In this document: positions 1-64,000 of the stretch, in pieces | Numbering within the stretch: the stretch's first letter is position 1 | Layout of the letters: every line of letters begins with the position of its first letter | Origin: Mesorhizobium sp. ORS 3359 | GTDB taxonomy: Bacteria > Pseudomonadota > Alphaproteobacteria > Rhizobiales > Rhizobiaceae | Direction: 5' to 3' | Assembly: GCA_000824845.1 (NCBI GenBank) | Contig: CCNC01000138.1 | Coordinates: 1 to 64,000, forward strand | DNA length: 64,000 nt | Notes under the pieces: model-generated | The model's input: the letters and a program-made list of their open reading frames with translations, nothing else | The model's database searches: none | What the model was told of the DNA's origin: nothing | Program-made: the position numbers and the translations under genes

Positions 1-102
<102 letters not shown>

Positions 103-200
103 CGGGTTATGCGGCGTTCGCTCCGGCGTAGATTCTAAAAACTTCGCAGTTCCAAACTGGCTCGCGGTTAACTAATCTCTGCGCTGCAACATGCGCCGCG

Positions 201-962
201 GTGAGCCCCATGTCCGACGCCCTGAAGACCTCTGGCATGACCCGGCTGAGGAATTACTTCCTGACGGGGTTCGTCGTCTGTGCGCCATTGGCGATCACGG
301 CCTATATCGCCTGGTCGCTGATCGGCTGGGTCGATTCCTGGGTGAAGCCCTACATCCCCGTCCGCTACAATCCCGATACCTATCTGCCGTTCCCGGTTCC
401 GGGCTTCGGCCTGATCGTGGCGCTGGTGCTGATCACGCTGATTGGTTTCCTGACCGCTAACATCGTCGGCCGCGCCATCGTCAATTTCGGCGAGCGGCTG
501 CTGGGTCGCATGCCCCTGGTGCGCGGCATCTATGGCTCGCTGAAGCAGATTTTCGAGACCGTGCTGTCGAACAAGGGCGACATGTTCCGCCAGGTCGGCT
601 TGGTCGAATATCCGCGCAAGGGTGTCTGGTCGCTGGTTTTCGTCGCCAGCGAGAAGGAAACCGAGATCAACCAGAAGCTCGACCAGGAAGGCGATCCGCT
701 GATCGCGGTGTTCATGCCGTGCACGCCGAACCCGACCACCGGTTTCCTGATGTATGTGCACAAATCCGAGATCGTGCTGCTCGACATGTCGATCGAGGAC
801 GGCGCCAAGCTGATCGTCTCGGCAGGCCTGGTGGCCCCTGAAGTCAAGGCCAAGCTGGTGACGCTGAATGGCGAACCCGTCGAAGGCGGCCTTGCCAATC
901 CGCCGCTTGGCGCTCAGCCGGCGCGCAGCAGCCGCACCGCTTCGTCGCGGCCGAACAGGTAA
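201..962 (+). CDS. DUF502 family integral membrane protein
   Basis: A 253-residue protein with two N-terminal hydrophobic segments (about residues 20-44 and 68-90) separated by a short periplasmic loop with a conserved-looking YIPVRYNP stretch. A soluble, mostly beta C-terminal half follows. This is the usual architecture and length of the DUF502 family, whose function is unknown. Two starts are possible in the same frame, GTG at 201 or ATG at 210; both lie close before the first membrane segment. The last 49 bases overlap the 3' end of recG, which runs in the opposite direction. The Ala/Pro/Arg/Ser-rich tail in that overlap is probably not functional sequence. Confidence 0.85.
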   Translation: MSPMSDALKTSGMTRLRNYFLTGFVVCAPLAITAYIAWSLIGWVDSWVKPYIPVRYNPDTYLPFPVPGFGLIVALVLITLIGFLTANIVGRAIVNFGERLLGRMPLVRGIYGSLKQIFETVLSNKGDMFRQVGLVEYPRKGVWSLVFVASEKETEINQKLDQEGDPLIAVFMPCTPNPTTGFLMYVHKSEIVLLDMSIEDGAKLIVSAGLVAPEVKAKLVTLNGEPVEGGLANPPLGAQPARSSRTASSRPNR

Positions 963-3022
963 AGCAACAGGCGCAGCGCCTCGCCGCGTTCGGACTGCAG
1001 TTCCGGGTCGCGCGACAGGATCAGCCGCGCGTCGTCGCGAGCCGCTTCCAGCAGGTCGGCATGGAATTCGAGGCGCGCCACCTGGAAGCCGGGCGTGCCG
1101 GATTGGCGCGTGCCCAGCAATTCGCCTTCGCCGCGCAGTTTCAGATCTTCCTCGGCGATCTTGAAGCCGTCCTCCGTCTCGCGCATCACCGACAACCGGC
1201 GCTTTGCAGTCTCGCCGAGCGGGTCCTTGTAGAGCAGCACGCAGGAGGAGGGCTTGTCGCCGCGCCCGACGCGGCCGCGCAGCTGGTGCAACTGCGCAAG
1301 GCCGAAGCGCTCCGCATGCTCGATCACCATGATGGTGGCATCAGGCACGTCGACGCCGACTTCGATGACGGTGGTGGCGATCAGGATGCGTGTCTCACCG
1401 TCCTTGAAGGCGCGCATTGCCTCGTCCTTCTCGGCACCCTTCATGCGGCCGTGCACGAGGCCGATGCGGTCGCCGAACAGCGGTTTCAGCGAAGCAAAGC
1501 GATCCTCCGCCGACATCAGTTTTATTTCCTCGGATTCCTCGACCAGCGGGCAGATCCAGTAGATTTTTTGCCCCTCCGCAACCGCATCGCGCATGCGGCC
1601 CACCAATTCGTCCAGCCGCTCCATCGGCAGGGTTACGGTGCGGATCGGCTGGCGCCCGGCGGGCTTCTCGGTGAGCTTCGAGACATCCATGTCGCCGAAG
1701 GCGGTCAGCACAAGAGTGCGCGGGATGGGTGTGGCCGTCATCACCAGCATGTCGGGCGCATCGCCCTTGGCGGTGATGGCCAGGCGCTGGTGGACGCCGA
1801 ACCGATGCTGCTCGTCGATGACCGCCAGCACAAGGTCGTGGAATGTCACCGCTTCCTGGAACAGCGCATGGGTTCCGACGACGATGTCGATCGTGCCGCT
1901 GGCCAGGCCTGCAAGCGTCTCAGTGCGCTCGCGGCCCTTCTCGCGCCCGGTGAGGATGGCAAGGCGCAAGCCGACTTTCTCGGCCAGTGGCGCGATGGTC
2001 GCCAGATGCTGGCGCGCCAGGATTTCGGTCGGCGCCATCAGCGCCGCCTGGCCGCCGGCCTCGACGGCGCGCGCCATGGCAAGCAGCGCCACCACCGTCT
2101 TGCCGGAGCCGACATCGCCTTGCAGCAGGCGCAGCATTCGTTCGGGATCGGCGAGATCGGCGTTGATCTCGCCGAGCGCGAATTCCTGGCTGGGGGTCAG
2201 TCTGTAGGGCAGGGCGGCGCGCAGCTTCTCGACGATGCGGTCGTCGCCGACGAGCGGCCGGCCCGAGAGGCGGCGGATTCTGGCCCGCACCAGCGCCAGC
2301 GACACCTGGCCGGCCAGCAATTCGTCATAGGCAAGCCGGCGCCAGGCCGATCCCTCGACGGCAACGTCGATTGGGTCCTTGGGATAATGGATACGGGCGA
2401 GTGCGTCGCCGAAGGACGGGAAGCTATGGCGGCGCATGAAGGCGTCGTCCTGCCATTCCGGCAGGTCCGGCAGGCGCCCCAGCGCCTGTCCGATAGCGCG
2501 GCGCAGCACCTTGGCCGACAGGCCGGCGGTCAGCGGGTAGACCGGTTCGACCAGCGGCAGGCCCTCGGCCTCGTCGATTGGCGCGATGTGGTCCGGATGG
2601 ACCATGGTCGGGCGGCCGTTGAACCACTCCATACGGCCGGAGATCACCACACGCTCGCCTTCCGGGAGCATCTTCTGCAGATAGGCGGCATGGGCATGGA
2701 AGAAGGTCAGCGCGACCTCGCCGGTGTCGTCATGGGCGTAGACGCGGTACGGCACCGACCTGTTGCCACGCGGCGGTGGCTGGTGGCGATCCACCCGCAC
2801 TTCCAGCGTGACGATCTGGCCCTCGGCCGACAGCGCGATGCCGGGCTGGTTGCGGCGGTCGATCACGCTGTTGGGCAGCAAGAACAGAAGATCGGCAGCG
2901 CGCGCGGCGCGATCGCGGAGATCGGCCGGCACGACACGCTCGATCAGCAAGCTGACCTTCGGGCCGACGCCCGCAAGCGAAGTGATCGGGACGAACAACG
3001 GATCGAGGATGGTGGGACGCAT
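914..3022 (-). CDS. recG: ATP-dependent DNA helicase RecG
   Basis: A 702-residue superfamily 2 helicase that unwinds stalled forks and branched recombination intermediates. An N-terminal wedge/OB region (about residues 60-150) precedes the helicase core. Walker A is GDVGSGKT at about 302-309, the DExH box is DEQH at about 403-406, and the TATPIPRT motif III and the C-terminal QLRGRVGRG motif VI are present. Full length for the family. Start ATG at 3022. It is divergent from sdhE with 93 bp between them, and convergent with the DUF502 gene, overlapping it by 49 bases. The gene order glmS-DUF502-recG-sdhE-mfd matches other rhizobia. Confidence 0.97.
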   Translation of the reverse strand: MRPTILDPLFVPITSLAGVGPKVSLLIERVVPADLRDRAARAADLLFLLPNSVIDRRNQPGIALSAEGQIVTLEVRVDRHQPPPRGNRSVPYRVYAHDDTGEVALTFFHAHAAYLQKMLPEGERVVISGRMEWFNGRPTMVHPDHIAPIDEAEGLPLVEPVYPLTAGLSAKVLRRAIGQALGRLPDLPEWQDDAFMRRHSFPSFGDALARIHYPKDPIDVAVEGSAWRRLAYDELLAGQVSLALVRARIRRLSGRPLVGDDRIVEKLRAALPYRLTPSQEFALGEINADLADPERMLRLLQGDVGSGKTVVALLAMARAVEAGGQAALMAPTEILARQHLATIAPLAEKVGLRLAILTGREKGRERTETLAGLASGTIDIVVGTHALFQEAVTFHDLVLAVIDEQHRFGVHQRLAITAKGDAPDMLVMTATPIPRTLVLTAFGDMDVSKLTEKPAGRQPIRTVTLPMERLDELVGRMRDAVAEGQKIYWICPLVEESEEIKLMSAEDRFASLKPLFGDRIGLVHGRMKGAEKDEAMRAFKDGETRILIATTVIEVGVDVPDATIMVIEHAERFGLAQLHQLRGRVGRGDKPSSCVLLYKDPLGETAKRRLSVMRETEDGFKIAEEDLKLRGEGELLGTRQSGTPGFQVARLEFHADLLEAARDDARLILSRDPELQSERGEALRLLLYLFGRDEAVRLLRAG

Positions 3023-3115
3023 CGTGTCAGCTTATGTCGCGACGGCGGCAGCGCAAAGGCTGACACCGGTCTCTATCCACGCTATATGCGCCGCTTCGAA
3101 CAAGGATAGCGTGCC

Positions 3116-3403
3116 ATGACCGGAACACAGCGATCAAGCGAGGGGTTGGACGCCCGCCGCCGCAAGCTCCTGTTCCGCTCCTGGCATCGCGGCATGCGCG
3201 AGATGGACCTCATCCTCGGTTCCTTCGCCGACGCCGAGATCGGCGCCTTGACCCGCGATGAAATCGACCAATATGAGAGGCTTCTCGAAATTTCCGACAC
3301 CGATTTCCTGCCGATGGTCACCGGCGAGCACCCGGTTCCGCCCGATGTCGATTGCGCGGTGCTGCGGAAAATCATGGCGTCGCGCCGGACCATGACATTT
3401 TGA
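3116..3403 (+). CDS. sdhE: Succinate dehydrogenase flavinylation factor SdhE (DUF339/YgfY)
   Basis: A 95-residue protein containing the family's RGxxE motif (RGMRE, about residues 24-28) in a small helical bundle. The conserved acidic stretch LLEISDTDFLPMV follows. SdhE helps attach FAD covalently to the SdhA subunit of succinate dehydrogenase in the cytoplasm. Length is typical. It starts 93 bp from the divergent recG start and ends only 7 bp before mfd, so the two are probably one transcript. The pairing with mfd is a known positional association in alphaproteobacteria and does not imply shared function. Confidence 0.92.
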   Translation: MTGTQRSSEGLDARRRKLLFRSWHRGMREMDLILGSFADAEIGALTRDEIDQYERLLEISDTDFLPMVTGEHPVPPDVDCAVLRKIMASRRTMTF

Positions 3404-3410
3404 AAAACGA

Positions 3411-6400
3411 ATGAGCCTCATTCCTTCCATCGGCCTGCCCAAGGGCCGCGCCGGCCAGTTCATCGTCGACGGCGTCGCCGACGGCTACGAAGCCTTCGCC
3501 CTGGTCCAGACGGCGCAGGAGATCGCGCCCGACAAGCCGGTGCTGTTCGTCGCGCGCGACGGCCAGCGGCTGCCGGCGATCATCGAAGCGCTCGCCTTTG
3601 CCGCGCCGGGCCTGCCGGTGCTGGAACTGCCGGCCTGGGACTGCCTGCCTTACGATCGCGTATCGCCGGGCGCCGATGCCGCCGCGCGGCGGCTCGACGC
3701 GCTTTCCGCCATGATCGCCTTGGCGAAGAAACCACATCGCGCCGTGATCCTCACCACCGCCAATGCCCTGTTGCAGCGTATCCCGCCGGCGGAGTTGATC
3801 GAAGCGCAGACTTTCCACGCCAAGCCGGGCAACCAGATCGACATGAACGCGCTGATCGCGCGGCTGGAGATTTCCGGCTTCGAGCGCGTGCCGACGGTGC
3901 GCGGGCTCGGTGAATTCGCTGTTCGCGGCGGCATTCTCGATCTTTTCGCGCCCGGCTGGAGCGAGGCGCTCAGGCTCGACTTCTTTGGCGACACCCTGGA
4001 GTCGATCCGCGTGTTCGACGTGGCAACACAGCGCACCACCGGTCAGCGCAAGTCGATGTCGCTGCAGGCGATGAGCGAGGTGGCGCTGACGCCGGAGACG
4101 ATCAGCCGCTTCCGCCGCTCCTACATCGAGGCTTTCGGCGCGCCGTCGCGCGACGACGCGCTCTATGCGGCGGTCAGCGAAGGCCGGCGCTTCGCCGGCA
4201 TGGAACACTGGCTGCCCCTCTTCTATGAGCGGCTGGAGACGGTGTTCGACTATCTGCCGGACGCGCCTGTTGTCTTCGACCATCTGGCGCATGAGGCGCT
4301 GGCCGAGCGGCACTCGTTGATCCTCGACCATTACGAGGCGCGCCGGAAGCAGGCCGACAGCGCGCTCAAGGACGCCGTGCCCTACAAGCCGGTGGCGCCG
4401 GACCTGCTTTACCTGTCGCCGGACAATCTCAAGGCTTCGCTCGGCCCGCGCGAAGACATCGACTTCACCGTGTTCGATGCGCCCGATGTCGGAGGCAAAA
4501 AAGTCTTCCATGCCGGCTCACGGCACGGACGCAGCTTCGCCGAGGAACGCGCCGACCCGAACATCAACGTCTTCGACGTGGTGGTGAAGCACATTGCCGA
4601 TGAGCGCGCCGCGCGTCGCCGTGTCATTGTCGCCGGCTGGACCGAAGGCTCGCTCGACCGGCTCGGCCAAATTCTTGCCGAGCATCATCTCGGCAATCTG
4701 AAGACCGTCGCGACGCTTGCCGAGGTCGAAAAGCTCGAGCCGGGGCAGGCGGGTCTTGCCGTGCTGCCGCTCGAATCGGGTTTCGAGACCGACGGTCTGG
4801 TCGTCGTCGCCGAGCAGGACATCCTCGGCGACAGGCTGATCCGGCGTTCGAAGCGCAAGAAGAAGGCTTCCGATTTCATCGCGGAGGCCTCGTCGCTGTC
4901 CGCCGGCGACATCGTCGTCCATGCCGATCACGGCATCGGCCGCTTCATCGGCCTGCGCACCATCGAAGCGGTCGGCGCGCCGCATGACTGTCTCGAAATC
5001 CACTATGCCGGCGACGACCGCCTGTTCCTGCCGGTCGAAAACATCGAGCTTCTGTCGCGCTACGGCTCGGATTCGGCCGAGGCGACGCTCGACAAGCTGG
5101 GCGGCGGCGCCTGGCAGGCGCGCAAGGCGCGGCTGAAGCGGCGCCTGCTCGACATGGCCGGGCAATTGATCCGCATAGCCGCCGAGCGGCAGATGCGCGC
5201 CGCCCCCGCCATGATCCCGGCGGACGGGCTTTATGGCGAGTTCGCCGCGCGCTTCCCCTATGAGGAGACCGACGACCAGCAGACGGCGATCGATGCCGTC
5301 ATGGCCGATCTCGGCGCCGGCAAGCCGATGGACCGGCTGGTCTGCGGCGATGTCGGCTTCGGCAAGACGGAAGTGGCGCTGCGCGCGGCTTTCATCGCGG
5401 CCATGGAAGGTTTCCAGGTCGCGGTGGTGGTGCCGACGACGCTTTTGTCGCGCCAGCATTTCAAGACCTTCTCGCAGCGTTTTTCCGGCCTGCCGATCCG
5501 CATCGCGCAGGCGTCGCGCCTTGTCGGTTCGAAGGAGCTGGCCGAAACCAAGAAAGGCATTGCCGAGGGCACCGTCGACATCGTCGTCGGCACGCATGCG
5601 CTGCTCGGCAGCTCGATCTCGTTCAAGAATCTCGGGCTGCTGATCATCGATGAGGAGCAGCATTTCGGCGTCAAGCACAAGGAGAGGCTGAAGGAGCTCA
5701 AGAACGACGTGCATGTGCTGACGCTGTCGGCGACGCCGATCCCGCGCACGCTGCAACTGGCGCTGACCGGCGTGCGCGAGCTGTCGCTGATCGCCACCCC
5801 GCCGGTCGACCGCATGGCGGTGCGCACCTTCATCTCGCCCTTCGATCCGCTGGTCATCCGCGAGACGCTGCTGCGCGAGCGCTATCGCGGCGGCCATTCC
5901 TTCTATGTCGTGCCGCGCATCAGCGATCTGGCTGAAATCCATGATTTCCTGAAGGAATCCGTGCCGGAGCTGAAGGTCGCGGTGGCGCATGGCCAGATGC
6001 CGCCCGGTGAGCTCGACGACATCATGAACGCCTTCTATGACGGGCAGTACGACGTGCTCCTGTCGACCACCATCGTCGAATCCGGCCTCGACATCCCGAC
6101 CGCCAACACGCTGATCATCCACCGCGCCGACATGTTCGGTCTGGCGCAGCTCTACCAGCTGCGCGGCCGTGTCGGCCGCTCGAAGGTGCGCGCCTACGCG
6201 CTGTTCACGCTGCCGGCCAATCGCAAGCTGACCGATACGGCCGAGCGCCGCCTGAAGGTGCTGCAGTCGCTCGACACGCTCGGCGCCGGCTTCCAGCTCG
6301 CCAGCCACGACCTCGATATCCGCGGCGCCGGCAATCTGCTCGGCGAAGAGCAGTCCGGCCACATCAAGGAGGTCGGCTTCGAGCTCTACCAGCAGATGCT

Positions 6401-6908
6401 GGAAGAGGCGGTGGCCGAGGTGAAGGATACCGGCGAGGCGCAGGACGGCGGCTGGTCGCCGCAGATCGCGGTCGGCACCGCCGTGATGATCCCCGAAAGC
6501 TACGTGCCCGACCTGCAGCTCCGCATGGCGCTTTACCGCCGGCTGGGCGACCTCGAGACCACCGAGGAGATCGACGGTTTCGGCGCCGAGCTGATCGACC
6601 GGTTCGGGCCGCTGCCGGAAGAGGTGACGCATCTGTTGAAGATCGTCTTCATCAAGGCGCTCTGCCGCAAGGCCAATGTCGAGAAGCTCGATGCCGGCCC
6701 CAAGGGCGTCGTCATCCATTTCCGCAAGCGCGAATTCCCCAATCCGGTGGGGCTGGTCAAATTCATCGGCGAGCAGGGTTCTCTGGCCAAGATCAGGGCG
6801 GACCACAGCGTCGTCTTTATTCGCGACTGGCCGAACGCGGAGAAGAGGCTGGCGGGCTCCGCCGTGGTGATGACGCAGCTGGCGCGGCTCGTCGACAAGG
6901 CTGCGTAG
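3411..6908 (+). CDS. mfd: Transcription-repair coupling factor Mfd
   Basis: A full-length 1165-residue Mfd. It removes RNA polymerase stalled at DNA lesions and recruits UvrA. The N-terminal UvrB-like modules occupy about residues 1-350, the RNA-polymerase-interacting domain about 480-550 (DIVVHADHGIGRF is its recognisable start), and the RecG-like translocase follows. Walker A is GDVGFGKT near 646, and the DEEQ box near 747 is followed by HFGV. The TATPIPRTLQ and QLRGRVGRS motifs are both present. The C-terminal UvrA-masking domain closes the protein. The start ATG is 7 bp after the sdhE stop, so co-transcription is likely. Confidence 0.97.
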   Translation: MSLIPSIGLPKGRAGQFIVDGVADGYEAFALVQTAQEIAPDKPVLFVARDGQRLPAIIEALAFAAPGLPVLELPAWDCLPYDRVSPGADAAARRLDALSAMIALAKKPHRAVILTTANALLQRIPPAELIEAQTFHAKPGNQIDMNALIARLEISGFERVPTVRGLGEFAVRGGILDLFAPGWSEALRLDFFGDTLESIRVFDVATQRTTGQRKSMSLQAMSEVALTPETISRFRRSYIEAFGAPSRDDALYAAVSEGRRFAGMEHWLPLFYERLETVFDYLPDAPVVFDHLAHEALAERHSLILDHYEARRKQADSALKDAVPYKPVAPDLLYLSPDNLKASLGPREDIDFTVFDAPDVGGKKVFHAGSRHGRSFAEERADPNINVFDVVVKHIADERAARRRVIVAGWTEGSLDRLGQILAEHHLGNLKTVATLAEVEKLEPGQAGLAVLPLESGFETDGLVVVAEQDILGDRLIRRSKRKKKASDFIAEASSLSAGDIVVHADHGIGRFIGLRTIEAVGAPHDCLEIHYAGDDRLFLPVENIELLSRYGSDSAEATLDKLGGGAWQARKARLKRRLLDMAGQLIRIAAERQMRAAPAMIPADGLYGEFAARFPYEETDDQQTAIDAVMADLGAGKPMDRLVCGDVGFGKTEVALRAAFIAAMEGFQVAVVVPTTLLSRQHFKTFSQRFSGLPIRIAQASRLVGSKELAETKKGIAEGTVDIVVGTHALLGSSISFKNLGLLIIDEEQHFGVKHKERLKELKNDVHVLTLSATPIPRTLQLALTGVRELSLIATPPVDRMAVRTFISPFDPLVIRETLLRERYRGGHSFYVVPRISDLAEIHDFLKESVPELKVAVAHGQMPPGELDDIMNAFYDGQYDVLLSTTIVESGLDIPTANTLIIHRADMFGLAQLYQLRGRVGRSKVRAYALFTLPANRKLTDTAERRLKVLQSLDTLGAGFQLASHDLDIRGAGNLLGEEQSGHIKEVGFELYQQMLEEAVAEVKDTGEAQDGGWSPQIAVGTAVMIPESYVPDLQLRMALYRRLGDLETTEEIDGFGAELIDRFGPLPEEVTHLLKIVFIKALCRKANVEKLDAGPKGVVIHFRKREFPNPVGLVKFIGEQGSLAKIRADHSVVFIRDWPNAEKRLAGSAVVMTQLARLVDKAA

Positions 6909-7044
6909 CAACACCCCGACCATTCGCCACCGCTGAAAAACCCGGCTAGAATAGGCAGTCGGCTTCGTGTAAGGAGCCGCGACCTCTTGTTGGGGCGAGA
7001 ATGGCGGGCGAGGCTGCTCGCTGAGAAGAGTATTGGGTGCAGCG

Positions 7045-8418
7045 ATGACGAAATGGTCGCCGAATTCGTGGAGAGAGAAGCCGATCAAGCAGGTTCCGGC
7101 CTATCCGGACCTTGCCGCGCTGAAGGCGACGGAAGCCCAGCTCGCCACGTTCCCGCCGCTGGTTTTTGCCGGTGAGGCGCGCAAGCTGAAGAAGCAACTG
7201 GCGGCGGTCGCCGCCGGCGAAGCCTTCCTGCTCCAGGGCGGCGACTGCGCCGAGAGCTTTGCCGAGCACGGCGCCGACAACATCCGCGACTTCTTCCGTG
7301 TCTTCCTGCAGATGTCGGTGGTGCTCACCTTCGCCGGCGCGCAGCCGGTGGTGAAGGTCGGCCGCGTTGCCGGCCAGTTCGCCAAGCCGCGCTCCTCCGA
7401 CAACGAGACCAAGGCGGGGGTGACATTGCCGAGCTATCGCGGCGACATCATCAACGGCATCGAGTTCGACGCCAGGTCGCGCATCCCGGATCCCGCCCGG
7501 CAGGAGATGGCCTACCGCCAGTCGGCCGCGACGCTCAACCTTCTGCGCGCCTTCGCGCAGGGCGGCTATGCCAGCCTGGAGAACGTGCATCGTTGGATGC
7601 TGGGCTTCGTCGCCGACAGCCCCCAGGGCGAGAAATACGAATCGCTCGCCAACCGCATCACCGAGACGATGGAATTCATGCGCGCGGTGGGCATCACGTC
7701 GGAAACCAATTTCGCGCTGCGCGAGACGGATTTCTACACCAGCCACGAGGCGCTGCTGCTCGGCTACGAGGAAGCGCTGACCCGCGTCGATTCCACCTCC
7801 GGCGATTGGTACGCGACCTCGGGCCACATGATCTGGATCGGCGACCGCACCCGCCAGCCCGACCATGCCCATGTCGAATATTGCCGCGGTATCAAGAATC
7901 CGCTCGGCCTGAAATGCGGACCTTCGCTGACGCCGGATGGTTTGCTGGAATTGATCGACCTGCTCAATCCAGAGAATGAGCCTGGACGATTGACGCTGAT
8001 TGCGCGCTTCGGCTCCGACAAGGTGGCCGAGCACCTGCCGAAGCTGGTGCGGGCGGTGAAGAAGGAAGGCCGCAGCGTCGTGTGGTCGTCCGATCCGATG
8101 CATGGCAACACCATCGAGGCAGCCGGCTACAAGACGCGGCCGTTCGACCGGATTCTCAAGGAAGTGCAGACCTTCTTCGAGGTGCATCGCGCCGAAGGCA
8201 CGCATCCGGGTGGCATCCATGTCGAGATGACCGGCAAGAACGTCACCGAATGCACCGGCGGGGCCCGCGCCATCACGGCCGAGGACCTGCACGACCGCTA
8301 CCATACCCATTGCGATCCGCGCCTTAATGCGGACCAGGCGATCGAGCTCGCCTTCCTGGTCTCGGACCTGCTCAAGAAGGGCCATCCGATCCAGCACAAG
8401 CAGGTCGCCAACGCCTGA
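7045..8418 (+). CDS. aroG: Class II (plant-type) 3-deoxy-7-phosphoheptulonate synthase
   Basis: A 457-residue DAHP synthase of the AroA-II family, which condenses phosphoenolpyruvate and erythrose-4-phosphate as the first step of the shikimate pathway. Recognisable blocks are the opening KWSPNSWR, the metal-ligand cysteine in GGDCAESF (about residue 68), the [13 protein letters not shown] block, [10 protein letters not shown], and the C-terminal metal-binding HxEMTG and CDPRLNADQ motifs. I chose ATG 7045 over an in-frame TTG at 7033 because family members begin MTxWSPxSWR. It is a single gene followed by a strong hairpin terminator. The paralogous class I enzyme is not in this window. Confidence 0.95.
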
Positions 8419-8445
8419 GCAGCGCCCCGGCACTTGATCATTGCA

Positions 8446-8470
8446 GGCGCCGGCGAAACCGGCGCCTTTT
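8446..8470 (+). terminator. Rho-independent terminator after the DAHP synthase gene
   Basis: GGCGCCGG, a CGAAA loop, then CCGGCGCC followed by TTTT: an 8-bp perfect GC stem 28 bp after the stop codon. It also lies between this gene and the convergent gene at 8502-10082. Confidence 0.85.
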
Positions 8471-8501
8471 CAATTCAGGCGGGCGGATCAAGCCTGGCCG
8501 A

Positions 8502-10082
8502 TCATTCCGGGTCGGGCGGCCCGGGCGGGTCTCCCGGGAAACTCGATCTGCCGGGTGGAATGACGGCAAAGTTGATCTCCAGGGGCGGCGCCCTGAGCGA
8601 CCAGTCGAAAGACACCGTCTTGACCGGCAGGCCGTCGGTCCAGGCCAATTGCTGCGGCGTGAGTGGCCAGCCTTTCGGCCATACCAGCAGCATTCCCTGA
8701 TCCCGCAGGCGCTGGTCCGTGATCCACGGTGCGAGGCGCCTGTCGAGAGCCGTGAAGATGGAAGGCTGGTCCGCGGCCTCCAGCCCGGCAAGCCTGGCCA
8801 CCCCGTCTTCGCCGCCGACAATGCCCAACGGCCCGGGCACCGCCTCATGCCATACCGCCTCGGCTGTCCGTGAGATCGATTGCGCCGGCCAGCACATCGG
8901 CTGCAGGTGACCGCGGACGTTACAGCCGGTCCAGCGGGTGACGGCGTAGGCGCTCGATACGGCGACCACGCATAGCAGGGCCAGCACCGTCAACCGGCGC
9001 AATTCCTTTGCTCCCAGCCGGTGACCCAGGAGCGCGATCACCAGGGCGCCCACGAGATTGTACATCGTCGCGCCCCAGGATTCGCCGGTGCCTGTGAGCA
9101 GCGAGGCGATCATGATGAGGAGTGCCGGCCCCAGGCCCATCCATGCTAGGTAGACAATAGCGCGCCGCTCGGGAGCCGGCTGGGGCTGCAAGGGTTCTTG
9201 CGCGGGGGTTGCTCGCCGCCGCAGCAGGCCGGAAAGAGCAAGAACGACGGGAACGGCGGAAAGCCCGGCAAGCTGGACGCCAATATAGTAAAGCCGGGCG
9301 CGGTGGGCGAGCACCCATTTGTTGCGATGCTCGGCGTAGGTCAACGGCAGGAAATCGAGTCGGAGAAGCTCGACCACCAGCGGCGCCGCGATGCCAAGAA
9401 AAACTGCAAGGCCAAGCCACGGCCATGGGGTGGCGAGCCGGTTCCGGGCACGGCTATCGTATAAGAGCCAGATGCCGCCGAAAGCCAGCAGCAAAGCCGT
9501 CGAGAACTTGGCGTAGAGTCCCAGGCCGGAGACGAAGCCGAGGGCGAGCCACCAGCCGGGCCGTCCGTCGCGCGCCGCGCGCCACAATAGCCATGAGATG
9601 CCGGCCCAGAAAGGCATCTGCGCATAGTCGTGGTTGAATTGCGGGGTCGGCCAGCCAAAGAAGTAGATCGAGGGCATCAGCAGCACCGCGGCGAGAGCGC
9701 GGGTCGAACTCATGATGTCGCGCGCGAGAAGGTAGACCAGGACGAAGGTCGTCGAGACCAGCAGTTGCGAAAGCATATATTGCGGCCAGCGGAACGATCC
9801 GGTCAGGAGATGGCCGATCTCGAGCAGCCAGCAGGGCAGTTGCGGGTGTTTGTAGGTCAGCAGAACCCACTCGCGGCCCCACATGAACCCCTCTACGACG
9901 TCGTAGGGCGGCCCAACGTTGACGAGCGCCGGCATGACGGTCCAGCAAGCGATCTGGGTGAGGCACAAAAGCGCCAGCAATCGCCACGGATGCCGGACGA
10001 GGCCGTTCCAGTTCGAAGGCGCGTTGCCTTCCACAGCGGCTGCCGCCGGCCAAAGATCAACGGATTCGCTGGTTCTCGACAT
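8502..10082 (-). CDS. GT39/ArnT-like membrane glycosyltransferase
   Basis: A 526-residue polytopic membrane protein with about ten hydrophobic segments. An acidic loop early in the protein (PPYDVVEGFMWGREW) fits the first periplasmic loop of GT-C enzymes that take sugars from polyprenyl-phosphate donors. The segment LFFGWPTPQFNHDYAQMPFW-like (around residue 140-160, HDYAQ visible) resembles the dolichyl-phosphate-mannose mannosyltransferase (PMT/ArnT) family. Substrate and acceptor cannot be told from sequence. Start ATG at 10082. It is transcribed alone, divergent from the membrane protein at 10284. The lipid A or cell-envelope role is inference from the family. Confidence 0.75.
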   Translation of the reverse strand: MSRTSESVDLWPAAAAVEGNAPSNWNGLVRHPWRLLALLCLTQIACWTVMPALVNVGPPYDVVEGFMWGREWVLLTYKHPQLPCWLLEIGHLLTGSFRWPQYMLSQLLVSTTFVLVYLLARDIMSSTRALAAVLLMPSIYFFGWPTPQFNHDYAQMPFWAGISWLLWRAARDGRPGWWLALGFVSGLGLYAKFSTALLLAFGGIWLLYDSRARNRLATPWPWLGLAVFLGIAAPLVVELLRLDFLPLTYAEHRNKWVLAHRARLYYIGVQLAGLSAVPVVLALSGLLRRRATPAQEPLQPQPAPERRAIVYLAWMGLGPALLIMIASLLTGTGESWGATMYNLVGALVIALLGHRLGAKELRRLTVLALLCVVAVSSAYAVTRWTGCNVRGHLQPMCWPAQSISRTAEAVWHEAVPGPLGIVGGEDGVARLAGLEAADQPSIFTALDRRLAPWITDQRLRDQGMLLVWPKGWPLTPQQLAWTDGLPVKTVSFDWSLRAPPLEINFAVIPPGRSSFPGDPPGPPDPE

Positions 10083-10283
10083 GCGGGCCTAAAATCACAC
10101 CGGCGGATTTCTGAACAGTCCGATAGCAAAAGCTTACGAAAATGTATGCTGCCTTAACATTGTAAAACCAGGATTGCGATGGAACCCATCGCCGGCGCTT
10201 CGGGCAGAACCGTGGCCGGCTGAATGTTGGTTGAGCCGGTCGCCTGCCAAGGCGCCGCGGTCCTAGCCATACGGGGTGTCTCC

Positions 10284-10988
10284 ATGCGTCACCAGCACGC
10301 CGTCATCCATCATCGCGGGTTCGACTTCTGGTCGGCGCGCGCAGCGGTTCTCGTCGTCATCTGCCTTCAGCTTTTGGTCATCAACAACCTGTCCTTCGGT
10401 CCGCGCTGGCTTGCCCCGACGGTCGAGGCGGCGCTGCTGCTGCCCTTGTCGGTGGCGACAGCCTGGACGCAGATGCGGACCCAGAAGGCGGTCGACCACG
10501 AGCATTGGTACACGATCGGCCAATTGCGCCTCTACATCCGCCGCGCGGCATTGGTGATGACCGGCGTCATCAGCATCATGAATTGCGGATCGCTGGTCTT
10601 CCTGGTGCGTGCGCTGCTTGAAGGGCGCGCCGGCGGCGGCACCACGCTGCTTGTCGATGCCCTCAACATCTGGGTCACCAATGTGCTCGTCTTTGCGCTG
10701 TGGTTCTGGAGCACGGATAGGGGCGGGCCGCCGACCTGTGGCCTGGTTAAGCGCGCGCAGGCCGACTTCCTGTTCCCGCAAATGACGCTGCCAGATCGCG
10801 AGATACAAGGCTGGCTGCCGGGGTTTGTGGACTATGTCTTCCTGGCCTTCACCAACGCCACCGCTTTCTCTCCGACCGACACCTTGCCGCTCACGCAGCG
10901 CGCAAAGCTCCTGATGATGGCCGAAGCGATGATCTCGCTCTTGACGATCGCGCTGGTGGCGGCGCGGGCGGTCAACATCCTGGCCTAA
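10284..10988 (+). CDS. Integral membrane protein of unknown function
   Basis: A 234-residue protein with about five or six hydrophobic segments: one near residues 15-40, others around 45-60, 85-115 and 130-150, and one at the C-terminus ending VAARAVNIL. The C-terminal part contains TNATAFSPTDTLPLT, a stretch seen in alphaproteobacterial membrane proteins related to DUF1345 or pore-type channels. I cannot assign a family firmly. The open frame extends upstream to 10224, but ATG 10284 is the better start because the charged, His-rich MRHQHAVIHHRG opening leads straight into the first membrane segment. Its stop codon forms the left end of a 147-bp inverted-repeat element. Confidence 0.65.
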   Translation: MRHQHAVIHHRGFDFWSARAAVLVVICLQLLVINNLSFGPRWLAPTVEAALLLPLSVATAWTQMRTQKAVDHEHWYTIGQLRLYIRRAALVMTGVISIMNCGSLVFLVRALLEGRAGGGTTLLVDALNIWVTNVLVFALWFWSTDRGGPPTCGLVKRAQADFLFPQMTLPDREIQGWLPGFVDYVFLAFTNATAFSPTDTLPLTQRAKLLMMAEAMISLLTIALVAARAVNILA

Positions 10989-11133
10989 AACTGTATCGAT
11001 ATTCGGGTGAGGCTGGCCTGCGAATGGTGGCTTCCTGCGCTTCCGGTGCTCAAGTATTGCAAATACGCTCCGCTCTGGTTCTCGGAATCCACCCTTCTCG
11101 GCTCACCCTGCCCCGAATCTCGATACAGTTTTT
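10987..11133. repeat. 147-bp imperfect inverted-repeat element between convergent genes
   Basis: The left arm (10987-11007) reads AAAACTGTATCGATATTCGGG. The right arm (11111-11133) is its reverse complement with one mismatch and ends in TTTTT. An inner pair, GTATT-GCA-AATAC at 11054-11066, marks the centre. The element exactly fills the gap between the stop of the membrane-protein gene and the stop of the RES toxin gene, and the outer A/T runs would make it a bidirectional terminator. It resembles the small palindromic repeats of rhizobial genomes. No second full copy is in the window. Confidence 0.75.
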
Positions 11134-11139
11134 CCGAAC

Positions 11140-11922
11140 TCAATGGCCGCGCTCCCAACGCATGCCGGCCAGTCGCGTGTCGGAAAAGGCGGTGCGTGAG
11201 AATTCCAGCCGCTTGTCGGGGAACTCGCAAATCGCCTGCAGGCCGAAAGAGCCGATCCGGATACGCCAGGTCTGCGGCTCCAGCGGCCTGGCCTTGGCAA
11301 AGCCCTTGCAGGTCAACAAGGCGATGTTGGCGCCCTTGGGATCGCGCACCGAGCGATAGCGGATCGCCTGCATCTCGGCTTCGCGCGCGACATCGGCGAT
11401 CGCCTGACAGGCGGTGTAATCAGTGGGCAGCGTCCAGGCCTTCTCGTCCCGATCGAGCGGCGGCCGCGTCAGGTCGATCGCGCGCTCGCATTTGATCGCA
11501 GCGGCGAAGGCGGTGTATTCCGCCGCATCGTTCGGCCATGGCGTCGCCGGCGACTCCGCAAAGAACAGCAAGCGGTAGAACGCCATCTCCGCCACCGCCG
11601 TCAGCACTGTCTCGGCTGCGTAGTAGACGCCTTTCGTCTTGCCCGCGCGACGAAAGCGCGAGCCGTATGGATAGACGGAGCCGTAGCGGAAAGGCGTCGC
11701 CAGCAGATAATGGAGGTGACGGCATTCCAGCGGGATATGGGGCTTGGTGTCTTCGACGAGGTCCTCGAGCAGCGACTGTTCGTCGAGCGTGTCGACCAGC
11801 TTGAGGGTCGACACGCGGTGCTGCGCCTCTACCATGCGCCAGTATTTGCCTTCGAGCCTGACGGCCTCAGACGAGAGCGCGCCGGGAGTCCAGGTAGGCA
11901 ATGACATCGACAAGTCCGGCAA
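11140..11922 (-). CDS. RES-domain toxin (predicted NAD+ phosphorylase/glycohydrolase)
   Basis: A 260-residue protein with the RES fold typical of toxins that deplete cellular NAD+. Visible family blocks are YGSRFRRAG (conserved Arg), KGVYYAAET leading into TAVAEMAFYR (Tyr and catalytic Glu), and RYRSVRDPKGANIALL (the Ser of the R-E-S set). The N-terminal hundred residues are longer than in the shortest RES toxins. Start ATG 11922 lies inside the antitoxin frame (overlap 56 bases); an in-frame ATG at 11907 is an alternative. Translational coupling with the upstream antitoxin is expected. It ends beside the inverted-repeat element. Confidence 0.88.
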   Translation of the reverse strand: MPDLSMSLPTWTPGALSSEAVRLEGKYWRMVEAQHRVSTLKLVDTLDEQSLLEDLVEDTKPHIPLECRHLHYLLATPFRYGSVYPYGSRFRRAGKTKGVYYAAETVLTAVAEMAFYRLLFFAESPATPWPNDAAEYTAFAAAIKCERAIDLTRPPLDRDEKAWTLPTDYTACQAIADVAREAEMQAIRYRSVRDPKGANIALLTCKGFAKARPLEPQTWRIRIGSFGLQAICEFPDKRLEFSRTAFSDTRLAGMRWERGH

Positions 11923-12244
11923 TGGTCAGGATTTTCTCGAGCGGCGTGCCGTCGAGCGTGATGTTGGGATTCCTCAGCCATGCCCGCGCCACAGTCTCGT
12001 CGCCGCCGACGATGGCGTCGAGCGAGCGGAACAGGCGCACAAACAGCACCGCCAGCTCAAACGGCTTGGTGCCGCGTTCGAGCAGGAACTCCTGTTTGCG
12101 CATGCGCGAGACCGTTGCCTCCGACACACCGATCACCAAAGCGAGCGTCCTGGCGGTGATGTCGAGCAGGTCGGCCGCGCGCAGCGTGGCCTTGGTGATG
12201 ACGGCGTTTTCGGCCGCCGCCGCGGCCGCGACTGGACGTTGCAT
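11867..12244 (-). CDS. Xre/MbcA/ParS-type antitoxin (DUF2384)
   Basis: A 125-residue antitoxin. An N-terminal helix-turn-helix (LALVIGVSEATVSRMRKQEF, about residues 35-54) precedes the C-terminal toxin-binding domain with the characteristic ARAWLRNPNITLDGTPLE block. Such proteins neutralise RES toxins directly and repress their own operon. The stop lies 56 bases inside the RES gene. A 20-bp inverted repeat 20 bp upstream of the start is the probable operator. The run of alanines near the N-terminus is unusual but lies outside the domains. Identity of the pair is strong; activity is inferred. Confidence 0.9.
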   Translation of the reverse strand: MQRPVAAAAAAENAVITKATLRAADLLDITARTLALVIGVSEATVSRMRKQEFLLERGTKPFELAVLFVRLFRSLDAIVGGDETVARAWLRNPNITLDGTPLEKILTIAGLVDVIAYLDSRRALV

Positions 12245-12263
12245 AAGCGCACCCTTTCATTTC

Positions 12264-12283
12264 TGTGGAAAATATAGTCCACA
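12264..12283 (-). promoter_or_regulatory. Probable autoregulatory operator/promoter of the RES-Xre operon
   Basis: A perfect inverted repeat TGTGGA-N8-TCCACA lies 20 bp upstream of the antitoxin start. On the minus strand the spacer contains TATATT, a likely -10 element, with a weak -35 (TTTCCA) 17 bp upstream. An operator straddling the -10 is what antitoxin autorepression would need. Confidence 0.6.
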
Positions 12284-12307
12284 AAAATTCTTCTGGAAAG
12301 GGTGATG

Positions 12308-13507
12308 TCAGTCTTTCTTGTAGAGCAGCCAGCCTTTGCCGGGCCGGCCGGCCGTGGCCGAGTGCCTTGTCACGCGGTTGCGGCCGCCGACCTTGGAGCG
12401 GTAAAGCGCGCGGTCCGCCTTGGTGTAGAGATCCTCGGGGTTTTCCGCCTCCGAGGCCATGCAGATGCCCAGCGATACGGTGACGGTGCCGTAGTTCATG
12501 CCGGTCTGGCTGCTGGTGAACGGGGTCTGCTCGATCAGCGCGCGGATGCGCTCGGCGATCTCGTATGTGGCGTCCTCGCTGGCGCCTTCGACGATAAAGG
12601 CGAATTCCTCGCCGCCGGTGCGCGCGACGAACATGTCGGAACGCACGCTGGACTGGAATATCTCAGCAATGATCTGCAGGATCCTGTCGCCGACCGGATG
12701 GCCGTAGCGATCGTTTATGTCCTTGAAATGATCGATATCGGCAAGGATCAAGGCGTTGAACAGGATGCCGCGATTGCTGTTGTAGATCCGGGTGATCTCC
12801 TTGTCGAAGGCGCGTCGGTTCCACAACTGCGTCAGCGGGTCGGTGTCGGCAAGCCGCTTGTATTCCTCGAGCTTCGACTTGACGCTTTCAAGCTCGGCCG
12901 TCTTTTCGCTGAGCGTGCTGGCGATCTGGCGGCCATGATCGATCGTCGAGCTGGTGGCGACCGACATTGCGCTGGCTATCTTCTGCAGGAGTTCCTGCGA
13001 AAGCAGGCTGCGATTGCTCAGGCCGCTCGAGGTCTCGTCGAGGAGACGGCCGTATTTCTCGATATGCGAGCGCTCGCTGCGCAACAGCGCGGCGATGTCC
13101 TCGAGCTCCTTGGCGACCATCTCGCGGGCATGCTCGACGATGGCCGGTCCGTGATGCTGGGGGAAGAAGGTGCGCCCGATGCCGTCGAGGTCCTCCTGGG
13201 TCGGTCGGTTGCTCAACGAGACGACGGCAAGGCTGAGTTCGTGATTGCTGCCGCTGAGCGCCTCGTAGAAGATTTCATAGTTGCGGGGCATGCCAAGCAC
13301 GCCGAGCTGCCGCATCGTCGCCACGACGGTGCTGGCGATGTCGGTATTCCTGTCGGTCGGAACGGCTGCCGGCTGCATGCTCAGTTTCACTGCCCCTTCA
13401 GTGCGACCGGAGACCTGCCACCGCCGGGAGTCGCTAGCGCGGGGATTTGAATCGGAATTGCGGTGCGACGGCGCGTCCCCAACACGACCTTCGCTTGCAG
13501 GAAACAT
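12308..13507 (-). CDS. Diguanylate cyclase (GGDEF domain)
   Basis: A 399-residue soluble protein predicted to make cyclic di-GMP from GTP. The N-terminal half (about 50-200) is helical, without a recognisable sensor domain, and ends in a coiled-coil-like linker. The GGDEF domain spans about 215-380, with the Mg-binding ADIDHFKDIN segment and the active-site motif GGEEF at 298-302, so catalysis is expected. The inhibitory I-site (RxxD nine residues ahead) reads RSDM, so product inhibition may be lost. No membrane segment is visible. Start ATG 13507; a start near residue 44 is also possible. It is divergent from the GFA-family gene. Confidence 0.93.
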   Translation of the reverse strand: MFPASEGRVGDAPSHRNSDSNPRASDSRRWQVSGRTEGAVKLSMQPAAVPTDRNTDIASTVVATMRQLGVLGMPRNYEIFYEALSGSNHELSLAVVSLSNRPTQEDLDGIGRTFFPQHHGPAIVEHAREMVAKELEDIAALLRSERSHIEKYGRLLDETSSGLSNRSLLSQELLQKIASAMSVATSSTIDHGRQIASTLSEKTAELESVKSKLEEYKRLADTDPLTQLWNRRAFDKEITRIYNSNRGILFNALILADIDHFKDINDRYGHPVGDRILQIIAEIFQSSVRSDMFVARTGGEEFAFIVEGASEDATYEIAERIRALIEQTPFTSSQTGMNYGTVTVSLGICMASEAENPEDLYTKADRALYRSKVGGRNRVTRHSATAGRPGKGWLLYKKD

Positions 13508-13599
13508 AGATGCAGTTGCGCTAAAGTTTCCTTAATGGCCTGCATTTCCTCGATGTCTCTGCTACCTCAGGATGTAGAGTCGTGTGAGGCGCAGCTTTT

Positions 13600-13614
13600 G
13601 AAACGCGTCGTTTC
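13600..13614. repeat. Short perfect inverted repeat between the divergent GGDEF and GFA genes
   Basis: GAAACG-CGT-CGTTTC, six-base arms with a three-base centre, in the 190-bp gap between the two divergent start codons. It could be an operator, but nothing in the sequence identifies a regulator. Confidence 0.35.
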
Positions 13615-13699
13615 GGTGTCGCATTTGCCTGCGCCCAGCCATTTCAAACCTGAAATTCTGGCCGGCAATGGATCGGAGGATGGTCGAAGGAGGCCGGAA

Positions 13700-14119
13700 A
13701 TGGACGACAACCACAGCGGATCATGCCTGTGCGGGGCGGTGCGTTTCAGGACGAGTGGCCCGCTACGCGGTGTGGTCTATTGCCATTGCTCGCAATGTCG
13801 CCGGCAGACCGGCCATTTCGTCGCGGCTACCGCCTCCAGGGATGCCGATATCGTCATAGAAGGGCCCGACGCGCTCAGCTGGTACGGTGCTTCCGATGTG
13901 GCGAAACGCGGCTTCTGCCGGACCTGCGGCTCGCTGCTGTTCTGGAAGCACAATGAACTGGACACGATTTCCATCATGGCCGGGTCCTTCGAGAGGCCGA
14001 GCGGCCTCACGGCGGAAAGCCACATCTTCGTCGGCGACAAGGGCGATTACTATTCGATCGAGGACGGGCTGCCGCAGTTCGAGAAATCGACGCCCTCGAT
14101 AAAGGTCGCCGACGGGTGA
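13700..14119 (+). CDS. GFA (glutathione-dependent formaldehyde-activating/CENP-V) family protein
   Basis: A 139-residue zinc protein of the GFA/Mss4-like fold. The metal-ligand pattern is complete: CLC (about 10-12), CHCSQC (about 30-35) and CRTC (about 77-80). Members were named after a glutathione-hydroxymethyltransferase activity; for most, including this one, the actual substrate is unknown. The frame is open far upstream, but ATG 13700 has an excellent AAGGAGG ribosome-binding site seven bases before it, which decides the start. Single gene, 76 bp ahead of dgkA and possibly co-transcribed with it. Confidence 0.9.
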   Translation: MDDNHSGSCLCGAVRFRTSGPLRGVVYCHCSQCRRQTGHFVAATASRDADIVIEGPDALSWYGASDVAKRGFCRTCGSLLFWKHNELDTISIMAGSFERPSGLTAESHIFVGDKGDYYSIEDGLPQFEKSTPSIKVADG

Positions 14120-14195
14120 ATTTGCAGCGCCTGCCTTATTCCCTTGATCCCGCCGTTGCGATATCCCCTCACCGTGACTCGAAACGGGGCTGGGT

Positions 14196-14555
14196 ATGCA
14201 GCGGCTGATTGACGCTTTCATCAATTCGGTTCGGGCCTTCCGCAAGTTGGCCGCTCACGAAAAGGCATTCCAGCAGGAGCTGCTTTTGCTCGCGCTCGCG
14301 CTACCGGCCGGCTGGTTCATCTCGGTCTCCTGGCGTGGTTATGCCCTGCTGATCGGGGCTGTGCTGCTGTTGATCATGGTCGAAGTGCTCAACACCGGCA
14401 TCGAGGCAGCCTGCGACGCGATCTCGCGCGAATTCCACATTGAAATCCAACTCGCCAAGGACTGCGGCTCGCTGGCGGTGCTGATTTCGATCGTGATCGC
14501 CGGCGGCGTCTGGGGAATCGCCTTGATCGAGCGCCTCATCGGCGCGCCGATCTGA
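14196..14555 (+). CDS. dgkA: Diacylglycerol kinase DgkA
   Basis: A 119-residue inner-membrane enzyme that phosphorylates diacylglycerol, recycling the by-product of membrane-derived or periplasmic glucan modification. The family signature is visible: AFRKLAAHEKAFQQE on the cytoplasmic face, EVLNTGIEAACD with the catalytic Glu and metal ligand, and KDCGSLAVL. Three transmembrane segments are predicted, as usual. It converges on the DedA gene, with stop codons 10 bp apart and a short inverted repeat (GATCCTG/CAGGATC, 14554-14573) that may end both transcripts. Confidence 0.95.
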   Translation: MQRLIDAFINSVRAFRKLAAHEKAFQQELLLLALALPAGWFISVSWRGYALLIGAVLLLIMVEVLNTGIEAACDAISREFHIEIQLAKDCGSLAVLISIVIAGGVWGIALIERLIGAPI

Positions 14556-14573
14556 TCCTGGCGGATCAGGATC
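14554..14573. terminator. Possible bidirectional terminator between dgkA and the DedA gene
   Basis: GATCCTG, GCGGAT loop, CAGGATC: seven perfect pairs spanning the convergent stop codons. There is no strong U-tract, so terminator function is uncertain. Confidence 0.4.
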
Positions 14574-15165
14574 CTGCCCGATCTTCCTTGGCGCGTTCGC
14601 GTCCGGCAAAATGATGGCCGACCAGCCATGCAATGATCGCGACGCCGACGCCGACGCCAAGGGCAATGAGCAGGCGCTCATGCCGCTCGAACGCCTGGCC
14701 CACCATGCGCTCCGCGCCCAGGCCGAAGACATAGCCGATGGCGCTGAACAGGGCCGCCCAGACGGCGGAAGAGATGGCATTCAGGATGACGAAGCGCGAC
14801 ATGGGCACGGTCGACAGGCCTGCAGCGATACCGCCGACCAGCCGCATGCCGTAGATGTAGCGGTTGGTCAGCACGAAGACGTTGGGATGGGTGTTGAGCA
14901 GGCGGTAGGCGCGGCTGAAGCCCGGCCGCCTGCGCAACCTTCTCACATAGCGATGCTCGGCGAAGCTGCGGCCGAGGGTGAAGAAGAACGTGTCGCCGGC
15001 GAAGGCGCCGAGGAAGGCGGCCACAAAAGTCTGCCACAGCACGAAGACGTGCTGATGAGCGAAGAAACCGCCAAGGATCGCGGCACTTTCGCCTTCGGCG
15101 ACGCAGCCCAGGAAGACCGCGATCAGCCCGTATTGCTCGATGAGATGATGGATGGTCCCGTTCAT
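14566..15165 (-). CDS. DedA/SNARE-associated (VTT domain) membrane protein
   Basis: A 199-residue polytopic protein of the DedA superfamily. Diagnostic parts are the early acidic residue in GCVAEGESAAILGGFF, the amphipathic re-entrant region GAFAGDTFFFTLGR, and NRYIYGMRLVGGIAAG, matching the conserved arginine-glycine motif. DedA proteins act as lipid scramblases or transporters that recycle undecaprenyl-phosphate or phosphatidylethanolamine. The start overlaps the DUF1003 stop by four bases (ATGA type), so the two genes form a translationally coupled operon. Confidence 0.9.
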   Translation of the reverse strand: MNGTIHHLIEQYGLIAVFLGCVAEGESAAILGGFFAHQHVFVLWQTFVAAFLGAFAGDTFFFTLGRSFAEHRYVRRLRRRPGFSRAYRLLNTHPNVFVLTNRYIYGMRLVGGIAAGLSTVPMSRFVILNAISSAVWAALFSAIGYVFGLGAERMVGQAFERHERLLIALGVGVGVAIIAWLVGHHFAGRERAKEDRAGS

Positions 15166-15725
15166 TCTGTGACGGGCCGCGCCGACAGTTTCTCGTCGAT
15201 GCGCCTGATCTGTTCGGCCATGCGAAGGATCTCGTCCCGCATCCCGATGATCTCGCTGTGGCGCAGCTCGTCGAGCTTTTCATGCAACGCCATGATCTCG
15301 ATCTCGGCCTTCAGATTGACCTCGTAGTCATGCGCCGCGTCGATGCGGTCGCGCTCGGCCTGGCGGTTCTGCGACATCATGATCACCGGCGCCTGGATCG
15401 CCGCCAGCATCGACAGCACAAGGTTGAGAAAAATGAAGGGGTAGGGGTCGAAGGCGTCGCGGGTCAGTAGCCAGGCATTGACTAGGATCCAGAGGGCGAG
15501 AAACGCCAGGAAGCCGAGGATGAAGGACCAGGAGCCGCCGATCCTGGCGATGCCGTCGGCGACGCGGTCGCCATAGGTCTCGTGGAAGGCGACGGCCTTG
15601 TTGGTGTCGCGCGTGATGGTGGTGCGCTCGAGCGTCGATTGAAGCACGCGGCTCTCAAGCGGACCGAAACCATCCGGTTTGCGCTTGAGCAAGCGATTCG
15701 CCATGTCTTCGACGATCTTGTTCAT
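15162..15725 (-). CDS. DUF1003 domain membrane protein
   Basis: A 187-residue protein with two closely spaced transmembrane helices (about residues 65-85 and 98-120) around the conserved DPYPFIFLNLVLSMLAAIQAP block and the MMSQNRQ motif that define DUF1003. A C-terminal coiled coil (about 130-185) follows. Function is unknown; some relatives are called cyclic-nucleotide-binding or Mg-transport-like without evidence. The frame stays open upstream to 16196, but that part lies over the DNA glycosylase gene; ATG 15725 (MNKIVED) gives the family length. Coupled to the downstream DedA gene. Confidence 0.9.
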   Translation of the reverse strand: MNKIVEDMANRLLKRKPDGFGPLESRVLQSTLERTTITRDTNKAVAFHETYGDRVADGIARIGGSWSFILGFLAFLALWILVNAWLLTRDAFDPYPFIFLNLVLSMLAAIQAPVIMMSQNRQAERDRIDAAHDYEVNLKAEIEIMALHEKLDELRHSEIIGMRDEILRMAEQIRRIDEKLSARPVTE

Positions 15726-15816
15726 CTGCCTTCTCCTTCGCCCGGACATCGATAGACGTAGAGGCTGCCGGGCCGCACGTGAAGTGCTAGATTGCGGCGA
15801 ACAGGCGAGGGCAAAG

Positions 15817-16530
15817 ATGCTCGATTTCCAGAAAATCCATGCACGGGCGGCAAAGCGCAAGGGCGGGGAGGCGGTGCTTGCGCCGTTGCTGGGCCCTGCG
15901 CCCGACAACAAGGCGGTGGCGAAAGTCCCCGACGACCGCATTCTCTCCACCATGGCCGAGCGTATCTTCGCCGCCGGCTTCGTATGGCGTGTCATCGAGC
16001 AGAAATGGCCGGGTTTCGAGGAAGCGTTCCTCGGCTTCGAGCCGAAGCGGCTTCTGTTCCAGCCGGACGATTTCTGGCACGAGCTGGCATCCGACAGCCG
16101 CATCGTGCGCAACCCGCAGAAGATCAGATCGGTGCGCGACAATGCCGCCTTCGTCGACCGTGTCTCGAAGGAGCATGGCAGCTTCGGCAAGTTCATTGCC
16201 GCCTGGCCAGCCGATGATCAGATCGGCCTGACCGCCTATCTGGCCAAGCATGGCAGCCGGCTCGGCGGCAACACGGGCCAGTATTTCCTGCGCTGGCTGG
16301 AATGGGACACGTTCGTCGTTTCCGCCGACATGGCGGCGGCCTTGCGCGATGCCGGCCTCGACATAGCCGAGAACCCAACCTCGAAGCGGGACCTTGAAAA
16401 AATCCAGGCGCAGATCAACCAATGGTCGGCCGAGACCGGCCTGCCGCGCCGCCACATCTCGCGTATCCTGGCGATGTCGATCGGCGAGAACCGCTCGGCA
16501 GAGGCGCTGCGCGAATATATGGGCGATTAG
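15817..16530 (+). CDS. DNA-3-methyladenine glycosylase I (Tag)-like protein
   Basis: A 237-residue HhH-GPD-related protein. The internal pattern FVWRVIEQKWPGFEEAFLGFEP and DNAAFVDRVSKEHGSFGKF follows the Tag family, which removes alkylated adenine from DNA. The N-terminal and C-terminal Cys/His residues that form the zinc snap of E. coli Tag are not seen, so this is a divergent branch and its substrate is less certain. ATG 15817 was chosen because upstream sequence in the frame is unlike the family and lies over the divergent DUF1003 start region. It is followed by a cluster of short repeats before nadE. Confidence 0.8.
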   Translation: MLDFQKIHARAAKRKGGEAVLAPLLGPAPDNKAVAKVPDDRILSTMAERIFAAGFVWRVIEQKWPGFEEAFLGFEPKRLLFQPDDFWHELASDSRIVRNPQKIRSVRDNAAFVDRVSKEHGSFGKFIAAWPADDQIGLTAYLAKHGSRLGGNTGQYFLRWLEWDTFVVSADMAAALRDAGLDIAENPTSKRDLEKIQAQINQWSAETGLPRRHISRILAMSIGENRSAEALREYMGD

Positions 16531-16533
16531 GCG

Positions 16534-16627
16534 ACCAGGATACGATCGGGCCGACGCCGATCGATCAGGATACGATCTGTGATCGATCAGGACATAATCG
16601 GCTTCGCCGATTAGTCGGGATACGATC
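16534..16627 (+). repeat. Cluster of four imperfect GATCAGGATACGATC repeats
   Basis: Copies lie at 16534-16547, 16563-16577, 16585-16599 (variant GACATAATC) and 16614-16627, spaced 22-29 bp apart, just upstream of nadE. A perfect hairpin AATCGGC-TTC-GCCGATT (16596-16612) lies between copies three and four. They may be a decayed tandem repeat or multiple binding sites. No known regulator motif is recognised. Confidence 0.65.
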
Positions 16628-16703
16628 GACACCCGTCGATCGATCCTAATTGGCACAAGCGATCGCCATTGCCCGACGATTTCTGCCACGCTACATCCAT
16701 TCC

Positions 16704-18416
16704 ATGACCAAGACCGCACCCGATATCCTGCGCATCGCCGTCGCCCAGCTGAACCCGACTGTCGGCGACGTCGCCGGCAATCTGGCAAAAGCGCGTGAGG
16801 CGAGGGCGGACGCGGCGCGACAGGGTGCCGACCTGGTGCTCTACACCGAGCTCTTCCTCGCCGGTTATCCGCCGGAAGACCTGGTGCTGAAGCCTTCCTT
16901 CCTCAAGGCCTGCGAGAAGGCGGCCGAGGATTTCGCACAGGACACCGCCGATGGCGGACCCGGCGTCATCATCGGCACGCCGCTGAAGCGCAAGACCGGC
17001 ACGCATAACTCCATCGTCGTCGCCGACGGTGGCAAGATTATCGCCGAGCGCTACAAGCTCGATCTGCCCAACTACGGCGAGTTCGACGAGAAGCGTGTCT
17101 TCCAGGCCGGACCTGAACTGCAGGGGCCGGTCAACTTCCGCGGCGTGCGCATCGGCATCCCGATCTGCGAGGACATCTGGGGCGACATCGCGGTCTGTGA
17201 GACGCTGGCCGAAAGCGGCGCCGAGATCCTGCTGGTGCCGAATGGCTCGCCCTATTACCGCGCCAAGATCGACGTGCGCCACCAGGTCGTCATCCGCCAG
17301 GTCATCGAAACCGGCTTGCCGATCATCTACGCCAACCAGCTTGGCGGCCAGGACGAGCTGATCTTCGACGGGGCTTCCTTCGCGATCGGCGCCGACAAGA
17401 CGCTGGCGTTCCAGATGAGCCAGTTCGAGGAGGCGCTCGACGTCACCACCTGGAAAAGAAGCCGCGTCGCCACAGGCGCGCAAAATGGAAATAATTCCGA
17501 TAGCTGGGTCTGTTCGGAAGGCCCGATGTCGAAGGTCCCCGAGCGGGAAGAGGCCGACTACCGGGCCTGCATGCTCGGCCTGCGCGACTACGTCAACAAG
17601 AACGGCTTCAAGAACGTCGTGCTCGGCCTCTCCGGCGGCATCGACTCGGCGATCTGCGCGGCCTTGGCCGTCGATGCACTGGGCGAAGAGCGGCTGCGCA
17701 CCGTGATGATGCCCTACCGCTATACGTCGAAGGATTCGCTGAAGGACGCGGAAGACTGCGCGCGCGCGCTCGGTTGTCGCTATGACATCGTTCCGATCTC
17801 CGAGCCGGTCGAAGGCTTCAAGCATGCGCTGACGCAGCTCTTCGAGGGCACCCAGGAAGGCATCACCGAGGAGAATTTGCAGAGCCGTGCGCGCGGCACC
17901 ATCCTGATGGCGATCTCGAACAAATTCGGTTCGATGGTGGTCACAACCGGCAACAAGAGCGAGATGTCGGTCGGCTACGCCACGCTTTACGGCGACATGA
18001 ATGGCGGCTTCAATCCGATCAAGGATCTCTACAAGATGCAGGTCTACGCGCTGTCGCGCTGGCGCAATTCGCATGTGCCGCCGGGCGCGCTCGGTCCTTC
18101 CGGCGAGGTCATTCCGAAGAACATCATCGACAAGGCGCCGTCGGCGGAGCTGCGCGAGAACCAGACCGACCAGGATTCGCTGCCGCCCTATCCGGTGCTG
18201 GACGACATCCTGGAATGCCTGGTCGAGAACGAGATGAGCGTCGACGACATCGTCGCGCGCGGCCATGATCGGGCGACGGTGACCCGTGTCGAGCACCTTC
18301 TCTACATCGCCGAATACAAGCGCCGGCAGGCGGCGCCCGGCGTGAAGATCACGCGGAAGAATTTCGGCCGCGACCGCCGCTATCCAATCACCAACCGGTT
18401 CCGGGACCGCGGTTGA
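16704..18416 (+). CDS. nadE: Glutamine-dependent NAD+ synthetase
   Basis: A 570-residue two-domain enzyme that amidates nicotinic acid adenine dinucleotide to NAD+. The N-terminal nitrilase-type glutaminase domain (about 1-270) shows the catalytic set: Glu in LYTELFLAGYPPED, Lys in ERYKLDLPNYGEFDE, and Cys in GIPICEDIW. The C-terminal synthetase domain (about 290-560) has the ATP pyrophosphatase P-loop LSGGIDSA and NKSEMSVGYATLYGDMNG. ATG 16704 is preferred to an upstream TTG (16650) whose codons match no family member. Its stop touches the next gene, a probable co-transcribed acetyltransferase. Confidence 0.96.
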   Translation: MTKTAPDILRIAVAQLNPTVGDVAGNLAKAREARADAARQGADLVLYTELFLAGYPPEDLVLKPSFLKACEKAAEDFAQDTADGGPGVIIGTPLKRKTGTHNSIVVADGGKIIAERYKLDLPNYGEFDEKRVFQAGPELQGPVNFRGVRIGIPICEDIWGDIAVCETLAESGAEILLVPNGSPYYRAKIDVRHQVVIRQVIETGLPIIYANQLGGQDELIFDGASFAIGADKTLAFQMSQFEEALDVTTWKRSRVATGAQNGNNSDSWVCSEGPMSKVPEREEADYRACMLGLRDYVNKNGFKNVVLGLSGGIDSAICAALAVDALGEERLRTVMMPYRYTSKDSLKDAEDCARALGCRYDIVPISEPVEGFKHALTQLFEGTQEGITEENLQSRARGTILMAISNKFGSMVVTTGNKSEMSVGYATLYGDMNGGFNPIKDLYKMQVYALSRWRNSHVPPGALGPSGEVIPKNIIDKAPSAELRENQTDQDSLPPYPVLDDILECLVENEMSVDDIVARGHDRATVTRVEHLLYIAEYKRRQAAPGVKITRKNFGRDRRYPITNRFRDRG

Positions 18417-18445
18417 TCCCCTGCGAGATCGCGGCAGCGCAGCGC

Positions 18446-18883
18446 ATGCAAGACATAGAAATCAGCTTGGACCTGTCGCGGATCGATTTCCGGGCAACGT
18501 CCGATCAGCTCATGCAAAGCTATTGGGGCGCGTCGCGGACCGACGAGGCCCATCGCCGCGCCTTCGACAACTCGCTCTGCGCCGGCGCCTATCTCGATGG
18601 CGAGCAGGTCGGCTTCGCCCGCGCGATCACCGACTACATGGTCTTTGCCTATGTCGCCGACGTCATCATCTGGCCGCAGCATCGCGGGCGGGGGATCGGC
18701 AAGCTGCTCGTCCAGGCGCTGATCGATCATCCCGAAGTCAGCACGGTGACGCATTGGAGCCTCTCGACCGACGACGCCCACAGCCTCTACGAGAAGTTCG
18801 GATTCAAGGCGTCGACGGACGGACGCTACATGCGGCTGGATCGCATAGCGGGCAAGCCGACGGCTTCAAGCGCGTCGGACTGA
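18446..18883 (+). CDS. GNAT family N-acetyltransferase
   Basis: A 145-residue GNAT protein. The acetyl-CoA pyrophosphate-binding motif appears as WPQHRGRGIGKLLVQAL (about 73-89), with the preceding beta-strand YVADVIIW and the C-terminal LYEKFGFKASTDGRYMRL typical of small-molecule acetyltransferases. The acceptor is unknown. A TTG at 18413 overlapping the nadE stop is an alternative start; ATG 18446 fits family lengths better. It probably shares the nadE transcript. Confidence 0.85.
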   Translation: MQDIEISLDLSRIDFRATSDQLMQSYWGASRTDEAHRRAFDNSLCAGAYLDGEQVGFARAITDYMVFAYVADVIIWPQHRGRGIGKLLVQALIDHPEVSTVTHWSLSTDDAHSLYEKFGFKASTDGRYMRLDRIAGKPTASSASD

Positions 18884-18988
18884 AACCGTTCAGCCGTTTC
18901 TGCGCGGCATGCACCAGCCTGCGCAACCTGCCGTTGTTGCAAATTCGTCTCAGTGCTTGGACCAGATGTCGTTTTGGCGGCAGGCCGA

Positions 18989-19017
18989 CTTGGCGTCCGG
19001 CCGAGGCCTCCCTATAA
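18989..19017 (+). promoter_or_regulatory. Housekeeping-type promoter for the ABC exporter leader
   Basis: CTTGGC at 18989-18994 and CTATAA at 19012-19017, separated by exactly 17 bp, close to the alphaproteobacterial consensus CTTGAC-N17-CTATAT. Transcription would start near 19024 and produce a leader of about 260 nt before the exporter start codon. Confidence 0.6.
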
Positions 19018-19051
19018 GAACTTCTCCGCGATTCCCTCCCGGGAGGACCGT

Positions 19052-19093
19052 ATGGCAGGATTTGACATCGTTATGCGAGGCCGCGAAGCCTAG
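19052..19093 (+). CDS. 13-codon leader ORF upstream of the ABC exporter
   Basis: The ORF reads MAGFDIVMRGREA and stop. A very good Shine-Dalgarno sequence, GGGAGGA, ends six bases before the ATG, and a matching promoter lies about 30 bp upstream. Three hairpins separate it from the exporter gene. Placement and ribosome-binding site are stronger than chance would give, which suggests a regulatory leader peptide. I do not recognise the peptide from a characterised system. Confidence 0.55.
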   Translation: MAGFDIVMRGREA

Positions 19094-19102
19094 GTCTGCT
19101 CG

Positions 19103-19278
19103 GGCTTTCCGAAGGTTTTTCGGAGGGCCGGACGCAGCGCAGGCATTGGCCGCTGCCGGTCGCCGCCTCAGGGCAGGCGGCCTACCATACTGAACCTCCC
19201 GCTCTTTTGAGGCGCCGCAGGGCGCGGATGCGGGTTTTCCAATTTGATTTTACCGGGACCGGGCTCGTTTGCGCCCGG
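19103..19278 (+). promoter_or_regulatory. Structured leader with three hairpins between leader ORF and ABC exporter
   Basis: Hairpin 1 at 19103-19129 has 11 pairs including two G-U (GGCTTTCCGAA with TTCGGAGGGCC). Hairpin 2 at 19162-19181 has GCCGCCT with AGGCGGC. Hairpin 3 at 19259-19278 has CCGGGC with GCCCGG. Hairpin 3 ends eight bases before the exporter ATG, and its right arm contains part of the GGA that would serve as ribosome-binding site, so it could block translation. None has a U-tract, which argues for translational rather than transcriptional control. Confidence 0.5.
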
Positions 19279-19286
19279 ATGACATC

Positions 19287-21092
19287 ATGGCTCGTTTCAA
19301 GATCGATCTGCGCGCCGGCGCCTTTCGCAGCGTGCTCGGCTTCACGTTCAGCCACTGGCGGCGCCAGCCGTGGCGGCTTTCGCTCATCATGGGCGCATTC
19401 CTGCTCTCGACGCTGGCCGATGTGCTGACGCCCTTCTATTCCGGCCGCCTGGTCGACGCGGTCGCAAGCGGCCCCGGGACCGATGAAGTCGCCTGGAACG
19501 CGGCGATGACGGCGTTCTCGATCCTGATGGCGCTGGCGCTGGCAGGCGTCGTGCTGCGCAATGCCGCCTTCCTGTGGATCGTCGAGCTGACGCTGAAGAT
19601 GATGTCGGACATTGCCGCCGACGCCTTTCATCGGGTGCAGCGGTTCTCGACGGACTGGCACGCCAACAGCTTTGCCGGATCGACGGTGCGCAAGATCACG
19701 CGCGGCATGTGGGCGCTGGACCTGCTCAACGACACGATCCTGATCGCGCTGCTGCCATCGGTCGTCATGCTCGTCGGATCGACGCTGCTGCTCGGCTGGT
19801 TCTGGCCGCTGATGGGAGCTGTCGTGGCGGCCGGCTCGGTGCTGTTCATCGCCGTCACCGCGATGCTGTCGCTCGGCTATGTAGCGCCCGCCGCGCGGCT
19901 CGCCAACAGCTGGGACACGCGGCTGGGCGGCGCGCTGGCGGACGCGGTGAGCTGCAATGCCGTCGTCAAGGGGTTCGGCGCGGAGGCCCGCGAGGAAGCG
20001 CGGCTGGCGCGCGTGGTCGCCAAATGGCGGCTGCGCACCGGCCGCACCTGGATGCGCGGCACTGCCAACGGCACCACGCAAGGGGCGCTGCTGCTGGTCA
20101 TGCGGGCGGCAGTCATCGGCCTTGCCCTCATCTTGTGGGCGTGGGGCCAGGCGAGCGCCGGTGACGTCGCCTTCGTGCTGACCTCGTTCTTCGTGCTGCA
20201 GGGTTATCTGCGCGACATCGGCACGCATATCCGCAACCTGCAACGCTCGGTCAACGACATGGAGGAACTGGTCGACTTCCAGTCCGAACCGCTCGGCATC
20301 GAGGACCGGCCCGGAGCTCGGCCGATCCGGATCACCGATGGGCGCGTCGCCTTCGACAAGGTGACGTTCCACTACGGCAACCATCTCCTGCCGCTCTACC
20401 GCGATTTCTCGGTCGACATCGCGGCTGGCGAGCGCATTGGACTGGTCGGCCATTCGGGCTCGGGCAAGACGACCTTCATCAAGCTGATCCAGCGGCTCTA
20501 TGACGTGAATGCCGGGCGGATCCTGATTGACGGGCAGGACATCTCGCAGGTCGAGCAGGCGTCGCTGCGCAGCCAGATCGCCATCGTCCAGCAGGAGCCG
20601 ATCCTGTTCCACCGCTCGCTTGCCGAGAACATCGCCTATGCAAGGCCCGGCGCCAGCCAGGCCGAGATCGAGCATGCGGCGAAACTCGCCAGCGCGCATG
20701 ATTTCATCACCAACCTGCCCAAGGGCTACGGAACCCTGGTCGGCGAGCGCGGTGTGAAGCTTTCTGGTGGTGAGCGGCAGCGCGTGGCGATCGCGCGAGC
20801 CTTCCTGGCGGATGCGCGCATCCTGATCCTGGACGAGGCGACATCGAGCCTGGATTCGGAATCGGAAGTGCTGATCCAGCGGGCGATGGAGCGGCTGATG
20901 GTGGGGCGCACGACCCTTGTCATCGCGCACCGGCTCTCGACGGTTCGGGCGCTCGACCGCCTGCTGGTCTTCGATCGAGGCCGTATCGCCGAAGAGGGTT
21001 CGCATGACGACCTGATCCGCCTCAATGGCGGCATCTACCGGCGGCTGTTCGAGCGGCAGGCGCTCGAACTGACCAAAGGCCTCGTCGCCTGA
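19287..21092 (+). CDS. ABC exporter, fused permease-ATPase (MsbA/multidrug type)
   Basis: A 601-residue half-transporter that should work as a homodimer in the inner membrane. The transmembrane domain covers about residues 20-320 with six segments. The nucleotide-binding domain (about 350-590) has Walker A GHSGSGKTT, signature LSGGERQRVAIARAF, Walker B ILILDEATSSLD and the H-loop VIAHRLS. Such proteins export lipids, peptides or drugs; the substrate is not evident. ATG 19287 was preferred to an upstream in-frame TTG at 19269. A long structured leader with a small ORF precedes it, suggesting regulated translation. Weak GC hairpin at 21102-21121 downstream. Confidence 0.93.
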   Translation: MARFKIDLRAGAFRSVLGFTFSHWRRQPWRLSLIMGAFLLSTLADVLTPFYSGRLVDAVASGPGTDEVAWNAAMTAFSILMALALAGVVLRNAAFLWIVELTLKMMSDIAADAFHRVQRFSTDWHANSFAGSTVRKITRGMWALDLLNDTILIALLPSVVMLVGSTLLLGWFWPLMGAVVAAGSVLFIAVTAMLSLGYVAPAARLANSWDTRLGGALADAVSCNAVVKGFGAEAREEARLARVVAKWRLRTGRTWMRGTANGTTQGALLLVMRAAVIGLALILWAWGQASAGDVAFVLTSFFVLQGYLRDIGTHIRNLQRSVNDMEELVDFQSEPLGIEDRPGARPIRITDGRVAFDKVTFHYGNHLLPLYRDFSVDIAAGERIGLVGHSGSGKTTFIKLIQRLYDVNAGRILIDGQDISQVEQASLRSQIAIVQQEPILFHRSLAENIAYARPGASQAEIEHAAKLASAHDFITNLPKGYGTLVGERGVKLSGGERQRVAIARAFLADARILILDEATSSLDSESEVLIQRAMERLMVGRTTLVIAHRLSTVRALDRLLVFDRGRIAEEGSHDDLIRLNGGIYRRLFERQALELTKGLVA

Positions 21093-21432
21093 GGAAAGGA
21101 TGGCCCGGCTCCGGCCGGGCCGTGGTTGTTCGGCTCCGCTGCGGCAGCGCAGATCGATCCAAGGTCTGCAACCGCGCTCTCGTCATGCGGCTTGAGTGAG
21201 GTAATGCGGTGTTTAAATTCGTCTCCATATACTTAAATTTTTAGTCATTTCATCAGCAACGCCATGCGATATACATTGTTTTAAACAGTTGTCGGCGTAT
21301 ACCTTCAGAAAGGCAAGTCGGATATGGCATGCGCAGGTCTCCTGGAGATTCTACAGGCATGCCGGTCGGAAGAAGATTTCTTTGGAAATCGTAGGATCTC
21401 ACCTGCCGACAGAGGACCTTGCATAGGCATTC
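21093..21432. other. 340-bp AT-rich intergenic region
   Basis: After a GC hairpin (GGCCCGG/CCGGGCC, 21102-21121, possibly the exporter terminator) the sequence becomes clearly A+T-rich between about 21215 and 21310, unlike its surroundings. No convincing ORF or RNA gene is seen. It presumably holds the promoter of the gene at 21433. Confidence 0.5.
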
Positions 21433-22596
21433 ATGATGGATTTGGTCTCCGCAAATGCGGGTTCGAGAAAGACGCCGGCGGCGTCGGTGCCCGACCATGG
21501 CTCGGTACGGCCGCTTGCCGCCGAAGATCTCGAGCGCGTCGCGGCACTCTTCCTGACGAAGTTCCGCCGCCGCCGCCTTCGCCATCACGCGGTCGCGCGG
21601 ACGGCGGACTATATGAGAAAGCTTTATCTTGACGGCGGTGAGAACAAGGCCCTTGTCCAGATAAACCCGCAGGGCGGCCTCGGCGGGTTCATGGGCGTTC
21701 TGACAGCCCGCTATGAGATCAATGGCAGGGCATTGAATGCGGCCATCATCGGTCCCTTCATGACCAATTCCAGCACCGATCACGGTTGGGCCGGGCCGCA
21801 ATTGCTGCGTGCCCTGCATCAGGGCGAGTTCGATCTGTATCTGACCGATTCGGCCAACCGGACATCCTTGGCCTTCGCCCGTCCGATGAAGTATCAGCTC
21901 TTGCCGGTGCATTGTCTGGAGTGGACCTGTGTTTTTCAGCCGGGCGCCATGGCCGCCGCCTTGCTGCAGCGTAAATGGCCCGGGCTGGCTCGGCTGCCGG
22001 TCGGCCCCTGCGGGCGGGCGTTCGATGCTCTCGCAGGAAGACGGCTCGAGCCCCCGGTCCAGCCTTCATCGTCGCGACGGATCCACCATGAGCGGATCGA
22101 TGCCGCGCGGTTTGCGGAGCGGCTGCCGGCACTGATGTCCGATTGTGCTCTTCGACCGAGCTGGAAGGACGGCGAACTGCCACGGCTGCTCGCGCTGGCG
22201 GCCGAAAAGCAGGCCGACGGGCCACTTCACTTCGGTGGGACTTACGACGAAGCAGGCAAGATGGTCGGTTGTCATGCCTTCTACGGGCAGGCTGGCGGCA
22301 TCGCGAACCTGTTGCAGATCCAGGCGCCCGGACCCCACTGGGGCGCGACGCTGGACGGCCTTATCGCGGCTGCGCGGGAGATGGGCTGCGTGGGCATAAC
22401 CGGGCAGACGCAAAGCAGGTTCCTGCCGCACCTCTTCGGCTACAACCGTCTCTTCTTCCGCTATGCCGGCGGCACGATGGTGCGCTCACGCATCGCCGAG
22501 GTCGCGGAAGCGGTCCGCGCCGGCGACATCTTTATCGGCGGATTGATGGGCGATCGCTGGACTCGGCTGAGTTCCGATGATTTCGATCGCGTCTGA
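21433..22596 (+). CDS. GNAT-like acetyltransferase domain protein, function unknown
   Basis: A 387-residue protein. Residues about 25-180 resemble an N-acetyltransferase fold: VRPLAAEDLERVAALFLTKF at the start, the LGGFMGVLTARYEING strand pair, and LTDSANRTSLAF. The classical acetyl-CoA loop (Q/RxxGxG/A) is poorly preserved. The C-terminal half may be a second, degenerate GNAT domain. Similar proteins occur near exopolysaccharide genes, but no such genes are nearby. Start uncertain: adjacent ATGs at 21433 and 21436. It is preceded by A+T-rich DNA and converges with the NUDIX gene. Confidence 0.6.
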   Translation: MMDLVSANAGSRKTPAASVPDHGSVRPLAAEDLERVAALFLTKFRRRRLRHHAVARTADYMRKLYLDGGENKALVQINPQGGLGGFMGVLTARYEINGRALNAAIIGPFMTNSSTDHGWAGPQLLRALHQGEFDLYLTDSANRTSLAFARPMKYQLLPVHCLEWTCVFQPGAMAAALLQRKWPGLARLPVGPCGRAFDALAGRRLEPPVQPSSSRRIHHERIDAARFAERLPALMSDCALRPSWKDGELPRLLALAAEKQADGPLHFGGTYDEAGKMVGCHAFYGQAGGIANLLQIQAPGPHWGATLDGLIAAAREMGCVGITGQTQSRFLPHLFGYNRLFFRYAGGTMVRSRIAEVAEAVRAGDIFIGGLMGDRWTRLSSDDFDRV

Positions 22597-22599
22597 CAA

Positions 22600-23127
22600 T
22601 CAGATGAAAGCGTGCGGCGCGGCGCAAAAACCGGCAATGATCTGGCAAAGGTCCGGCTCATGAACCATTTGGACTGCTTCGATGGCGCCAACCCATTTGC
22701 GCGTCCGGGCGCGCTTCTCTTTCCAGCGGTCCGCAATGCGGTCGACATGCAGCGGAAAAACCAGGACTTCGCAGGGCACTTCCTCGCCGGAGGCGAGGAC
22801 CTTGGCATAGAAATACCGGCCGGCTTCAAGATGCGAGATGGTGCCGCGCAAACCGGCTTCCTCGCCTGCTTCACGGGCGGCCGCCTTGCAAAGCGGTTCC
22901 CTGGCCTCCGGCCAGCCCTTGGGCAACACCCAGCGCCCGGTGTCGCGGCTGGTGATCAGCATGATCTCGACGCCGTCTTCGCCTTCACGCCAGGGCAGAG
23001 CGGCAACCTGCAGGCGACAAGGCGCCTTGCCGAAGAGCCGCCGGACTCTCTCGGCCATCTGGTTGTGCGTTGTCGGCCTCGTCAACATCGAAAGAAAGCT
23101 GCCCCAGCCTCCAGAATCGTTTGCCAC
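22600..23127 (-). CDS. NUDIX hydrolase
   Basis: A 175-residue protein with a complete Nudix box (GWPEAREPLCKAAAREAGEE with AGL following: G-x5-E-x7-REUxEExGU, about residues 72-94) that binds Mg and cleaves a nucleoside-diphosphate-linked or polyphosphate substrate. The QVAALPWR opening strand is typical of the DIPP/ADP-ribose-like alphaproteobacterial group, so diadenosine or inositol polyphosphate hydrolysis is plausible but not shown. The start is uncertain: GTG 23127 gives the longest form, while ATG at 23088 or 23058 would give the usual length. Convergent with the gene at 21433, stops three bases apart. Confidence 0.88.
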   Translation of the reverse strand: MANDSGGWGSFLSMLTRPTTHNQMAERVRRLFGKAPCRLQVAALPWREGEDGVEIMLITSRDTGRWVLPKGWPEAREPLCKAAAREAGEEAGLRGTISHLEAGRYFYAKVLASGEEVPCEVLVFPLHVDRIADRWKEKRARTRKWVGAIEAVQMVHEPDLCQIIAGFCAAPHAFI

Positions 23128-23287
23128 CTCACGAATCTTACGGCGGATTATGAGCTTTAAAAGTAAAAAACTTCACTCCGTGGGAAAATGCCACCAGAAA
23201 AGGTCAATCTTACAAAGTAGACATGCTCATTGGTTCGACTACACGCCGCTCCTTTGAGGCAGATTCTCTGGAAAATATAACGGCCGT

Positions 23288-23788
23288 TCAGCCGACATGA
23301 TCGTCCGCGATCGGCTTCTGGTATGTGAAGCCCATGTCCCAGGGAAAGTAGATCCAGGTGTCCTGGCTGACCTCGGTGACGAATGTATCGACCAGCGGGC
23401 GGCCCTTCGGCTTGGCATAGACGGTCGCGAAATGCGCCTTCGGCATCATGGCGCGCACGATACCGGCCGTCTTGCCCGTATCGGTCAGGTCGTCGATGAT
23501 CAGCACGCCGGCGCCGTCATCGGCAAGCAGCGGCGGCGAAATCTCCTTGAGAACCTGAAGCTGACCCTGGCTGGTGTAGTCGTGGTAGGAGGCGACGCAC
23601 ACCGTCTCGATGATGCGGATGCCGAGCTCGCGCGCGATGATCGCCGCGGGCACAAGGCCGCCGCGCGTGATGCAGACGATCGCTTTCCATTGTCCCTTGT
23701 TGGCGCCAGAAAGCCGCCAGGAAAGCGCGCGGGCGTCACGGTGGAACTGGTCCCAGGAGACGGGAAAGGCTTTTTCGGGAAGGGACAT
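23288..23788 (-). CDS. gpt: Xanthine phosphoribosyltransferase
   Basis: A 166-residue type I phosphoribosyltransferase of the Gpt family. The PRPP-binding motif [13 protein letters not shown] lies at about residues 86-98, with the [16 protein letters not shown] block before it and the C-terminal WIYFPWDM hood segment. It salvages xanthine and guanine to the nucleotides. Length is typical (E. coli Gpt has 152). Start ATG at 23788. Adenine deaminase elsewhere in this window (33532) feeds the same purine pool, though the two are not linked. Confidence 0.93.
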
Positions 23789-23990
23789 GGCTCACGCACT
23801 CCGCAAGGCGCGCCGTGGCGCGCAGAAACACTGGAATGCAGGCGGAATTAGCCGGAAAGCGCCAGGCTTGGCAAGAGCAGGGCCGGCGACGGCTGTGGAC
23901 TTAAGGCGCCGCGCTCAAATGGGTTCAAGCGGCGCTGGTCCGACTTGCGCAGCGTCGCCCTGAACCTTGCCCCCGCTTCCGAGGGGTGGC

Positions 23991-24824
23991 TCACCGCGAA
24001 AGGAAAGCCGCCACATTCGTCGTGCGCAGTACCGTGCGGGTAACGCCGCCGAACAGAAGCTGGCGCAGCCAGGAGTGGCTGTAGGCGCCGAGCACCAGAA
24101 GATCGGCGCCGGATTCGGCGATCCTGGCCTGAATCATGTCATCGACCGAAGTGCCGCCGGATTTCTGCACGCAGACGCTGACATTGGCGCCGTGACGCGA
24201 CAGCGCCGCGGCGATCTCGGCGCCGGCGGCTTCCGGAGATTCATCGAGCGTCTCCGGCGGGTCGATGACGAGAATGTCCGTCTTGTCGGCCTCGGCGATG
24301 AAGGGCAGGGCATCGAAGGCGGCGCGGGCCGCTTCCTTGCTGCCGTTCCAGGCAAGCAGCACACGTCTGAAGGTCGTGACCAGCGGCCCCGCATGGGGCA
24401 CGACCAGCACCGGCCGGCCGGCGTCGTAAACCAGCGTGTCGACATCGGCGCTCGGGTCGCCGCCGGTATCGCGCTGCGCTGCGATGATCAGATCGGCGGC
24501 GCGCACGCTCGTTATGCCGGTCAGCGCGCTGTCGCCGGAGAAGCTTTCCAGGCTTCGCCATTCGAAGGACAGGCCGGATTCCTCGATCCGCTTCAGGAAA
24601 TAGGCCCGCAGCTTGTCGGCGCGCTCCTTGTTCATCTCGGCCGAGACCTGCAGGAATTCGGTATCCGGGAAGCCGGTGGCCGACGTGTAGGGCACGGGGA
24701 GCGCTTCGGCATGGATGCCGACGAGATGGCTCTCGAACCTTTCGGCAAGCGGAAGGGCGTTATCGAGAACGCGCTCGGCGTCCTGCTCGTTCTGCAAAAT
24801 GGCGACGATTGTCTTGAAGCGCAT
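23991..24824 (-). CDS. Universal stress protein, tandem USP domains
   Basis: A 277-residue cytoplasmic protein built from two USP domains (about 1-140 and 150-277). The second retains the ATP-binding pattern LGAYSHSWLRQLLFGGVTRTVL. The first domain is more divergent. Start ATG 24824 (MRFKTIVAIL), rather than the frame's upstream extension, gives the standard beta-strand opening. An exact EcfG-type promoter, GGAAC-N17-CGTT, lies on this strand about 45-70 bp upstream, which fits general-stress regulation. Confidence 0.92.
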   Translation of the reverse strand: MRFKTIVAILQNEQDAERVLDNALPLAERFESHLVGIHAEALPVPYTSATGFPDTEFLQVSAEMNKERADKLRAYFLKRIEESGLSFEWRSLESFSGDSALTGITSVRAADLIIAAQRDTGGDPSADVDTLVYDAGRPVLVVPHAGPLVTTFRRVLLAWNGSKEAARAAFDALPFIAEADKTDILVIDPPETLDESPEAAGAEIAAALSRHGANVSVCVQKSGGTSVDDMIQARIAESGADLLVLGAYSHSWLRQLLFGGVTRTVLRTTNVAAFLSR

Positions 24825-24866
24825 GGCCGGTCCCTCAATTGTTTGCGCTACGCGTGGTAGCAAGGG

Positions 24867-24892
24867 AACGCCTCAGCGCGTTGACTGGTTCC
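24867..24892 (-). promoter_or_regulatory. EcfG-type (general stress response) promoter of the universal stress gene
   Basis: On the minus strand: GGAAC at 24892-24888, a 17-bp spacer, then CGTT at 24870-24867. This is an exact match to the GGAAC-N16/17-CGTT consensus of alphaproteobacterial EcfG/RpoE2 sigma factors. It lies about 42 bp before the USP start codon, a sensible target for this sigma factor. Confidence 0.75.
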
Positions 24893-24905
24893 AGCCGAAC
24901 GCCGT

Positions 24906-25646
24906 TCAGCCCGCCTTGGCGAAGCCCGCCACCATCGCCTCGACATCCTTGCGCGCGGCCTCGAGCGCTTCCTCGCTGCGGGCGCGCACGACGAGCTCGG
25001 TCCAGAACTTGCCGTCGCCATATTTGGGATAGGAGCCGATGATGGTGTCGGGATGCGCCTTCTGGATATCGGCCAGTGGCCCGCCGATCAGGCCCTCGCC
25101 GAAGGGGCAGTGTACCGTGGCCGACAGCATTTTGGTGCCGGCCCTGAGCGTCGGCACGACATTGTCGAGCATGGCCTGGAAGATCGACGGCACGCCCGCC
25201 ATGACATGGACATTGCCGATGCGGAAGCCCGGCGCGACGGAGACTGGATTGTCGATATGGTCGGCGCCGCGCGGCATGCGCGCCATGCGCTTGCGCGCTT
25301 CAGTGAATTCGATACCGCGCCCGGCATAGCTCGCCTCGAGCAGGGCGTAAGCCTTGGCGTCATACTCGCAGGGCACGCCGAAAGCCTTGGCGATCGAGTC
25401 GGCGGTGATGTCGTCATGCGTGGGGCCGATGCCGCCGGTGGTGAAGACGTAGGTATAACGGGCGCGCACGGCATTCACCGCCGCAACGATCTCCTCTTCC
25501 TCGTCGGGAACGATGCGCACTTCCTTCAGGTCGATGCCGATCGCCGTCATGATGTCGGCGAGATGGCCGATATTCTTGTCCTTGGTGCGGCCGGAGAGGA
25601 TTTCGTCGCCGATGACGAGCATGGCGGCGGTGACGATTTCAGGCAT
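24906..25646 (-). CDS. CinA-like molybdopterin-binding domain protein (MoCF/COG1058)
   Basis: A 246-residue protein consisting only of the N-terminal half of competence-damage protein CinA. Visible are VIGDEILSGRTKDKN, the TTGGIGPTHDDIT molybdopterin-binding loop, and the NPVSVAPGF and GVPSIF blocks. The C-terminal nicotinamide-nucleotide amidase domain of full CinA is absent, so this is the short COG1058 form, whose role is probably nucleotide pyrophosphatase-like. Start ATG 25646; the longer open frame upstream lies over the divergent hydrolase start. Confidence 0.88.
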   Translation of the reverse strand: MPEIVTAAMLVIGDEILSGRTKDKNIGHLADIMTAIGIDLKEVRIVPDEEEEIVAAVNAVRARYTYVFTTGGIGPTHDDITADSIAKAFGVPCEYDAKAYALLEASYAGRGIEFTEARKRMARMPRGADHIDNPVSVAPGFRIGNVHVMAGVPSIFQAMLDNVVPTLRAGTKMLSATVHCPFGEGLIGGPLADIQKAHPDTIIGSYPKYGDGKFWTELVVRARSEEALEAARKDVEAMVAGFAKAG

Positions 25647-25774
25647 GGCGGACTCCGGCGCAAAAGCTCGCCTGAGATAACGCGCCCTGAAGCCGGCCGC
25701 AATGCGAAAGCCGGATGCGCTTGTGGTGGCGGCCGTCGCGGATATGGTGCGGTCGGTCGAGAGCGGATGAAACC

Positions 25775-26749
25775 ATGCTGATATCGATTGTCCTGTGGCT
25801 GCTCGCGTGCTTGCTCGCCGCGGCCGCCCTTGTCCTGTTTGCCCTGATGCTCGCGACATGGCGGATCGCGGTGAGATCTGAAAGGCTGGTGCCGGCTTGC
25901 GGAAAATTCATCGAGATCGACGGCAACCGCATCCATTATGTGGAAGAAGGCCAGGGCAGGCCGATCGTTTTCCTGCATGGGTTGGGTGCCCAACTCCACC
26001 ATTTCCGCCATACGCTGTTCGGACGTTTCGGCGCCGGCTACCGCCTGATCGCGCTCGACCGGCCGGGCTCGGGTTATTCGGTTCGGACAAGTGGCGCGAG
26101 CGGCCGGCTGCCCGAACAGGCGGACATCGTGCGGCGCTTCATCGAGGAACTGCGGTTGGAACGACCGTTGATCGTCGGCCATTCGCTGGGCGGCGCCGTC
26201 GCGCTTGCGCTCGCCACCGAGCATCCGACGTCGATTTCCGGCGTCGCGCTGCTGTCGCCGCTGACGCATCTCGAAGCGAGGATAGGTCGGCGGTTCGACC
26301 TGCTCTACGTTCCATCGCCGCTGCTGCGCCGGGTCCTGGCCTATACGGCGGCGATACCGCTTAGCCTGCGTTACGCGCAGCCAACGCTGAAATTTATCTT
26401 CGCGCCGCAAGCGGTTCCCGCGGACTACATGATCGCCGGCGGCGGATGGCTCGGGTTGCGCCCGTCCCACTATTTCGCCACCTCCACCGATGTCGTGGCC
26501 GTGGAACGCGACCTTGGCCAAATCGAACGGCGTTACCGCGACATAGCCATGCCGGCTGGCATTCTGTTCGGCACGGGCGATCGTGTGATCGGCGAGGCCG
26601 TCCATGGCGAACCGATGCTGGACGAGATCAGCGGTCTCGACTTCGAACGGGTCGAAGGGATGGGCCACATGCCGCAATTCGCGGAACCCGAACGTGTCGT
26701 CGCGTTCATCCAACGTATCGCCGCACGCGCCTTCGCCGGCGTGAAATGA
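25775..26749 (+). CDS. Alpha/beta hydrolase with N-terminal membrane anchor
   Basis: A 324-residue alpha/beta-fold hydrolase. An uncleaved hydrophobic anchor (about residues 3-28) is followed by the catalytic domain: oxyanion region VFLHGLG, ALDRPGSGYS, the nucleophile elbow GHSLGG, an acid near GTGDRVIG, and the terminal His in GMGHMPQF. The substrate cannot be predicted; the anchor places it at the inner membrane facing the periplasm. ATG 25775 starts directly before the anchor. Divergent from the CinA-like gene. Confidence 0.85.
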   Translation: MLISIVLWLLACLLAAAALVLFALMLATWRIAVRSERLVPACGKFIEIDGNRIHYVEEGQGRPIVFLHGLGAQLHHFRHTLFGRFGAGYRLIALDRPGSGYSVRTSGASGRLPEQADIVRRFIEELRLERPLIVGHSLGGAVALALATEHPTSISGVALLSPLTHLEARIGRRFDLLYVPSPLLRRVLAYTAAIPLSLRYAQPTLKFIFAPQAVPADYMIAGGGWLGLRPSHYFATSTDVVAVERDLGQIERRYRDIAMPAGILFGTGDRVIGEAVHGEPMLDEISGLDFERVEGMGHMPQFAEPERVVAFIQRIAARAFAGVK

Positions 26750-26842
26750 TTTCGGCTGGCGCGCTGCGCGGCAGCCCACGGGGGCGTTCACGAAGCCTCA
26801 CACAAATGTGTCGGACATTACGTTACACCCGCAATTTCTGGT

Positions 26843-26868
26843 GGAACTTTAGACCCCGTCGCAGGGTT
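26843..26868 (+). promoter_or_regulatory. Near-consensus EcfG-type promoter for the small Trp-rich secreted protein
   Basis: GGAAC at 26843-26847, 17 bp, then GGTT at 26865-26868 (consensus CGTT), also fitting the looser RpoE2 form GGAAC-N18/19-TT. It lies about 65 bp before the ATG at 26933. Confidence 0.5.
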
Positions 26869-26881
26869 TCGGTCGTATCGC

Positions 26882-26907
26882 TGTGGGGCTTCGGCCCCAC
26901 ATATTTT
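26882..26907 (+). terminator. Very stable UUCG-loop hairpin with T-run
   Basis: TGTGGGGC, TTCG tetraloop closed by C-G, GCCCCACA, then TATTTT: an 8-bp perfect stem. It has the form of a rho-independent terminator for the hydrolase gene 130 bp upstream. However, it lies between the EcfG-like promoter and the start of the next gene, so it could instead be a 5' leader element of that gene. Confidence 0.6.
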
Positions 26908-26932
26908 GCGATCGACAGAATGGAGGAATCCG

Positions 26933-27208
26933 ATGCTTACAAGACTTATCACAGCTTCGGCGCTGGTGCTGGCCATGGGTGGCGCGGCCATGGCGCAGTC
27001 ATCAGATGACTGGTGGTGGTGGCACCGCGACCATCGTCCCGCCGCGAGCGAGCAAGTAGACCCCTATAGGACCGGCAGCATCAATGGAGGCTCAGGGCTG
27101 AGCACCTCCGGCAACAGCACTGGAGCCATAGGGCCGTGCGCGGACATCACGCCGGGGCCGGACGCCAACTCACAACAGAACGTCAACGACAATTATTGCG
27201 GCAAATAG
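26933..27208 (+). CDS. Small secreted protein with WWWWH motif
   Basis: A 91-residue protein. It has an N-terminal signal peptide (hydrophobic LITASALVLAMGGAAMAQ, cleavage likely after AMA), then SSDDWWWWHRDHRP, a Gly/Ser-rich low-complexity middle, and two cysteines (about residues 68 and 89) that could form one disulfide. No enzyme domain is seen. ATG 26933 is supported by TGGAGGA eight bases upstream. A near-consensus EcfG promoter and a very stable hairpin precede it. Small exported proteins of this type are common among rhizobial stress genes, but function is unknown. Confidence 0.75.
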   Translation: MLTRLITASALVLAMGGAAMAQSSDDWWWWHRDHRPAASEQVDPYRTGSINGGSGLSTSGNSTGAIGPCADITPGPDANSQQNVNDNYCGK

Positions 27209-27287
27209 AGTCGCATAGTCGCCGGCGGCCGGTATGAAAGCCTCGGGCTTTGCCGGTCGCGGAGGGCCCCTCAGTTCTTAGTCCGGG

Positions 27288-27405
27288 CGTTTCACCGTTT
27301 CACGGAAACGGCGGGGCGCCCCATACTGCGCTTTCTACGTGATCCCGAACGAAGGCTGCGCCGTAAAGGCGCCGAGCCTGACCGCACACGTTTCCTGGAT
27401 TGTTA
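27288..27405. repeat. Dispersed two-hairpin repeat, degenerate copy 1
   Basis: It starts with CGTTTCACCGTTTCACGGAA, whose core CCGTTTC-ACG-GAAACGG (27295-27311) is a perfect hairpin, and continues into a decayed version of the second hairpin. It ends at the stop of the DUF2188 gene, so it may also act as that gene's terminator. Confidence 0.65.
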
Positions 27406-27642
27406 ATCCGACACTTCGGTCTGCGGCCGGTCGCGGCCGTCGGCAAGCTCATCGTGCCACTTTCCTTCGGCATCCTCATACTGGATGCCGTCCGTGGTTC
27501 CGGCGACCTGCTGCTCGGACGAGGCGATTTCGGCGGCGCGCAGCGCCTCCTGATGGGTGCGGAAAGTCTCGGAAAACGTCGAGCCGACCTTGTAGGCCCA
27601 GCCGCCATCATGCTCGACGATCTTGTAAGTCAGCTTCGCCAT
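27403..27642 (-). CDS. DUF2188 family small protein
   Basis: A 79-residue protein with the DUF2188 layout: a strand opening YKIVEHDGGWAYKVG, then TFRTHQEALRAAEIASSEQ helix, then the terminal IQYEDAEGKWHDE hairpin. The fold is short and beta-rich; the function is unknown, and family members are often in stress-related settings. It is flanked on both sides by copies of the same dispersed repeat. Start ATG 27642 with GGAGG about eight bases upstream on the minus strand. Confidence 0.85.
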   Translation of the reverse strand: MAKLTYKIVEHDGGWAYKVGSTFSETFRTHQEALRAAEIASSEQQVAGTTDGIQYEDAEGKWHDELADGRDRPQTEVSD

Positions 27643-27670
27643 GAAATCCTCCGGTTAAGAACCGTGCTAG

Positions 27671-27760
27671 CACGTTTCACCGTTTCACGGAAACGGCGAG
27701 ACGCTCTCTGTTTCTACACAATTCCAGACGGAAAACCGATCGCAGTTTTCCTGGAATTGC
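27671..27760. repeat. Dispersed two-hairpin repeat, copy 2 (complete)
   Basis: Hairpin one is CCGTTTC-ACG-GAAACGG (27680-27696). Hairpin two is CAATTCCAGACGGAAAA against TTTTCCTGGAATTG (27719-27759). It lies between the DUF2188 and DUF982 genes. The same sequence recurs at 27288, 28137 and 62026. Confidence 0.75.
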
Positions 27761-28039
27761 TCAATGCAGCTTTCCGTCGGGCAGCCTGTCTTCGGGAACA
27801 AGCACTTCCGATTCCCTGGCCGCCTCGACAAGGGCGCGACGTGCGTCCGCTGGCGAACGATACCCTTCCAGCGCTTTGAGGCAAGTGTCGAGAGCATCAC
27901 GATGGCGCTCGCCGCGATTGAGCGGCCAAACGGTCATCAGGCACTCGGCGGCCTCGCGGGTGCTGCTGATCTGGCGATATTTGCCGACATGGCCGAGCTC
28001 GACCACCACCGGCTTCTCAAAGGGTTTGCTGTCTATCAT
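27761..28039 (-). CDS. DUF982 family small protein
   Basis: A 92-residue protein of the rhizobial DUF982 family. Diagnostic features are the opening FEKPVVVELGHVGKYRQISS, the helix STREAAECLMTVWP, and HRDALDTCLKALEG. Function is unknown. The family is expanded in plant-associated alphaproteobacteria. ATG 28039 is preferred to a TTG nine bases upstream. It lies between two copies of a dispersed hairpin repeat. Confidence 0.82.
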   Translation of the reverse strand: MIDSKPFEKPVVVELGHVGKYRQISSTREAAECLMTVWPLNRGERHRDALDTCLKALEGYRSPADARRALVEAARESEVLVPEDRLPDGKLH

Positions 28040-28136
28040 GGCCGCCAACGTAAAGCGGCCAAATTGGTTGCAGTTGTGGCGAGGATCCTGCGCCCAAACG
28101 TCTCAGGACCCCGCTGACTTCCAGTTTCGTTTTGAC

Positions 28137-28180
28137 GCAATTCCGGACGGAAAGCCGCGTCGCGCTTTTCCTGGAATTGC
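28137..28180. repeat. Dispersed hairpin repeat, copy 3 (second hairpin only)
   Basis: GCAATTCCGGACGGAAAG paired with CTTTTCCTGGAATTGC. It abuts the stop codon of the Old Yellow Enzyme gene at 28182 and probably ends its transcript. Confidence 0.7.
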
Positions 28181-28181
28181 T

Positions 28182-29285
28182 CTAGCTGGCGGCCTTCATC
28201 CAATGCCGCATCGTCGTCACCGAACGCGCCAGCTGGGGCGCCGGATGGATTTCCTCGCCGAACACCGCCGCCGCGCGCCAGCCCCAGCGCGGGTCGGCGA
28301 GGAAGGCGCGGGCCAGTGCCACCATGTCGGCCCGACCACCGGCGACGATCGCCTCTGCCTGGCTCGGATCGTCGATCAGCCCCACGGCGCGCGTCGGAAT
28401 GCCGGCGCCCTTGCGCACGGCTTCCGCCAGATGCACCTGGTAGCCGGGGCCGGGCGGTACCTGCTGCAGGGGCGAATTGCCGCCGCTGGAGCAGCAGATA
28501 TAGGCGATGCCTTCGGCCTTCAGCGCCTTGGCCACCTCGATCGCGTCCTCGACGTCGAAACCGCCGTCGACCCATTCCTTCACCGAAAGGCGCGCACCCA
28601 GCATCATGGTCGGGGCGGCCTTCCTAACCGCCCTGGCGATTTCGACCGCGAAGCGCATGCGGTTCTCCAACGACCCGCCCCAGCGGTCCGTCCGCTGGTT
28701 GGAGAGCGGCGAGAGGAACTGGAAGATCAGATAGCCATGCGCGGCGTGCAGTTCGGCGAAGTCGAAGCCGGCGCGTTCGGCGCGCACGGCCGACTGCGCA
28801 AAACGCGCAATGAGCTCAAGAATTTCCTCATCTTCCAACGCGTGCGGCACATTCCAGCCCTTGTCATAGGCAATGGCGGAGGCAGAAACGGTCTGCCAGG
28901 GATCTTCGCCGGGCTGCAGCGGACCGCCGCCTTCCCAGGGTCTGCGGTTGGAGGCCTTGCGGCCGGCATGGGCAAGCTGGACGCCGAATTTCGTGCCGGG
29001 CGCGGCGACGCGCCTGGCGGCGTCGAGCGTGCGCTTGGCGGCCGCCTCGTTGTCTTCCGAGTAGAGGCCGAGGCAGCCATGCGTGATGCGCCCGCGCCGC
29101 TCGACATCGGTCATCTCGACGGTGACCATGCCGGCGCCCGACATTGCCAGGTTCATCCAGTGATAAAGATGCCAGTCGCTGGCCGAGCCGTCCTCGGCAG
29201 AATACTGGCACATGGGGGCGACCGCGATGCGATTGGGGAAGGTGAGGTCGCCGAGAGTGATCGGCTGGAAAAGCGATGACGTCAT
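28182..29285 (-). CDS. NADH:flavin oxidoreductase, Old Yellow Enzyme family (YqjM-like)
   Basis: A 367-residue FMN-dependent ene-reductase of the YqjM class, which reduces activated C=C bonds with NAD(P)H. Features are the opening LFQPITLGDLTFPNRIAVAPMCQYS (Cys redox modulator), the substrate-binding His pair in ELHAAHGYL, and the FMN-phosphate region near VGLIDDPSQAEAIVAGGRADMVALARAFLADP. Start ATG 29285 (MTSSLFQ); the frame is open upstream but lies over the divergent NUDIX gene. The natural substrate is unknown. Confidence 0.93.
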   Translation of the reverse strand: MTSSLFQPITLGDLTFPNRIAVAPMCQYSAEDGSASDWHLYHWMNLAMSGAGMVTVEMTDVERRGRITHGCLGLYSEDNEAAAKRTLDAARRVAAPGTKFGVQLAHAGRKASNRRPWEGGGPLQPGEDPWQTVSASAIAYDKGWNVPHALEDEEILELIARFAQSAVRAERAGFDFAELHAAHGYLIFQFLSPLSNQRTDRWGGSLENRMRFAVEIARAVRKAAPTMMLGARLSVKEWVDGGFDVEDAIEVAKALKAEGIAYICCSSGGNSPLQQVPPGPGYQVHLAEAVRKGAGIPTRAVGLIDDPSQAEAIVAGGRADMVALARAFLADPRWGWRAAAVFGEEIHPAPQLARSVTTMRHWMKAAS

Positions 29286-29438
29286 GAAGCGGGCTCCTGG
29301 AGAGATACCGCTATCTAGGCAGTCGCGGCGCTCCGCGCCAGACACGAGCCGGTGAAACTGCCGCTGGACCAGTCGCTTTCCAGGATTGCGTAGTGGCGCT
29401 TTCGACGCTACCCCTTTGCCGCCACCAAGGAGATCGTC

Positions 29439-30017
29439 ATGGAAGATCGCATTCGCATCCGTTCCGAGGAGGTCCTTTCGGACGACTGGGCGGTGCTGAA
29501 GAAGACGGTGCTCGATTATCGCCGCCGCGACGGGCGGTGGGAGACGCAGATCCGCCAGACCTACGATCGCGGCGACGGCGCGGTGATCCTGCCGTTCGAT
29601 CCGCAGCGCTCGACCGTGCTCCTGGTGCGGCAGTTCCGCTTCCCGGCTTACGCCGTGGGTCACCGCGAGCCGCTGATCGAGGCCTGCGCCGGGCTGCTCG
29701 ACGAAAACGATCCCGAAACCGCCATCCGCAAGGAAGCGGAGGAGGAACTGGGTTACCGCTTGAAGGACATCGAGCGGCTGTTCGCGCCATTCATGAGCCC
29801 CGGGAGCGTGACGGAGCGGCTCTGGTTCTTCACCGCGCGCTATTCGCCGGCCGACCGCATTTCCGACGGCGGCGGCGCGCCGGAGGAGGGCGAGGACATC
29901 GAGGTTCTGGAAATACCACTGGACGAAGCGTTGGCCGCCATTGCCGATGGACGTATTGTCGATGCCAAGACGATCATCCTGATCCAGCACTTGAAGCTCA
30001 ACCCGATCAAGGCTTGA
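29439..30017 (+). CDS. NUDIX hydrolase, NudK/ADP-ribose pyrophosphatase-like
   Basis: A 192-residue NUDIX enzyme. The box reads ACAGLLDENDPETAIRKEAEEELGY (about residues 86-110), with the preceding VLLVRQFRFPAYAVG strand and the downstream MSPGSVTERLWFFTA stretch, as in GDP-mannose pyrophosphatase NudK and ADP-ribose pyrophosphatases. It likely hydrolyses a nucleotide-sugar. Start ATG 29439. Divergent from the Old Yellow Enzyme gene and convergent with the membrane protein that follows. Confidence 0.9.
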   Translation: MEDRIRIRSEEVLSDDWAVLKKTVLDYRRRDGRWETQIRQTYDRGDGAVILPFDPQRSTVLLVRQFRFPAYAVGHREPLIEACAGLLDENDPETAIRKEAEEELGYRLKDIERLFAPFMSPGSVTERLWFFTARYSPADRISDGGGAPEEGEDIEVLEIPLDEALAAIADGRIVDAKTIILIQHLKLNPIKA

Positions 30018-30039
30018 TGGGCATCACCGCGTCAAAGGC

Positions 30040-31857
30040 TCATTGGCCCATGGCAGGACACTGGCCGGCGGGGCCGCCCGACGCTGGATATCGATAGATG
30101 CGCAGCGGCCCCGCAACGGGGCATTCCGTCAACCACTCCGGAGCCTTTCCCGTGGCCAACCGGCTGGCCAATGGAAACCGGGCTTCGACCGGCTGAAGGG
30201 CCGTTTCCTCCACACGGCAGACCGCGACATGGGTGGCCTTGGTTTGATCGAGAAGCTGCGTCGGGTCGGACGTAGCCGGATCAAAAAATCTAAGGACGCG
30301 CTCGATGCCCTTGGCCGATGTGTGAAAAGGGACGGCCACGACGTCGAGTTCCTCAGGAGACCCCAAAGCGGCGATCCCGATATCGGGAGGCGCGAACAGT
30401 CTCGCGCCCTTCGGCCAAATAAAATCCGGGCCGCTGCTGGCTTGCGCGCAGGCATTGGCGATGTCGACGCCAAGCAGCTTTGCAGCCCGAGGGGGCCAGA
30501 CCACATAGCTTAGAAGAAGGGCAGCAATGACCGCCACGCCCGGGGCGGCCAGAAGCCAGGCGCGCGGCAACTTGTCCGTCGACCTGGCTGCGAAATAGCG
30601 CCTCAGCGGCAGGCTGGCTGGAATGCCCTGATGGACGAGCAAGGCAACCCCGGGGCCGACGAAGAGCGGAAAAAACCGCAGGTACCTTAGATAAAGCAGT
30701 CCCAACAGGAGGCCGACAGCCGAAAAGACCGCCAGGACCCACCAGGCTCGCTTCCTTGTCGAGGCGGTAATGGCCAAAATGCATGTCGCCGCCGTGCCCA
30801 GAATGGCGACGAAAAACCGTGCGAAACGATCGGAGCCCAGAAAGTCCGCGCTGAAGAAGATGCTGCGTTCCTGCTCGATGCGGGAGAGCCAATTGTCGCG
30901 AACATAGTCGCTGAGACCGACGAGCGGGCCGCCCGCGCATTGGGGGAAGAGGAAGACGAGCATCGCGGCGGTCGCGCCGGCACCGGCCAAAAGGCACAGG
31001 GCGCGTATGTACCAGCGTCCAATTCCTCTGGTCAGCGAGACACCTGCAAGCACGGCGCCGGCAGTCGCAAGCGCGGTGAGGTGCAAAAGCGAATAGCGGT
31101 CGCAAGCGGCGCTTTTGTAGGCGTCGGGTCCCACGACCACAAAGAATGCGGCAATGCCGGCGGCCGCCAGCGCCAGACCGTACGCCCCTAGGTCCTTGGC
31201 TGCATCCTTCGTTCCGGCGATGAATACCAATGCGTAGAAGCCGGCCGGAAGAACAAGGAACGGCGCCATTTCGGCGCTGATCGCGGTGGACAGAGCCATT
31301 AGGGCGCCGTTCAATCCGGCGGCAACCGGCGCGCCACGGATCGTCAGCAGCACCGCCCCCAGGAGGATGAGCATCTGCAGGTTGTGGTAGTCGATGCGCC
31401 AGGGCTGGAATTCCGAAAACGCGGGCAGCCCGGCGAAGGCGGCGACGCTCAGCACCACGCCTGGATGGTCGAACTCGAATTCCCTGATCACGAGGAAAAG
31501 CAGGGTTAAAGCGGCCAGGAGGAGCAGGAGCGGCACGGTGAACGCGGCGGCGGATAAGGCAGTTCCCATCCCGACAAAAGGCGCCAGCGCGATGGCTAGC
31601 AACGCATAGGGCGCATCGACGATCCAGGGCCAGTGCGAGACCATGGGCTCGGGCTGGGCGATACCGGTCAGCGTTCTGTCGAACGGATTGCCCGTGTGCA
31701 GAAGATGCCTGATTTCATGCAGCTTCATGAGATCGTCGACGTCGCCGTTGGGCATGTTGCCGAGCAACAGGAGCAGGCTCAGAACCGTACTGAGCGCCAG
31801 CCAGACGAATACGACCGGGGCAGGCGTGTGGCGAAAAATCGCCTTGATCGTCGACAT
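30040..31857 (-). CDS. Polytopic membrane protein, possible GT-C glycosyltransferase
   Basis: A 605-residue protein with about eleven hydrophobic segments across residues 15-450 and a soluble C-terminal periplasmic domain. The first loop carries GNMPNGDVDDLMKLHEIRHLL, an acidic pair where GT-C glycosyltransferases place their catalytic Asp. I do not recognise a named family, and no neighbouring sugar or lipid genes help. ATG 31857 was chosen over the longer frame because it leads directly into the first membrane segment. A tRNA-Leu gene lies 92 bp upstream on the same strand. Confidence 0.7.
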   Translation of the reverse strand: MSTIKAIFRHTPAPVVFVWLALSTVLSLLLLLGNMPNGDVDDLMKLHEIRHLLHTGNPFDRTLTGIAQPEPMVSHWPWIVDAPYALLAIALAPFVGMGTALSAAAFTVPLLLLLAALTLLFLVIREFEFDHPGVVLSVAAFAGLPAFSEFQPWRIDYHNLQMLILLGAVLLTIRGAPVAAGLNGALMALSTAISAEMAPFLVLPAGFYALVFIAGTKDAAKDLGAYGLALAAAGIAAFFVVVGPDAYKSAACDRYSLLHLTALATAGAVLAGVSLTRGIGRWYIRALCLLAGAGATAAMLVFLFPQCAGGPLVGLSDYVRDNWLSRIEQERSIFFSADFLGSDRFARFFVAILGTAATCILAITASTRKRAWWVLAVFSAVGLLLGLLYLRYLRFFPLFVGPGVALLVHQGIPASLPLRRYFAARSTDKLPRAWLLAAPGVAVIAALLLSYVVWPPRAAKLLGVDIANACAQASSGPDFIWPKGARLFAPPDIGIAALGSPEELDVVAVPFHTSAKGIERVLRFFDPATSDPTQLLDQTKATHVAVCRVEETALQPVEARFPLASRLATGKAPEWLTECPVAGPLRIYRYPASGGPAGQCPAMGQ

Positions 31858-31949
31858 CCTAAGCTCTTCCCCTTTGCCCGGCTCGCGGGCCGCCACCCGA
31901 AGTTCGAGCGAAGAATGGCCCCGCCACCCGAAGCTCGAAGAGCAAAGGG

Positions 31950-32035
31950 TGGTGCGGACGACGGGAATCGAACCCGTACGATCAGAGATCGAGGGATTTT
32001 AAGTCCCTTGCGTCTACCAATTCCGCCACGTCCGC
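31950..32035 (-). tRNA. tRNA-Leu (anticodon UAA)
   Basis: On the minus strand the 5' acceptor arm GCGGACG pairs with CGTCCGC followed by A and an encoded CCA. The anticodon stem-loop is GGGA-CTTAAAA-TCCC, giving anticodon UAA. A variable arm (TCGATCTCTGATCGTA region) makes it a class II tRNA, as required for leucine. The T-arm GGGTTCGATTCCC is intact. Length is 86 nt including CCA. Confidence 0.97.
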
Positions 32036-32046
32036 AGGCGTGCCCT

Positions 32047-32074
32047 TTTCAGATGCCTGATTTGAGCCGTCAAG
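32047..32074 (-). promoter_or_regulatory. Probable promoter of tRNA-Leu
   Basis: On the minus strand CTTGAC (32074-32069), a 16-bp spacer, then CTGAAA (32052-32047). The -35 is the exact rhizobial consensus; the -10 is weak. The implied start is about five bases before the mature tRNA end. Confidence 0.45.
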
Positions 32075-32224
32075 CGATGTTTCGGACCGACTGATTTTAC
32101 ATAGCCAGCCAGCATGCGATGGATGTCCGAATTTAATATTAGCGATATGTAAAATGCAAAGTCCGCCAAACCGGTTTCGTTAGCCTTTCTGTTCCAGCAT
32201 CGAGCCGGCTTTGATGGTGGAACC

Positions 32225-32452
32225 ATGCGTGGGCCAGGCTGGATCCGGGGGCTGCGGGAGGAGGAGGCGCGGCAGCTGCGCTGCGAGATCGATCGGCTCG
32301 AGCGCGATCTGATCAAAGCCGCCAATTCGAAGGCCAAATGCAACCTGCACGACGTCGCGCATACGCTGCGCTGGCAGAAGGCCCGGCTCCAGCGATTGGA
32401 AGAATGCCTCGCCGCCATGCCGGCCGGAAAGATCGCTTCGGACGGGTCCTGA
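32225..32452 (+). CDS. Small hypothetical coiled-coil protein
   Basis: A 75-residue ORF with a continuous charged helix (residues about 8-60, EEEARQLRCEIDRLERDLIKA and RWQKARLQRLEECLAA) that would form a coiled coil. No family is recognised. A weak GGTGG lies before the ATG. The opposite strand is also open over part of the region, so coding status is uncertain. Confidence 0.4.
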   Translation: MRGPGWIRGLREEEARQLRCEIDRLERDLIKAANSKAKCNLHDVAHTLRWQKARLQRLEECLAAMPAGKIASDGS

Positions 32453-32484
32453 TCGGTCCGATTGCAACCTTGCGTCGAGGCTTA

Positions 32485-32496
32485 ACCAATATTGGT
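32485..32496. repeat. 12-bp perfect palindrome
   Basis: ACCAATATTGGT within the 263-bp gap (32453-32715) between the small ORF and the porin gene's 3' end. It may be a protein-binding site. The rest of the gap shows nothing I can name. Confidence 0.3.
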
Positions 32497-32715
32497 CCTG
32501 CGCTTGCTGAGCAGGGGCACATTGGGAAGTGGCGCGATCGCGGAATTACGGTTTGCGGGGAGGCCGTTAGGTTAGCCCACAAGGCGGTTCGATCCGCCGA
32601 GGCCGGCGTCTACCAGGCCCCTACCCATTCCCCCGCCCCCTGCGGGCGCCGGCCACCTGATTTCCAAGAGACAATACAGGATGGCGCCTCAGCACTGGCG
32701 CTGCTGCGGCAAGTC

Positions 32716-33375
32716 TCAGAATTTATAGCTGAAATTCACGCCCAGCGTCTGCAGCTTCACGTCCTGGTCGCGCTCGGTGAAAGTGTCCGAAGCGTCGAAA
32801 TGCTCCTTGCCGAAATCGTAGTAGCGGTATTGCGCGCCGACGACGACATTGTTGGTCAAGGCATAGTCGACGCCGGCGCCGAGCGTCCAGCCGGTGCTGG
32901 TACGGGTCCGGGCAAAGCTTGTGCCTGCCGTCTGCGAGGTTTCGATGCCGGCGAACGCGACGCCACCAATGCCATAGATCAGCAGGCGATCCATGGCGTA
33001 GCCTGCCTTGGCATCAACCGATCCGAACCATTTGACGTCGGTGCCGAAGGTGTTTGCCGGGGCGGCATCGGCGGTGCCGTCGATCGAGGCGTAGTTGAGG
33101 TCGGCCTCGGCGCCGATCACGGCCTGGTCGAACTGCCAAAGGCCCGCGACATGGCCGCCGACGAAACCGCCGTCGATGTCGGGCTTGACCGAACCGCCGT
33201 CGACGGTGATGTCGGACCGGCCCCAGCCGTAGCCGGCCTGCATGCCGGCGTAATAGCCGGTCCAGTCGAAGCCAGGCGCGGTCATCGGCAGATCAGCGCC
33301 CAGATCCGCCGCCCAGGCAGACCCGGACAGCAGGGCAAGAAAGCCGGCACTGGCGAGCGTCAGTCGACGCATCAA
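32716..33375 (-). CDS. Omp25/Omp31-like outer membrane beta-barrel protein
   Basis: A 219-residue eight-strand barrel of the rhizobial/Brucella Omp25-Omp31 family. A signal peptide (about residues 1-22, ending SAWAADL) is followed by the family opening FDWTGYYAGMQAGYGWGRS, repeated amphipathic strands with YALTNNVVVGAQYRYYDFG, and the terminal FSYKF, whose C-terminal Phe serves barrel assembly. It contributes to envelope integrity and is usually abundant. Start ATG 33375. It stands alone, divergent from adenine deaminase. Confidence 0.93.
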   Translation of the reverse strand: MMRRLTLASAGFLALLSGSAWAADLGADLPMTAPGFDWTGYYAGMQAGYGWGRSDITVDGGSVKPDIDGGFVGGHVAGLWQFDQAVIGAEADLNYASIDGTADAAPANTFGTDVKWFGSVDAKAGYAMDRLLIYGIGGVAFAGIETSQTAGTSFARTRTSTGWTLGAGVDYALTNNVVVGAQYRYYDFGKEHFDASDTFTERDQDVKLQTLGVNFSYKF

Positions 33376-33531
33376 TCACTCCGAAATGGCGGTTCCGAAA
33401 GACTCCTTGGGAAAGACTAGCCTCTTTCGCCGCTGAACGGAATTGCATCTCTGCAACAGTGGTTTACGACCTGATGCTCTGGCTACAGGCACCGACATTT
33501 GCCAAAGTGCCTCAAGCAGAGGAACTCGCCA

Positions 33532-35349
33532 ATGACGAACGCCAAGCCGACAAGCGCCGTAAAACCGAAGCCCTGGACCGAAGTGGCGACACATCTGGTC
33601 GATGTCGCGATGGGCCGAAAGCCCGCGGATCTGGTCATCCGCAACGGTCGCTGGGTGAATGTTCATTCGGGCGAGATCATCCCACACACCGATGTCGCGA
33701 TCGCAGCCGGGCGCTTCGCCTATTGCGGGGCGAATGCCGGCCATGCCATCGGGCCGGGGACCACGGTCGTCGATGCCGGCGGGCGCTATCTGGTGCCCGG
33801 CCTTTGCGACGCGCATATGCATGTCGAAAGCGGCATGGTGACGGTGACGGAGTTCTGCCGCGCGGTCATCCCGCATGGCACCACCTCGATGTTCATCGAT
33901 CCGCACGAGATCGCCAATGTGCTCGGACTGCCGGGCGTCAGGCTGATGCACGACGAAGCGGTGGCGATGCCGATCAACGTGCATGTGCAGATGCCCTCCT
34001 GCGTGCCGTCGGCGCCGGGACTGGAGCACGCCGGCGCCGAATTAACGGTCGCCGACGTGGCCGAGGCCATGACCTGGGACAACATCATCGGGCTGGGCGA
34101 GGTGATGAATTTTCCCGGGGTCGCCGCCAACAATCCGGTGATGTCGGGCGAGATCGCCGAGACGGTCAAGGCCGGCAAGACGGTCGGGGGGCATTATGCA
34201 TCGCCCGATCTCGGCCTGCCGTTTCACGGCTATGTCGCGGGCGGGGCCGAGGACGACCATGAAGGCACACGCGCCGAGGACGCGATCGCGCGCGTGCGCC
34301 AGGGCATGAAGGCGATGCTGCGGCTGGGATCGGCCTGGTACGACGTGGCGGCGCAGATCAAGGCGGTGACCGAAGGCGGCATCGACCCGCGCAACTTCAT
34401 CCTGTGCACCGATGACAGCCATTCCGGCACGCTGGTGCACGAAGGCCATATGGACCGGGTGGTGCGCCATGCCATCCAACAGGGCCTGAAGCCGGTGACG
34501 GCGATCCAGATGGCGACGCTCAACACCGCGCAGCATTTCCGGCTGGAGCGCGAGATCGGCTCGATCGCGCCGGGGCGACTGGCCGATCTTCTGATTGTTT
34601 CGGACCTTGCCCGGATGGCCGTAGACGAGGTCTATGGCCGGGGCGTCAGGCTGGCGAAGGCCGGCACGCTCGAGATCGACATCCCCGCCTATGACTATCC
34701 GCAATCCGCGAAGAACACGGTCAAGCTCGGCAAGAAGCTCACGGCGAAGGATTTTGACATTGCCGCGCCGCAGGGCGCCAACGAGGTGCGGGCGCGGGTG
34801 ATCGGCGTGATCGAGAACCAAGCGCCGACGCGGGCGCTGGAGGCCGACCTGCCCGTCGAGGACGGGTTGGTCGCCATGGATCGGCGCAACGACATCTGCC
34901 AGATCGCCCTGGTCGAGCGTCATCGCGGCACGGGCGGCGTCACCAATGCCTTCGTCTCCGGCTTCGGCTATGTGGAAGACTGCGCGATGGCGTCGAGCGT
35001 GGCGCATGACGCGCACCACATCATCGTCGTCGGCACCAACAAGCAAGACATGGCTTTGGCCGTCAACCGGCTGGGCGAGGTGGGGGGAGGCGTGGTGCTC
35101 TATTCCAAGGGCAAGGAACTGGCGCTGGTCGAGATGCCGATCGCCGGCCTGATGTCCGACGAACGCGCCGAGATCGTCGCGGCGAAGGCCGAACAACTGA
35201 CCGAGGCCATGCGCAAGGTCGGCTGCTCGCTCAACAACGCCTATATGCAGCACTCGCTGCTGGCGCTGGTGGTCATCCCGGAGCTCAGGATCTCGGATGT
35301 CGGTCTTGTCGACGTGACGACCTTCCAGAAGGTCGATCTTTTTATCTAA
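33532..35349 (+). CDS. ade: Adenine deaminase
   Basis: A 605-residue amidohydrolase that converts adenine to hypoxanthine. The metal-binding site DAHMHVESGM is near residues 93-102, followed by IDPHEIANVLG and the later CTDDSHSGTLV. The C-terminal region HDAHHIIVVGTN and SLNNAYMQHSLLALVVIPELRISD is diagnostic for Ade rather than other amidohydrolases. Length is typical (about 590-600). ATG 33532 has AGAGGAA seven bases upstream. Single gene, divergent from the porin; the convergent DUF900 hydrolase begins seven bases after its stop. Confidence 0.95.
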   Translation: MTNAKPTSAVKPKPWTEVATHLVDVAMGRKPADLVIRNGRWVNVHSGEIIPHTDVAIAAGRFAYCGANAGHAIGPGTTVVDAGGRYLVPGLCDAHMHVESGMVTVTEFCRAVIPHGTTSMFIDPHEIANVLGLPGVRLMHDEAVAMPINVHVQMPSCVPSAPGLEHAGAELTVADVAEAMTWDNIIGLGEVMNFPGVAANNPVMSGEIAETVKAGKTVGGHYASPDLGLPFHGYVAGGAEDDHEGTRAEDAIARVRQGMKAMLRLGSAWYDVAAQIKAVTEGGIDPRNFILCTDDSHSGTLVHEGHMDRVVRHAIQQGLKPVTAIQMATLNTAQHFRLEREIGSIAPGRLADLLIVSDLARMAVDEVYGRGVRLAKAGTLEIDIPAYDYPQSAKNTVKLGKKLTAKDFDIAAPQGANEVRARVIGVIENQAPTRALEADLPVEDGLVAMDRRNDICQIALVERHRGTGGVTNAFVSGFGYVEDCAMASSVAHDAHHIIVVGTNKQDMALAVNRLGEVGGGVVLYSKGKELALVEMPIAGLMSDERAEIVAAKAEQLTEAMRKVGCSLNNAYMQHSLLALVVIPELRISDVGLVDVTTFQKVDLFI

Positions 35350-35355
35350 AGCAGA

Positions 35356-36519
35356 TCATCCGCCCGTCGCGATGGTCAGTACCTTGAACGGTGTGGTTAT
35401 GACCACTTCGGCCACGGATCCCACGGCTTTGCCGAGGCCTTGGCCGATATTGTCCAACCCGGCCCCCTGAGGTTCGCCCGCGCGCAGGGCCGCCGGCGTG
35501 CGCAGCCGGTCGCCGAGCAATTGCACCAGGATCGGGTTGTCGGCGAACTTGGCATGGTTCAAACGGTCGCCGCCTTTGGTGTTGGTCAGATCCGCGACGA
35601 CCACGCCGTAGCTCGCAAGATCGGCCGCGTTGCCATAGTCGCCGACACGGGGCTTGTCGCCGGAAATGAAGCTCGACAGCTTCAGCGCACGGTCGTCACC
35701 CGAAAGCAGGATGGCAAACGGCTTGTCAGGCTTGCCGTAGCGGATCATCTGCTTCTTGAAGACATCGACGTCGATGTCTGGCGAGGCGAGGATGACATAG
35801 CCGAGCTTGCCGTTAAGATCGCGGTCGCCGGTGATGGCGAGCTGGCGGAGCGCCTCCATCGTCAGCCAGGTTCCCATCGAATGGGCGATGATGTCGATGC
35901 TCTTCACATGTGTCTTGGCAAGCATCCTCAGCGTCGCCTCGAGATCGTCGCGCGCGGCGGTGGAGCTGTCCTTGTCATAGATATAGCCGGTCGTCTTGCC
36001 GCTCGACGCCCAGGAAAACAGCACTGGTGTGCCGGGATAGTTCGTGTCGTGCGCGATCTGCGTCAGGCGATAGACACCGTCGTCGAAGCCGTTGTTGAAG
36101 CCGTGCACGAAAACCAGGGCGCGGTCGCCACTTGTGGCGATGTTGGCGCCGACCGCCTTGGCGAATTGCGAGGCGTCTGCATAGTGGACGACGTCAGTGG
36201 CGGTGAACTGCTTGGCCGGGTTGCTGTCGGCCGATCCTTTGGCGCGCTCGATAGCGCCGACCTCATGGATCTTTGGAACCGTGACATCGACACGGGCGTA
36301 GCTGGTGGTCAGCGACCTGTCGCCGTCGAAGACCTGCCGCGGATCCTTGGTCGCCTGCTGGCGGGTGGTGGCGACGAAGATCTCATGCGTGGCGGCAATG
36401 TCGGACGCTGGCGCGTTGACGGGCTTGCGGTTGAGAAGGTCATGCGCGCTCTGGCCGGCGCAGCCGCTGACGGCGAGCGCGAACGCAAGGCCAAGCACGA
36501 TCCTAACACGCAAGATCAC
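35356..36519 (-). CDS. DUF900 alpha/beta hydrolase lipoprotein, paralogue A
   Basis: A 387-residue predicted lipoprotein hydrolase. The signal sequence ends in the lipobox VSGC (Cys about residue 20). The hydrolase domain has LVFVHGFNNGFDDGVYRL, LFSWASSGKTTGY and the nucleophile elbow AHSMG (IDIIAHSMGTWL), all DUF900 hallmarks. The start is GTG 36519. It carries a C-terminal extension of about 50 residues (GEPQGAGLDNIGQGLGK region) absent from the adjacent paralogue. Substrate unknown; envelope location expected. The two genes lie in tandem 105 bp apart. Confidence 0.87.
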   Translation of the reverse strand: MILRVRIVLGLAFALAVSGCAGQSAHDLLNRKPVNAPASDIAATHEIFVATTRQQATKDPRQVFDGDRSLTTSYARVDVTVPKIHEVGAIERAKGSADSNPAKQFTATDVVHYADASQFAKAVGANIATSGDRALVFVHGFNNGFDDGVYRLTQIAHDTNYPGTPVLFSWASSGKTTGYIYDKDSSTAARDDLEATLRMLAKTHVKSIDIIAHSMGTWLTMEALRQLAITGDRDLNGKLGYVILASPDIDVDVFKKQMIRYGKPDKPFAILLSGDDRALKLSSFISGDKPRVGDYGNAADLASYGVVVADLTNTKGGDRLNHAKFADNPILVQLLGDRLRTPAALRAGEPQGAGLDNIGQGLGKAVGSVAEVVITTPFKVLTIATGG

Positions 36520-36624
36520 CCGGGATCCCCCAAGGGCGGCAAACCTCTCCGACTATCCCGATAAAGCCAGAAGCCGGCCGGGTCCAGTTCTAAAGTCAAT
36601 GCAAGGCGATGCCGCGCAATCGCG

Positions 36625-37701
36625 TTACTGGCTGGCGAGCTGGCGGATGCGGTCCGTCACGTCCCGGTCGCTGGCAAAGCCGTCGTCCTCGCGCAGCCGC
36701 TGGCCGATCATTTGCACCATCATCGGATTGTCGGCGAATTTGGTGTGATTGAAACTGTCGCTGCCCTTCATCTTGGAAAGGTCGACCACCGTGACGCCAT
36801 AGGAGGCGAGGTCGGCGGCGTCCCGATAGTCGCCGACGCGCGGCCGCGAGCCGGCAATCAGGCTGGAGAGCCGCAGCGCCCGGTCGTCATCCGACAGGAG
36901 CAGGATGAAGGGCTTGTCCGGCTTGCCGTAACGGCGCATCTGGCTCTTGAAGACGTCGACATCGATATCGGGCGAGGCGAGCACCACGTCGCCCAGCTTG
37001 CCGCTGAGGTCGCGGTCGCCGGTGATGGCGAGCTGGCGCAGCGTTTCCATCGTCACCCAGGTTCCCATCGAATGGGCGACGATGTCGATGCGCCGGGCGC
37101 CGGTCTGCGCCAGCATCCTGAGCGTCACTTCCAACTGGTCGCGCGCCGCGGCGGCACTTTCCTTGTCATAGACATAGTCGGTGGTCTTGGCGCCTGACGC
37201 CCAGGAGAACAGCACCGGCGTGCCGGGATAGCCGGAATCATGGACGATCTGGGTGAGCCTGTAGACGGCGTCGTCGAAGCCGGTGTTGTAGCCATGGACA
37301 AAGACCATCACACGTCCGCCGCGGGCGTCGATGTCGGCGTTGAGGGCGCTGGTGAATTTCGGCTGCGTGTCGTAGCCGACGACTTCCGAGGCCATGAAAT
37401 ACTTGGTCGGATCGTCCGACTTGCCGCGCGAGCGGCGCTCGATCTGGCCGGTCTGGTGAACCGGCGGAACGGTGACGTTGACACGGGCGTAGTTGAGCGT
37501 CGCGGAGCGTTCGCCGTCGAAGACCTTGTTCGGATCGTCGGACCGCTTGCGCGTGGTGGCGATGAAGATCGAATGGTTGCCCGCGATCTCGGTCGCCTGG
37601 GTCGGCACGACCACGCTGCCCAGGATTTCCTGCGTCTGGGGACCCGCGCAGCCTGCCGTCAGCAGCGCAAGGGCAATGATGAAAATCGTCTTCAACCGCA
37701 C
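36625..37701 (-). CDS. DUF900 alpha/beta hydrolase lipoprotein, paralogue B
   Basis: A 358-residue paralogue of the neighbouring hydrolase, clearly similar throughout (shared SWASxxKTTxYxYDKxS, AHSMGTW, LASPDIDVDVFK and RxxxPRVGDYxxAADLASYGV). The signal peptide ends in the lipobox TAGC (Cys about residue 16), and the nucleophile Ser lies in IDIVAHSMG. The start is GTG 37701, immediately before the signal peptide; the open frame continues upstream over ilvA but is not coding there. The tandem arrangement indicates a local duplication. Function unknown. Confidence 0.87.
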   Translation of the reverse strand: MRLKTIFIIALALLTAGCAGPQTQEILGSVVVPTQATEIAGNHSIFIATTRKRSDDPNKVFDGERSATLNYARVNVTVPPVHQTGQIERRSRGKSDDPTKYFMASEVVGYDTQPKFTSALNADIDARGGRVMVFVHGYNTGFDDAVYRLTQIVHDSGYPGTPVLFSWASGAKTTDYVYDKESAAAARDQLEVTLRMLAQTGARRIDIVAHSMGTWVTMETLRQLAITGDRDLSGKLGDVVLASPDIDVDVFKSQMRRYGKPDKPFILLLSDDDRALRLSSLIAGSRPRVGDYRDAADLASYGVTVVDLSKMKGSDSFNHTKFADNPMMVQMIGQRLREDDGFASDRDVTDRIRQLASQ

Positions 37702-37932
37702 GTCGACACTTCCGCTGCAATTCCACTTTGGCCGCGATTGGCCGTCCACCTCCGCGGAAATCTCCCGGACAGCCGAAGTGCGGCTAAAGTAAGTCGTGTC
37801 CAGCGGAATTTGGCTCAGCGACGGGCGAGGACCATTGTGGTGTTGCGCGAAAGCCAAAAGGGCGGCAGGAAGGTTGCGGGCACCGGCAGGGTGCTGGCGC
37901 GTGCCGGCGAGATCGAAAATGAGGGACTTGTA

Positions 37933-39189
37933 GTGAACAGCTTTTCCGCGCGCGTCGCCGTGGCCGCCGAGGCGATCCGCGAAATCTTTCCGGAAACGCC
38001 GCTCCAGGAGAACGACTATCTGTCGAAGAAGACCGGCGCTCGCGTCCTTTTGAAGCGCGAGGATCTGACGCCGGTGCGTTCCTACAAGATCAGGGGCGCC
38101 TTCAATTTCTTCCGCAAGGCGCTTGCCGCCGGCAACAATGCCGAGCTGTTCGTCTGCGCCTCGGCCGGCAACCATGCGCAGGGCTTTGCCTTCGTCTGCC
38201 GCCATTTCGGAAAGAAGGGCGTCGTGTTCATGCCGGTGACGACGCCGCAGCAGAAGATCGACAAGACGCGGCTGTTCGGCGGCGATTTCGTCGAGATCAG
38301 GCTGGTCGGCGACTTCTTCGACGATTGCTACCGCGCCGCCTTCGAATTCACCGAAAGCGCCGGCGCGCATATGGTGCCGCCCTTCGACCACAAGGACATC
38401 ATCGAGGGCCAGGCCACCGTTGCCTACGAAATCGCGGCGCAGATGCCGGGCGCGCGCGTGCCCGATATCGTCATGCTGCCGGTGGGCGGCGGCGGCCTTG
38501 CCGCCGGTGTGACCCACTATTTCGCCGACCAGCATCGCGAGCCCCGTTTCGTGTTCTGCGAGCCTGCCGGCGCGCCGAGCCTGCGTGAAAGCCTTGCCAA
38601 CGGCAAGCGGGTCAAGCTCGCCAAGGTCGACAATTTCGTCGACGGCGCCGCAGTGGCGGAGATCGGCCGCGAGCCGCTGCGCCACCTCAAGGACTTCACC
38701 GCCGACGCCGTGCGGCTGGTTCCGGAGAACCGGCTCTGCGCCACCATGATCGAGATGCTTAACGTCGAGGGCGTGGTGCTGGAGCCGGCCGGTGCGCTGG
38801 CGATCGACGCGCTCAAGGATTTTTCACGCAAGGAGATCAGGGGCAAGACCATCGTCGCGGTCGTCTCCGGCGGCAATTTCGACTTCGAGCGGCTGCCCGA
38901 CGTGAAGGAGCGGGCGTTGCGCTTCGAGGGGCTGAAGAAGTATTTCATCATCCGCTTTCCGCAGCGGCCGGGTGCATTGCGCGATTTCCTCGAAATGCTC
39001 GGTCCCGACGACGACATCGCCCGCTTCGAATATCTGAAGAAGTCGGCGCGCAATTTCGGCTCGGTGCTGATCGGCATCGAGACCAAAGACCGGCGCAATT
39101 TCGACCTGCTGAAGGCCAATTTCGACGCCGAGGGCGTGCAGTATCAGGATATCACCGACAACGAGACCCTGGCGGGCTTCATCATATGA
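37933..39189 (+). CDS. ilvA: Threonine ammonia-lyase (threonine dehydratase)
   Basis: A 418-residue PLP enzyme that deaminates threonine to 2-oxobutyrate for isoleucine synthesis. The PLP lysine is in SYKIRGAF (Lys about 52), the phosphate loop is VGGGGLAAG, and SAGNHAQGFA is intact. The C-terminal part holds a single ACT-like regulatory domain (from about 335), so this is the shorter form. GTG 37933 was chosen because GAGGGA lies seven bases upstream and the protein then begins like relatives. It overlaps the next gene by four bases (ATGA), so the two are co-translated. Confidence 0.93.
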   Translation: MNSFSARVAVAAEAIREIFPETPLQENDYLSKKTGARVLLKREDLTPVRSYKIRGAFNFFRKALAAGNNAELFVCASAGNHAQGFAFVCRHFGKKGVVFMPVTTPQQKIDKTRLFGGDFVEIRLVGDFFDDCYRAAFEFTESAGAHMVPPFDHKDIIEGQATVAYEIAAQMPGARVPDIVMLPVGGGGLAAGVTHYFADQHREPRFVFCEPAGAPSLRESLANGKRVKLAKVDNFVDGAAVAEIGREPLRHLKDFTADAVRLVPENRLCATMIEMLNVEGVVLEPAGALAIDALKDFSRKEIRGKTIVAVVSGGNFDFERLPDVKERALRFEGLKKYFIIRFPQRPGALRDFLEMLGPDDDIARFEYLKKSARNFGSVLIGIETKDRRNFDLLKANFDAEGVQYQDITDNETLAGFII

Positions 39190-39746
39190 GCGAAAAACAA
39201 GGCACGGTCTTCGTCGCGTTGTTTTCCGGCATCAATGTCGGTGGCAACCGCATCGTCAAGATGGCGGAGCTCAAAGCCTTCTTCGAGGGCCTCGGCTTCA
39301 CCGATGTCGCGACCTATGTGCAGAGCGGCAATGTCGTGTTCCGGGCGAAGAAAGGCGATGCGGCAGCGCTCACCAAGGAGATCGAGGCGGCCTTCGAAAA
39401 GAAATGGGGTTTCAATTCGCGCATCATGGTGCGCGATGCCGGCTGGTTCGAGCGGCTGGTGAAGGACAATCCCTATCCCGAGATCGCCGGGGAGCCGACC
39501 AAGCTGCATGCCTATGCGCTGGAGCGCGAGCCGACGGCCGAGGAGACGCAGCGCCTCGCGGACAAATGCACCGGCCCCGAGCGCTTCGAGATCAAGGGCG
39601 ACGTGCTTTACCTGCACGCGCCGGACGGGCTCGGTAAATCCGTGTTCGCCAATCTGATCCCGCGCACCTTGAAGGTGCCTGGCACGGCGCGAAACTGGCG
39701 CAGCGTGCTGGCGTTGCTCGAGATGGCCGGAAAAGCCGGCGGCTGA
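39186..39746 (+). CDS. DUF1697 domain protein
   Basis: A 186-residue protein with the DUF1697 signature opening FVALFSGINVGGNRIVKMAEL and YVQSGNVVFRA, followed by the LKVPGTARNWRSVLALLEM ending. The fold is small and alpha/beta; biochemical function is unknown. It overlaps the ilvA stop by four bases, so it is translated from the ilvA message. Whether that has meaning for threonine metabolism is not known. Convergent with the DUF2218 gene. Confidence 0.88.
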   Translation: MSEKQGTVFVALFSGINVGGNRIVKMAELKAFFEGLGFTDVATYVQSGNVVFRAKKGDAAALTKEIEAAFEKKWGFNSRIMVRDAGWFERLVKDNPYPEIAGEPTKLHAYALEREPTAEETQRLADKCTGPERFEIKGDVLYLHAPDGLGKSVFANLIPRTLKVPGTARNWRSVLALLEMAGKAGG

Positions 39747-39756
39747 TCGCCGATTG

Positions 39757-40044
39757 TCAGGCGGCCTTTTGCCAGTCGAAAGTCAATTCCTCGCGGAAGG
39801 CGAAGCGCTTGATGTGGTCGGCGACTACCGTCTCCAACCGGTCCAGCGAAGCTTCATCGTCGGCGGCCAGAGCGATGTGCAGCGCCTGATCGTCGGCGTC
39901 CATGACGGTGCGGCCGATCGAGAGCTGGATGGCGCCATGCCGCGGGTCGAACTCAACCGGGAATTTGTGCGACCAGTGCTTGCAGAGCTGCTGCAAGTAG
40001 CGGCTGGCATGTTCGGTGGCGACATCGGCGCGGCTGGTCGGCAT
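39757..40044 (-). CDS. DUF2218 domain protein
   Basis: A 95-residue protein matching DUF2218: HASRYLQQLCKHWSHKFPVEF, then the GAIQLSIG strand, and the terminal HIKRFAFREELTFDWQ. In other bacteria it often accompanies siderophore-uptake or iron-reduction genes; none is present here. ATG 40044 gives the family length, with a weak purine-rich region upstream. Function is unknown. Confidence 0.85.
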   Translation of the reverse strand: MPTSRADVATEHASRYLQQLCKHWSHKFPVEFDPRHGAIQLSIGRTVMDADDQALHIALAADDEASLDRLETVVADHIKRFAFREELTFDWQKAA

Positions 40045-40167
40045 TAGATTCTCCTGGCGGATGAAGAAACGCCAGCCTGGATGAGGCTGGCGCCTATTCC
40101 CGGTAGACAGCAGCAGCTGGCGAAGCGCCAGCGGCGGCCCCTTCAAATCGGCGCGGGTTCGCCGGCT

Positions 40168-40608
40168 TTACCAGACGCCCGTGTTCGCCATCGACGCCCA
40201 CGGTTCGGCCTTCGCCTTGGCCGGACCTTTCTGCAAGAGCTCGATCGAGATGCCGTCCGGCGAGCGGATGAAGGCCATGTTGCCGTCGCGCGGCGGACGG
40301 TTGATGGTCACGCCATTGTCCATCAGCTTCTGGCAGGTGGCGTAGATGTCGTCGACCTCATAGGCGAGGTGGCCGAAATTGCGGCCGCCCTTGTAGTCCT
40401 CCGGGTCCCAATTGTAGGTCAGCTCGACCAGCGGCGCCTTCTCGTTGATGCCGCTCTGCTCGTCTTCCGGCGCGGCAAGGAAGATCAGCGTGTACCGGCC
40501 CTGCTCGTTTTCGTAGCGGCGGACCTCCTTCAGGCCGAGCTTGTTGCAGTAGAAATCGAGCGATTGGTCGATATCGGCGACGCGGACCATTGTGTGCAGA
40601 TAGCGCAT
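40168..40608 (-). CDS. gloA: Lactoylglutathione lyase (glyoxalase I)
   Basis: A 146-residue glyoxalase I that isomerises the methylglyoxal-glutathione hemithioacetal. Metal ligands can be placed at His5 (YLHTMVRV), Glu in VELTYNW, His in FGHLAYEV and Glu in SIELLQK, the standard H-E-H-E set. The LDFYCNKLGLKEVRRYENEQGRYTL block is characteristic. Length is near E. coli GloA (135). Start ATG 40608. It lies in the same direction as the DUF2218 gene, 123 bp upstream of it, perhaps as a two-gene transcript. Confidence 0.95.
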   Translation of the reverse strand: MRYLHTMVRVADIDQSLDFYCNKLGLKEVRRYENEQGRYTLIFLAAPEDEQSGINEKAPLVELTYNWDPEDYKGGRNFGHLAYEVDDIYATCQKLMDNGVTINRPPRDGNMAFIRSPDGISIELLQKGPAKAKAEPWASMANTGVW

Positions 40609-40868
40609 GGCGGCTTCCTCGGCTTGTTGGGGTTGTGAGGCACCATAGGGGCCACCCGGCGAAAGGGCAATCGTCCGACAATAGCGGCGGCGGGATCGAT
40701 TTTAGGCCTCGCCATTCGTCTTCGGGAAGCGCCGGCAAACAACAATTCAGCCTTTCCGGTGCTGAACGGTGAAAAAAGGCACGTCAGCCCTTGCACACCC
40801 CGGAAGCCGGAGTGTTAATCTCTCGGCAAGAATCAGTTGTAGTTCGATTTGAAAAAGGGGGCATTCTT

Positions 40869-41462
40869 ATGGGGGAAAAAGCCTCTTTCACGAGGCGGGA
40901 CGGAAGCCTTGACGACGCCTTGAAGCGGGACAATGGCGGCGACTCCGCCGAGCTTGTCGAAATCGCCGGGGCTATCAAATGGTTCGACGTGGCCAAGGGC
41001 TACGGCTTCATCCTTCCGGACGACGGCGTCTCGGGTGACATCCTCCTCCATGTGACTTGCCTTCGAAAGGACGGCTTCCAGACGGCGCTCGAGGGCGCGC
41101 GGGTCGTCTGCCTGGTGAAACAGGGCGAGCGCGGATTGCAGGCTTTCCGCGTCCTGTCCATGGATGCTTCGACGGCCATCCATCCGGCAGAGCAGGAACA
41201 GCGCACCCACGTTACCGTCAGCCCGGAGAGCGGCCTCGAGCGGGCTCTGGTCAAGTGGTTCAACCGCACCAAGGGTTTTGGCTTCCTGACGCGGGGCGAG
41301 GGAACCGAAGATATCTTCGTCCACATGGAAACATTGCGGCGCTACGGCATAACCGAGCTCCGACCCGGCCAGGTCGTGCTGGTGCGTTTCGGACGTGGCG
41401 ACAAAGGCCTTATGGCCGCCGAAATCCACCCCGATATGGGTACCTTGTCGGTTTCGCACTAA
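40869..41462 (+). CDS. Double cold-shock-domain protein
   Basis: A 197-residue protein with two cold-shock domains. The first (about 30-95) has [20 protein letters not shown] with RNP1 KGYGFI and DILLHV as RNP2. The second (about 125-192) has [20 protein letters not shown] with RNP1 KGFGFL and DIFVHM as RNP2. Such two-domain CSPs are typical of Rhizobiales and bind single-stranded nucleic acid. The 30-residue acidic linker region is of unknown role. ATG 40869 has AAGGGGG upstream. A possible promoter (CTTGCA-N18-GTTAAT, 40790-40819) would give a 5' leader of about 45 nt. Confidence 0.92.
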
Positions 41463-41489
41463 AGTAGAGCCGGCACTCAGCTGCCGACC

Positions 41490-42428
41490 TCAAATTGACA
41501 GACCGGCGCTGGCGTTCATTCGTTCCTGAAAGGCTTCCCGCAGTTGCACCAGGAATGCACGCAAGGCGGGATTGGTGCGACGACTTTCGGGCCAGAGCGC
41601 CGTGATGTTATGGCGCTCCACCGCGAAGGCGGAAAGCACCGGAACGAGCTCGCCGCGCGTCACATGGGATGCCGTGAGGAATGACGCGCTCATTCCAATG
41701 CCGCCGCCGGCCGCGAGTGCCGCGATCAAAGCATCGCTGACGTCGACGACAATGCCGGGAGTTGGAACGATTTCAATCTCTTGGCCTCCGACCCGAAAGG
41801 GCCAGCGGAAGGTCTGGCCGGTGCTCTGGTAGCGGAGACTGACGAGATCGTGCCCCTCGAGATCGCTCGGATGCATTGGGGTGCCACGTTTTGCCAGATA
41901 AGCTGGCGATGCGAAGCAGCAGAGCCGATGCGGCGCCAGCTTGCGCGACAATAGGCGCGAGTCCGGAAGTTCACCGATACGGACGGCGACATCGATCCCT
42001 TCCTCGATGATATCCACCATCTGGTCATTGAGCCGTAAATCGACCGTCACCTTTGGGTGACTTCTGCGAAACGCCGGCAATGCGGGCGCGATCACATGAA
42101 CGCCGATCGGCAGGGATGCGGCTACCCGCAAGGTGCCCGACGGTTCCGAGCGGGCCGTCATCGCAACTTGCTCGATCTCTTCCACATCGCGCAGCAGCCG
42201 CAGCACGCGTTCATGCAGTTCGCGTCCTTCCGTCGTGAGCGTCAGTGAGCGGGTCGTGCGGGTGAAGAGCGAAAGGTCAAGATGCCGTTCGAGGCGCTGC
42301 ACGCTTTTGCTGACGGCGGAGGGAGAAATCGACAGGGAGCGGGCCGCGGCGGTGTAGCTGCCCATCGATCCAGCGCGCGCGAACGCGATCAGGCCGGTCA
42401 AGCGCTCCAAAGACATTTGTTCCTTCAT
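41490..42428 (-). CDS. LysR-family transcriptional regulator
   Basis: A 312-residue LTTR. The N-terminal winged helix (residues about 5-65) contains [32 protein letters not shown], and the substrate-binding domain follows (about 95-300) with the [21 protein letters not shown] block common to the CrgA/AaeR group. The start is ATG 42428 or, equally possible, ATG 42416. It is divergent from the zinc-less oxidoreductase (97 bp apart), the classic arrangement in which the regulator controls its neighbour. The inducer is unknown; quinone or aldehyde stress is a guess. Confidence 0.93.
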
Positions 42429-42525
42429 GGCATTATTAAAGCGAAAAGCGCGACAATTAACAACTTCCGATCGCGAGATTAACTAGCCGGTGTAGCAGCC
42501 GAGGCCGGCTTTTTGGAGAATCTCG

Positions 42526-43542
42526 ATGAGCCAGATGATGAGAGCGATACGTCAGCATATGTTCGGTGGCCCCGAGGTGCTGGTCTACGAGGTCGCCCCG
42601 AAGCCGGAGGTGGGGCCGGGTGAGGTGCTTGTGCGCGTGCACGCGGTCGGCCTCAATCCCCCCGATTGGTATTTGCGCGACGGGTATAAGATGCTGCCTC
42701 CCGAGTGGCGGCCGCAAGTGTCATTCCCTTTGATCCTGGGAACCGACATCTCTGGCATCGTCGCGGCCATCGCCAGCGATGTGAAGGGTTTTTCAGTCGG
42801 GGACGAAGTCTACTCGATGGTGCGCTTCCCGTCCGGCATGGCGGGAGGCAGCAGAGCTTACGCGGAGTTCGTCAGCGTCCCGGCAGCGGACCTCGCTCTT
42901 AAGCCGACCGGAATTGACCATGTGCACGCCGCCGGAGCGCCGATGTCGTTGCTCACGGCATGGCAGTTCATGGTCGAACTGGGCCATGATGAGCCGAACC
43001 CGCTCCAGCCCAGGCGGCATGCGCCCGTGCCGCTCGCTGGCAGGACAGTCCTCGTGAATGGCGCCGCCGGCGGCGTCGGTCATTTCGCGGTGCAGGTCGC
43101 GAAGCTCAAAGGCGCACATGTCACCGCGGTCGCGTCAACCAGGCATGAGGCACTTCTGCGCGATCTCGGCGCCGACGAGTTTATCGACTACACCAAAGCT
43201 CCCCCGGAGGAAGCGGTACGCGATCTCGACCTTGTGGTCGACACCCTGGGTGGGCCGGCCAGCAATCGCTTCCTGCGAGTGCTGAAGCGGGGAGGAGCCC
43301 TGTTCCCTGTGTTCCCTCTGGGCTTTGCCGGCGGTGAGGATGCGGAGAAGCTGGGCGTTACGGTCTCTGCAACTCAGGTCCGTTCGAGCGGGAGCCAGTT
43401 GTCGGAGGTCGGGCGGTTGCTCGATGACGGGACGATCCGGGTCGTAGTCGACAGCATCTATTCCCTTGCCGATGCGCGAAAAGCGCACGAGCGGGCGTCG
43501 GTGGGTCATATCCAAGGCAAGATTGTGCTCGAGGTGAAGTGA
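42526..43542 (+). CDS. Zinc-independent NADP-dependent alcohol dehydrogenase/quinone oxidoreductase
   Basis: A 338-residue MDR-superfamily protein. The N-terminal GroES-like domain lacks the zinc-ligand cysteines of true alcohol dehydrogenases, and the Rossmann domain carries VNGAAGGVGHFAVQVAKLKGAHVTAVAS, the AxxGxxG form of quinone oxidoreductases. GDEVYSM and EGTDISGI-type blocks are visible. It likely reduces quinones or alpha,beta-unsaturated carbonyls with NADPH. ATG 42526 has TTGGAGAAT upstream. Probably regulated by the divergent LysR gene and co-transcribed with the SCP2-like gene that follows. Confidence 0.9.
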   Translation: MSQMMRAIRQHMFGGPEVLVYEVAPKPEVGPGEVLVRVHAVGLNPPDWYLRDGYKMLPPEWRPQVSFPLILGTDISGIVAAIASDVKGFSVGDEVYSMVRFPSGMAGGSRAYAEFVSVPAADLALKPTGIDHVHAAGAPMSLLTAWQFMVELGHDEPNPLQPRRHAPVPLAGRTVLVNGAAGGVGHFAVQVAKLKGAHVTAVASTRHEALLRDLGADEFIDYTKAPPEEAVRDLDLVVDTLGGPASNRFLRVLKRGGALFPVFPLGFAGGEDAEKLGVTVSATQVRSSGSQLSEVGRLLDDGTIRVVVDSIYSLADARKAHERASVGHIQGKIVLEVK

Positions 43543-44117
43543 TGACCAAGCCAAAGCTCCATCTTGGAACCATGGATTGGTTCAAAATGGTTGGCACATT
43601 GATGTGCGAGCACGCTTCACTTGCCCGGCTGCCGCAAGAGATGAATGTCTGGTTGGTGGAACGATACATTGACGGAGCAGAACTGGCCGGTGGCCTTTTC
43701 CAAGGCATCCGATTTGATCTCATCGCTGGCAAGCCGTGGTTCCGTGCCGGGGTTTTGGCAGGCGAACGGGGAGATGTGGCGATCGAGATAACGGTCGCGG
43801 CCTCGCGGAGGCTCAATGCCTTGCGCAGCGCCGATCCCAACTATCTCGCCGCTATCGACTGCCTTCGGGCCGCCGGTCAAATGCGGGTGGAGGGGGATCT
43901 TTCCCGGATCGGTGACTGGCTGAAAGCCGTCCACGACGCAATTGTGGACCAGACAATTCAGCCCTTGAGCCAAAGCCCCTCTGTTTGGGGTAGCCATCGG
44001 CAGTCAATGGCGACGTTGGAGAGCATCGAGTGTTTGTCGCTCGCCCCAGCCGCGGAGCCGCCACGCCACGACCGTCTTGTCCGAAAACCGGTTTCCCTTC
44101 CGCGGATCATGGTTTAG
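43542..44117 (+). CDS. SCP2-like sterol-carrier domain protein with atypical C-terminal tail
   Basis: A 191-residue protein. The part up to about residue 140 resembles alkyl-sulfatase/SCP2-like lipid-binding domains: FRAGVLAGERGDVAIEITVAASRRL, then DCLRAAGQMRVEGDLSRIGDWLKAVHDAIVD. The last 45 residues (Ser/Pro/Arg-rich) do not look like part of the domain and are translated partly from what appears to be a dispersed repeat (44080-44117), so an original stop may have been lost. The start overlaps the oxidoreductase stop (TGATG), implying coupling. The role is probably substrate or lipid binding; family assignment is moderate. Confidence 0.6.
   Translation: MTKPKLHLGTMDWFKMVGTLMCEHASLARLPQEMNVWLVERYIDGAELAGGLFQGIRFDLIAGKPWFRAGVLAGERGDVAIEITVAASRRLNALRSADPNYLAAIDCLRAAGQMRVEGDLSRIGDWLKAVHDAIVDQTIQPLSQSPSVWGSHRQSMATLESIECLSLAPAAEPPRHDRLVRKPVSLPRIMV
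44080..44117. repeat. Possible dispersed intergenic repeat (CCGAAAACCGGTTTCC type)
   Basis: The sequence CCGAAAACCGGTTTCC followed by GGATCATGGTTTAGG resembles a short repeat I associate with rhizobial intergenic regions. Only one copy is in the window, so the call depends on memory, not on repetition seen here. It underlies the C-terminal codons of the SCP2-like gene. Confidence 0.4.
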
Positions 44118-44142
44118 GACGAGCGTCTGGACGAGGTACCCC

Positions 44143-44637
44143 ATGGCTCATCGCAATTGGCTGACTGCGGGCGCGCTCTGCGCCGCGATCGTTTTCGCCG
44201 TCTGTTTCATGGCCGCGAAGCCGAGTTCGGCGGATGCGATGCTGCTGCCCATCGACCGGACGCCGCTGGTGGTGGCGACCGGCTCGGGCGAGCGTTCCTT
44301 CTCCATCGAGATCGCCGACACTTCCGCGGAGCGGGAGGCGGGCCTGATGTTTCGCCGGACTATGGCAGACGATCACGGCATGTTGTTCGTCTTCGACAGA
44401 ACCGATGAGGTGGATTTCTGGATGAAGAACACGCCGATGGCTCTCGACCTAGTGTTTGTCGGCGAGGACGGCCGGATCAAGGCGATCAAGCGCGGTGAGC
44501 CCGAGTCCGAGGCGATCATCTCACCCGGACAGCCCGTGCGCTTCGTGCTTGAGCTGAAGGCAGGCACCGCCGCCAGGGACGGCATCAAGGAAGGCGATCT
44601 TTTGCGCCATCCGGCCATCGGCGCCGGATCCAACTGA
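44143..44637 (+). CDS. DUF192 family exported protein
   Basis: A 164-residue protein. A signal peptide or anchor (residues about 5-30, LTAGALCAAIVFAVCFMAA) leads into a DUF192 domain with the signature ERSFSIEIADTSAEREAGLMFR, then GMLFVFDRTDEVDFWMKNTPMALDLVFV and the closing RFVLELKAGTAARDGI. Function is unknown, possibly a periplasmic binding fold. ATG 44143 was chosen because it begins the signal peptide; the open frame upstream overlaps the preceding gene's repeat tail. It lies 16 bp before the hydrolase gene, so the two may be co-transcribed. Confidence 0.88.
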   Translation: MAHRNWLTAGALCAAIVFAVCFMAAKPSSADAMLLPIDRTPLVVATGSGERSFSIEIADTSAEREAGLMFRRTMADDHGMLFVFDRTDEVDFWMKNTPMALDLVFVGEDGRIKAIKRGEPESEAIISPGQPVRFVLELKAGTAARDGIKEGDLLRHPAIGAGSN

Positions 44638-44653
44638 AAAGCAGTTTCTGCCG

Positions 44654-45421
44654 ATGCAATTCCTTTCGCATGACGGTTTCGAACTCGCCTATCTCGATCG
44701 CCAGCCGGCCTCGGGGCAGGGCGACCCCGTGCTGATGATCCATGGCTTTGCCTCCAGCCACTATGTCAACTGGGTCTCGCCGGGCTGGTTCAAGACGCTG
44801 AACGACGCCGGCTACCGGGCGATTGCCTTCGACCATCGCGGCCATGGCTCGTCGTCGAAGAGCTATGACGAGGCCGATTACACGCCGGCCAAGATGGCTT
44901 CCGATGCGGCCGCGCTGCTCGATCACCTCGGCATCGAACGCGCCCATGTCATGGGTTATTCGATGGGCGCGCGGGTTTCGGCCTTCCTGGCGCTCTCCGA
45001 CCCGCAGAAGGTCGCGACGCTGGTGTTCGGCGGCCTCGGCATCGGCATGGTCGACGGCGTCGGCGACTGGGACCCGATCGCGGCGGCGCTGTTGGCGGAA
45101 GACCCGTCGCAAAACACGCATCCGCGCGGCCGCTCCTTCCGCGCCTTTGCAGACCAGACCCGCAGCGACAGGCGCGCTCTCGCGGCGTGCATCGCAACTT
45201 CGCGCGAGCTGCTCAGCGAGGACGACGTGGCGCGCATCGCCCAGCCGACGCTGATCGCGGTCGGCACCAAGGACGATATCGGCGGCTCGCCGGACGAGCT
45301 CGCCGCCCTGATGCCCAATGCCAGGGCGTTCCACATCGAGGGACGCGACCATATGCTCGCCGTCGGCGACAAGAGCTTCAAGCAGCGCGTGCTCGAGTTC
45401 TACGCCGAATATCCGCTCTGA
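44654..45421 (+). CDS. Alpha/beta hydrolase
   Basis: A 255-residue alpha/beta hydrolase. It has LMIHGFASSHYVNW (oxyanion loop), AFDHRGHGSSSK, the nucleophile elbow GYSMGA, an acid in VGTKDDIGG, and the catalytic His in EGRDHMLAVGD. This set is typical of esterases and of the haloperoxidase-like group. No signal peptide, so it is cytosolic. Part of a same-strand run from 44143 to 45945 with short gaps. Substrate unknown. Confidence 0.9.
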   Translation: MQFLSHDGFELAYLDRQPASGQGDPVLMIHGFASSHYVNWVSPGWFKTLNDAGYRAIAFDHRGHGSSSKSYDEADYTPAKMASDAAALLDHLGIERAHVMGYSMGARVSAFLALSDPQKVATLVFGGLGIGMVDGVGDWDPIAAALLAEDPSQNTHPRGRSFRAFADQTRSDRRALAACIATSRELLSEDDVARIAQPTLIAVGTKDDIGGSPDELAALMPNARAFHIEGRDHMLAVGDKSFKQRVLEFYAEYPL

Positions 45422-45444
45422 GCGCGCTCGCTCTACGCCTGACC

Positions 45445-45945
45445 GTGGTCGATCTTCTCGTCACCTACATGGAGATGTCCGCGCCGCCCCAGGGCGCGCC
45501 GCGTGCGTCACCTTTGCCCGGCGCCATCGTGGCGCGCGAAAGGCTCGATCCTTCCAGATATCTCGATCTCTACCGCGCGGTTGGCGGACCGGTGCAATGG
45601 GACCAACGCCTGCGGATGGCGGAAGCGGAACTCGAAACGCTGCTCGCCGACGATGCCACGCATATCCACGTGCTGCGCCTCGATGGCGAGGCCGGTGGAT
45701 TCTGCGAGTTCAACCATGTCGGCGAAGCGGCTATCGAGCTTGTCCACTTCGGGCTGGTCCCAGCTTTTCAAGGCAAGCGGCTTGGGCCGTTCCTGCTCGA
45801 CCGGGCGTTGCGCGCGGCGTGGTCGCATCGGCCGGAACGGCTTTGGCTTCACACCGACACTTATGATCATCCAGCCGCGCAATCGGTCTATGGACGCGCC
45901 GGATTCAGCGCCTATGCGCGACGGCTGGAAACCTTTCCAGATTAA
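45445..45945 (+). CDS. GNAT family N-acetyltransferase
   Basis: A 166-residue GNAT protein. It opens with VTYMEMSAPP, a pattern I associate with one GNAT subgroup. The core shows FGLVPAFQGKRLGPFLLDRAL (acetyl-CoA loop QGKRLG) and the end is LHTDTYDHPAAQSVYGRAGFSAY. The start is uncertain: GTG 45445 keeps the VTYMEM strand, whereas ATG 45469 would cut into it, and neither has a clear ribosome-binding site, suggesting coupling to the upstream hydrolase 23 bp away. Acceptor unknown. Its stop overlaps that of the convergent HD-domain gene by four bases. Confidence 0.85.
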   Translation: MVDLLVTYMEMSAPPQGAPRASPLPGAIVARERLDPSRYLDLYRAVGGPVQWDQRLRMAEAELETLLADDATHIHVLRLDGEAGGFCEFNHVGEAAIELVHFGLVPAFQGKRLGPFLLDRALRAAWSHRPERLWLHTDTYDHPAAQSVYGRAGFSAYARRLETFPD

Positions 45946-46550
45946 GCAGTCCCGCTTTCCAGCGCCGCGAGCGATCGCTCGATGTTCTGTTTCGCCTTGG
46001 GCTCGAACCGATTCTGGAACTCTGCCGTATAGAAGATGTGCGGACGGGCGAGGAAGCTCTTCAGCACGGCTGAGCGGCCGGCGCGCCACATCGGCTCTTC
46101 CACCCAGCCATATTCCAGCCGGACCGCCTGCTCATAGGCATCGAAGACCGCAGGTTCGGCGCCGAGGATCGCCAGATCCATGTCGAGCAGAAGAGCGGCA
46201 TCGCTGAGTGCGTCCTCATCGCGCAAAGGCGGCAACTGGTGGGTGGCGGTGGCGTTGATCATTGCCGCTATGCGGGCGAGGCGACCAGGATCGACGCGCC
46301 CGGCGAGCCTTTTCTCGGCCAGTTCGGCGCTTTTTGCCTCATTGTCCTTGGCGCGGCTGTCATAAATGGCATCGTGGAACCAGATCGCAGCTTCGACGGC
46401 CTGCGGATCATCGAGAAGGTGCCGGTATTCGCTTGCCAGCGCCAGTATCGCCTCGATGTGGGACAGGCCGTGATAGTGGCGATGTTCGGCGCTATAGAGC
46501 GCCGCAAGCTCGCTTTTCAGCGCCTCGTCGATCAAGGGTTCGTTTTCCAT
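45942..46550 (-). CDS. Predicted metal-dependent HD-type phosphohydrolase
   Basis: A 202-residue COG4339-type protein. Recognisable are YSAEHRHYHGLSHIEAIL (metal-ligand His), AIWFHDAIYDSRAKDNEAKSAEL (the HD pair, His-Asp) and LLLDMDLAILGAEPAVFDAYEQAVRLEY. Family members are small soluble phosphohydrolases of unknown physiological substrate. Start ATG 46550, divergent from cysE with about 120 bp between them. Four-base convergent overlap with the GNAT gene. Confidence 0.88.
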   Translation of the reverse strand: MENEPLIDEALKSELAALYSAEHRHYHGLSHIEAILALASEYRHLLDDPQAVEAAIWFHDAIYDSRAKDNEAKSAELAEKRLAGRVDPGRLARIAAMINATATHQLPPLRDEDALSDAALLLDMDLAILGAEPAVFDAYEQAVRLEYGWVEEPMWRAGRSAVLKSFLARPHIFYTAEFQNRFEPKAKQNIERSLAALESGTA

Positions 46551-46671
46551 CGTCGCTTGAATCTGAGTGAACCAGGTCCATTTGACAAAGCACTAAGGAA
46601 AATTGAGTTCAACCGTGCTATGATTTCGCTTATATGTGCCGCCCGAGAATGAGCAAGGCCGGAGACCGTCG

Positions 46672-47520
46672 ATGAACAGCATTACGATTGCCCGCCCCAG
46701 CATGGTGCAGCCGGTCGATCCGATCTGGCGGTCGATCCGCGACGAGGCGATGGAGGCGGTGAACCGCGATCCCTTGCTTGCGGCCTTCCTCTATTCGACC
46801 ATCCTCAACCAGGAGAGCCTGGAAGAAGCGGTGATCCACCGGCTTGCCGAGCGCCTGGCGCATCAAGACATCGGCTCCGATCTCATCCGCCAGACCTTCA
46901 AGGCGATGCTGGACGACGATCCGGAGTGGAGCACGACGGTTCGCGTCGACATCCAGGCCTATTACGACCGCGACCCGGCCTGTGACCGCTTCATCATGCC
47001 GGTCCTCTATTTCAAGGGTTTTCACGCCATCCAGACGCACCGGCTGGCGCATTGGCTGTGGAACCATGGCCGCAGGGATTTCGCGCTCTATCTGCAGAGC
47101 CGCTCGTCCTCGGTGTTCCAGACCGACATCAATCCAGCCGCCCGCATCGGCAAGGGCATCTTCCTCGACCATGCTACGGGCCTTGTCGTCGGCCAGACGG
47201 CCGTCATCGAGGATGACGTGTCGATCCTGCATGGGGTGACGCTGGGCGGCACCGGCAAGGCCAATGGCGACCGCCATCCGAAGATCCGCCGGGGCGTGCT
47301 GATCGGTGCCGGCGCCAAGATCCTCGGCAATATCGAGATCGGCCATTGCTCCAAGATCGCGGCCGGCTCGGTGGTGCTGTCGCCCGTGCCGCACAACAAG
47401 ACGGTCGCCGGCGTGCCCGCGCGCGTCGTCGGCGAGACCGGCTGCGACCAGCCTTCGCGGCAGATGGACCAGCTCCTGCCGTCGCAGAGCATGGACCACG
47501 TGGTCAGCTTCGACATCTGA
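46672..47520 (+). CDS. cysE: Serine O-acetyltransferase
   Basis: A 282-residue CysE, which makes O-acetylserine for cysteine synthesis. An N-terminal helical domain (about 1-140) is followed by the left-handed beta-helix of hexapeptide repeats (about 150-250), including DINPAARIGKGIFLDHATGLVVG and LHGVTLGGTGK, with the catalytic His/Asp in DHATG. The C-terminal isoleucine (ending SFDI) is the residue that inserts into the active site of O-acetylserine sulfhydrylase to form the cysteine synthase complex. ATG 46672 gives the usual start. A GC hairpin follows. Confidence 0.96.
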   Translation: MNSITIARPSMVQPVDPIWRSIRDEAMEAVNRDPLLAAFLYSTILNQESLEEAVIHRLAERLAHQDIGSDLIRQTFKAMLDDDPEWSTTVRVDIQAYYDRDPACDRFIMPVLYFKGFHAIQTHRLAHWLWNHGRRDFALYLQSRSSSVFQTDINPAARIGKGIFLDHATGLVVGQTAVIEDDVSILHGVTLGGTGKANGDRHPKIRRGVLIGAGAKILGNIEIGHCSKIAAGSVVLSPVPHNKTVAGVPARVVGETGCDQPSRQMDQLLPSQSMDHVVSFDI

Positions 47521-47529
47521 CCGAGGGTT

Positions 47530-47557
47530 ACCGGCGGCGGCCGAATTGGCCGCCGGT
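47530..47557 (+). terminator. Possible terminator after cysE
   Basis: ACCGGCGGC pairs perfectly with GCCGCCGGT around a ten-base loop, ten bases past the cysE stop. A proper T-run is lacking, so it may be a mRNA-stabilising hairpin instead. Confidence 0.5.
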
Positions 47558-47667
47558 TCCGCTTGACTGTTCTCCCATGTTATCCTGCCGGCTTGCCTTT
47601 ACATGGCCATCGTTGGCGTGTCAGAAGCGCGTTCCCACGAACAAGGCCGACATTTCGGAGAAGACTT

Positions 47668-47871
47668 TTGAAGCCTGACGAAATCAGAAAGCTGGACGCC
47701 TATTTCAAGCGCGTCTTCCAGAACCCCAAGCTGCAGGTCAAGGCGCGCCCGCGCAAGGAAGACTCGGCCGAGGTCTATGTCGGCGACGAATTCCTCGGCA
47801 TCGTCTTCAAGGATGAGGACGACGGCGACTATAATTTCTCGATGGCCATTCTCGACATCGACCTGGGCTAA
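47668..47871 (+). CDS. DUF3126 family small protein
   Basis: A 67-residue acidic/basic protein common in Rhizobiales: KPDEIRKLDAYFKRVFQNPKL, then a strand pair with AEVYVGDEFLGIVFKDED and the terminal DYNFSMAILDIDL. Function unknown. The start is TTG 47668, decided by GGAG seven bases upstream and by the family's length; no ATG is in a suitable position. It lies 148 bp after cysE and probably has its own promoter. Confidence 0.85.
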   Translation: MKPDEIRKLDAYFKRVFQNPKLQVKARPRKEDSAEVYVGDEFLGIVFKDEDDGDYNFSMAILDIDLG

Positions 47872-47941
47872 GCCAGCAACAGGCGCGGTCGGTACGCGGC
47901 AACGCAGCCCCGGCCGACTGCAACCCGCAGGCGAGTACCGC

Positions 47942-48529
47942 CTAATCCTGGCAATGCCGCGGAATGTGCACCCGACGCCAGCTGGTGGAACCTTCCCGCA
48001 CCACCACCCGGCGCGCCACCGTTCCGTAGGAAGGCGGGATTTCCCGGATGCGGACTTGCTGAGGCCGCACCAGCACTTCGTGGGCAACCGCTTCATACTC
48101 CGCCGGCTGAACGACGCGCCGGACGCGCTCCGGCTGGACCACGACCGTTTCGGCGACTCGCGCATAGCGGGCCTTGCGCCATACCTTGCACAGCACCTTG
48201 CGGCCATGGATGATACGCCACTCCCAGGCATAGCCGCCGTTATCGACCTTGACCGTGTGGTAGAGCGTGCGCGTAACCGCCGGGACGGTCTCATAGGTGA
48301 CGCGCGGCGGCGCGATCTGGTCCAGGCTTTGATAGGCGCCGAAGATCGGCGCGTCGTAATCGACCACCTGTCCGCCGGGGCTCAGCATCACATCTTCGTA
48401 GACGGTGTCGTAGAGCGCCGGCCTGTGGATAGGCTCATAGCATTCGAGCGCGCGGCTGCCGGCGGCGGTTCCTGAGACGCTGGCAAGCATCGCGACCGCC
48501 GCCAGCGATACGGAGTGTTTGCGGATCAT
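47942..48529 (-). CDS. Secreted basic repeat protein, function unknown
   Basis: A 195-residue protein with a signal peptide (about residues 1-24) and a conserved-looking SxALECYEPIHRPALYDTVYEDV opening. The mature part has degenerate Val/Tyr-rich repeats of the form V-x-x-P-x-x-Y-x-x-V: VTYETVPAVTRT, RRVVQPAEYEAVAHEVLVRP, IPPSYGTVARRVVVREG. Two cysteines are present in the mature region near residues 30 and 114, with one near the C-terminus. It looks like an exported structural or cell-wall-associated protein. I do not recognise the family. Start ATG 48529. Confidence 0.72.
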   Translation of the reverse strand: MIRKHSVSLAAVAMLASVSGTAAGSRALECYEPIHRPALYDTVYEDVMLSPGGQVVDYDAPIFGAYQSLDQIAPPRVTYETVPAVTRTLYHTVKVDNGGYAWEWRIIHGRKVLCKVWRKARYARVAETVVVQPERVRRVVQPAEYEAVAHEVLVRPQQVRIREIPPSYGTVARRVVVREGSTSWRRVHIPRHCQD

Positions 48530-48874
48530 GACATTCCCCCGTTGAAAAGGACGCCTTCACAACGCAGGACTGTAGCGGAAGGTCCGGAGTCGGACAGTGA
48601 TTTCAAGGCTTTTCGTTAAGCGGCGCGGTTAAGGAATTGCTACCTTGCGGATGGCTTCGTGCGGCCAGCCAGGACCGAAGCCGTCTCGCGCGATGAAATC
48701 AGCGGTATTTCCCGGGCCTGCCGCGCTTTACTCGACTTAACCAGATGGCTAGGAGAGGCGGCCTTGCGCTAGGGTGAGCCGGCATCCTATTTAGGGCCTA
48801 ACCGATCCAGAACGATTCCGCGCCGTTGCTCGTATAACAAGGTGCCGGAAATCCATCTCCAACAAGGGTAGTCC
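48530..48874. other. 345-bp intergenic region upstream of clpP
   Basis: The gap lies between the divergent secreted-protein gene and clpP. Apart from the clpP promoter candidate at 48763-48792 I see no ORF with a ribosome-binding site and no strong hairpin. Confidence 0.5.
48763..48792 (+). promoter_or_regulatory. Candidate clpP promoter (sigma-70/sigma-32-like)
   Basis: CTTGCG (48763-48768) and CTATTT (48787-48792), separated by 18 bp; shifted by one base the -10 reads CCTATT with a 17-bp spacer. The CTTG -35 with a C-rich -10 would suit either housekeeping or heat-shock sigma in alphaproteobacteria, and clpP is a known heat-shock gene. Confidence 0.4.
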
Positions 48875-49510
48875 ATGAAGAACCCCGTTGAAACCTACAT
48901 GAACCTCGTTCCGATGGTGGTCGAGCAGACCAATCGCGGCGAGCGCGCCTATGACATTTTCTCGCGCCTCTTGAAGGAACGCATCATCTTCATCACCGGT
49001 CCGGTCGAGGACGGGATGGCGACGCTGGTTTGTGCACAGCTTTTGTTCCTCGAGGCGGAGAACCCCAAGAAGGAAATCAACCTCTACATCAATTCGCCGG
49101 GCGGCGTCGTCACGTCGGGCATGGCGATCTACGACACCATGCAGTTCATCAAGCCGGCCGTGTCGACGCTCTGCATCGGCCAGGCCGCCTCGATGGGGTC
49201 GCTGCTTCTGACTGCCGGCCACAAGGACATGCGTTTCGCCACGCCGAACGCCCGGATCATGGTCCATCAGCCGTCCGGCGGCTTCCAGGGTCAGGCGTCG
49301 GACATCGAACGTCATGCGCAGGACATCATCAAGCTGAAGCGCCGCTTGAACGAGGTCTATGTCAAGCACACCGGGAAGAGCTATGAGGAGATCGAGCGGA
49401 CGCTCGACCGCGACCATTTCATGACCGCGGACGAAGCCCGGGATTTCGGTCTGATCGACAAGGTCATCTCGAGCCGCGAGGCCGCCGAGACAACCACGGC
49501 TTCAGTCTGA
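48875..49510 (+). CDS. clpP: ATP-dependent Clp protease proteolytic subunit ClpP
   Basis: A 211-residue serine peptidase that forms the 14-mer barrel served by ClpX or ClpA. The catalytic Ser106 lies in GQAASMGS and His131 in MVHQPSGG; the Asp is further downstream near residue 180. The [18 protein letters not shown] oxyanion region is intact. Length is typical for alphaproteobacterial ClpP, with the [15 protein letters not shown] opening. Start ATG 48875. It is followed by clpX (292 bp later) and lon, the standard alphaproteobacterial order. Confidence 0.97.
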
Positions 49511-49801
49511 TTTCGGCAGCAAATGACAGCATAACGCGCTTTTGGCTCGGCTTGCGGCATTTCGGCCACATTTGGCTGTTCCCTCAGGCGTTGGGATTGC
49601 CTACGTTAAGGCTATGTTGATTTTCGACGGCTTAGCTTTGCATGGGGTTGCTGCGAATCATTGCTGCGTTTTCTGATTTCGTGTTTCGTACGGAATGCGC
49701 TGTGTGAGCCGGGACACTGGCGGGGGCGGATTCCCGCGATAGATTGGTGAGACGTCACTGAAAGCCAGACCATCGGCGGGCGTTGGTGAAAGGACAGAAA
49801 A

Positions 49802-51076
49802 ATGAGCAAGGTCAGCAACGGCGGTGGTGATTCAAAGAACACGCTTTACTGCTCGTTTTGCGGCAAGAGCCAGCACGAAGTCCGCAAGCTGATCGCCGGA
49901 CCGACTGTCTTCATCTGCGACGAGTGCGTCGAGCTCTGCATGGACATCATCCGCGAGGAGAACAAGACCTCGATGGTGAAGTCGCGCGAGGGCGTGCCGA
50001 CCCCTCAGGAGATCCTCAAGGTCCTCGACGACTATGTCATCGGCCAGCCCTACGCCAAGCGTGTGCTTTCGGTGGCGGTGCACAACCACTACAAGCGCCT
50101 TGCGCATGCCGGCAAGAACAACGACGTCGAGCTGGCGAAGTCGAACATCCTGCTCATCGGCCCGACCGGCTGCGGCAAGACGCTGCTGGCGCAGACGCTC
50201 GCCCGCATCATCGACGTGCCCTTCACCATGGCCGACGCCACGACGCTGACCGAGGCTGGCTATGTCGGCGAGGATGTCGAGAACATCATCCTGAAGCTGT
50301 TGCAGTCGGCCGACTACAATGTCGAGCGCGCCCAGCGCGGCATCGTCTATATCGATGAAATCGACAAGATCTCGCGCAAGTCGGACAATCCTTCGATCAC
50401 CCGCGACGTGTCGGGCGAGGGCGTGCAGCAGGCGCTTCTGAAGATCATGGAAGGCACGGTCGCCTCGGTGCCGCCGCAGGGTGGCCGCAAGCATCCGCAG
50501 CAGGAGTTCCTGCAGGTCGACACCGCCAACATCCTGTTCATCTGCGGCGGCGCCTTCGCGGGCCTCGACAAGATCATCTCGGATCGCGGCCGCAAGACCT
50601 CGATCGGCTTCGGCGCGACCGTGGCCTCGCCGGAGGATCGCCGCACCGGCGACCTGTTCCGCCAGGTCGAGCCCGAGGATCTGCTGAAATTCGGCCTGAT
50701 CCCGGAATTCGTCGGCCGTCTGCCGGTCCTGGCGACGCTGGAAGACCTCGACGAGCCGGCGCTGATCCAGATCCTGACCGAGCCGAAGAACGCGCTGGTC
50801 AAGCAGTATCAGCGGCTGTTCGAGATGGAGAATGTCGATCTGACCTTCCACGAGAACGCGCTGTCGGCGATCGCCAAGCGCGCGATCGAGCGCAAGACCG
50901 GCGCGCGCGGCCTGCGCTCCATCATGGAAGCGATCCTGCTCGATACGATGTTTGAGCTTCCGGCGCTGGAAGGCGTGCGCGAAGTGGTGATTTCGGAAGA
51001 GGTGGTGTCCGGCAACGCAAGGCCGCTCTACATCTATTCCGAGCAGAAGGAAAAGAAGGGCAATGTCAGCGCCTGA
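49802..51076 (+). CDS. clpX: Clp protease ATP-binding subunit ClpX
   Basis: A 424-residue AAA+ unfoldase that feeds substrates to ClpP. The N-terminal zinc-binding domain has the Cys quartet C17-x2-C20 and C39-x2-C42. Walker A is GPTGCGKT at about 120-127, Walker [10 protein letters not shown] is near 184, the pore loop GYVGEDV is near 155, and the sensor region follows. The IGF loop that docks on ClpP is represented by KTSIGFGA. Start ATG 49802. It ends with a strong hairpin terminator. Confidence 0.97.
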
Positions 51077-51102
51077 AATGGCACTGGACCCGTCATTTTC
51101 AT

Positions 51103-51127
51103 GGAACGGCGCCCGCGTGGCGCCGTT
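51103..51127 (+). promoter_or_regulatory. Possible EcfG-type promoter upstream of lon, overlapping the clpX terminator
   Basis: GGAAC (51103-51107), 16 bp, CGTT (51124-51127) is an exact match to the general-stress consensus, about 220 bp before the lon start. Because AACG...CGTT is forced by the hairpin symmetry here, the match may be coincidental. Confidence 0.35.
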
Positions 51128-51129
51128 TT
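51105..51129 (+). terminator. Rho-independent terminator after clpX
   Basis: AACGGCGCC, CGCGT loop, GGCGCCGTT followed by TT: nine perfect pairs and a short T-run 29 bp after the clpX stop. Confidence 0.82.
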
Positions 51130-51350
51130 GCTGTCAACGGGGCGCGGATATGCGATGGAACGGGTCGAGCGACCGTGTTAACCCTTGATCTTTGCCCCGG
51201 CTGCATCCACCTAACAGCAGAAGGCCGAGGCGCCGAATTCTGTGCTGTAAAACTCCCGTCACAAACGGTGGTAGGCGGAACGACACTCGGTCGTTAATAT
51301 GAGATTCGCGGTTGGCTAAAATAAGCGGCCGCGACATGAAAGGTTGGACA

Positions 51351-53762
51351 ATGGCCAAGATATCCAAGGCTTCCGGCGACGGCGTTTTCGCAGTCCTCCC
51401 ACTGCGCGATATCGTCGTGTTCCCGCATATGATCGTTCCGCTCTTCGTGGGCCGTGAAAAGTCGATCAAGGCGCTGGAAGAGGTGATGGGTCAGGAAAAG
51501 CAGATCCTGCTCGCCACCCAGATGAATGCAGCCGACGACGATCCTGAGCCCGATGCGATCTTCGACATCGGCACGCTCGCCAATGTGCTGCAGCTCTTGA
51601 AGCTGCCCGACGGCACCGTGAAGGTTCTGGTCGAGGGCGCCTCGCGCGCCAAGATCGTCTCGTTCACCGACCGCGCCGATTTCCATGAGGCCCGCGCCAC
51701 GGCGCTCGCCGAGCCGGAAGAGGAAGAGGTCGAGATCGAGGCGCTTGCCCGCTCGGTCGTCACCGACTTCGAGAATTACGTCAAGCTGAACAAGAAGATC
51801 TCGCCCGAAGTGGTGGGCGCGGCCAGCCAGATCGACGACTATTCCAAGCTCGCCGATACGGTTGCCTCGCATCTCGCCATCAAGATCCCCGAGAAGCAGG
51901 AGATGCTCGCCACGCTTTCCGTGAAGGAGCGTCTGGAGAAGGCGATGGGCTTCATGGAAGCCGAGATCTCCGTGCTCCAGGTGGAGAAGCGCATCCGCTC
52001 GCGCGTCAAGCGCCAGATGGAGAAGACGCAGCGCGAGTACTACCTCAACGAGCAGATGAAGGCGATCCAGAAGGAGCTCGGCGAGGGCGAGGACGGCCGC
52101 GACGAGGCCGCCGAGATCGAGGCGCGCATCAAGAAGACCAAGCTCTCCAAGGAGGCCCGCGAGAAGGCGGAAGCCGAGTTGAAGAAGCTGCGGTCGATGT
52201 CGCCGATGTCGGCTGAATCGACGGTGGTGCGCAATTATCTGGACTGGCTGCTGTCGATCCCGTGGGGCAAGAACTCCAAGGTCAAGCAGGACCTCAACTA
52301 TGCGCAGGACGTGCTCGACGCCGATCATTTCGGCCTCGACAAGGTCAAGGAGCGCATCGTCGAGTATCTGGCCGTGCAGAGCCGGCAGAAGAAGCTGAAG
52401 GGGCCGATCCTATGCCTCGTCGGACCGCCCGGCGTCGGCAAGACCTCGCTCGGCAAGTCGATCGCCAAGGCGACCGGACGCGAGTTCATCCGCATGGCGC
52501 TCGGCGGCGTGCGTGACGAGGCCGAGATCCGCGGTCACCGGCGGACCTATATCGGCTCGATGCCCGGCAAGGTCATCCAGTCGATGAAGAAGGCCAAGAA
52601 GTCCAACCCGCTCTTCCTGCTCGATGAGATCGACAAGATGGGCCAGGACTTCCGCGGCGATCCGTCATCGGCCCTGCTCGAGGTGCTCGATCCGGAGCAG
52701 AACTCGACGTTCATGGACCATTACCTCGAGGTCGAATACGACCTGTCGAGCGTGATGTTCGTGACGACGGCGAACACGCTGAACATCCCTGCGCCCCTGA
52801 TGGACCGCATGGAGATCATCCGCATCGCCGGTTACACCGAGGACGAGAAGATCGAGATCGCCAAGCGTCACCTGATGCCAAAGGTGATCCGTGATCATGC
52901 CCTGCAGCCGAACGAATTCTCGGTCGGTGAGGACGCGATCCGCGGCATCATCCAGACCTACACGCGGGAAGCCGGCGTGCGCAGCCTGGAGCGCGAGTTG
53001 ATGAAGCTCGGGCGCAAGGCGGTGACCGAGATCCTGCGGACGAAGAAGAAGACGGTGAAGATCACGGCGGAAAACCTCGCCGATTATCTTGGCGTGCCCC
53101 GCTTCCGCTTCGGTCAGGTCGAGGCCGACGATCAGGTCGGCGTGGTCACGGGTCTTGCCTGGACGGAAGTCGGCGGCGAGCTGCTGACGATCGAAGGCGT
53201 CATGATGCCCGGCAAGGGCCGCATGACGGTGACGGGCAATCTGCGCGACGTGATGAAGGAATCGATCTCGGCGGCGGCTTCCTATGTCCGCTCCAGGGCG
53301 CTCGATTTCGGCATCGAGCCACCGCTGTTCGACAAGCGCGACATCCACGTCCACTTGCCGGAAGGCGCGACCCCGAAGGACGGTCCGTCCGCCGGCGCCG
53401 CGATGGCCACGGCCATCGTGTCGGTGCTGACGGGAATCCCGGTCCGGGCCGATGTGGCGATGACGGGCGAGATCACGCTGCGTGGTCGCATCCTGCCGAT
53501 CGGCGGCCTGAAGGAGAAGCTGCTCGCGGCATTGCGCGGAGGCATCAAGAAGGTGCTGATCCCGGAAGAGAACGTCAAGGATTTGGCGGACATTCCGGAC
53601 AATGTGAAGAACGGCATGGAGATCGTTCCGGTCTCGCGGGTCGGCGAGGTGCTCGCGCACGCGCTCACCCGGATGCCGGAGCCGATCGAGTGGGTCGAGC
53701 CGGTTAATGCGCCGGCCCCGGTCGACGCCGGCGACGATGCCGGAAAGTCGCTCGCGCACTAA
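51351..53762 (+). CDS. lon: ATP-dependent protease Lon
   Basis: An 803-residue Lon of the LonA type. The N-terminal substrate-recognition domain (about 10-210) begins with [20 protein letters not shown]. The AAA+ module has Walker [16 protein letters not shown] and the sensor region. The C-terminal protease domain carries the Ser-Lys dyad, with the Ser in [13 protein letters not shown] and the Lys about 43 residues later in [17 protein letters not shown] 51351 is preferred; in-frame ATG 51336 and TTG 51312 are alternatives. It ends with a strong terminator before the HU gene. Confidence 0.97.
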
Positions 53763-53791
53763 CAAATGTTAAGGTGCAGTGCACAAAGAGA

Positions 53792-53818
53792 AAGCCGGGC
53801 CTTGAGCCCGGCTTTTTC
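53792..53818 (+). terminator. Rho-independent terminator after lon
   Basis: AAAGCCGGGC, CTTGA loop, GCCCGGCTTT and a continuing T-run: ten perfect pairs. Confidence 0.93.
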
Positions 53819-53872
53819 ATGTGAAAAAGCCACGAAAAAATACAAAAAAGCCCGGATTTCCGCGGTTTTTGG

Positions 53873-53901
53873 CTTGGGTTCCGAGAAGCTTCTTTCTAAA
53901 G
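53873..53901 (+). promoter_or_regulatory. Promoter of the HU gene
   Basis: CTTGGG (53873-53878), a 17-bp spacer, CTAAAG (53896-53901), close to the rhizobial housekeeping consensus. The implied transcript start is about 50 bp before the HU start codon. Confidence 0.55.
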
Positions 53902-53957
53902 TCCGTTTCCTGCCGGATGAGTCGTAAGTTCCGGTTTTCTCATGGAAGGGAATTTTG

Positions 53958-54230
53958 ATGAACAAGAACGAACTGGTGTCCGCTGTCGCCGATGCCGCAA
54001 GCATTTCGAAGGCTGATGCGCAGTCCGCCGTCGATGCGGTGTTCTCCGTGATCACAGGCGAACTGAAGAAGGGCGGCGATGTCCGGCTTGTCGGCTTCGG
54101 AAATTTCACCGTGTCAAAACGCGCTGCTTCGACCGGCCGCAATCCGCAGACCGGCGCGGAAGTGAAGATTCCGGCGCGCACCGTGCCGAAGTTCTCGGCC
54201 GGCAAGGGCCTCAAGGACGCGGTCAACTAA
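53958..54230 (+). CDS. hup: HU family DNA-binding protein
   Basis: A 90-residue nucleoid protein that bends and compacts DNA as a dimer. NKNELVSAVADAASISKADAQSAVDAVFSVI is the helical dimerisation part, and GFGNFTVSKRAASTGRNPQTG with the FSAGKGLKDAVN ending is the beta-ribbon arm and tail. The invariant Pro of the arm tip (RNPQTG) is present. ATG 53958 directly follows an in-frame TTG. Strong promoter and terminator flank it. Confidence 0.97.
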   Translation: MNKNELVSAVADAASISKADAQSAVDAVFSVITGELKKGGDVRLVGFGNFTVSKRAASTGRNPQTGAEVKIPARTVPKFSAGKGLKDAVN

Positions 54231-54249
54231 GACCTTTTTCTTTAAGTGC

Positions 54250-54282
54250 AGAAAAGCCGGGCTTGCCCGGCTTTTCTTTTTT
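54250..54282 (+). terminator. Strong terminator after the HU gene (possibly bidirectional)
   Basis: AGAAAAGCCGGG, loop CTTG, CCCGGCTTTTCT, then TTTTTT: twelve perfect pairs. The matching A-run on the left could also end the convergent aldo/keto reductase transcript. Confidence 0.93.
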
Positions 54283-54301
54283 CGGCTGAGAGGCAGCCGG
54301 T

Positions 54302-55324
54302 TCAGGCCGTCGGCGCGTCGGCGCGCATCAGGCCTTCCTGTTTCAAATCCGCCCACAGCGCCGCTGGTATTTTGGTGTCGAGCAGCGCGCGGTTGCTTTC
54401 GACTTCCGACGGCCGTTGGCCGCCGGGGATCACCGACATCACCGACGGATGCTGCAGCGGGAATTGCAGCGCCGCCTCGATCAGGCGCACGTTGTGGCGC
54501 TTGCAGACTTCCTCGATACGCGCGACGCGATCCAGGATTTCCTTCGGCGCCTCGCTATAGTTGTAGAAGGCGCCGGGCTTCGGCCCGGTCGCCAGCACGC
54601 CGGAATTGTAGGGGCCGCCCAGCACGATGCCGATGCCGCGCTTCTGGCAAAGCGGCAGGAAGGACTGCAGCGCTTCCTGTTCGAGCAGCGTGTAGCGGCC
54701 GGCGAGCAGGAAAAGGTCAAAGTCGCCACGTTCGGCCAGCGTCTGGGCGACCTGCCATTCATTGATGCCGCCGCCGAAGGCCTTGATCACGCCCTGATCG
54801 CGGAGCGAAAGCAGCCCGTAATAGCCGGACGACATGAACTCCGCGATGCGGGCATCCGAGGCCTCCTTGCTGCCATGGGTGAAGATGTCGACGTCGTGCA
54901 CGAAGAGGATGTCGATGCGGTCGACGCCAAGACGCTCCAGCGAGGCCTCGAAGGAGCGCATGACGCCGTCATAGGAGTAGTCGTAGACTTCGCGGCGCGA
55001 CGGCGTCTCGAAGAACTTGCCGATGCCGGTGCGCTGGTCCGGCGGGGCGACGCGCATGATGCGGCCGACCTTGCTCGACAGCACATAGTCATCGCGCTTC
55101 CTGCCGCGCAGGAACGGGTTGAGGCGGGTTTCCGACAGGCCGAGGCCGTAAAGCGGCGCCGTGTCAAAGTAACGGCAGCCAGCCTTCCATGCCGCGTCCA
55201 GGGTGGCATTGGCGTCCTCGTCGGAGATGGCGCGGTAGAGATTGCCGAGCGGCGCGGTGCCGAAGCCGAGTTCGGTGAAGGTGATGCCGCCATTGCCGAT
55301 GCGGTCGAAGTGCCGTGTCTTCAT
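54302..55324 (-). CDS. Aldo/keto reductase (D-threo-aldose 1-dehydrogenase-like)
   Basis: A 340-residue aldo/keto reductase. The catalytic tetrad can be placed as Asp and Tyr in FDTAPLYGLG, Lys in SSKVGR, and His in LFVHDVDI. The TELGFGTAPLGNLYR opening, long loop and absence of the usual AKR C-terminus resemble the L-fucose/D-threo-aldose dehydrogenases of soil bacteria, which oxidise the anomeric carbon with NAD(P). ATG 55324 was chosen; the frame stays open beyond it over the SIS gene. It forms one edge of the sugar locus, and a FucU mutarotase downstream in the locus supports an aldose substrate. Confidence 0.85.
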   Translation of the reverse strand: MKTRHFDRIGNGGITFTELGFGTAPLGNLYRAISDEDANATLDAAWKAGCRYFDTAPLYGLGLSETRLNPFLRGRKRDDYVLSSKVGRIMRVAPPDQRTGIGKFFETPSRREVYDYSYDGVMRSFEASLERLGVDRIDILFVHDVDIFTHGSKEASDARIAEFMSSGYYGLLSLRDQGVIKAFGGGINEWQVAQTLAERGDFDLFLLAGRYTLLEQEALQSFLPLCQKRGIGIVLGGPYNSGVLATGPKPGAFYNYSEAPKEILDRVARIEEVCKRHNVRLIEAALQFPLQHPSVMSVIPGGQRPSEVESNRALLDTKIPAALWADLKQEGLMRADAPTA

Positions 55325-55511
55325 GTCTGACGATGTCCCGGAGCGATTTGTCTGACATGACACTATCACGCCGGTGGCCCAGCAAAAGTGCCGAGGCTCG
55401 TTGGACAGCGATTTTCGCAATGCTAGCATGAACAAAAAAGAGCCTTTCGCGGCAGCGAGCCGCCGAATCTGTAGAGACACGCGACATCGCGCAGACAGGG
55501 TGAGCCATTCC

Positions 55512-56078
55512 ATGAGCAAAGCCGGATCCGGCATGTTCGCGACCGCGCTGGACGAGCTTGGCGCGGTGCTGGCGCGCACGGATGAAGCGCGGATCGACGC
55601 GGCCTGCGCCATGCTGGCTGGCGCCGGCAGGATTGCCGTCTATGGCTGCGGCCGCGAGGCGCTGCAGGTGAAGAGTTTTGCCATGCGGCTCTATCATCTC
55701 GGCCTGCCGGCTTCGGTGGTCGGCGACATGACCACGCCGCCGCTCGGGCAGGGCGACGTCTTCCTGGCGAGCTCAGGGCCGGGCGAGACCACCACCGTGC
55801 TGACCTTGATGCGGGTTGCCCGCGATGCCGGCGCGAAGGTGCTGCTCCTGACGGCCGAACCGACAGGCAGCGCGGCGAAACTCGCCGACTTCACGCTGGT
55901 CATCCCGGCGCAGACCATGGCCAGTGACCAGGGCGCGGCAAGAACCTCGGTGCTGCCAATGGGCTCGCTGTTCGAAGGCGCGCTGTTCCTGTTGTTCGAG
56001 ATCATGGTGCTGAGGCTCCAGGCGCTGACCAATGCGACGCCGGAAGCCATGCGCGCCAGGCACACCAATATGGAGTAG
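55512..56078 (+). CDS. SIS-domain sugar-phosphate isomerase-like protein
   Basis: A 188-residue single SIS domain protein of the 6-phospho-3-hexuloisomerase (HxlB) type. Family features are AGAGRIAVYGCGREALQVKSFAMRL, then VFLASSGPGETTTVLTLMRVARDAGA (phosphosugar-binding Ser/Thr cluster) and the terminal RHTNME. It likely isomerises or binds a keto-sugar phosphate in this locus. ATG 55512 gives the family length. The downstream creatininase-family gene starts three bases after its stop, so the two are one translational unit. Divergent from the aldo/keto reductase gene. Confidence 0.85.
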   Translation: MSKAGSGMFATALDELGAVLARTDEARIDAACAMLAGAGRIAVYGCGREALQVKSFAMRLYHLGLPASVVGDMTTPPLGQGDVFLASSGPGETTTVLTLMRVARDAGAKVLLLTAEPTGSAAKLADFTLVIPAQTMASDQGAARTSVLPMGSLFEGALFLLFEIMVLRLQALTNATPEAMRARHTNME

Positions 56079-56081
56079 GGC

Positions 56082-56825
56082 ATGCGCTACGAGCTGATGC
56101 TGCCGCACCAGATCCGCAAGGCGATCGAGGAGAACTGGCCGGTCGTGCTGCCCCTCGGCGTGCTCGAATACCATGGCGAGCACATGGCGGTCGGCATGGA
56201 CACTTTGGCCGTCATCAAGACAGTGGAGCTGATCGAGAAGGAGAGGGACCTCGTCATCCTGCCGCCCTTCTATTACGGCGCGGCAAGCTATGCGGTGGCG
56301 GCGCCGGAAGGCAGCGGCTCGGTGCAGGTCGGTGGTCCGGTGCTTTCGCCATTCGCCGAGGAATTATTCTACGGGCTGTTGCGTATCGGCTTCCGCAACA
56401 TCCACGCCATCATCCACCACCAGACCGAGAATTTCGTCGCGGGCATGCCGACCGACCTCGCCTTCAAGACCGCGGGGCGGCAGGCGATCTTCCGCTTCCT
56501 GGAAAAGGAACGAGGCGAGGGCTGGTGGGGGTCGAACACGATGGCCGATTACTATGCCGGCCATGCCCAAGGCGAGAATGTCTTCAACTGGGTGCAGGTG
56601 CATCCGCTGATGCCGGCCGCGATGAACGGCAAATACCCGTTCGACCATGCCGGCAAAGGCGAAACCTCGTTGATGCTGGCGTTATGCCCCGAGGCCGTGG
56701 ACGAGAAGCATTTGACCGACAACACCGGCTGGTACACGAAAGACGCAGCGGAGGCCTCGGCGGGCCTCGGCCAGATCGGCGTCGCCATGATCCTTGATCA
56801 TTTAAGGTCCATCCTAGTGCGATAG
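56082..56825 (+). CDS. Creatininase-family amidohydrolase
   Basis: A 247-residue protein of the creatininase superfamily. The metal-site opening is WPVVLPLGVLEYHGEHMAVGMDT (Glu, His and Asp ligands), followed by the conserved GGPVLSPFAEELFYGLLRIGF and the IIHHQTEN site in place of the usual glycine-rich histidine block. Relatives hydrolyse cyclic amides or act in sugar pathways; this one is not a known creatininase. It starts three bases after the SIS gene. Its presence in a sugar locus suggests a cyclic or amide-linked substrate, but that is inference. Confidence 0.82.
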   Translation: MRYELMLPHQIRKAIEENWPVVLPLGVLEYHGEHMAVGMDTLAVIKTVELIEKERDLVILPPFYYGAASYAVAAPEGSGSVQVGGPVLSPFAEELFYGLLRIGFRNIHAIIHHQTENFVAGMPTDLAFKTAGRQAIFRFLEKERGEGWWGSNTMADYYAGHAQGENVFNWVQVHPLMPAAMNGKYPFDHAGKGETSLMLALCPEAVDEKHLTDNTGWYTKDAAEASAGLGQIGVAMILDHLRSILVR

Positions 56826-56869
56826 GCGCGGTTCTTTGTTCTCCCACAAAGGGGGAAGGAAAGGTCCAG

Positions 56870-57787
56870 CTACTTCACCGAGCCGGCCGTCATGCCCATG
56901 ATCAGATAACGCTCGAGCGCGATGCCGATGATGGCCAGTGGCGCGATTGCGGCGGTGGCCAGGGCTGCCATCGACCACCAGTTGATGCCTTGCGAGCCGG
57001 TCTGGCTCGCCACCATGACGGGGATGGTCTTGGCGTCGGTCGACGTCAGAAGCGCGGCGAAGAAATACTCGTTCCAGCACAGCACCATCGCCAGGATGAA
57101 GGCTGCCACCATGCCGGGCAGGGCGATCGGCATGACGATGCGGAAGAAGGCGCCCCAGATCGACAGCCCGTCAACCAAAGCCGCTTCCTCCAATTCCACG
57201 GGAATGGAGTTGAACTGGTCGCGCATGATCCAGATGACGATCGGCAGCACCATCAGCGTGTAGAGGAGCACGAGGCCGATGCGGGTGTCGAGGAGCGCCA
57301 CTTCCCGGTAGAGCACCAGGAAGGGGAGCGCCAGCACGACCGGCGGCAGGATGAGCTGCGACAGAAAGAAGAAGGAGATGTCCTCGTTCCTGAACCAGGC
57401 GAATTTGTAGCGATAGCGGACAAGGCCATAGGCGGCGAGGCTGCCGATGATGATGGCGAGAGCCGACGCGCCGACCGAGGTGATGACCGAGTTCATGAAG
57501 CGCTTGAAGAATTCGTCGCGCACGGTCGAGGTCTGGAAGATCGAATCCGGCGACAGGCCGAGTGAGCGCCAGCCCTTCCAGTCCGGCGTGAAGTCGACGA
57601 AGGGGATGAGATGGCCTTGCGTGACGTCGACCGCCGATTTGAACGAGGTGGTGATTGTCCAGTAGATCGGGAACAGGCACACGAATGCCCAGAAGACGAG
57701 CGCGCCATAGATGAAGACGCGGCTGGTGATGAAGGCCGCCGGCGAGCGGATTTCGGAAACGGTGTAGTCGGTGGTCTGGACGCTCAT
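56870..57787 (-). CDS. Carbohydrate ABC transporter permease, CUT1 MalG-type
   Basis: A 305-residue inner-membrane permease with six transmembrane segments. It begins with a MalG-like first helix (ALVFWAFVCLFPIYWTITTSFK). The EAA loop that docks on the ATPase is ELEEAALVDGLSIWGAFFRIVMPIALPG. ATG 57787 (MSVQTTDY) leads into the first helix. The second permease ends eight bases upstream, so the two are translationally linked in the order SBP-permease-permease. Confidence 0.93.
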   Translation of the reverse strand: MSVQTTDYTVSEIRSPAAFITSRVFIYGALVFWAFVCLFPIYWTITTSFKSAVDVTQGHLIPFVDFTPDWKGWRSLGLSPDSIFQTSTVRDEFFKRFMNSVITSVGASALAIIIGSLAAYGLVRYRYKFAWFRNEDISFFFLSQLILPPVVLALPFLVLYREVALLDTRIGLVLLYTLMVLPIVIWIMRDQFNSIPVELEEAALVDGLSIWGAFFRIVMPIALPGMVAAFILAMVLCWNEYFFAALLTSTDAKTIPVMVASQTGSQGINWWSMAALATAAIAPLAIIGIALERYLIMGMTAGSVK

Positions 57788-57795
57788 GATGCCGC

Positions 57796-58911
57796 TCAGT
57801 TGACGTTGCGCACGAAGCGACTGGCGACTTTCAGCAGCCAGGTCACGAAGACGACGATGATGATCAGATAGGCCATGGCGAGCATGGTGCCGTAGCCGAC
57901 ATTCGAGCGATCGCGATATTCGCGGTAGATGAAGCTCGACACGGAATCGGTGGCGCCGCCGGGGCCGCCGGAGGTCAGGGTGATGATGATGTCGGCGAGC
58001 TTCAGCTTGAAGATGATGCGCAGGATCACCGCCGTCACCGACACCGGCAGCATCAGCGGAAAGGTCACCTGCCAGAAGGTCTGCCACGCGGTCGCTCCGT
58101 CGACGCGGGCGGCCTCCAGCACCTCGCGCGACATCGCCTGCAGGCCGGCAAGCAGCATGATCATCATGAACGGGATGAACGTCCAGGCATCGAGCATCAT
58201 GATCGAGATGCGGGCGGTGATCGGGTCTGAGAAGAAGGCGGGATTGTCCCAGCCGAGATGACGCGCCAGCGTCGCCGCCGGTCCGAACCGGTACTCCATC
58301 AGCGACTTGCCGACCATCCAGGACACCGCCACCGGCGACAGCATCAGCGGCAGCAGGAAGACGACGCGGAAGAACTTTCGCGCCTTGATCTGCGCGTTGA
58401 GCAACAGCGCCAAGCCGAAGGCGATGACATATTCCACCAGCACCGCAAGCACATAGAGCACCATGTTGAACAGCGCGTTGCGGTAATAGGGGTCGGCCAG
58501 CATCTGCCAGAAATTGTCGAGGCCGTTGAACCTGCGTCCGGCAAACGAACTTAGGTTCCAGTCGGTCAACGCGATGTAGAAGCCGAACAGCGTCGGGAAG
58601 ATCACCATGGCGATGGTGAAGAGCAGCGCCGGCAAAAGGAACAGCGCGCGCTGCCCGTCCTCGCCGCGCGTCAGCACCTGCCAGGCACCGAGCGCGATAC
58701 CCCACAGGATGTAGGCATAGATCACCGGCCGCCAGGTGTCGAAGCCGAATGTGGACATCTCGGTCTTGTAGAGGACCTGCACGACGATGATCGCCAGCAA
58801 GCCGAGCGTCGCGATGGCCAACAGGCCCCAGCCGAGCCGCTTGCGTCCTTGCGGGATCAGGTCGGCCGGATTCGCCGTCCACGCATTCGCGGTCGAAGTT
58901 TGCTCAGCCAC
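57796..58911 (-). CDS. Carbohydrate ABC transporter permease, CUT1 MalF-type
   Basis: A 371-residue permease, longer than average because of an N-terminal extension with two extra hydrophobic segments (about residues 28-50 and 63-82) before the standard six. The MalF-like start is LLPALLFTIAMVIFPTLFGFYIALTDWNLSS, and the EAA loop is EVLEAARVDGATAWQTFWQVTFPLMLP. It pairs with the downstream permease. Start ATG 58911; an 11-bp hairpin separates it from the upstream binding-protein gene. Confidence 0.92.
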   Translation of the reverse strand: MAEQTSTANAWTANPADLIPQGRKRLGWGLLAIATLGLLAIIVVQVLYKTEMSTFGFDTWRPVIYAYILWGIALGAWQVLTRGEDGQRALFLLPALLFTIAMVIFPTLFGFYIALTDWNLSSFAGRRFNGLDNFWQMLADPYYRNALFNMVLYVLAVLVEYVIAFGLALLLNAQIKARKFFRVVFLLPLMLSPVAVSWMVGKSLMEYRFGPAATLARHLGWDNPAFFSDPITARISIMMLDAWTFIPFMMIMLLAGLQAMSREVLEAARVDGATAWQTFWQVTFPLMLPVSVTAVILRIIFKLKLADIIITLTSGGPGGATDSVSSFIYREYRDRSNVGYGTMLAMAYLIIIVVFVTWLLKVASRFVRNVN

Positions 58912-58953
58912 TCTTGCCTCTTAGCGCATCAAACCGGGCGGGCCGGTAAAGAT

Positions 58954-58984
58954 GCGGCCCGATGACGATGTGCCATCGGGCCGC
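58954..58984 (-). other. Intergenic hairpin between binding-protein and permease genes
   Basis: GCGGCCCGATG, nine-base loop, CATCGGGCCGC: eleven perfect GC-rich pairs, 19 bp after the binding-protein stop and 43 bp before the permease start, without a T-run. This position and form match the stabilising hairpins that give binding proteins more mRNA than their permeases. Confidence 0.7.
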
Positions 58985-59002
58985 GACGTCTCATAGGCCA
59001 GC

Positions 59003-60679
59003 CTACATGCCAAGCGAGGCTTTGTAGAGCTTCACCTGCTTCTCACGGCCGATCTGGTCGGTCAGCTTTTCCCAGGCCGCGGCGATGGCGTCGGCGCCTT
59101 CCTGGGCCTTCATCTTGCCGGCGAAGGTATTGGCCAGGATGTCCTCGGCTGCGGAGTAGTACTGGAAGATGCCGGGGATGCGCGGCTCGATCGCCGCGTT
59201 CGGATGGTTATAGGAGTCGCCTTCCGACTTGAGGTAGGAGGTGATGAAGGCTTCGTCATAGCCGGCCGCAACCCATTCCGGAATGTTGAAATGGGAGTTG
59301 CGGTAGGGCTGGAAGCCCGACGGATACATCGCCGTCCAGATCGACAGGTCCTTGCCGCCGAGATGCGCGGCGGCCGACCACGCCGCCTTCTTCTTCTTCT
59401 CGTCCTTGTCGACACGGGCCATGACATAGACGCCCCAGCCAAGATAGGCGCAGTTCGGCGCATAGTTCGGGCCGCTGGCAAGCTTTTCCCATTTGCCCGT
59501 CTTGGAATTGTAGACGTCGTCGGAGCCCGGCAGGATTGAGAAGCCGGTGACGTCGCCGATGACCGACGAGTCATTGGTCTTGACGTTCGAGCCGACGTCG
59601 CCCCACCAGGGGATCATCGAGCCGGTACCGGCCAGGAACTGCTGGAAAGCAGTCGTGTTCGGATCGGCGTTGATCTGGTCGGCGGGCTCGGAGGGCAGGG
59701 CGTCGATGACGTCCTGGATGGCGCGTACCCAGGCCGGATTGTTGACGCGCGGCTTCATCGTGTCGGCGTCGAACAGCCAGGCCTTGTCATCGGGATGCTT
59801 GGCATAGGCGGTGGCGCGGCTGCCGAGGAAATAGAAGCCGAACCCGCCCCAGGGCTTGGGCGCGTCGAGATAGCCATAGACGTCCTGGCCCTTGAATTTC
59901 TTGCCCTTCAGGAATTTGGTCACGGCCTGCACCTGCTGCCAGGTCTTGGGCACGCCCCACTCCGTGAGGCCTGCCTTGTCGCCGCTGTCCGCCTTCCAGG
60001 CTGACGCCAGTTCGGAGTCGGAGAACACGTCGGTGCGGTAGTTGAAATTGTGCGTGTCGCCGTCGATGGTCACGCGATACTGCTTGCCGTCCCACGTGCC
60101 GACCGGCGGCTTCAGGTAGTTGACCAGATCGTCGAAGTCGATCTGCTTCTTCACCCAGTCGGGCATTTCCGAGGTCAGGCCCTTGCCGCAGACGTCGCCT
60201 TCGAAGGGCGCGCCCATCTCGATGATGTCGAAGTCGACGGTGCCGGTGGCGATCGACTGCTGCAGGCGGGCGTTGTAGTCGGCCTGGGCAAGGTCGATCC
60301 AGCTGATCTTGGCGCCCGTATAGGCCTCCCACGGTTTCAGGAAGCCGCGGAACAGCACGTTGTGCAGGTTCTGGTTGTTGAGGCCCATGAAGGTGAGCTC
60401 GACACCGGCGAACTCGCCTTGCTTGACGTTGGCCTTGGTCGCTTCCAGGCAGAGCTCGCCGACCTTCTGGAAATCGGCATCCGTCGGCTGGCCTTTGCCC
60501 ACGCCCGGGATCTGCAGGATTTTCGCACGCAGACTATCGTCGGCCGCGGCAGGCCTCGTCAGCGCGCCGAGCCCGGCGCCGGAAGCGGCGGCGATCGCGG
60601 CCATACTGGCCGCGCCCTTCAGCACATCGCGGCGGCTCGCGCCGGCGCGCATCAGTTTCTCGTACAGGTCGACTCTCAT
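59003..60679 (-). CDS. Long ABC-type sugar-binding protein with Tat signal
   Basis: A 558-residue periplasmic binding protein, well above the usual CUT1 length of about 420. The N-terminus carries a twin-arginine signal, ASRRDVLKGAAS, with an hydrophobic core and an AAADD cleavage region, so it is exported folded. The mature part shows VELTFMGLNNQNLHNVLFRGFLKPWEAYTGAKISW, typical of the first domain of sugar-binding proteins, and Trp-rich ligand pocket segments such as AMYPSGFQPYRN. Start ATG 60679. The divergent ATPase gene shares the operator-containing region. Confidence 0.9.
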   Translation of the reverse strand: MRVDLYEKLMRAGASRRDVLKGAASMAAIAAASGAGLGALTRPAAADDSLRAKILQIPGVGKGQPTDADFQKVGELCLEATKANVKQGEFAGVELTFMGLNNQNLHNVLFRGFLKPWEAYTGAKISWIDLAQADYNARLQQSIATGTVDFDIIEMGAPFEGDVCGKGLTSEMPDWVKKQIDFDDLVNYLKPPVGTWDGKQYRVTIDGDTHNFNYRTDVFSDSELASAWKADSGDKAGLTEWGVPKTWQQVQAVTKFLKGKKFKGQDVYGYLDAPKPWGGFGFYFLGSRATAYAKHPDDKAWLFDADTMKPRVNNPAWVRAIQDVIDALPSEPADQINADPNTTAFQQFLAGTGSMIPWWGDVGSNVKTNDSSVIGDVTGFSILPGSDDVYNSKTGKWEKLASGPNYAPNCAYLGWGVYVMARVDKDEKKKKAAWSAAAHLGGKDLSIWTAMYPSGFQPYRNSHFNIPEWVAAGYDEAFITSYLKSEGDSYNHPNAAIEPRIPGIFQYYSAAEDILANTFAGKMKAQEGADAIAAAWEKLTDQIGREKQVKLYKASLGM

Positions 60680-60852
60680 CTACAGGTTCCTCCCAGAACA
60701 ACAGCGATTGAATTGAAATGCCAATTTCTCGGACGTGCAAACGTCTACGGTTCTCCTCGATCATACGGGGACGTGGGACCCCACCCTGCGTCGCCGGAGT
60801 TCCGATTTCAGGGTAACAGGCCTGCGTCGGATTGGCACTCGCCACTATTCGC

Positions 60853-60864
60853 GTAATCGATTAC
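60853..60864. promoter_or_regulatory. LacI-type operator between divergent transporter operons
   Basis: GTAATCGATTAC is a perfect 12-bp palindrome with a central CG, the form of LacI/GalR-family operators (flanks CGC and CTTG). It lies between the binding-protein gene (minus) and the ATPase gene (plus). CTTGTCAACAAG just to its right is a second near-palindrome and may include the -35 of a rightward promoter whose -10 could be CTATAA at 60890-60895 (19-bp spacing, somewhat long). Confidence 0.55.
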
Positions 60865-60958
60865 CTTGTCAACAAGATTGGCTTTTTAACTATAAGATAC
60901 CGACTTGCCGTTGCCGCTGGCAATGGCTAGCTTCACCGCAAAACATGAAGGGGAGACG

Positions 60959-62017
<1,059 letters not shown>

Positions 62018-62025
62018 ATCTTTAC

Positions 62026-62062
62026 GCAATTCCGGACGGAAAACCGCCTTTCCTGGAATTGC
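62026..62062. repeat. Dispersed hairpin repeat, copy 4 (short loop)
   Basis: GCAATTCCGGACGGAAAA followed by a short loop and TTTCCTGGAATTGC. It is the same element as near 27.7 and 28.1 kb, here in the 78-bp gap between the ATPase and fucU genes. Confidence 0.72.
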
Positions 62063-62095
62063 TCCAGACCGCACACAGACTTCCGGGAGGAAACC

Positions 62096-62548
62096 ATGCT
62101 CAAAGGGATCAATCCGCTGCTCAATGCCGAAGTGCTCCAGGCGTTGCGGGCGATGGGCCATGGCGACGATCTGATCATCGCCGACACCAATTTCCCGTCC
62201 GATTCGGTGGCGCGGCAAACCGTGCTCGGCAAGCTCTTGCGCATCGATGCGACGGCGGCCGACGTGGTGAAGGCGGTGCTGTCGCTCTATCCGCTGGATA
62301 CGTTCGTCAACGATGCCGCGGCGCGCATGGAGATCGTCGGCAAGCCGAACGAGATCCCGCCGGTGCAGAAGGAGGTCCAGAAGGAGATCGACGCGGCCGA
62401 GGGCAAGCCCTGGCCGATGATCTCGATCGAGCGCTACGCTTTCTACGAGCGCTCAAAGAAGGCCTATTGCGTGATCCAGACCGGCGAGCGCCGCTTCTAT
62501 GGCTGCTTTGCCTTCCGCAAGGGTGTCGTACCGCCGGATGCGGAGTGA
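62096..62548 (+). CDS. fucU: RbsD/FucU family sugar mutarotase
   Basis: A 150-residue protein of the FucU branch. Family blocks are LKGINPLLNAEVLQALRAMGHGDDLIIADTNFP (opening and catalytic-site loop), then ISIERYAFYERSKKAYCVIQTGERRFYGCFAFRKGV. FucU converts the alpha and beta anomers of L-fucose and related aldoses, supplying the form used by dehydrogenases or isomerases. ATG 62096 has GGGAGGA six bases upstream. The ribokinase-family gene starts four bases after its stop. Confidence 0.93.
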   Translation: MLKGINPLLNAEVLQALRAMGHGDDLIIADTNFPSDSVARQTVLGKLLRIDATAADVVKAVLSLYPLDTFVNDAAARMEIVGKPNEIPPVQKEVQKEIDAAEGKPWPMISIERYAFYERSKKAYCVIQTGERRFYGCFAFRKGVVPPDAE

Positions 62549-62552
62549 GACG

Positions 62553-63482
62553 ATGGCCGCCGGTAAGCCTGTTGTAATCCTCGGTGTGTTCGTCGCCGAC
62601 ACCGCATATCGCGCCGACCGCCAGCCGCGCATGGGCGAGACGATCCTCGGCAATTCCTTCAAGCTCGGGCCGGGCGGCAAGGGCTCGAACCAGGCGGTGG
62701 CGGCCGGAAAGCTTGGCGCCGACATCACCTTCCTGACCCGACTGGGCGTCGATGCCTTCGCCGATATGGCCAAGCAGACCTGGAAGGGCGCAGCCGTGAA
62801 GAGCGCCGTCATCGACACGCCGGACAGCTATACGGGTGCTGCCTATATCTTCGTCGAGGAAGGCACGGGCAACAACGCCATCATCGTCAGCCCGGGCGCG
62901 GCAATGCTGATTTCTCCGGCAGACATCGAGGCGCATGCCGAGCTCATCCGTTCCGCCGGCGTTTTCGTCACCCAGCTCGAGCAGCCGATCGACGCGGCCT
63001 TGAAGGCGCTTGAGATCGCGCGCGGGGCAGGGGTGACGACCATTCTCAATCCCGCGCCGGCCGCCAGCCTGCCGGATCGCATCTACACGCTCTGCGACTA
63101 TGTCACGCCCAACGAGACCGAGGCCGAAGGGCTGACCGGCATCAAGGTGTCGTCGGTCGACGACGCCCGCCGCGCCGCCGACGCTTTGCTGGCCAACGGT
63201 GTCGGGGCCGTCATCGTGACGCTGGGAGAAAAGGGTGCGCTGCTACACACAAAAACCCGTTCCGAACTTGTCGGCGCCGTCAATGCCGGCCCGGTGGTCG
63301 AGACCACCGGGGCGGGTGATGCCTTCAATGGTGGCCTTGCCGCGGCACTGGCAAAGGGAGTAGAGCCACTGGAGGCCGTGCGCTTCGCCTGCGCGGTCGC
63401 CGGCATTTCGGTGACCCGCCCCGGCACGGCGCCGTCGATGCCGACATTGCTAGAGGTCGAGGCGCTGCTCGCCAAGGCATGA
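62553..63482 (+). CDS. rbsK: Ribokinase-family (PfkB) sugar kinase
   Basis: A 309-residue PfkB-fold kinase. The N-terminal KLGPGGKGSNQAVAAGKLGA is the ribokinase signature (substrate-binding), NPAPAASLPDRIYTLCDYVTPNETEA follows the RbsK pattern, and the catalytic motif is TTGAGDAFNGGLAAAL (Asp base). It phosphorylates a sugar, by family most likely at the 5-OH or terminal carbon; ribose is the default but not proven in this locus. ATG 62553 has GGAG eight bases upstream; ATG 62538 is an alternative that overlaps fucU. Confidence 0.9.
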   Translation: MAAGKPVVILGVFVADTAYRADRQPRMGETILGNSFKLGPGGKGSNQAVAAGKLGADITFLTRLGVDAFADMAKQTWKGAAVKSAVIDTPDSYTGAAYIFVEEGTGNNAIIVSPGAAMLISPADIEAHAELIRSAGVFVTQLEQPIDAALKALEIARGAGVTTILNPAPAASLPDRIYTLCDYVTPNETEAEGLTGIKVSSVDDARRAADALLANGVGAVIVTLGEKGALLHTKTRSELVGAVNAGPVVETTGAGDAFNGGLAAALAKGVEPLEAVRFACAVAGISVTRPGTAPSMPTLLEVEALLAKA

Positions 63483-63521
63483 GCTCGTAGCTCGCCCGGT
63501 TTATTAGCGACCGCTTGAGCC

Positions 63522-63546
63522 GGAACGCTCCTGAAGCGAGCGCGTT
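63522..63546 (+). promoter_or_regulatory. Exact EcfG-type promoter of the putative RiPP precursor gene
   Basis: GGAAC (63522-63526), a 16-bp spacer, CGTT (63543-63546), identical to the general-stress consensus. The implied start is about 25 bp before the ATG at 63580. It lies 40 bp past the ribokinase stop. Confidence 0.75.
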
Positions 63547-63579
63547 CATCCTCCTGGTCGGCAACGCCGGAACGGCAGG

Positions 63580-63678
63580 ATGAAGAGATCTTACGAAAAA
63601 CCCACGCTCGTGAAGCAGCAGAAGCTCACCGAACGGACGGCCCAGATAGTCGCTTCCGGCGTCGTCCTGGGCGAATGA
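63580..63678 (+). CDS. Putative RiPP (lasso-peptide-like) precursor peptide
   Basis: A 32-codon ORF. The leader begins KRSYEKPTLVKQQKLTERT, with the YxxPxL motif of lasso-peptide leaders, a Leu/Lys stretch and a Thr at the position that often ends the leader. A short hydrophobic Gly-containing tail (ASGVVLGE) follows. Similar orphan peptides are annotated in rhizobia as putative RiPP precursors. The core is short and no protease, cyclase or ABC exporter gene is visible up to the window edge, so maturation is unproven. An exact EcfG promoter precedes it; the ribosome-binding site is only moderate (GGAA). Confidence 0.6.
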   Translation: MKRSYEKPTLVKQQKLTERTAQIVASGVVLGE

Positions 63679-63703
63679 TCTCCTTGATCGGGCTCGGATA
63701 GCG

Positions 63704-63907
63704 CTACAGAATCCTGCTGGTCAGCTCCAGCATCGTGGTTGCGCCTTGCTCGCTGCCGGGCATATGCACGACGCGCAGGACCCGAAGGTCCCTGCTCGAT
63801 CCTTCGACCGGTATCGACACGCTTTCACCGACCCGCGGCAGCTCCTGGAAGGCGAGCTCGTCGACATCCCTCTCATCGTCGATGGAAATCCGACATCTCA
63901 CAGCCAT
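63704..63907 (-). CDS. Conserved small protein of unknown function, stress-promoter-linked
   Basis: A 67-residue, mostly beta protein: MAVRCRISIDDE, then FQELPRVGESVSIPV and the closing DLRVLRVVHMPGSEQGATTMLELTSR. I have the impression that similar short proteins occur in other rhizobia, but I know no function. An exact EcfG promoter, GGAAC-N16-CGTT, lies 30 bp upstream on the minus strand. It converges on the putative RiPP precursor gene, with 25 bp between the stop codons. Confidence 0.72.
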   Translation of the reverse strand: MAVRCRISIDDERDVDELAFQELPRVGESVSIPVEGSSRDLRVLRVVHMPGSEQGATTMLELTSRIL

Positions 63908-63936
63908 CTGATTTCTCCCGTTTTACCCGAGGGCTG

Positions 63937-63961
63937 AACGGGACAAGGTTGGAATGGTTCC
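63937..63961 (-). promoter_or_regulatory. Exact EcfG-type promoter of the 67-codon gene
   Basis: On the minus strand GGAAC (63961-63957), 16-bp spacer, CGTT (63940-63937). The implied start is just upstream of the ATG at 63907. Confidence 0.75.
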
Positions 63962-63971
63962 GAGAAGGCCC

Positions 63972-64000
63972 TCAGTTGGCAAACCTGCCGCGATATTCGC
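63972..64000 (-). CDS. Possible C-terminal end of a gene entering from the right
   Basis: In one minus-strand frame the last bases read EYRGRFAN and stop (TGA at 63974-63972). The segment is too short to identify, and coding status rests only on its plausible composition. Confidence 0.25.

Follow-up and report, generated by a model that had tools for sequence, protein, structure and literature searches.

A small Mesorhizobium gene with a lasso-type leader and a conserved EcfG-type promoter, and a cyclase-less enzyme cassette as its predicted partner

The locus

The window, by which we mean the whole 64,000-nucleotide stretch analyzed here, carries near its right end a short open reading frame (ORF) preceded by a general stress promoter box and followed by a convergent gene with a box of its own. 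The features are as follows (window positions):

63522-63546, + strand: EcfG-type promoter, GGAACGCTCCTGAAGCGAGCGCGTT, with -35 GGAAC at 63522-63526, -10 CGTT at 63543-63546 and an N16 spacer
63569-63575, + strand: possible ribosome-binding stretch GGAACGG, suggested by the sequence
63580-63678, + strand: precursor ORF, MKRSYEKPTLVKQQKLTERTAQIVASGVVLGE, 32 codons plus stop, from translation and dN/dS
63580-63642, + strand: predicted leader, residues 1-21, with Y5xxP8xL10 and T20-A21, placed by the lasso register
63643-63675, + strand: predicted core QIVASGVVLGE, residues 22-32, as implied by the same register
63655-63657, + strand: Ser26 (core position 5), proposed modification site, from conservation in orthologues and family
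63704-63907, - strand: convergent 67-aa gene behind an EcfG-type box, ending 25 bp past the ORF stop
63937-63961, - strand: EcfG-type box of the 67-aa gene, GGAACCATTCCAACCTTGTCCCGTT, a motif match

Stretches resembling GGAACGG were also observed before the ATG in many of the plus-oriented orthologue loci. A PADLOC scan gave no match.

The ORF is under purifying selection

The orthologous ORF was found across the genus Mesorhizobium. Its dN/dS is about 0.09 (634 usable of 703 pairs among 38 sequences), which indicates purifying selection, with values of 0.11 in the leader and 0.07 in the core. Conservation at codon positions 1, 2 and 3 is 0.91, 0.95 and 0.71. Together these patterns bear out the coding nature that a preliminary description of this DNA had ascribed to the ORF. 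All 17 orthologue sequences in alignment A2 have Ser26. The ORF falls below every NCBIfam and Pfam cut-off, the best scores being 15.5 of 30 bits for NF033534 and 14.5 of 22.6 bits in Pfam.

The promoter box is conserved among orthologues

The same description had reported an exact EcfG consensus before the ORF, and GGAAC-N16-CGTT is present as stated, 33 bp 5' of the start at 63580. The exact box alone is weak evidence, as it occurs at chance frequency genome-wide: the 6.86-Mb genome holds 92 copies vs. 108 of the reversed pattern used as a control. Within the window, seven GGAAC-N15-17-CGTT matches were counted vs. 1.27 expected from shuffles. Those not listed above lie at 24867-24892 (-), 26146-26169 (+), 26683-26706 (+), 31541-31566 (-) and 51103-51127 (+).

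The box is significant because it is conserved in orthologues; a motif and an ORF without this comparison would be unconvincing. The first 72 orthologue loci came as two sets (34 and 38, partly of the same origin) and collapsed to 48 distinct sequences. All 48 have the box within 150 bp upstream, 47 with an N16 spacer and one with N17, at 57 to 83 bp from box to ATG. Counted by locus, it was found for 30 of 30 oriented orthologues in the initial 30 loci (the window's own copy included) and upstream of all 38 orthologues in L060-L097. Of 50 orthologue sequences in all, drawn from 74 strong matches (E <= 7.4e-13) that 73 genomes contain, 48 have the box; the exceptions come from genomes G203 and G112. 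An alignment of the relatives' upstream regions, proposed at the outset as a check, recovered both the box and the YxxPxL leader register. With 37 loci anchored on the box, the spacer was better conserved (0.72) than the DNA upstream (0.47) or downstream (0.54) of the box; the value of 1.00 for the hexamers follows from the search, which required them. Of 4000 random 150-bp draws from the L060-L139 loci, 42 contained a box. A chance motif before a chance ORF would agree with the genome-wide count of exact boxes, yet it is already refuted by 48 boxes in 50 orthologues against this background of about 1%, and we give it practically no weight. The ORF is very likely a real gene with an EcfG promoter.

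The regulators that would act on such a promoter are encoded in the genome. PhyR (NF006623, 388 bits), NepR (PF18557, 54.6 bits) and an ECF sigma factor (NF009199, 355 bits) were detected. The sigma factor adjoins nepR and phyR, and from this position it is called as EcfG. The exact GGAAC-N16-CGTT box also precedes phyR and nepR-sigma of the same genome. These two units are divergent, and their exact boxes stand back to back with 9 bp between them (L144:1271-1329). According to the available text of a study on Rhizobium etli, the EcfG1 motif there is likewise GGAAC-N16-CGTT and occurs in 19 of 56 transcription units down-regulated in an ecfG1 mutant (PMC3892343). The conserved box, the three regulators and the R. 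etli motif together lead to the strong prediction that transcription of the ORF depends on EcfG.

The convergent neighbor probably does not account for the box

The highly conserved 67-aa gene has a homologue near the ORF in 23 of the 30 initial loci, and in 21 of these 23 it has a box on the minus strand. Two lack the box: the copy in L012 is interrupted by an internal stop, the peptide gene there being intact, and the copy in L030 is displaced. Among the second locus set, after partial hits were dropped, all 20 full-length ungapped homologues have the box upstream. The protein is predicted to be a small beta protein of five strands (pLDDT 73.6), and no fold match was obtained at E <= 0.001.

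With an EcfG-boxed convergent gene ending so close to the ORF stop, the box before the ORF might be thought to serve this neighbor or a small RNA, the ORF being incidental. The codon-position pattern and dN/dS of the ORF argue against this. Furthermore, the box before the ORF is kept in 8 of 30 loci in which the neighbor is absent within 1.5 kb (L024, L027, L029, L034, L036-L038) or displaced (L030). We consider this explanation very improbable.

A lasso-type leader with a core that does not fit the lasso rule

If the peptide is cut after Ala21, then Tyr, Pro and Leu of the YxxPxL motif fall at -17, -14 and -12 and a Thr at -2. The YxxPxL leader recognized in the preliminary description therefore holds in motif and in register (Y5, P8, L10). 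In the available text on the bsf cluster, bsf-type lasso precursors have YxxPxL at -17 to -12, and most lasso precursors have Thr at -2 (PMC10368454).

Beyond the leader, the peptide departs from this group. Lasso cores begin with Gly (or Ala, Ser or Cys) at residue 1 and have Asp or Glu at residues 7-9, followed by a tail. The core here has Gln at position 1 and Val, Val and Leu at positions 7, 8 and 9, and its sole acidic residue is the last one. Judged by its residues, QIVASGVVLGE would be unable to form a lasso ring, and the ORF would not be a lasso precursor. The 'lasso-type' product of the preliminary description is not supported, as there is neither Gly at core position 1 nor an acid at 7-9 with a tail, and the cassette described below contains no cyclase.

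The ORF belongs to a multi-copy leader family

The leader is shared with other genes. Nine family places were found in the same genome at E <= 10, the ORF among them, with the consensus MKKxYxKPxLxKRxxLxxxTA; beyond the TA the members diverge. The ORF, which had been taken for a lone orphan precursor, is instead one promoter-switched member of a multi-copy family. We compared 50 unique non-orthologue peptides, eight from the same genome and 42 from other loci (two of the latter, L110 and L111, carry titles other than Mesorhizobium). All 50 have Ala at position 21 (-1), and 41 have Thr at position 20 (-2). Every core has a Ser or Thr somewhere, and 43 have one at core position 5. By a loose rule, a single one of the 50 cores is ring-capable. 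The cores of paralogues are variable, unlike the orthologue core. One paralogue in the same genome begins with a TTG start.

The box is specific to the orthologues. It was found upstream of none of the 42 non-orthologue members in L098-L139, which include five near relatives (L098-L102, C-terminus TAQIVVSGVT), and of none of the eight paralogues in the same genome. The paralogue precursors of L042, L043 and L045 resemble one another upstream, with a TTGACA-like stretch and no EcfG box, as if they used another type of promoter.

A cyclase-less cassette on another contig

Modifying enzymes acting in trans had been postulated, and a candidate set lies on another contig of the same genome and co-occurs with the leader family as detailed below. 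This cassette (locus L053) consists of four genes:

C142:14458-15483, + strand: N, nucleotidyltransferase-like
C142:15471-16415, - strand: K, HPr-kinase-like
C142:16460-16894, - strand: B2, lasso-type cysteine peptidase (NF033537, 67.8 of 33 bits)
C142:16891-17178, - strand: stand-alone PqqD-like RRE (best PDB match TfuB1, 6jx3, E 8.2e-6)

The flanking genes are what we take to be dhaK and prpE. The nearest PDB structures to the RRE are TfuB1 and TbiB1. Neither a cyclase nor a lasso-type transporter match was found in the 19 kb of L053. Residues C74 and H111 of B2 are identical in 54 of 54 loci. K is a weak HPr-kinase relative whose Pfam score is below the cut-off (20.9 of 33.3 bits), and H121, G141, G143, K144, D161 and D162 are found in all 53 aligned sequences; K has Ala in place of the first Gly in the published lasso-kinase motif, and BsfK lies outside the alignment. 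No EcfG box was found within 300 bp upstream of the cassette RRE (0 of 30).

The genome has four PqqD-type and two B2-type matches, the latter both on contig C142. The PQQ-type RRE on C46 and the PqqD-like protein on C139 were set aside, B2 relatives being confined to the two C142 loci.

Leaders and cassette co-occur in the genus

The distribution of leader family and cassette was compared in 146 genomes of the genus, using profile A2 at E <= 1e-6 for the leaders and E <= 1e-5 for cassette B2. Leaders were found in 100 genomes (A2 was used here and the broader A3 elsewhere, so divergent leaders could escape) and cassette B2 in 97. Both are present in 97 genomes, leaders only in three, B2 only in none and neither in 46 (Fisher's exact test, 8e-35, a value that ignores phylogeny). 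Cassette B2 is also present in the genomes of all 34 loci of one orthologue set. On a single-gene rpoB tree of 131 genomes, B2 requires six changes, the leaders eight and the pair nine, about five of which coincide. Shuffled B2 labels require 37 changes on average. In seven loss genomes (L315, L316, L317, L320-L323), all four cassette genes are gone and the flanks are kept. At L318 a single flank is visible, L324 and L325 are uninformative, and three controls have all four genes.

The three genomes with a leader gene and no cassette B2 are G112, G203 and G114. In G203, the ORF is intact and the -10 element reads CGTC. In G112, the ORF is intact and a deletion of about 95 bp relative to G203 has removed the box. 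Both losses of the box would agree with decay once the cassette was gone. In G114, the leader gene is a paralogue whose sole difference is a CTG start; this could also be decay, but the evidence is weak because a paralogue in the genome studied here starts with TTG.

These genomes bear on the possibility that the ORF encodes an unmodified small stress protein, with the leader a relic and selection acting on the whole 32-residue chain. The somewhat lower dN/dS of the orthologue core than of the leader would suit such a protein, as would the intact ORF in the two cassette-less genomes G112 and G203. On the other hand, the promoter is gone in precisely these two of two genomes, and the leader register is kept across orthologues. 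On balance, this explanation is unlikely.

The genome also holds a complete lasso cluster (on C142, L054:5353-12959) with A, B1, B2, C, K, N and an ABC transporter; its cyclase matches NF033535 with 778 bits. Some 25 kb separate the cluster from the cyclase-less cassette, and the cluster's precursor has GGAGTTALD after the leader. With a cyclase and a precursor at hand, and a leader motif and register in the ORF that match lasso precursors, the ORF could be an ordinary lasso precursor matured by this cluster. The absence of ring residues from its core, and from nearly all cores of the family, speaks against it. The cluster's own precursor passes NF033528 and NF033521, whereas the ORF passes neither. 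The distribution of complete-lasso (type-1) B2 also fits the leaders worse than that of cassette B2: with type assigned by E-value, both are present in 95 genomes, leaders only in five, type-1 B2 only in 13 and neither in 33. On core residues and co-occurrence, a lasso product of the L054 cluster was rejected, and the ordinary-precursor explanation is quite improbable.

Returning to the cassette, co-occurrence of the family does not prove that the ORF itself is a cassette substrate. Considering all the evidence, we nevertheless hold it likely to be one.

Precursors lie beside the cassette in other genera

B2 was found in 24 of 394 family-level genomes, six from the same genus and 18 from nine other genera. 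Around the 18 B2 genes of other genera (loci of 17-19 kb), RRE and K were each found in 17 and N in 16; seven had an ABC transporter match and none a cyclase. Leaders (profile A3, E <= 0.01) were detected in 16 of these 18 B2-bearing genomes vs. none of 62 genomes without B2, six of which are congeneric with a positive. As for the two genomes missed by the profile, G530 has two leader-like ORFs adjoining the cassette, and G447, in which no leader was seen, has a B2 with an in-frame TGA (G447:C55:366193-366579, L333). In 10 of the 16 genomes, B2 has one or more leader genes no farther than about 6 kb away. Runs of leaders reach 10 in G375, five in G400 and G457, and four in G486 and G355. The G375 run (L379:9243-11100) has about ten tandem precursor genes with differing cores beside one cassette.

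Among 49 peptides from other genera, every core has a Ser or Thr, at position 4 in 43% and at position 5 in 24%. None of the 107 leader copies (a redundant set) in other-genus loci has an EcfG box upstream. A link to RiPP machinery is seen for the family as a whole: the RRE and enzymes co-occur with it in Mesorhizobium and are physically linked to it elsewhere. The simplest history would have the precursors first beside the cassette and then dispersed in Mesorhizobium, where one gained an EcfG promoter.

A proposed pathway

The best explanation of the locus, to which we assign a probability of about 0.7, is a linear modified peptide controlled by EcfG and matured in trans. It builds on the conservation of promoter and ORF, the membership in the leader family, the co-occurrence and co-loss of the cassette, its linkage to leaders elsewhere and the conserved catalytic residues. 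Upon stress, PhyR would free EcfG from NepR, and EcfG would transcribe the ORF. Translation would give a ribosomal precursor in which a lasso-type leader of 21 residues precedes a core of 11. The stand-alone RRE on C142 would bind the leader and hand the peptide to B2 and K. B2 would most likely cleave after Ala21, a cut site that we think probable. As for K, its most likely target would be Ser26 (core Ser5); phosphorylation at this residue, proposed by analogy, is about evenly balanced. N may then add a sugar or a nucleotide onto the phosphate. The product would be a linear modified 11-residue peptide made under stress, linear because the cassette has no cyclase and the core no possible ring. 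RRE binding, the cut site, phosphorylation, EcfG dependence and a biological role are proposed from genome comparison.

The enzymatic steps are proposed by analogy with known lasso clusters. In the bsf lasso cluster, as given in the available text, the RRE assists leader removal by B2, and the kinase phosphorylates core Ser3 at a rate increased by the RRE (PMC10368454). The lasso kinases covered there target a C-terminal Ser or Ser3, not position 5 (PMC10368454). For pseudomycoidin, the available text describes a nucleotidyltransferase that attaches a hexose to the phosphate (PMC8498205).

More broadly, a cyclase-less branch of the lasso machinery (RRE, B2, K and N) might turn families of small precursors, each with a single variable core that contains Ser/Thr, into linear phospho- or phosphoglyco-peptides. 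In Mesorhizobium, the precursors would have left the cluster and taken promoters of their own, and one enzyme set would serve differing regulatory inputs, stress included. We would give this wider picture an even chance. If true, the lasso machinery has a non-lasso branch, and the PhyR-EcfG regulon gains a modified peptide as an output. Rhizobial orphan 'putative RiPP precursors' have been annotated without enzymes or roles; a specific trans-acting enzyme set is now proposed for them, with a predicted cut site and modified residue, and with the general stress response as the defined trigger of one family member.

Comparison with known systems

The family is in part already annotated at NCBI as 'putative RiPP precursor' genes of Mesorhizobium (one of three matched plasmid records), and in the literature searched this annotation comes without machinery, promoter or cleavage register. 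Among open-access papers screened by title and start of abstract, none presented either a RiPP precursor under EcfG control or an RRE-B2-K-N system lacking a cyclase, and an open-access search found none pairing the EcfG/RpoE2 regulon with a lasso-type precursor. With respect to regulation, the box is exactly the one used in the EcfG/RpoE2 regulon of alphaproteobacteria, as in R. etli EcfG1 and the genome's own phyR and nepR-ecfG.

A PqqD-like protein together with an HPr-kinase relative is also found in the HprK_rel_A and SynChlorMet (ScmC/ScmD) cassettes of NCBIfam. The cassette described here differs from these in its B2 peptidase and in the low scores of K, which are far below the cut-offs of these models (30.9 of 200 and 19.5 of 125).

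The closest likeness is to the phosphorylated lasso clusters, namely bsf, paeninodin (with K) and pseudomycoidin (with K and N); RRE (B1), B2, K and N are shared with clusters of this kind. Also shared are YxxPxL at -17 to -12, as in bsf-type precursors, and the Thr at -2 of most lasso precursors, according to the available texts (PMC10368454; PMC8498205). The system described here differs in that there is no cyclase C, few cores are ring-capable, and many precursors are encoded per genome and dispersed in Mesorhizobium. Our best reading is that it is a cyclase-less relative of the phosphorylated lasso systems, in which one dispersed precursor has been captured by the general stress response.
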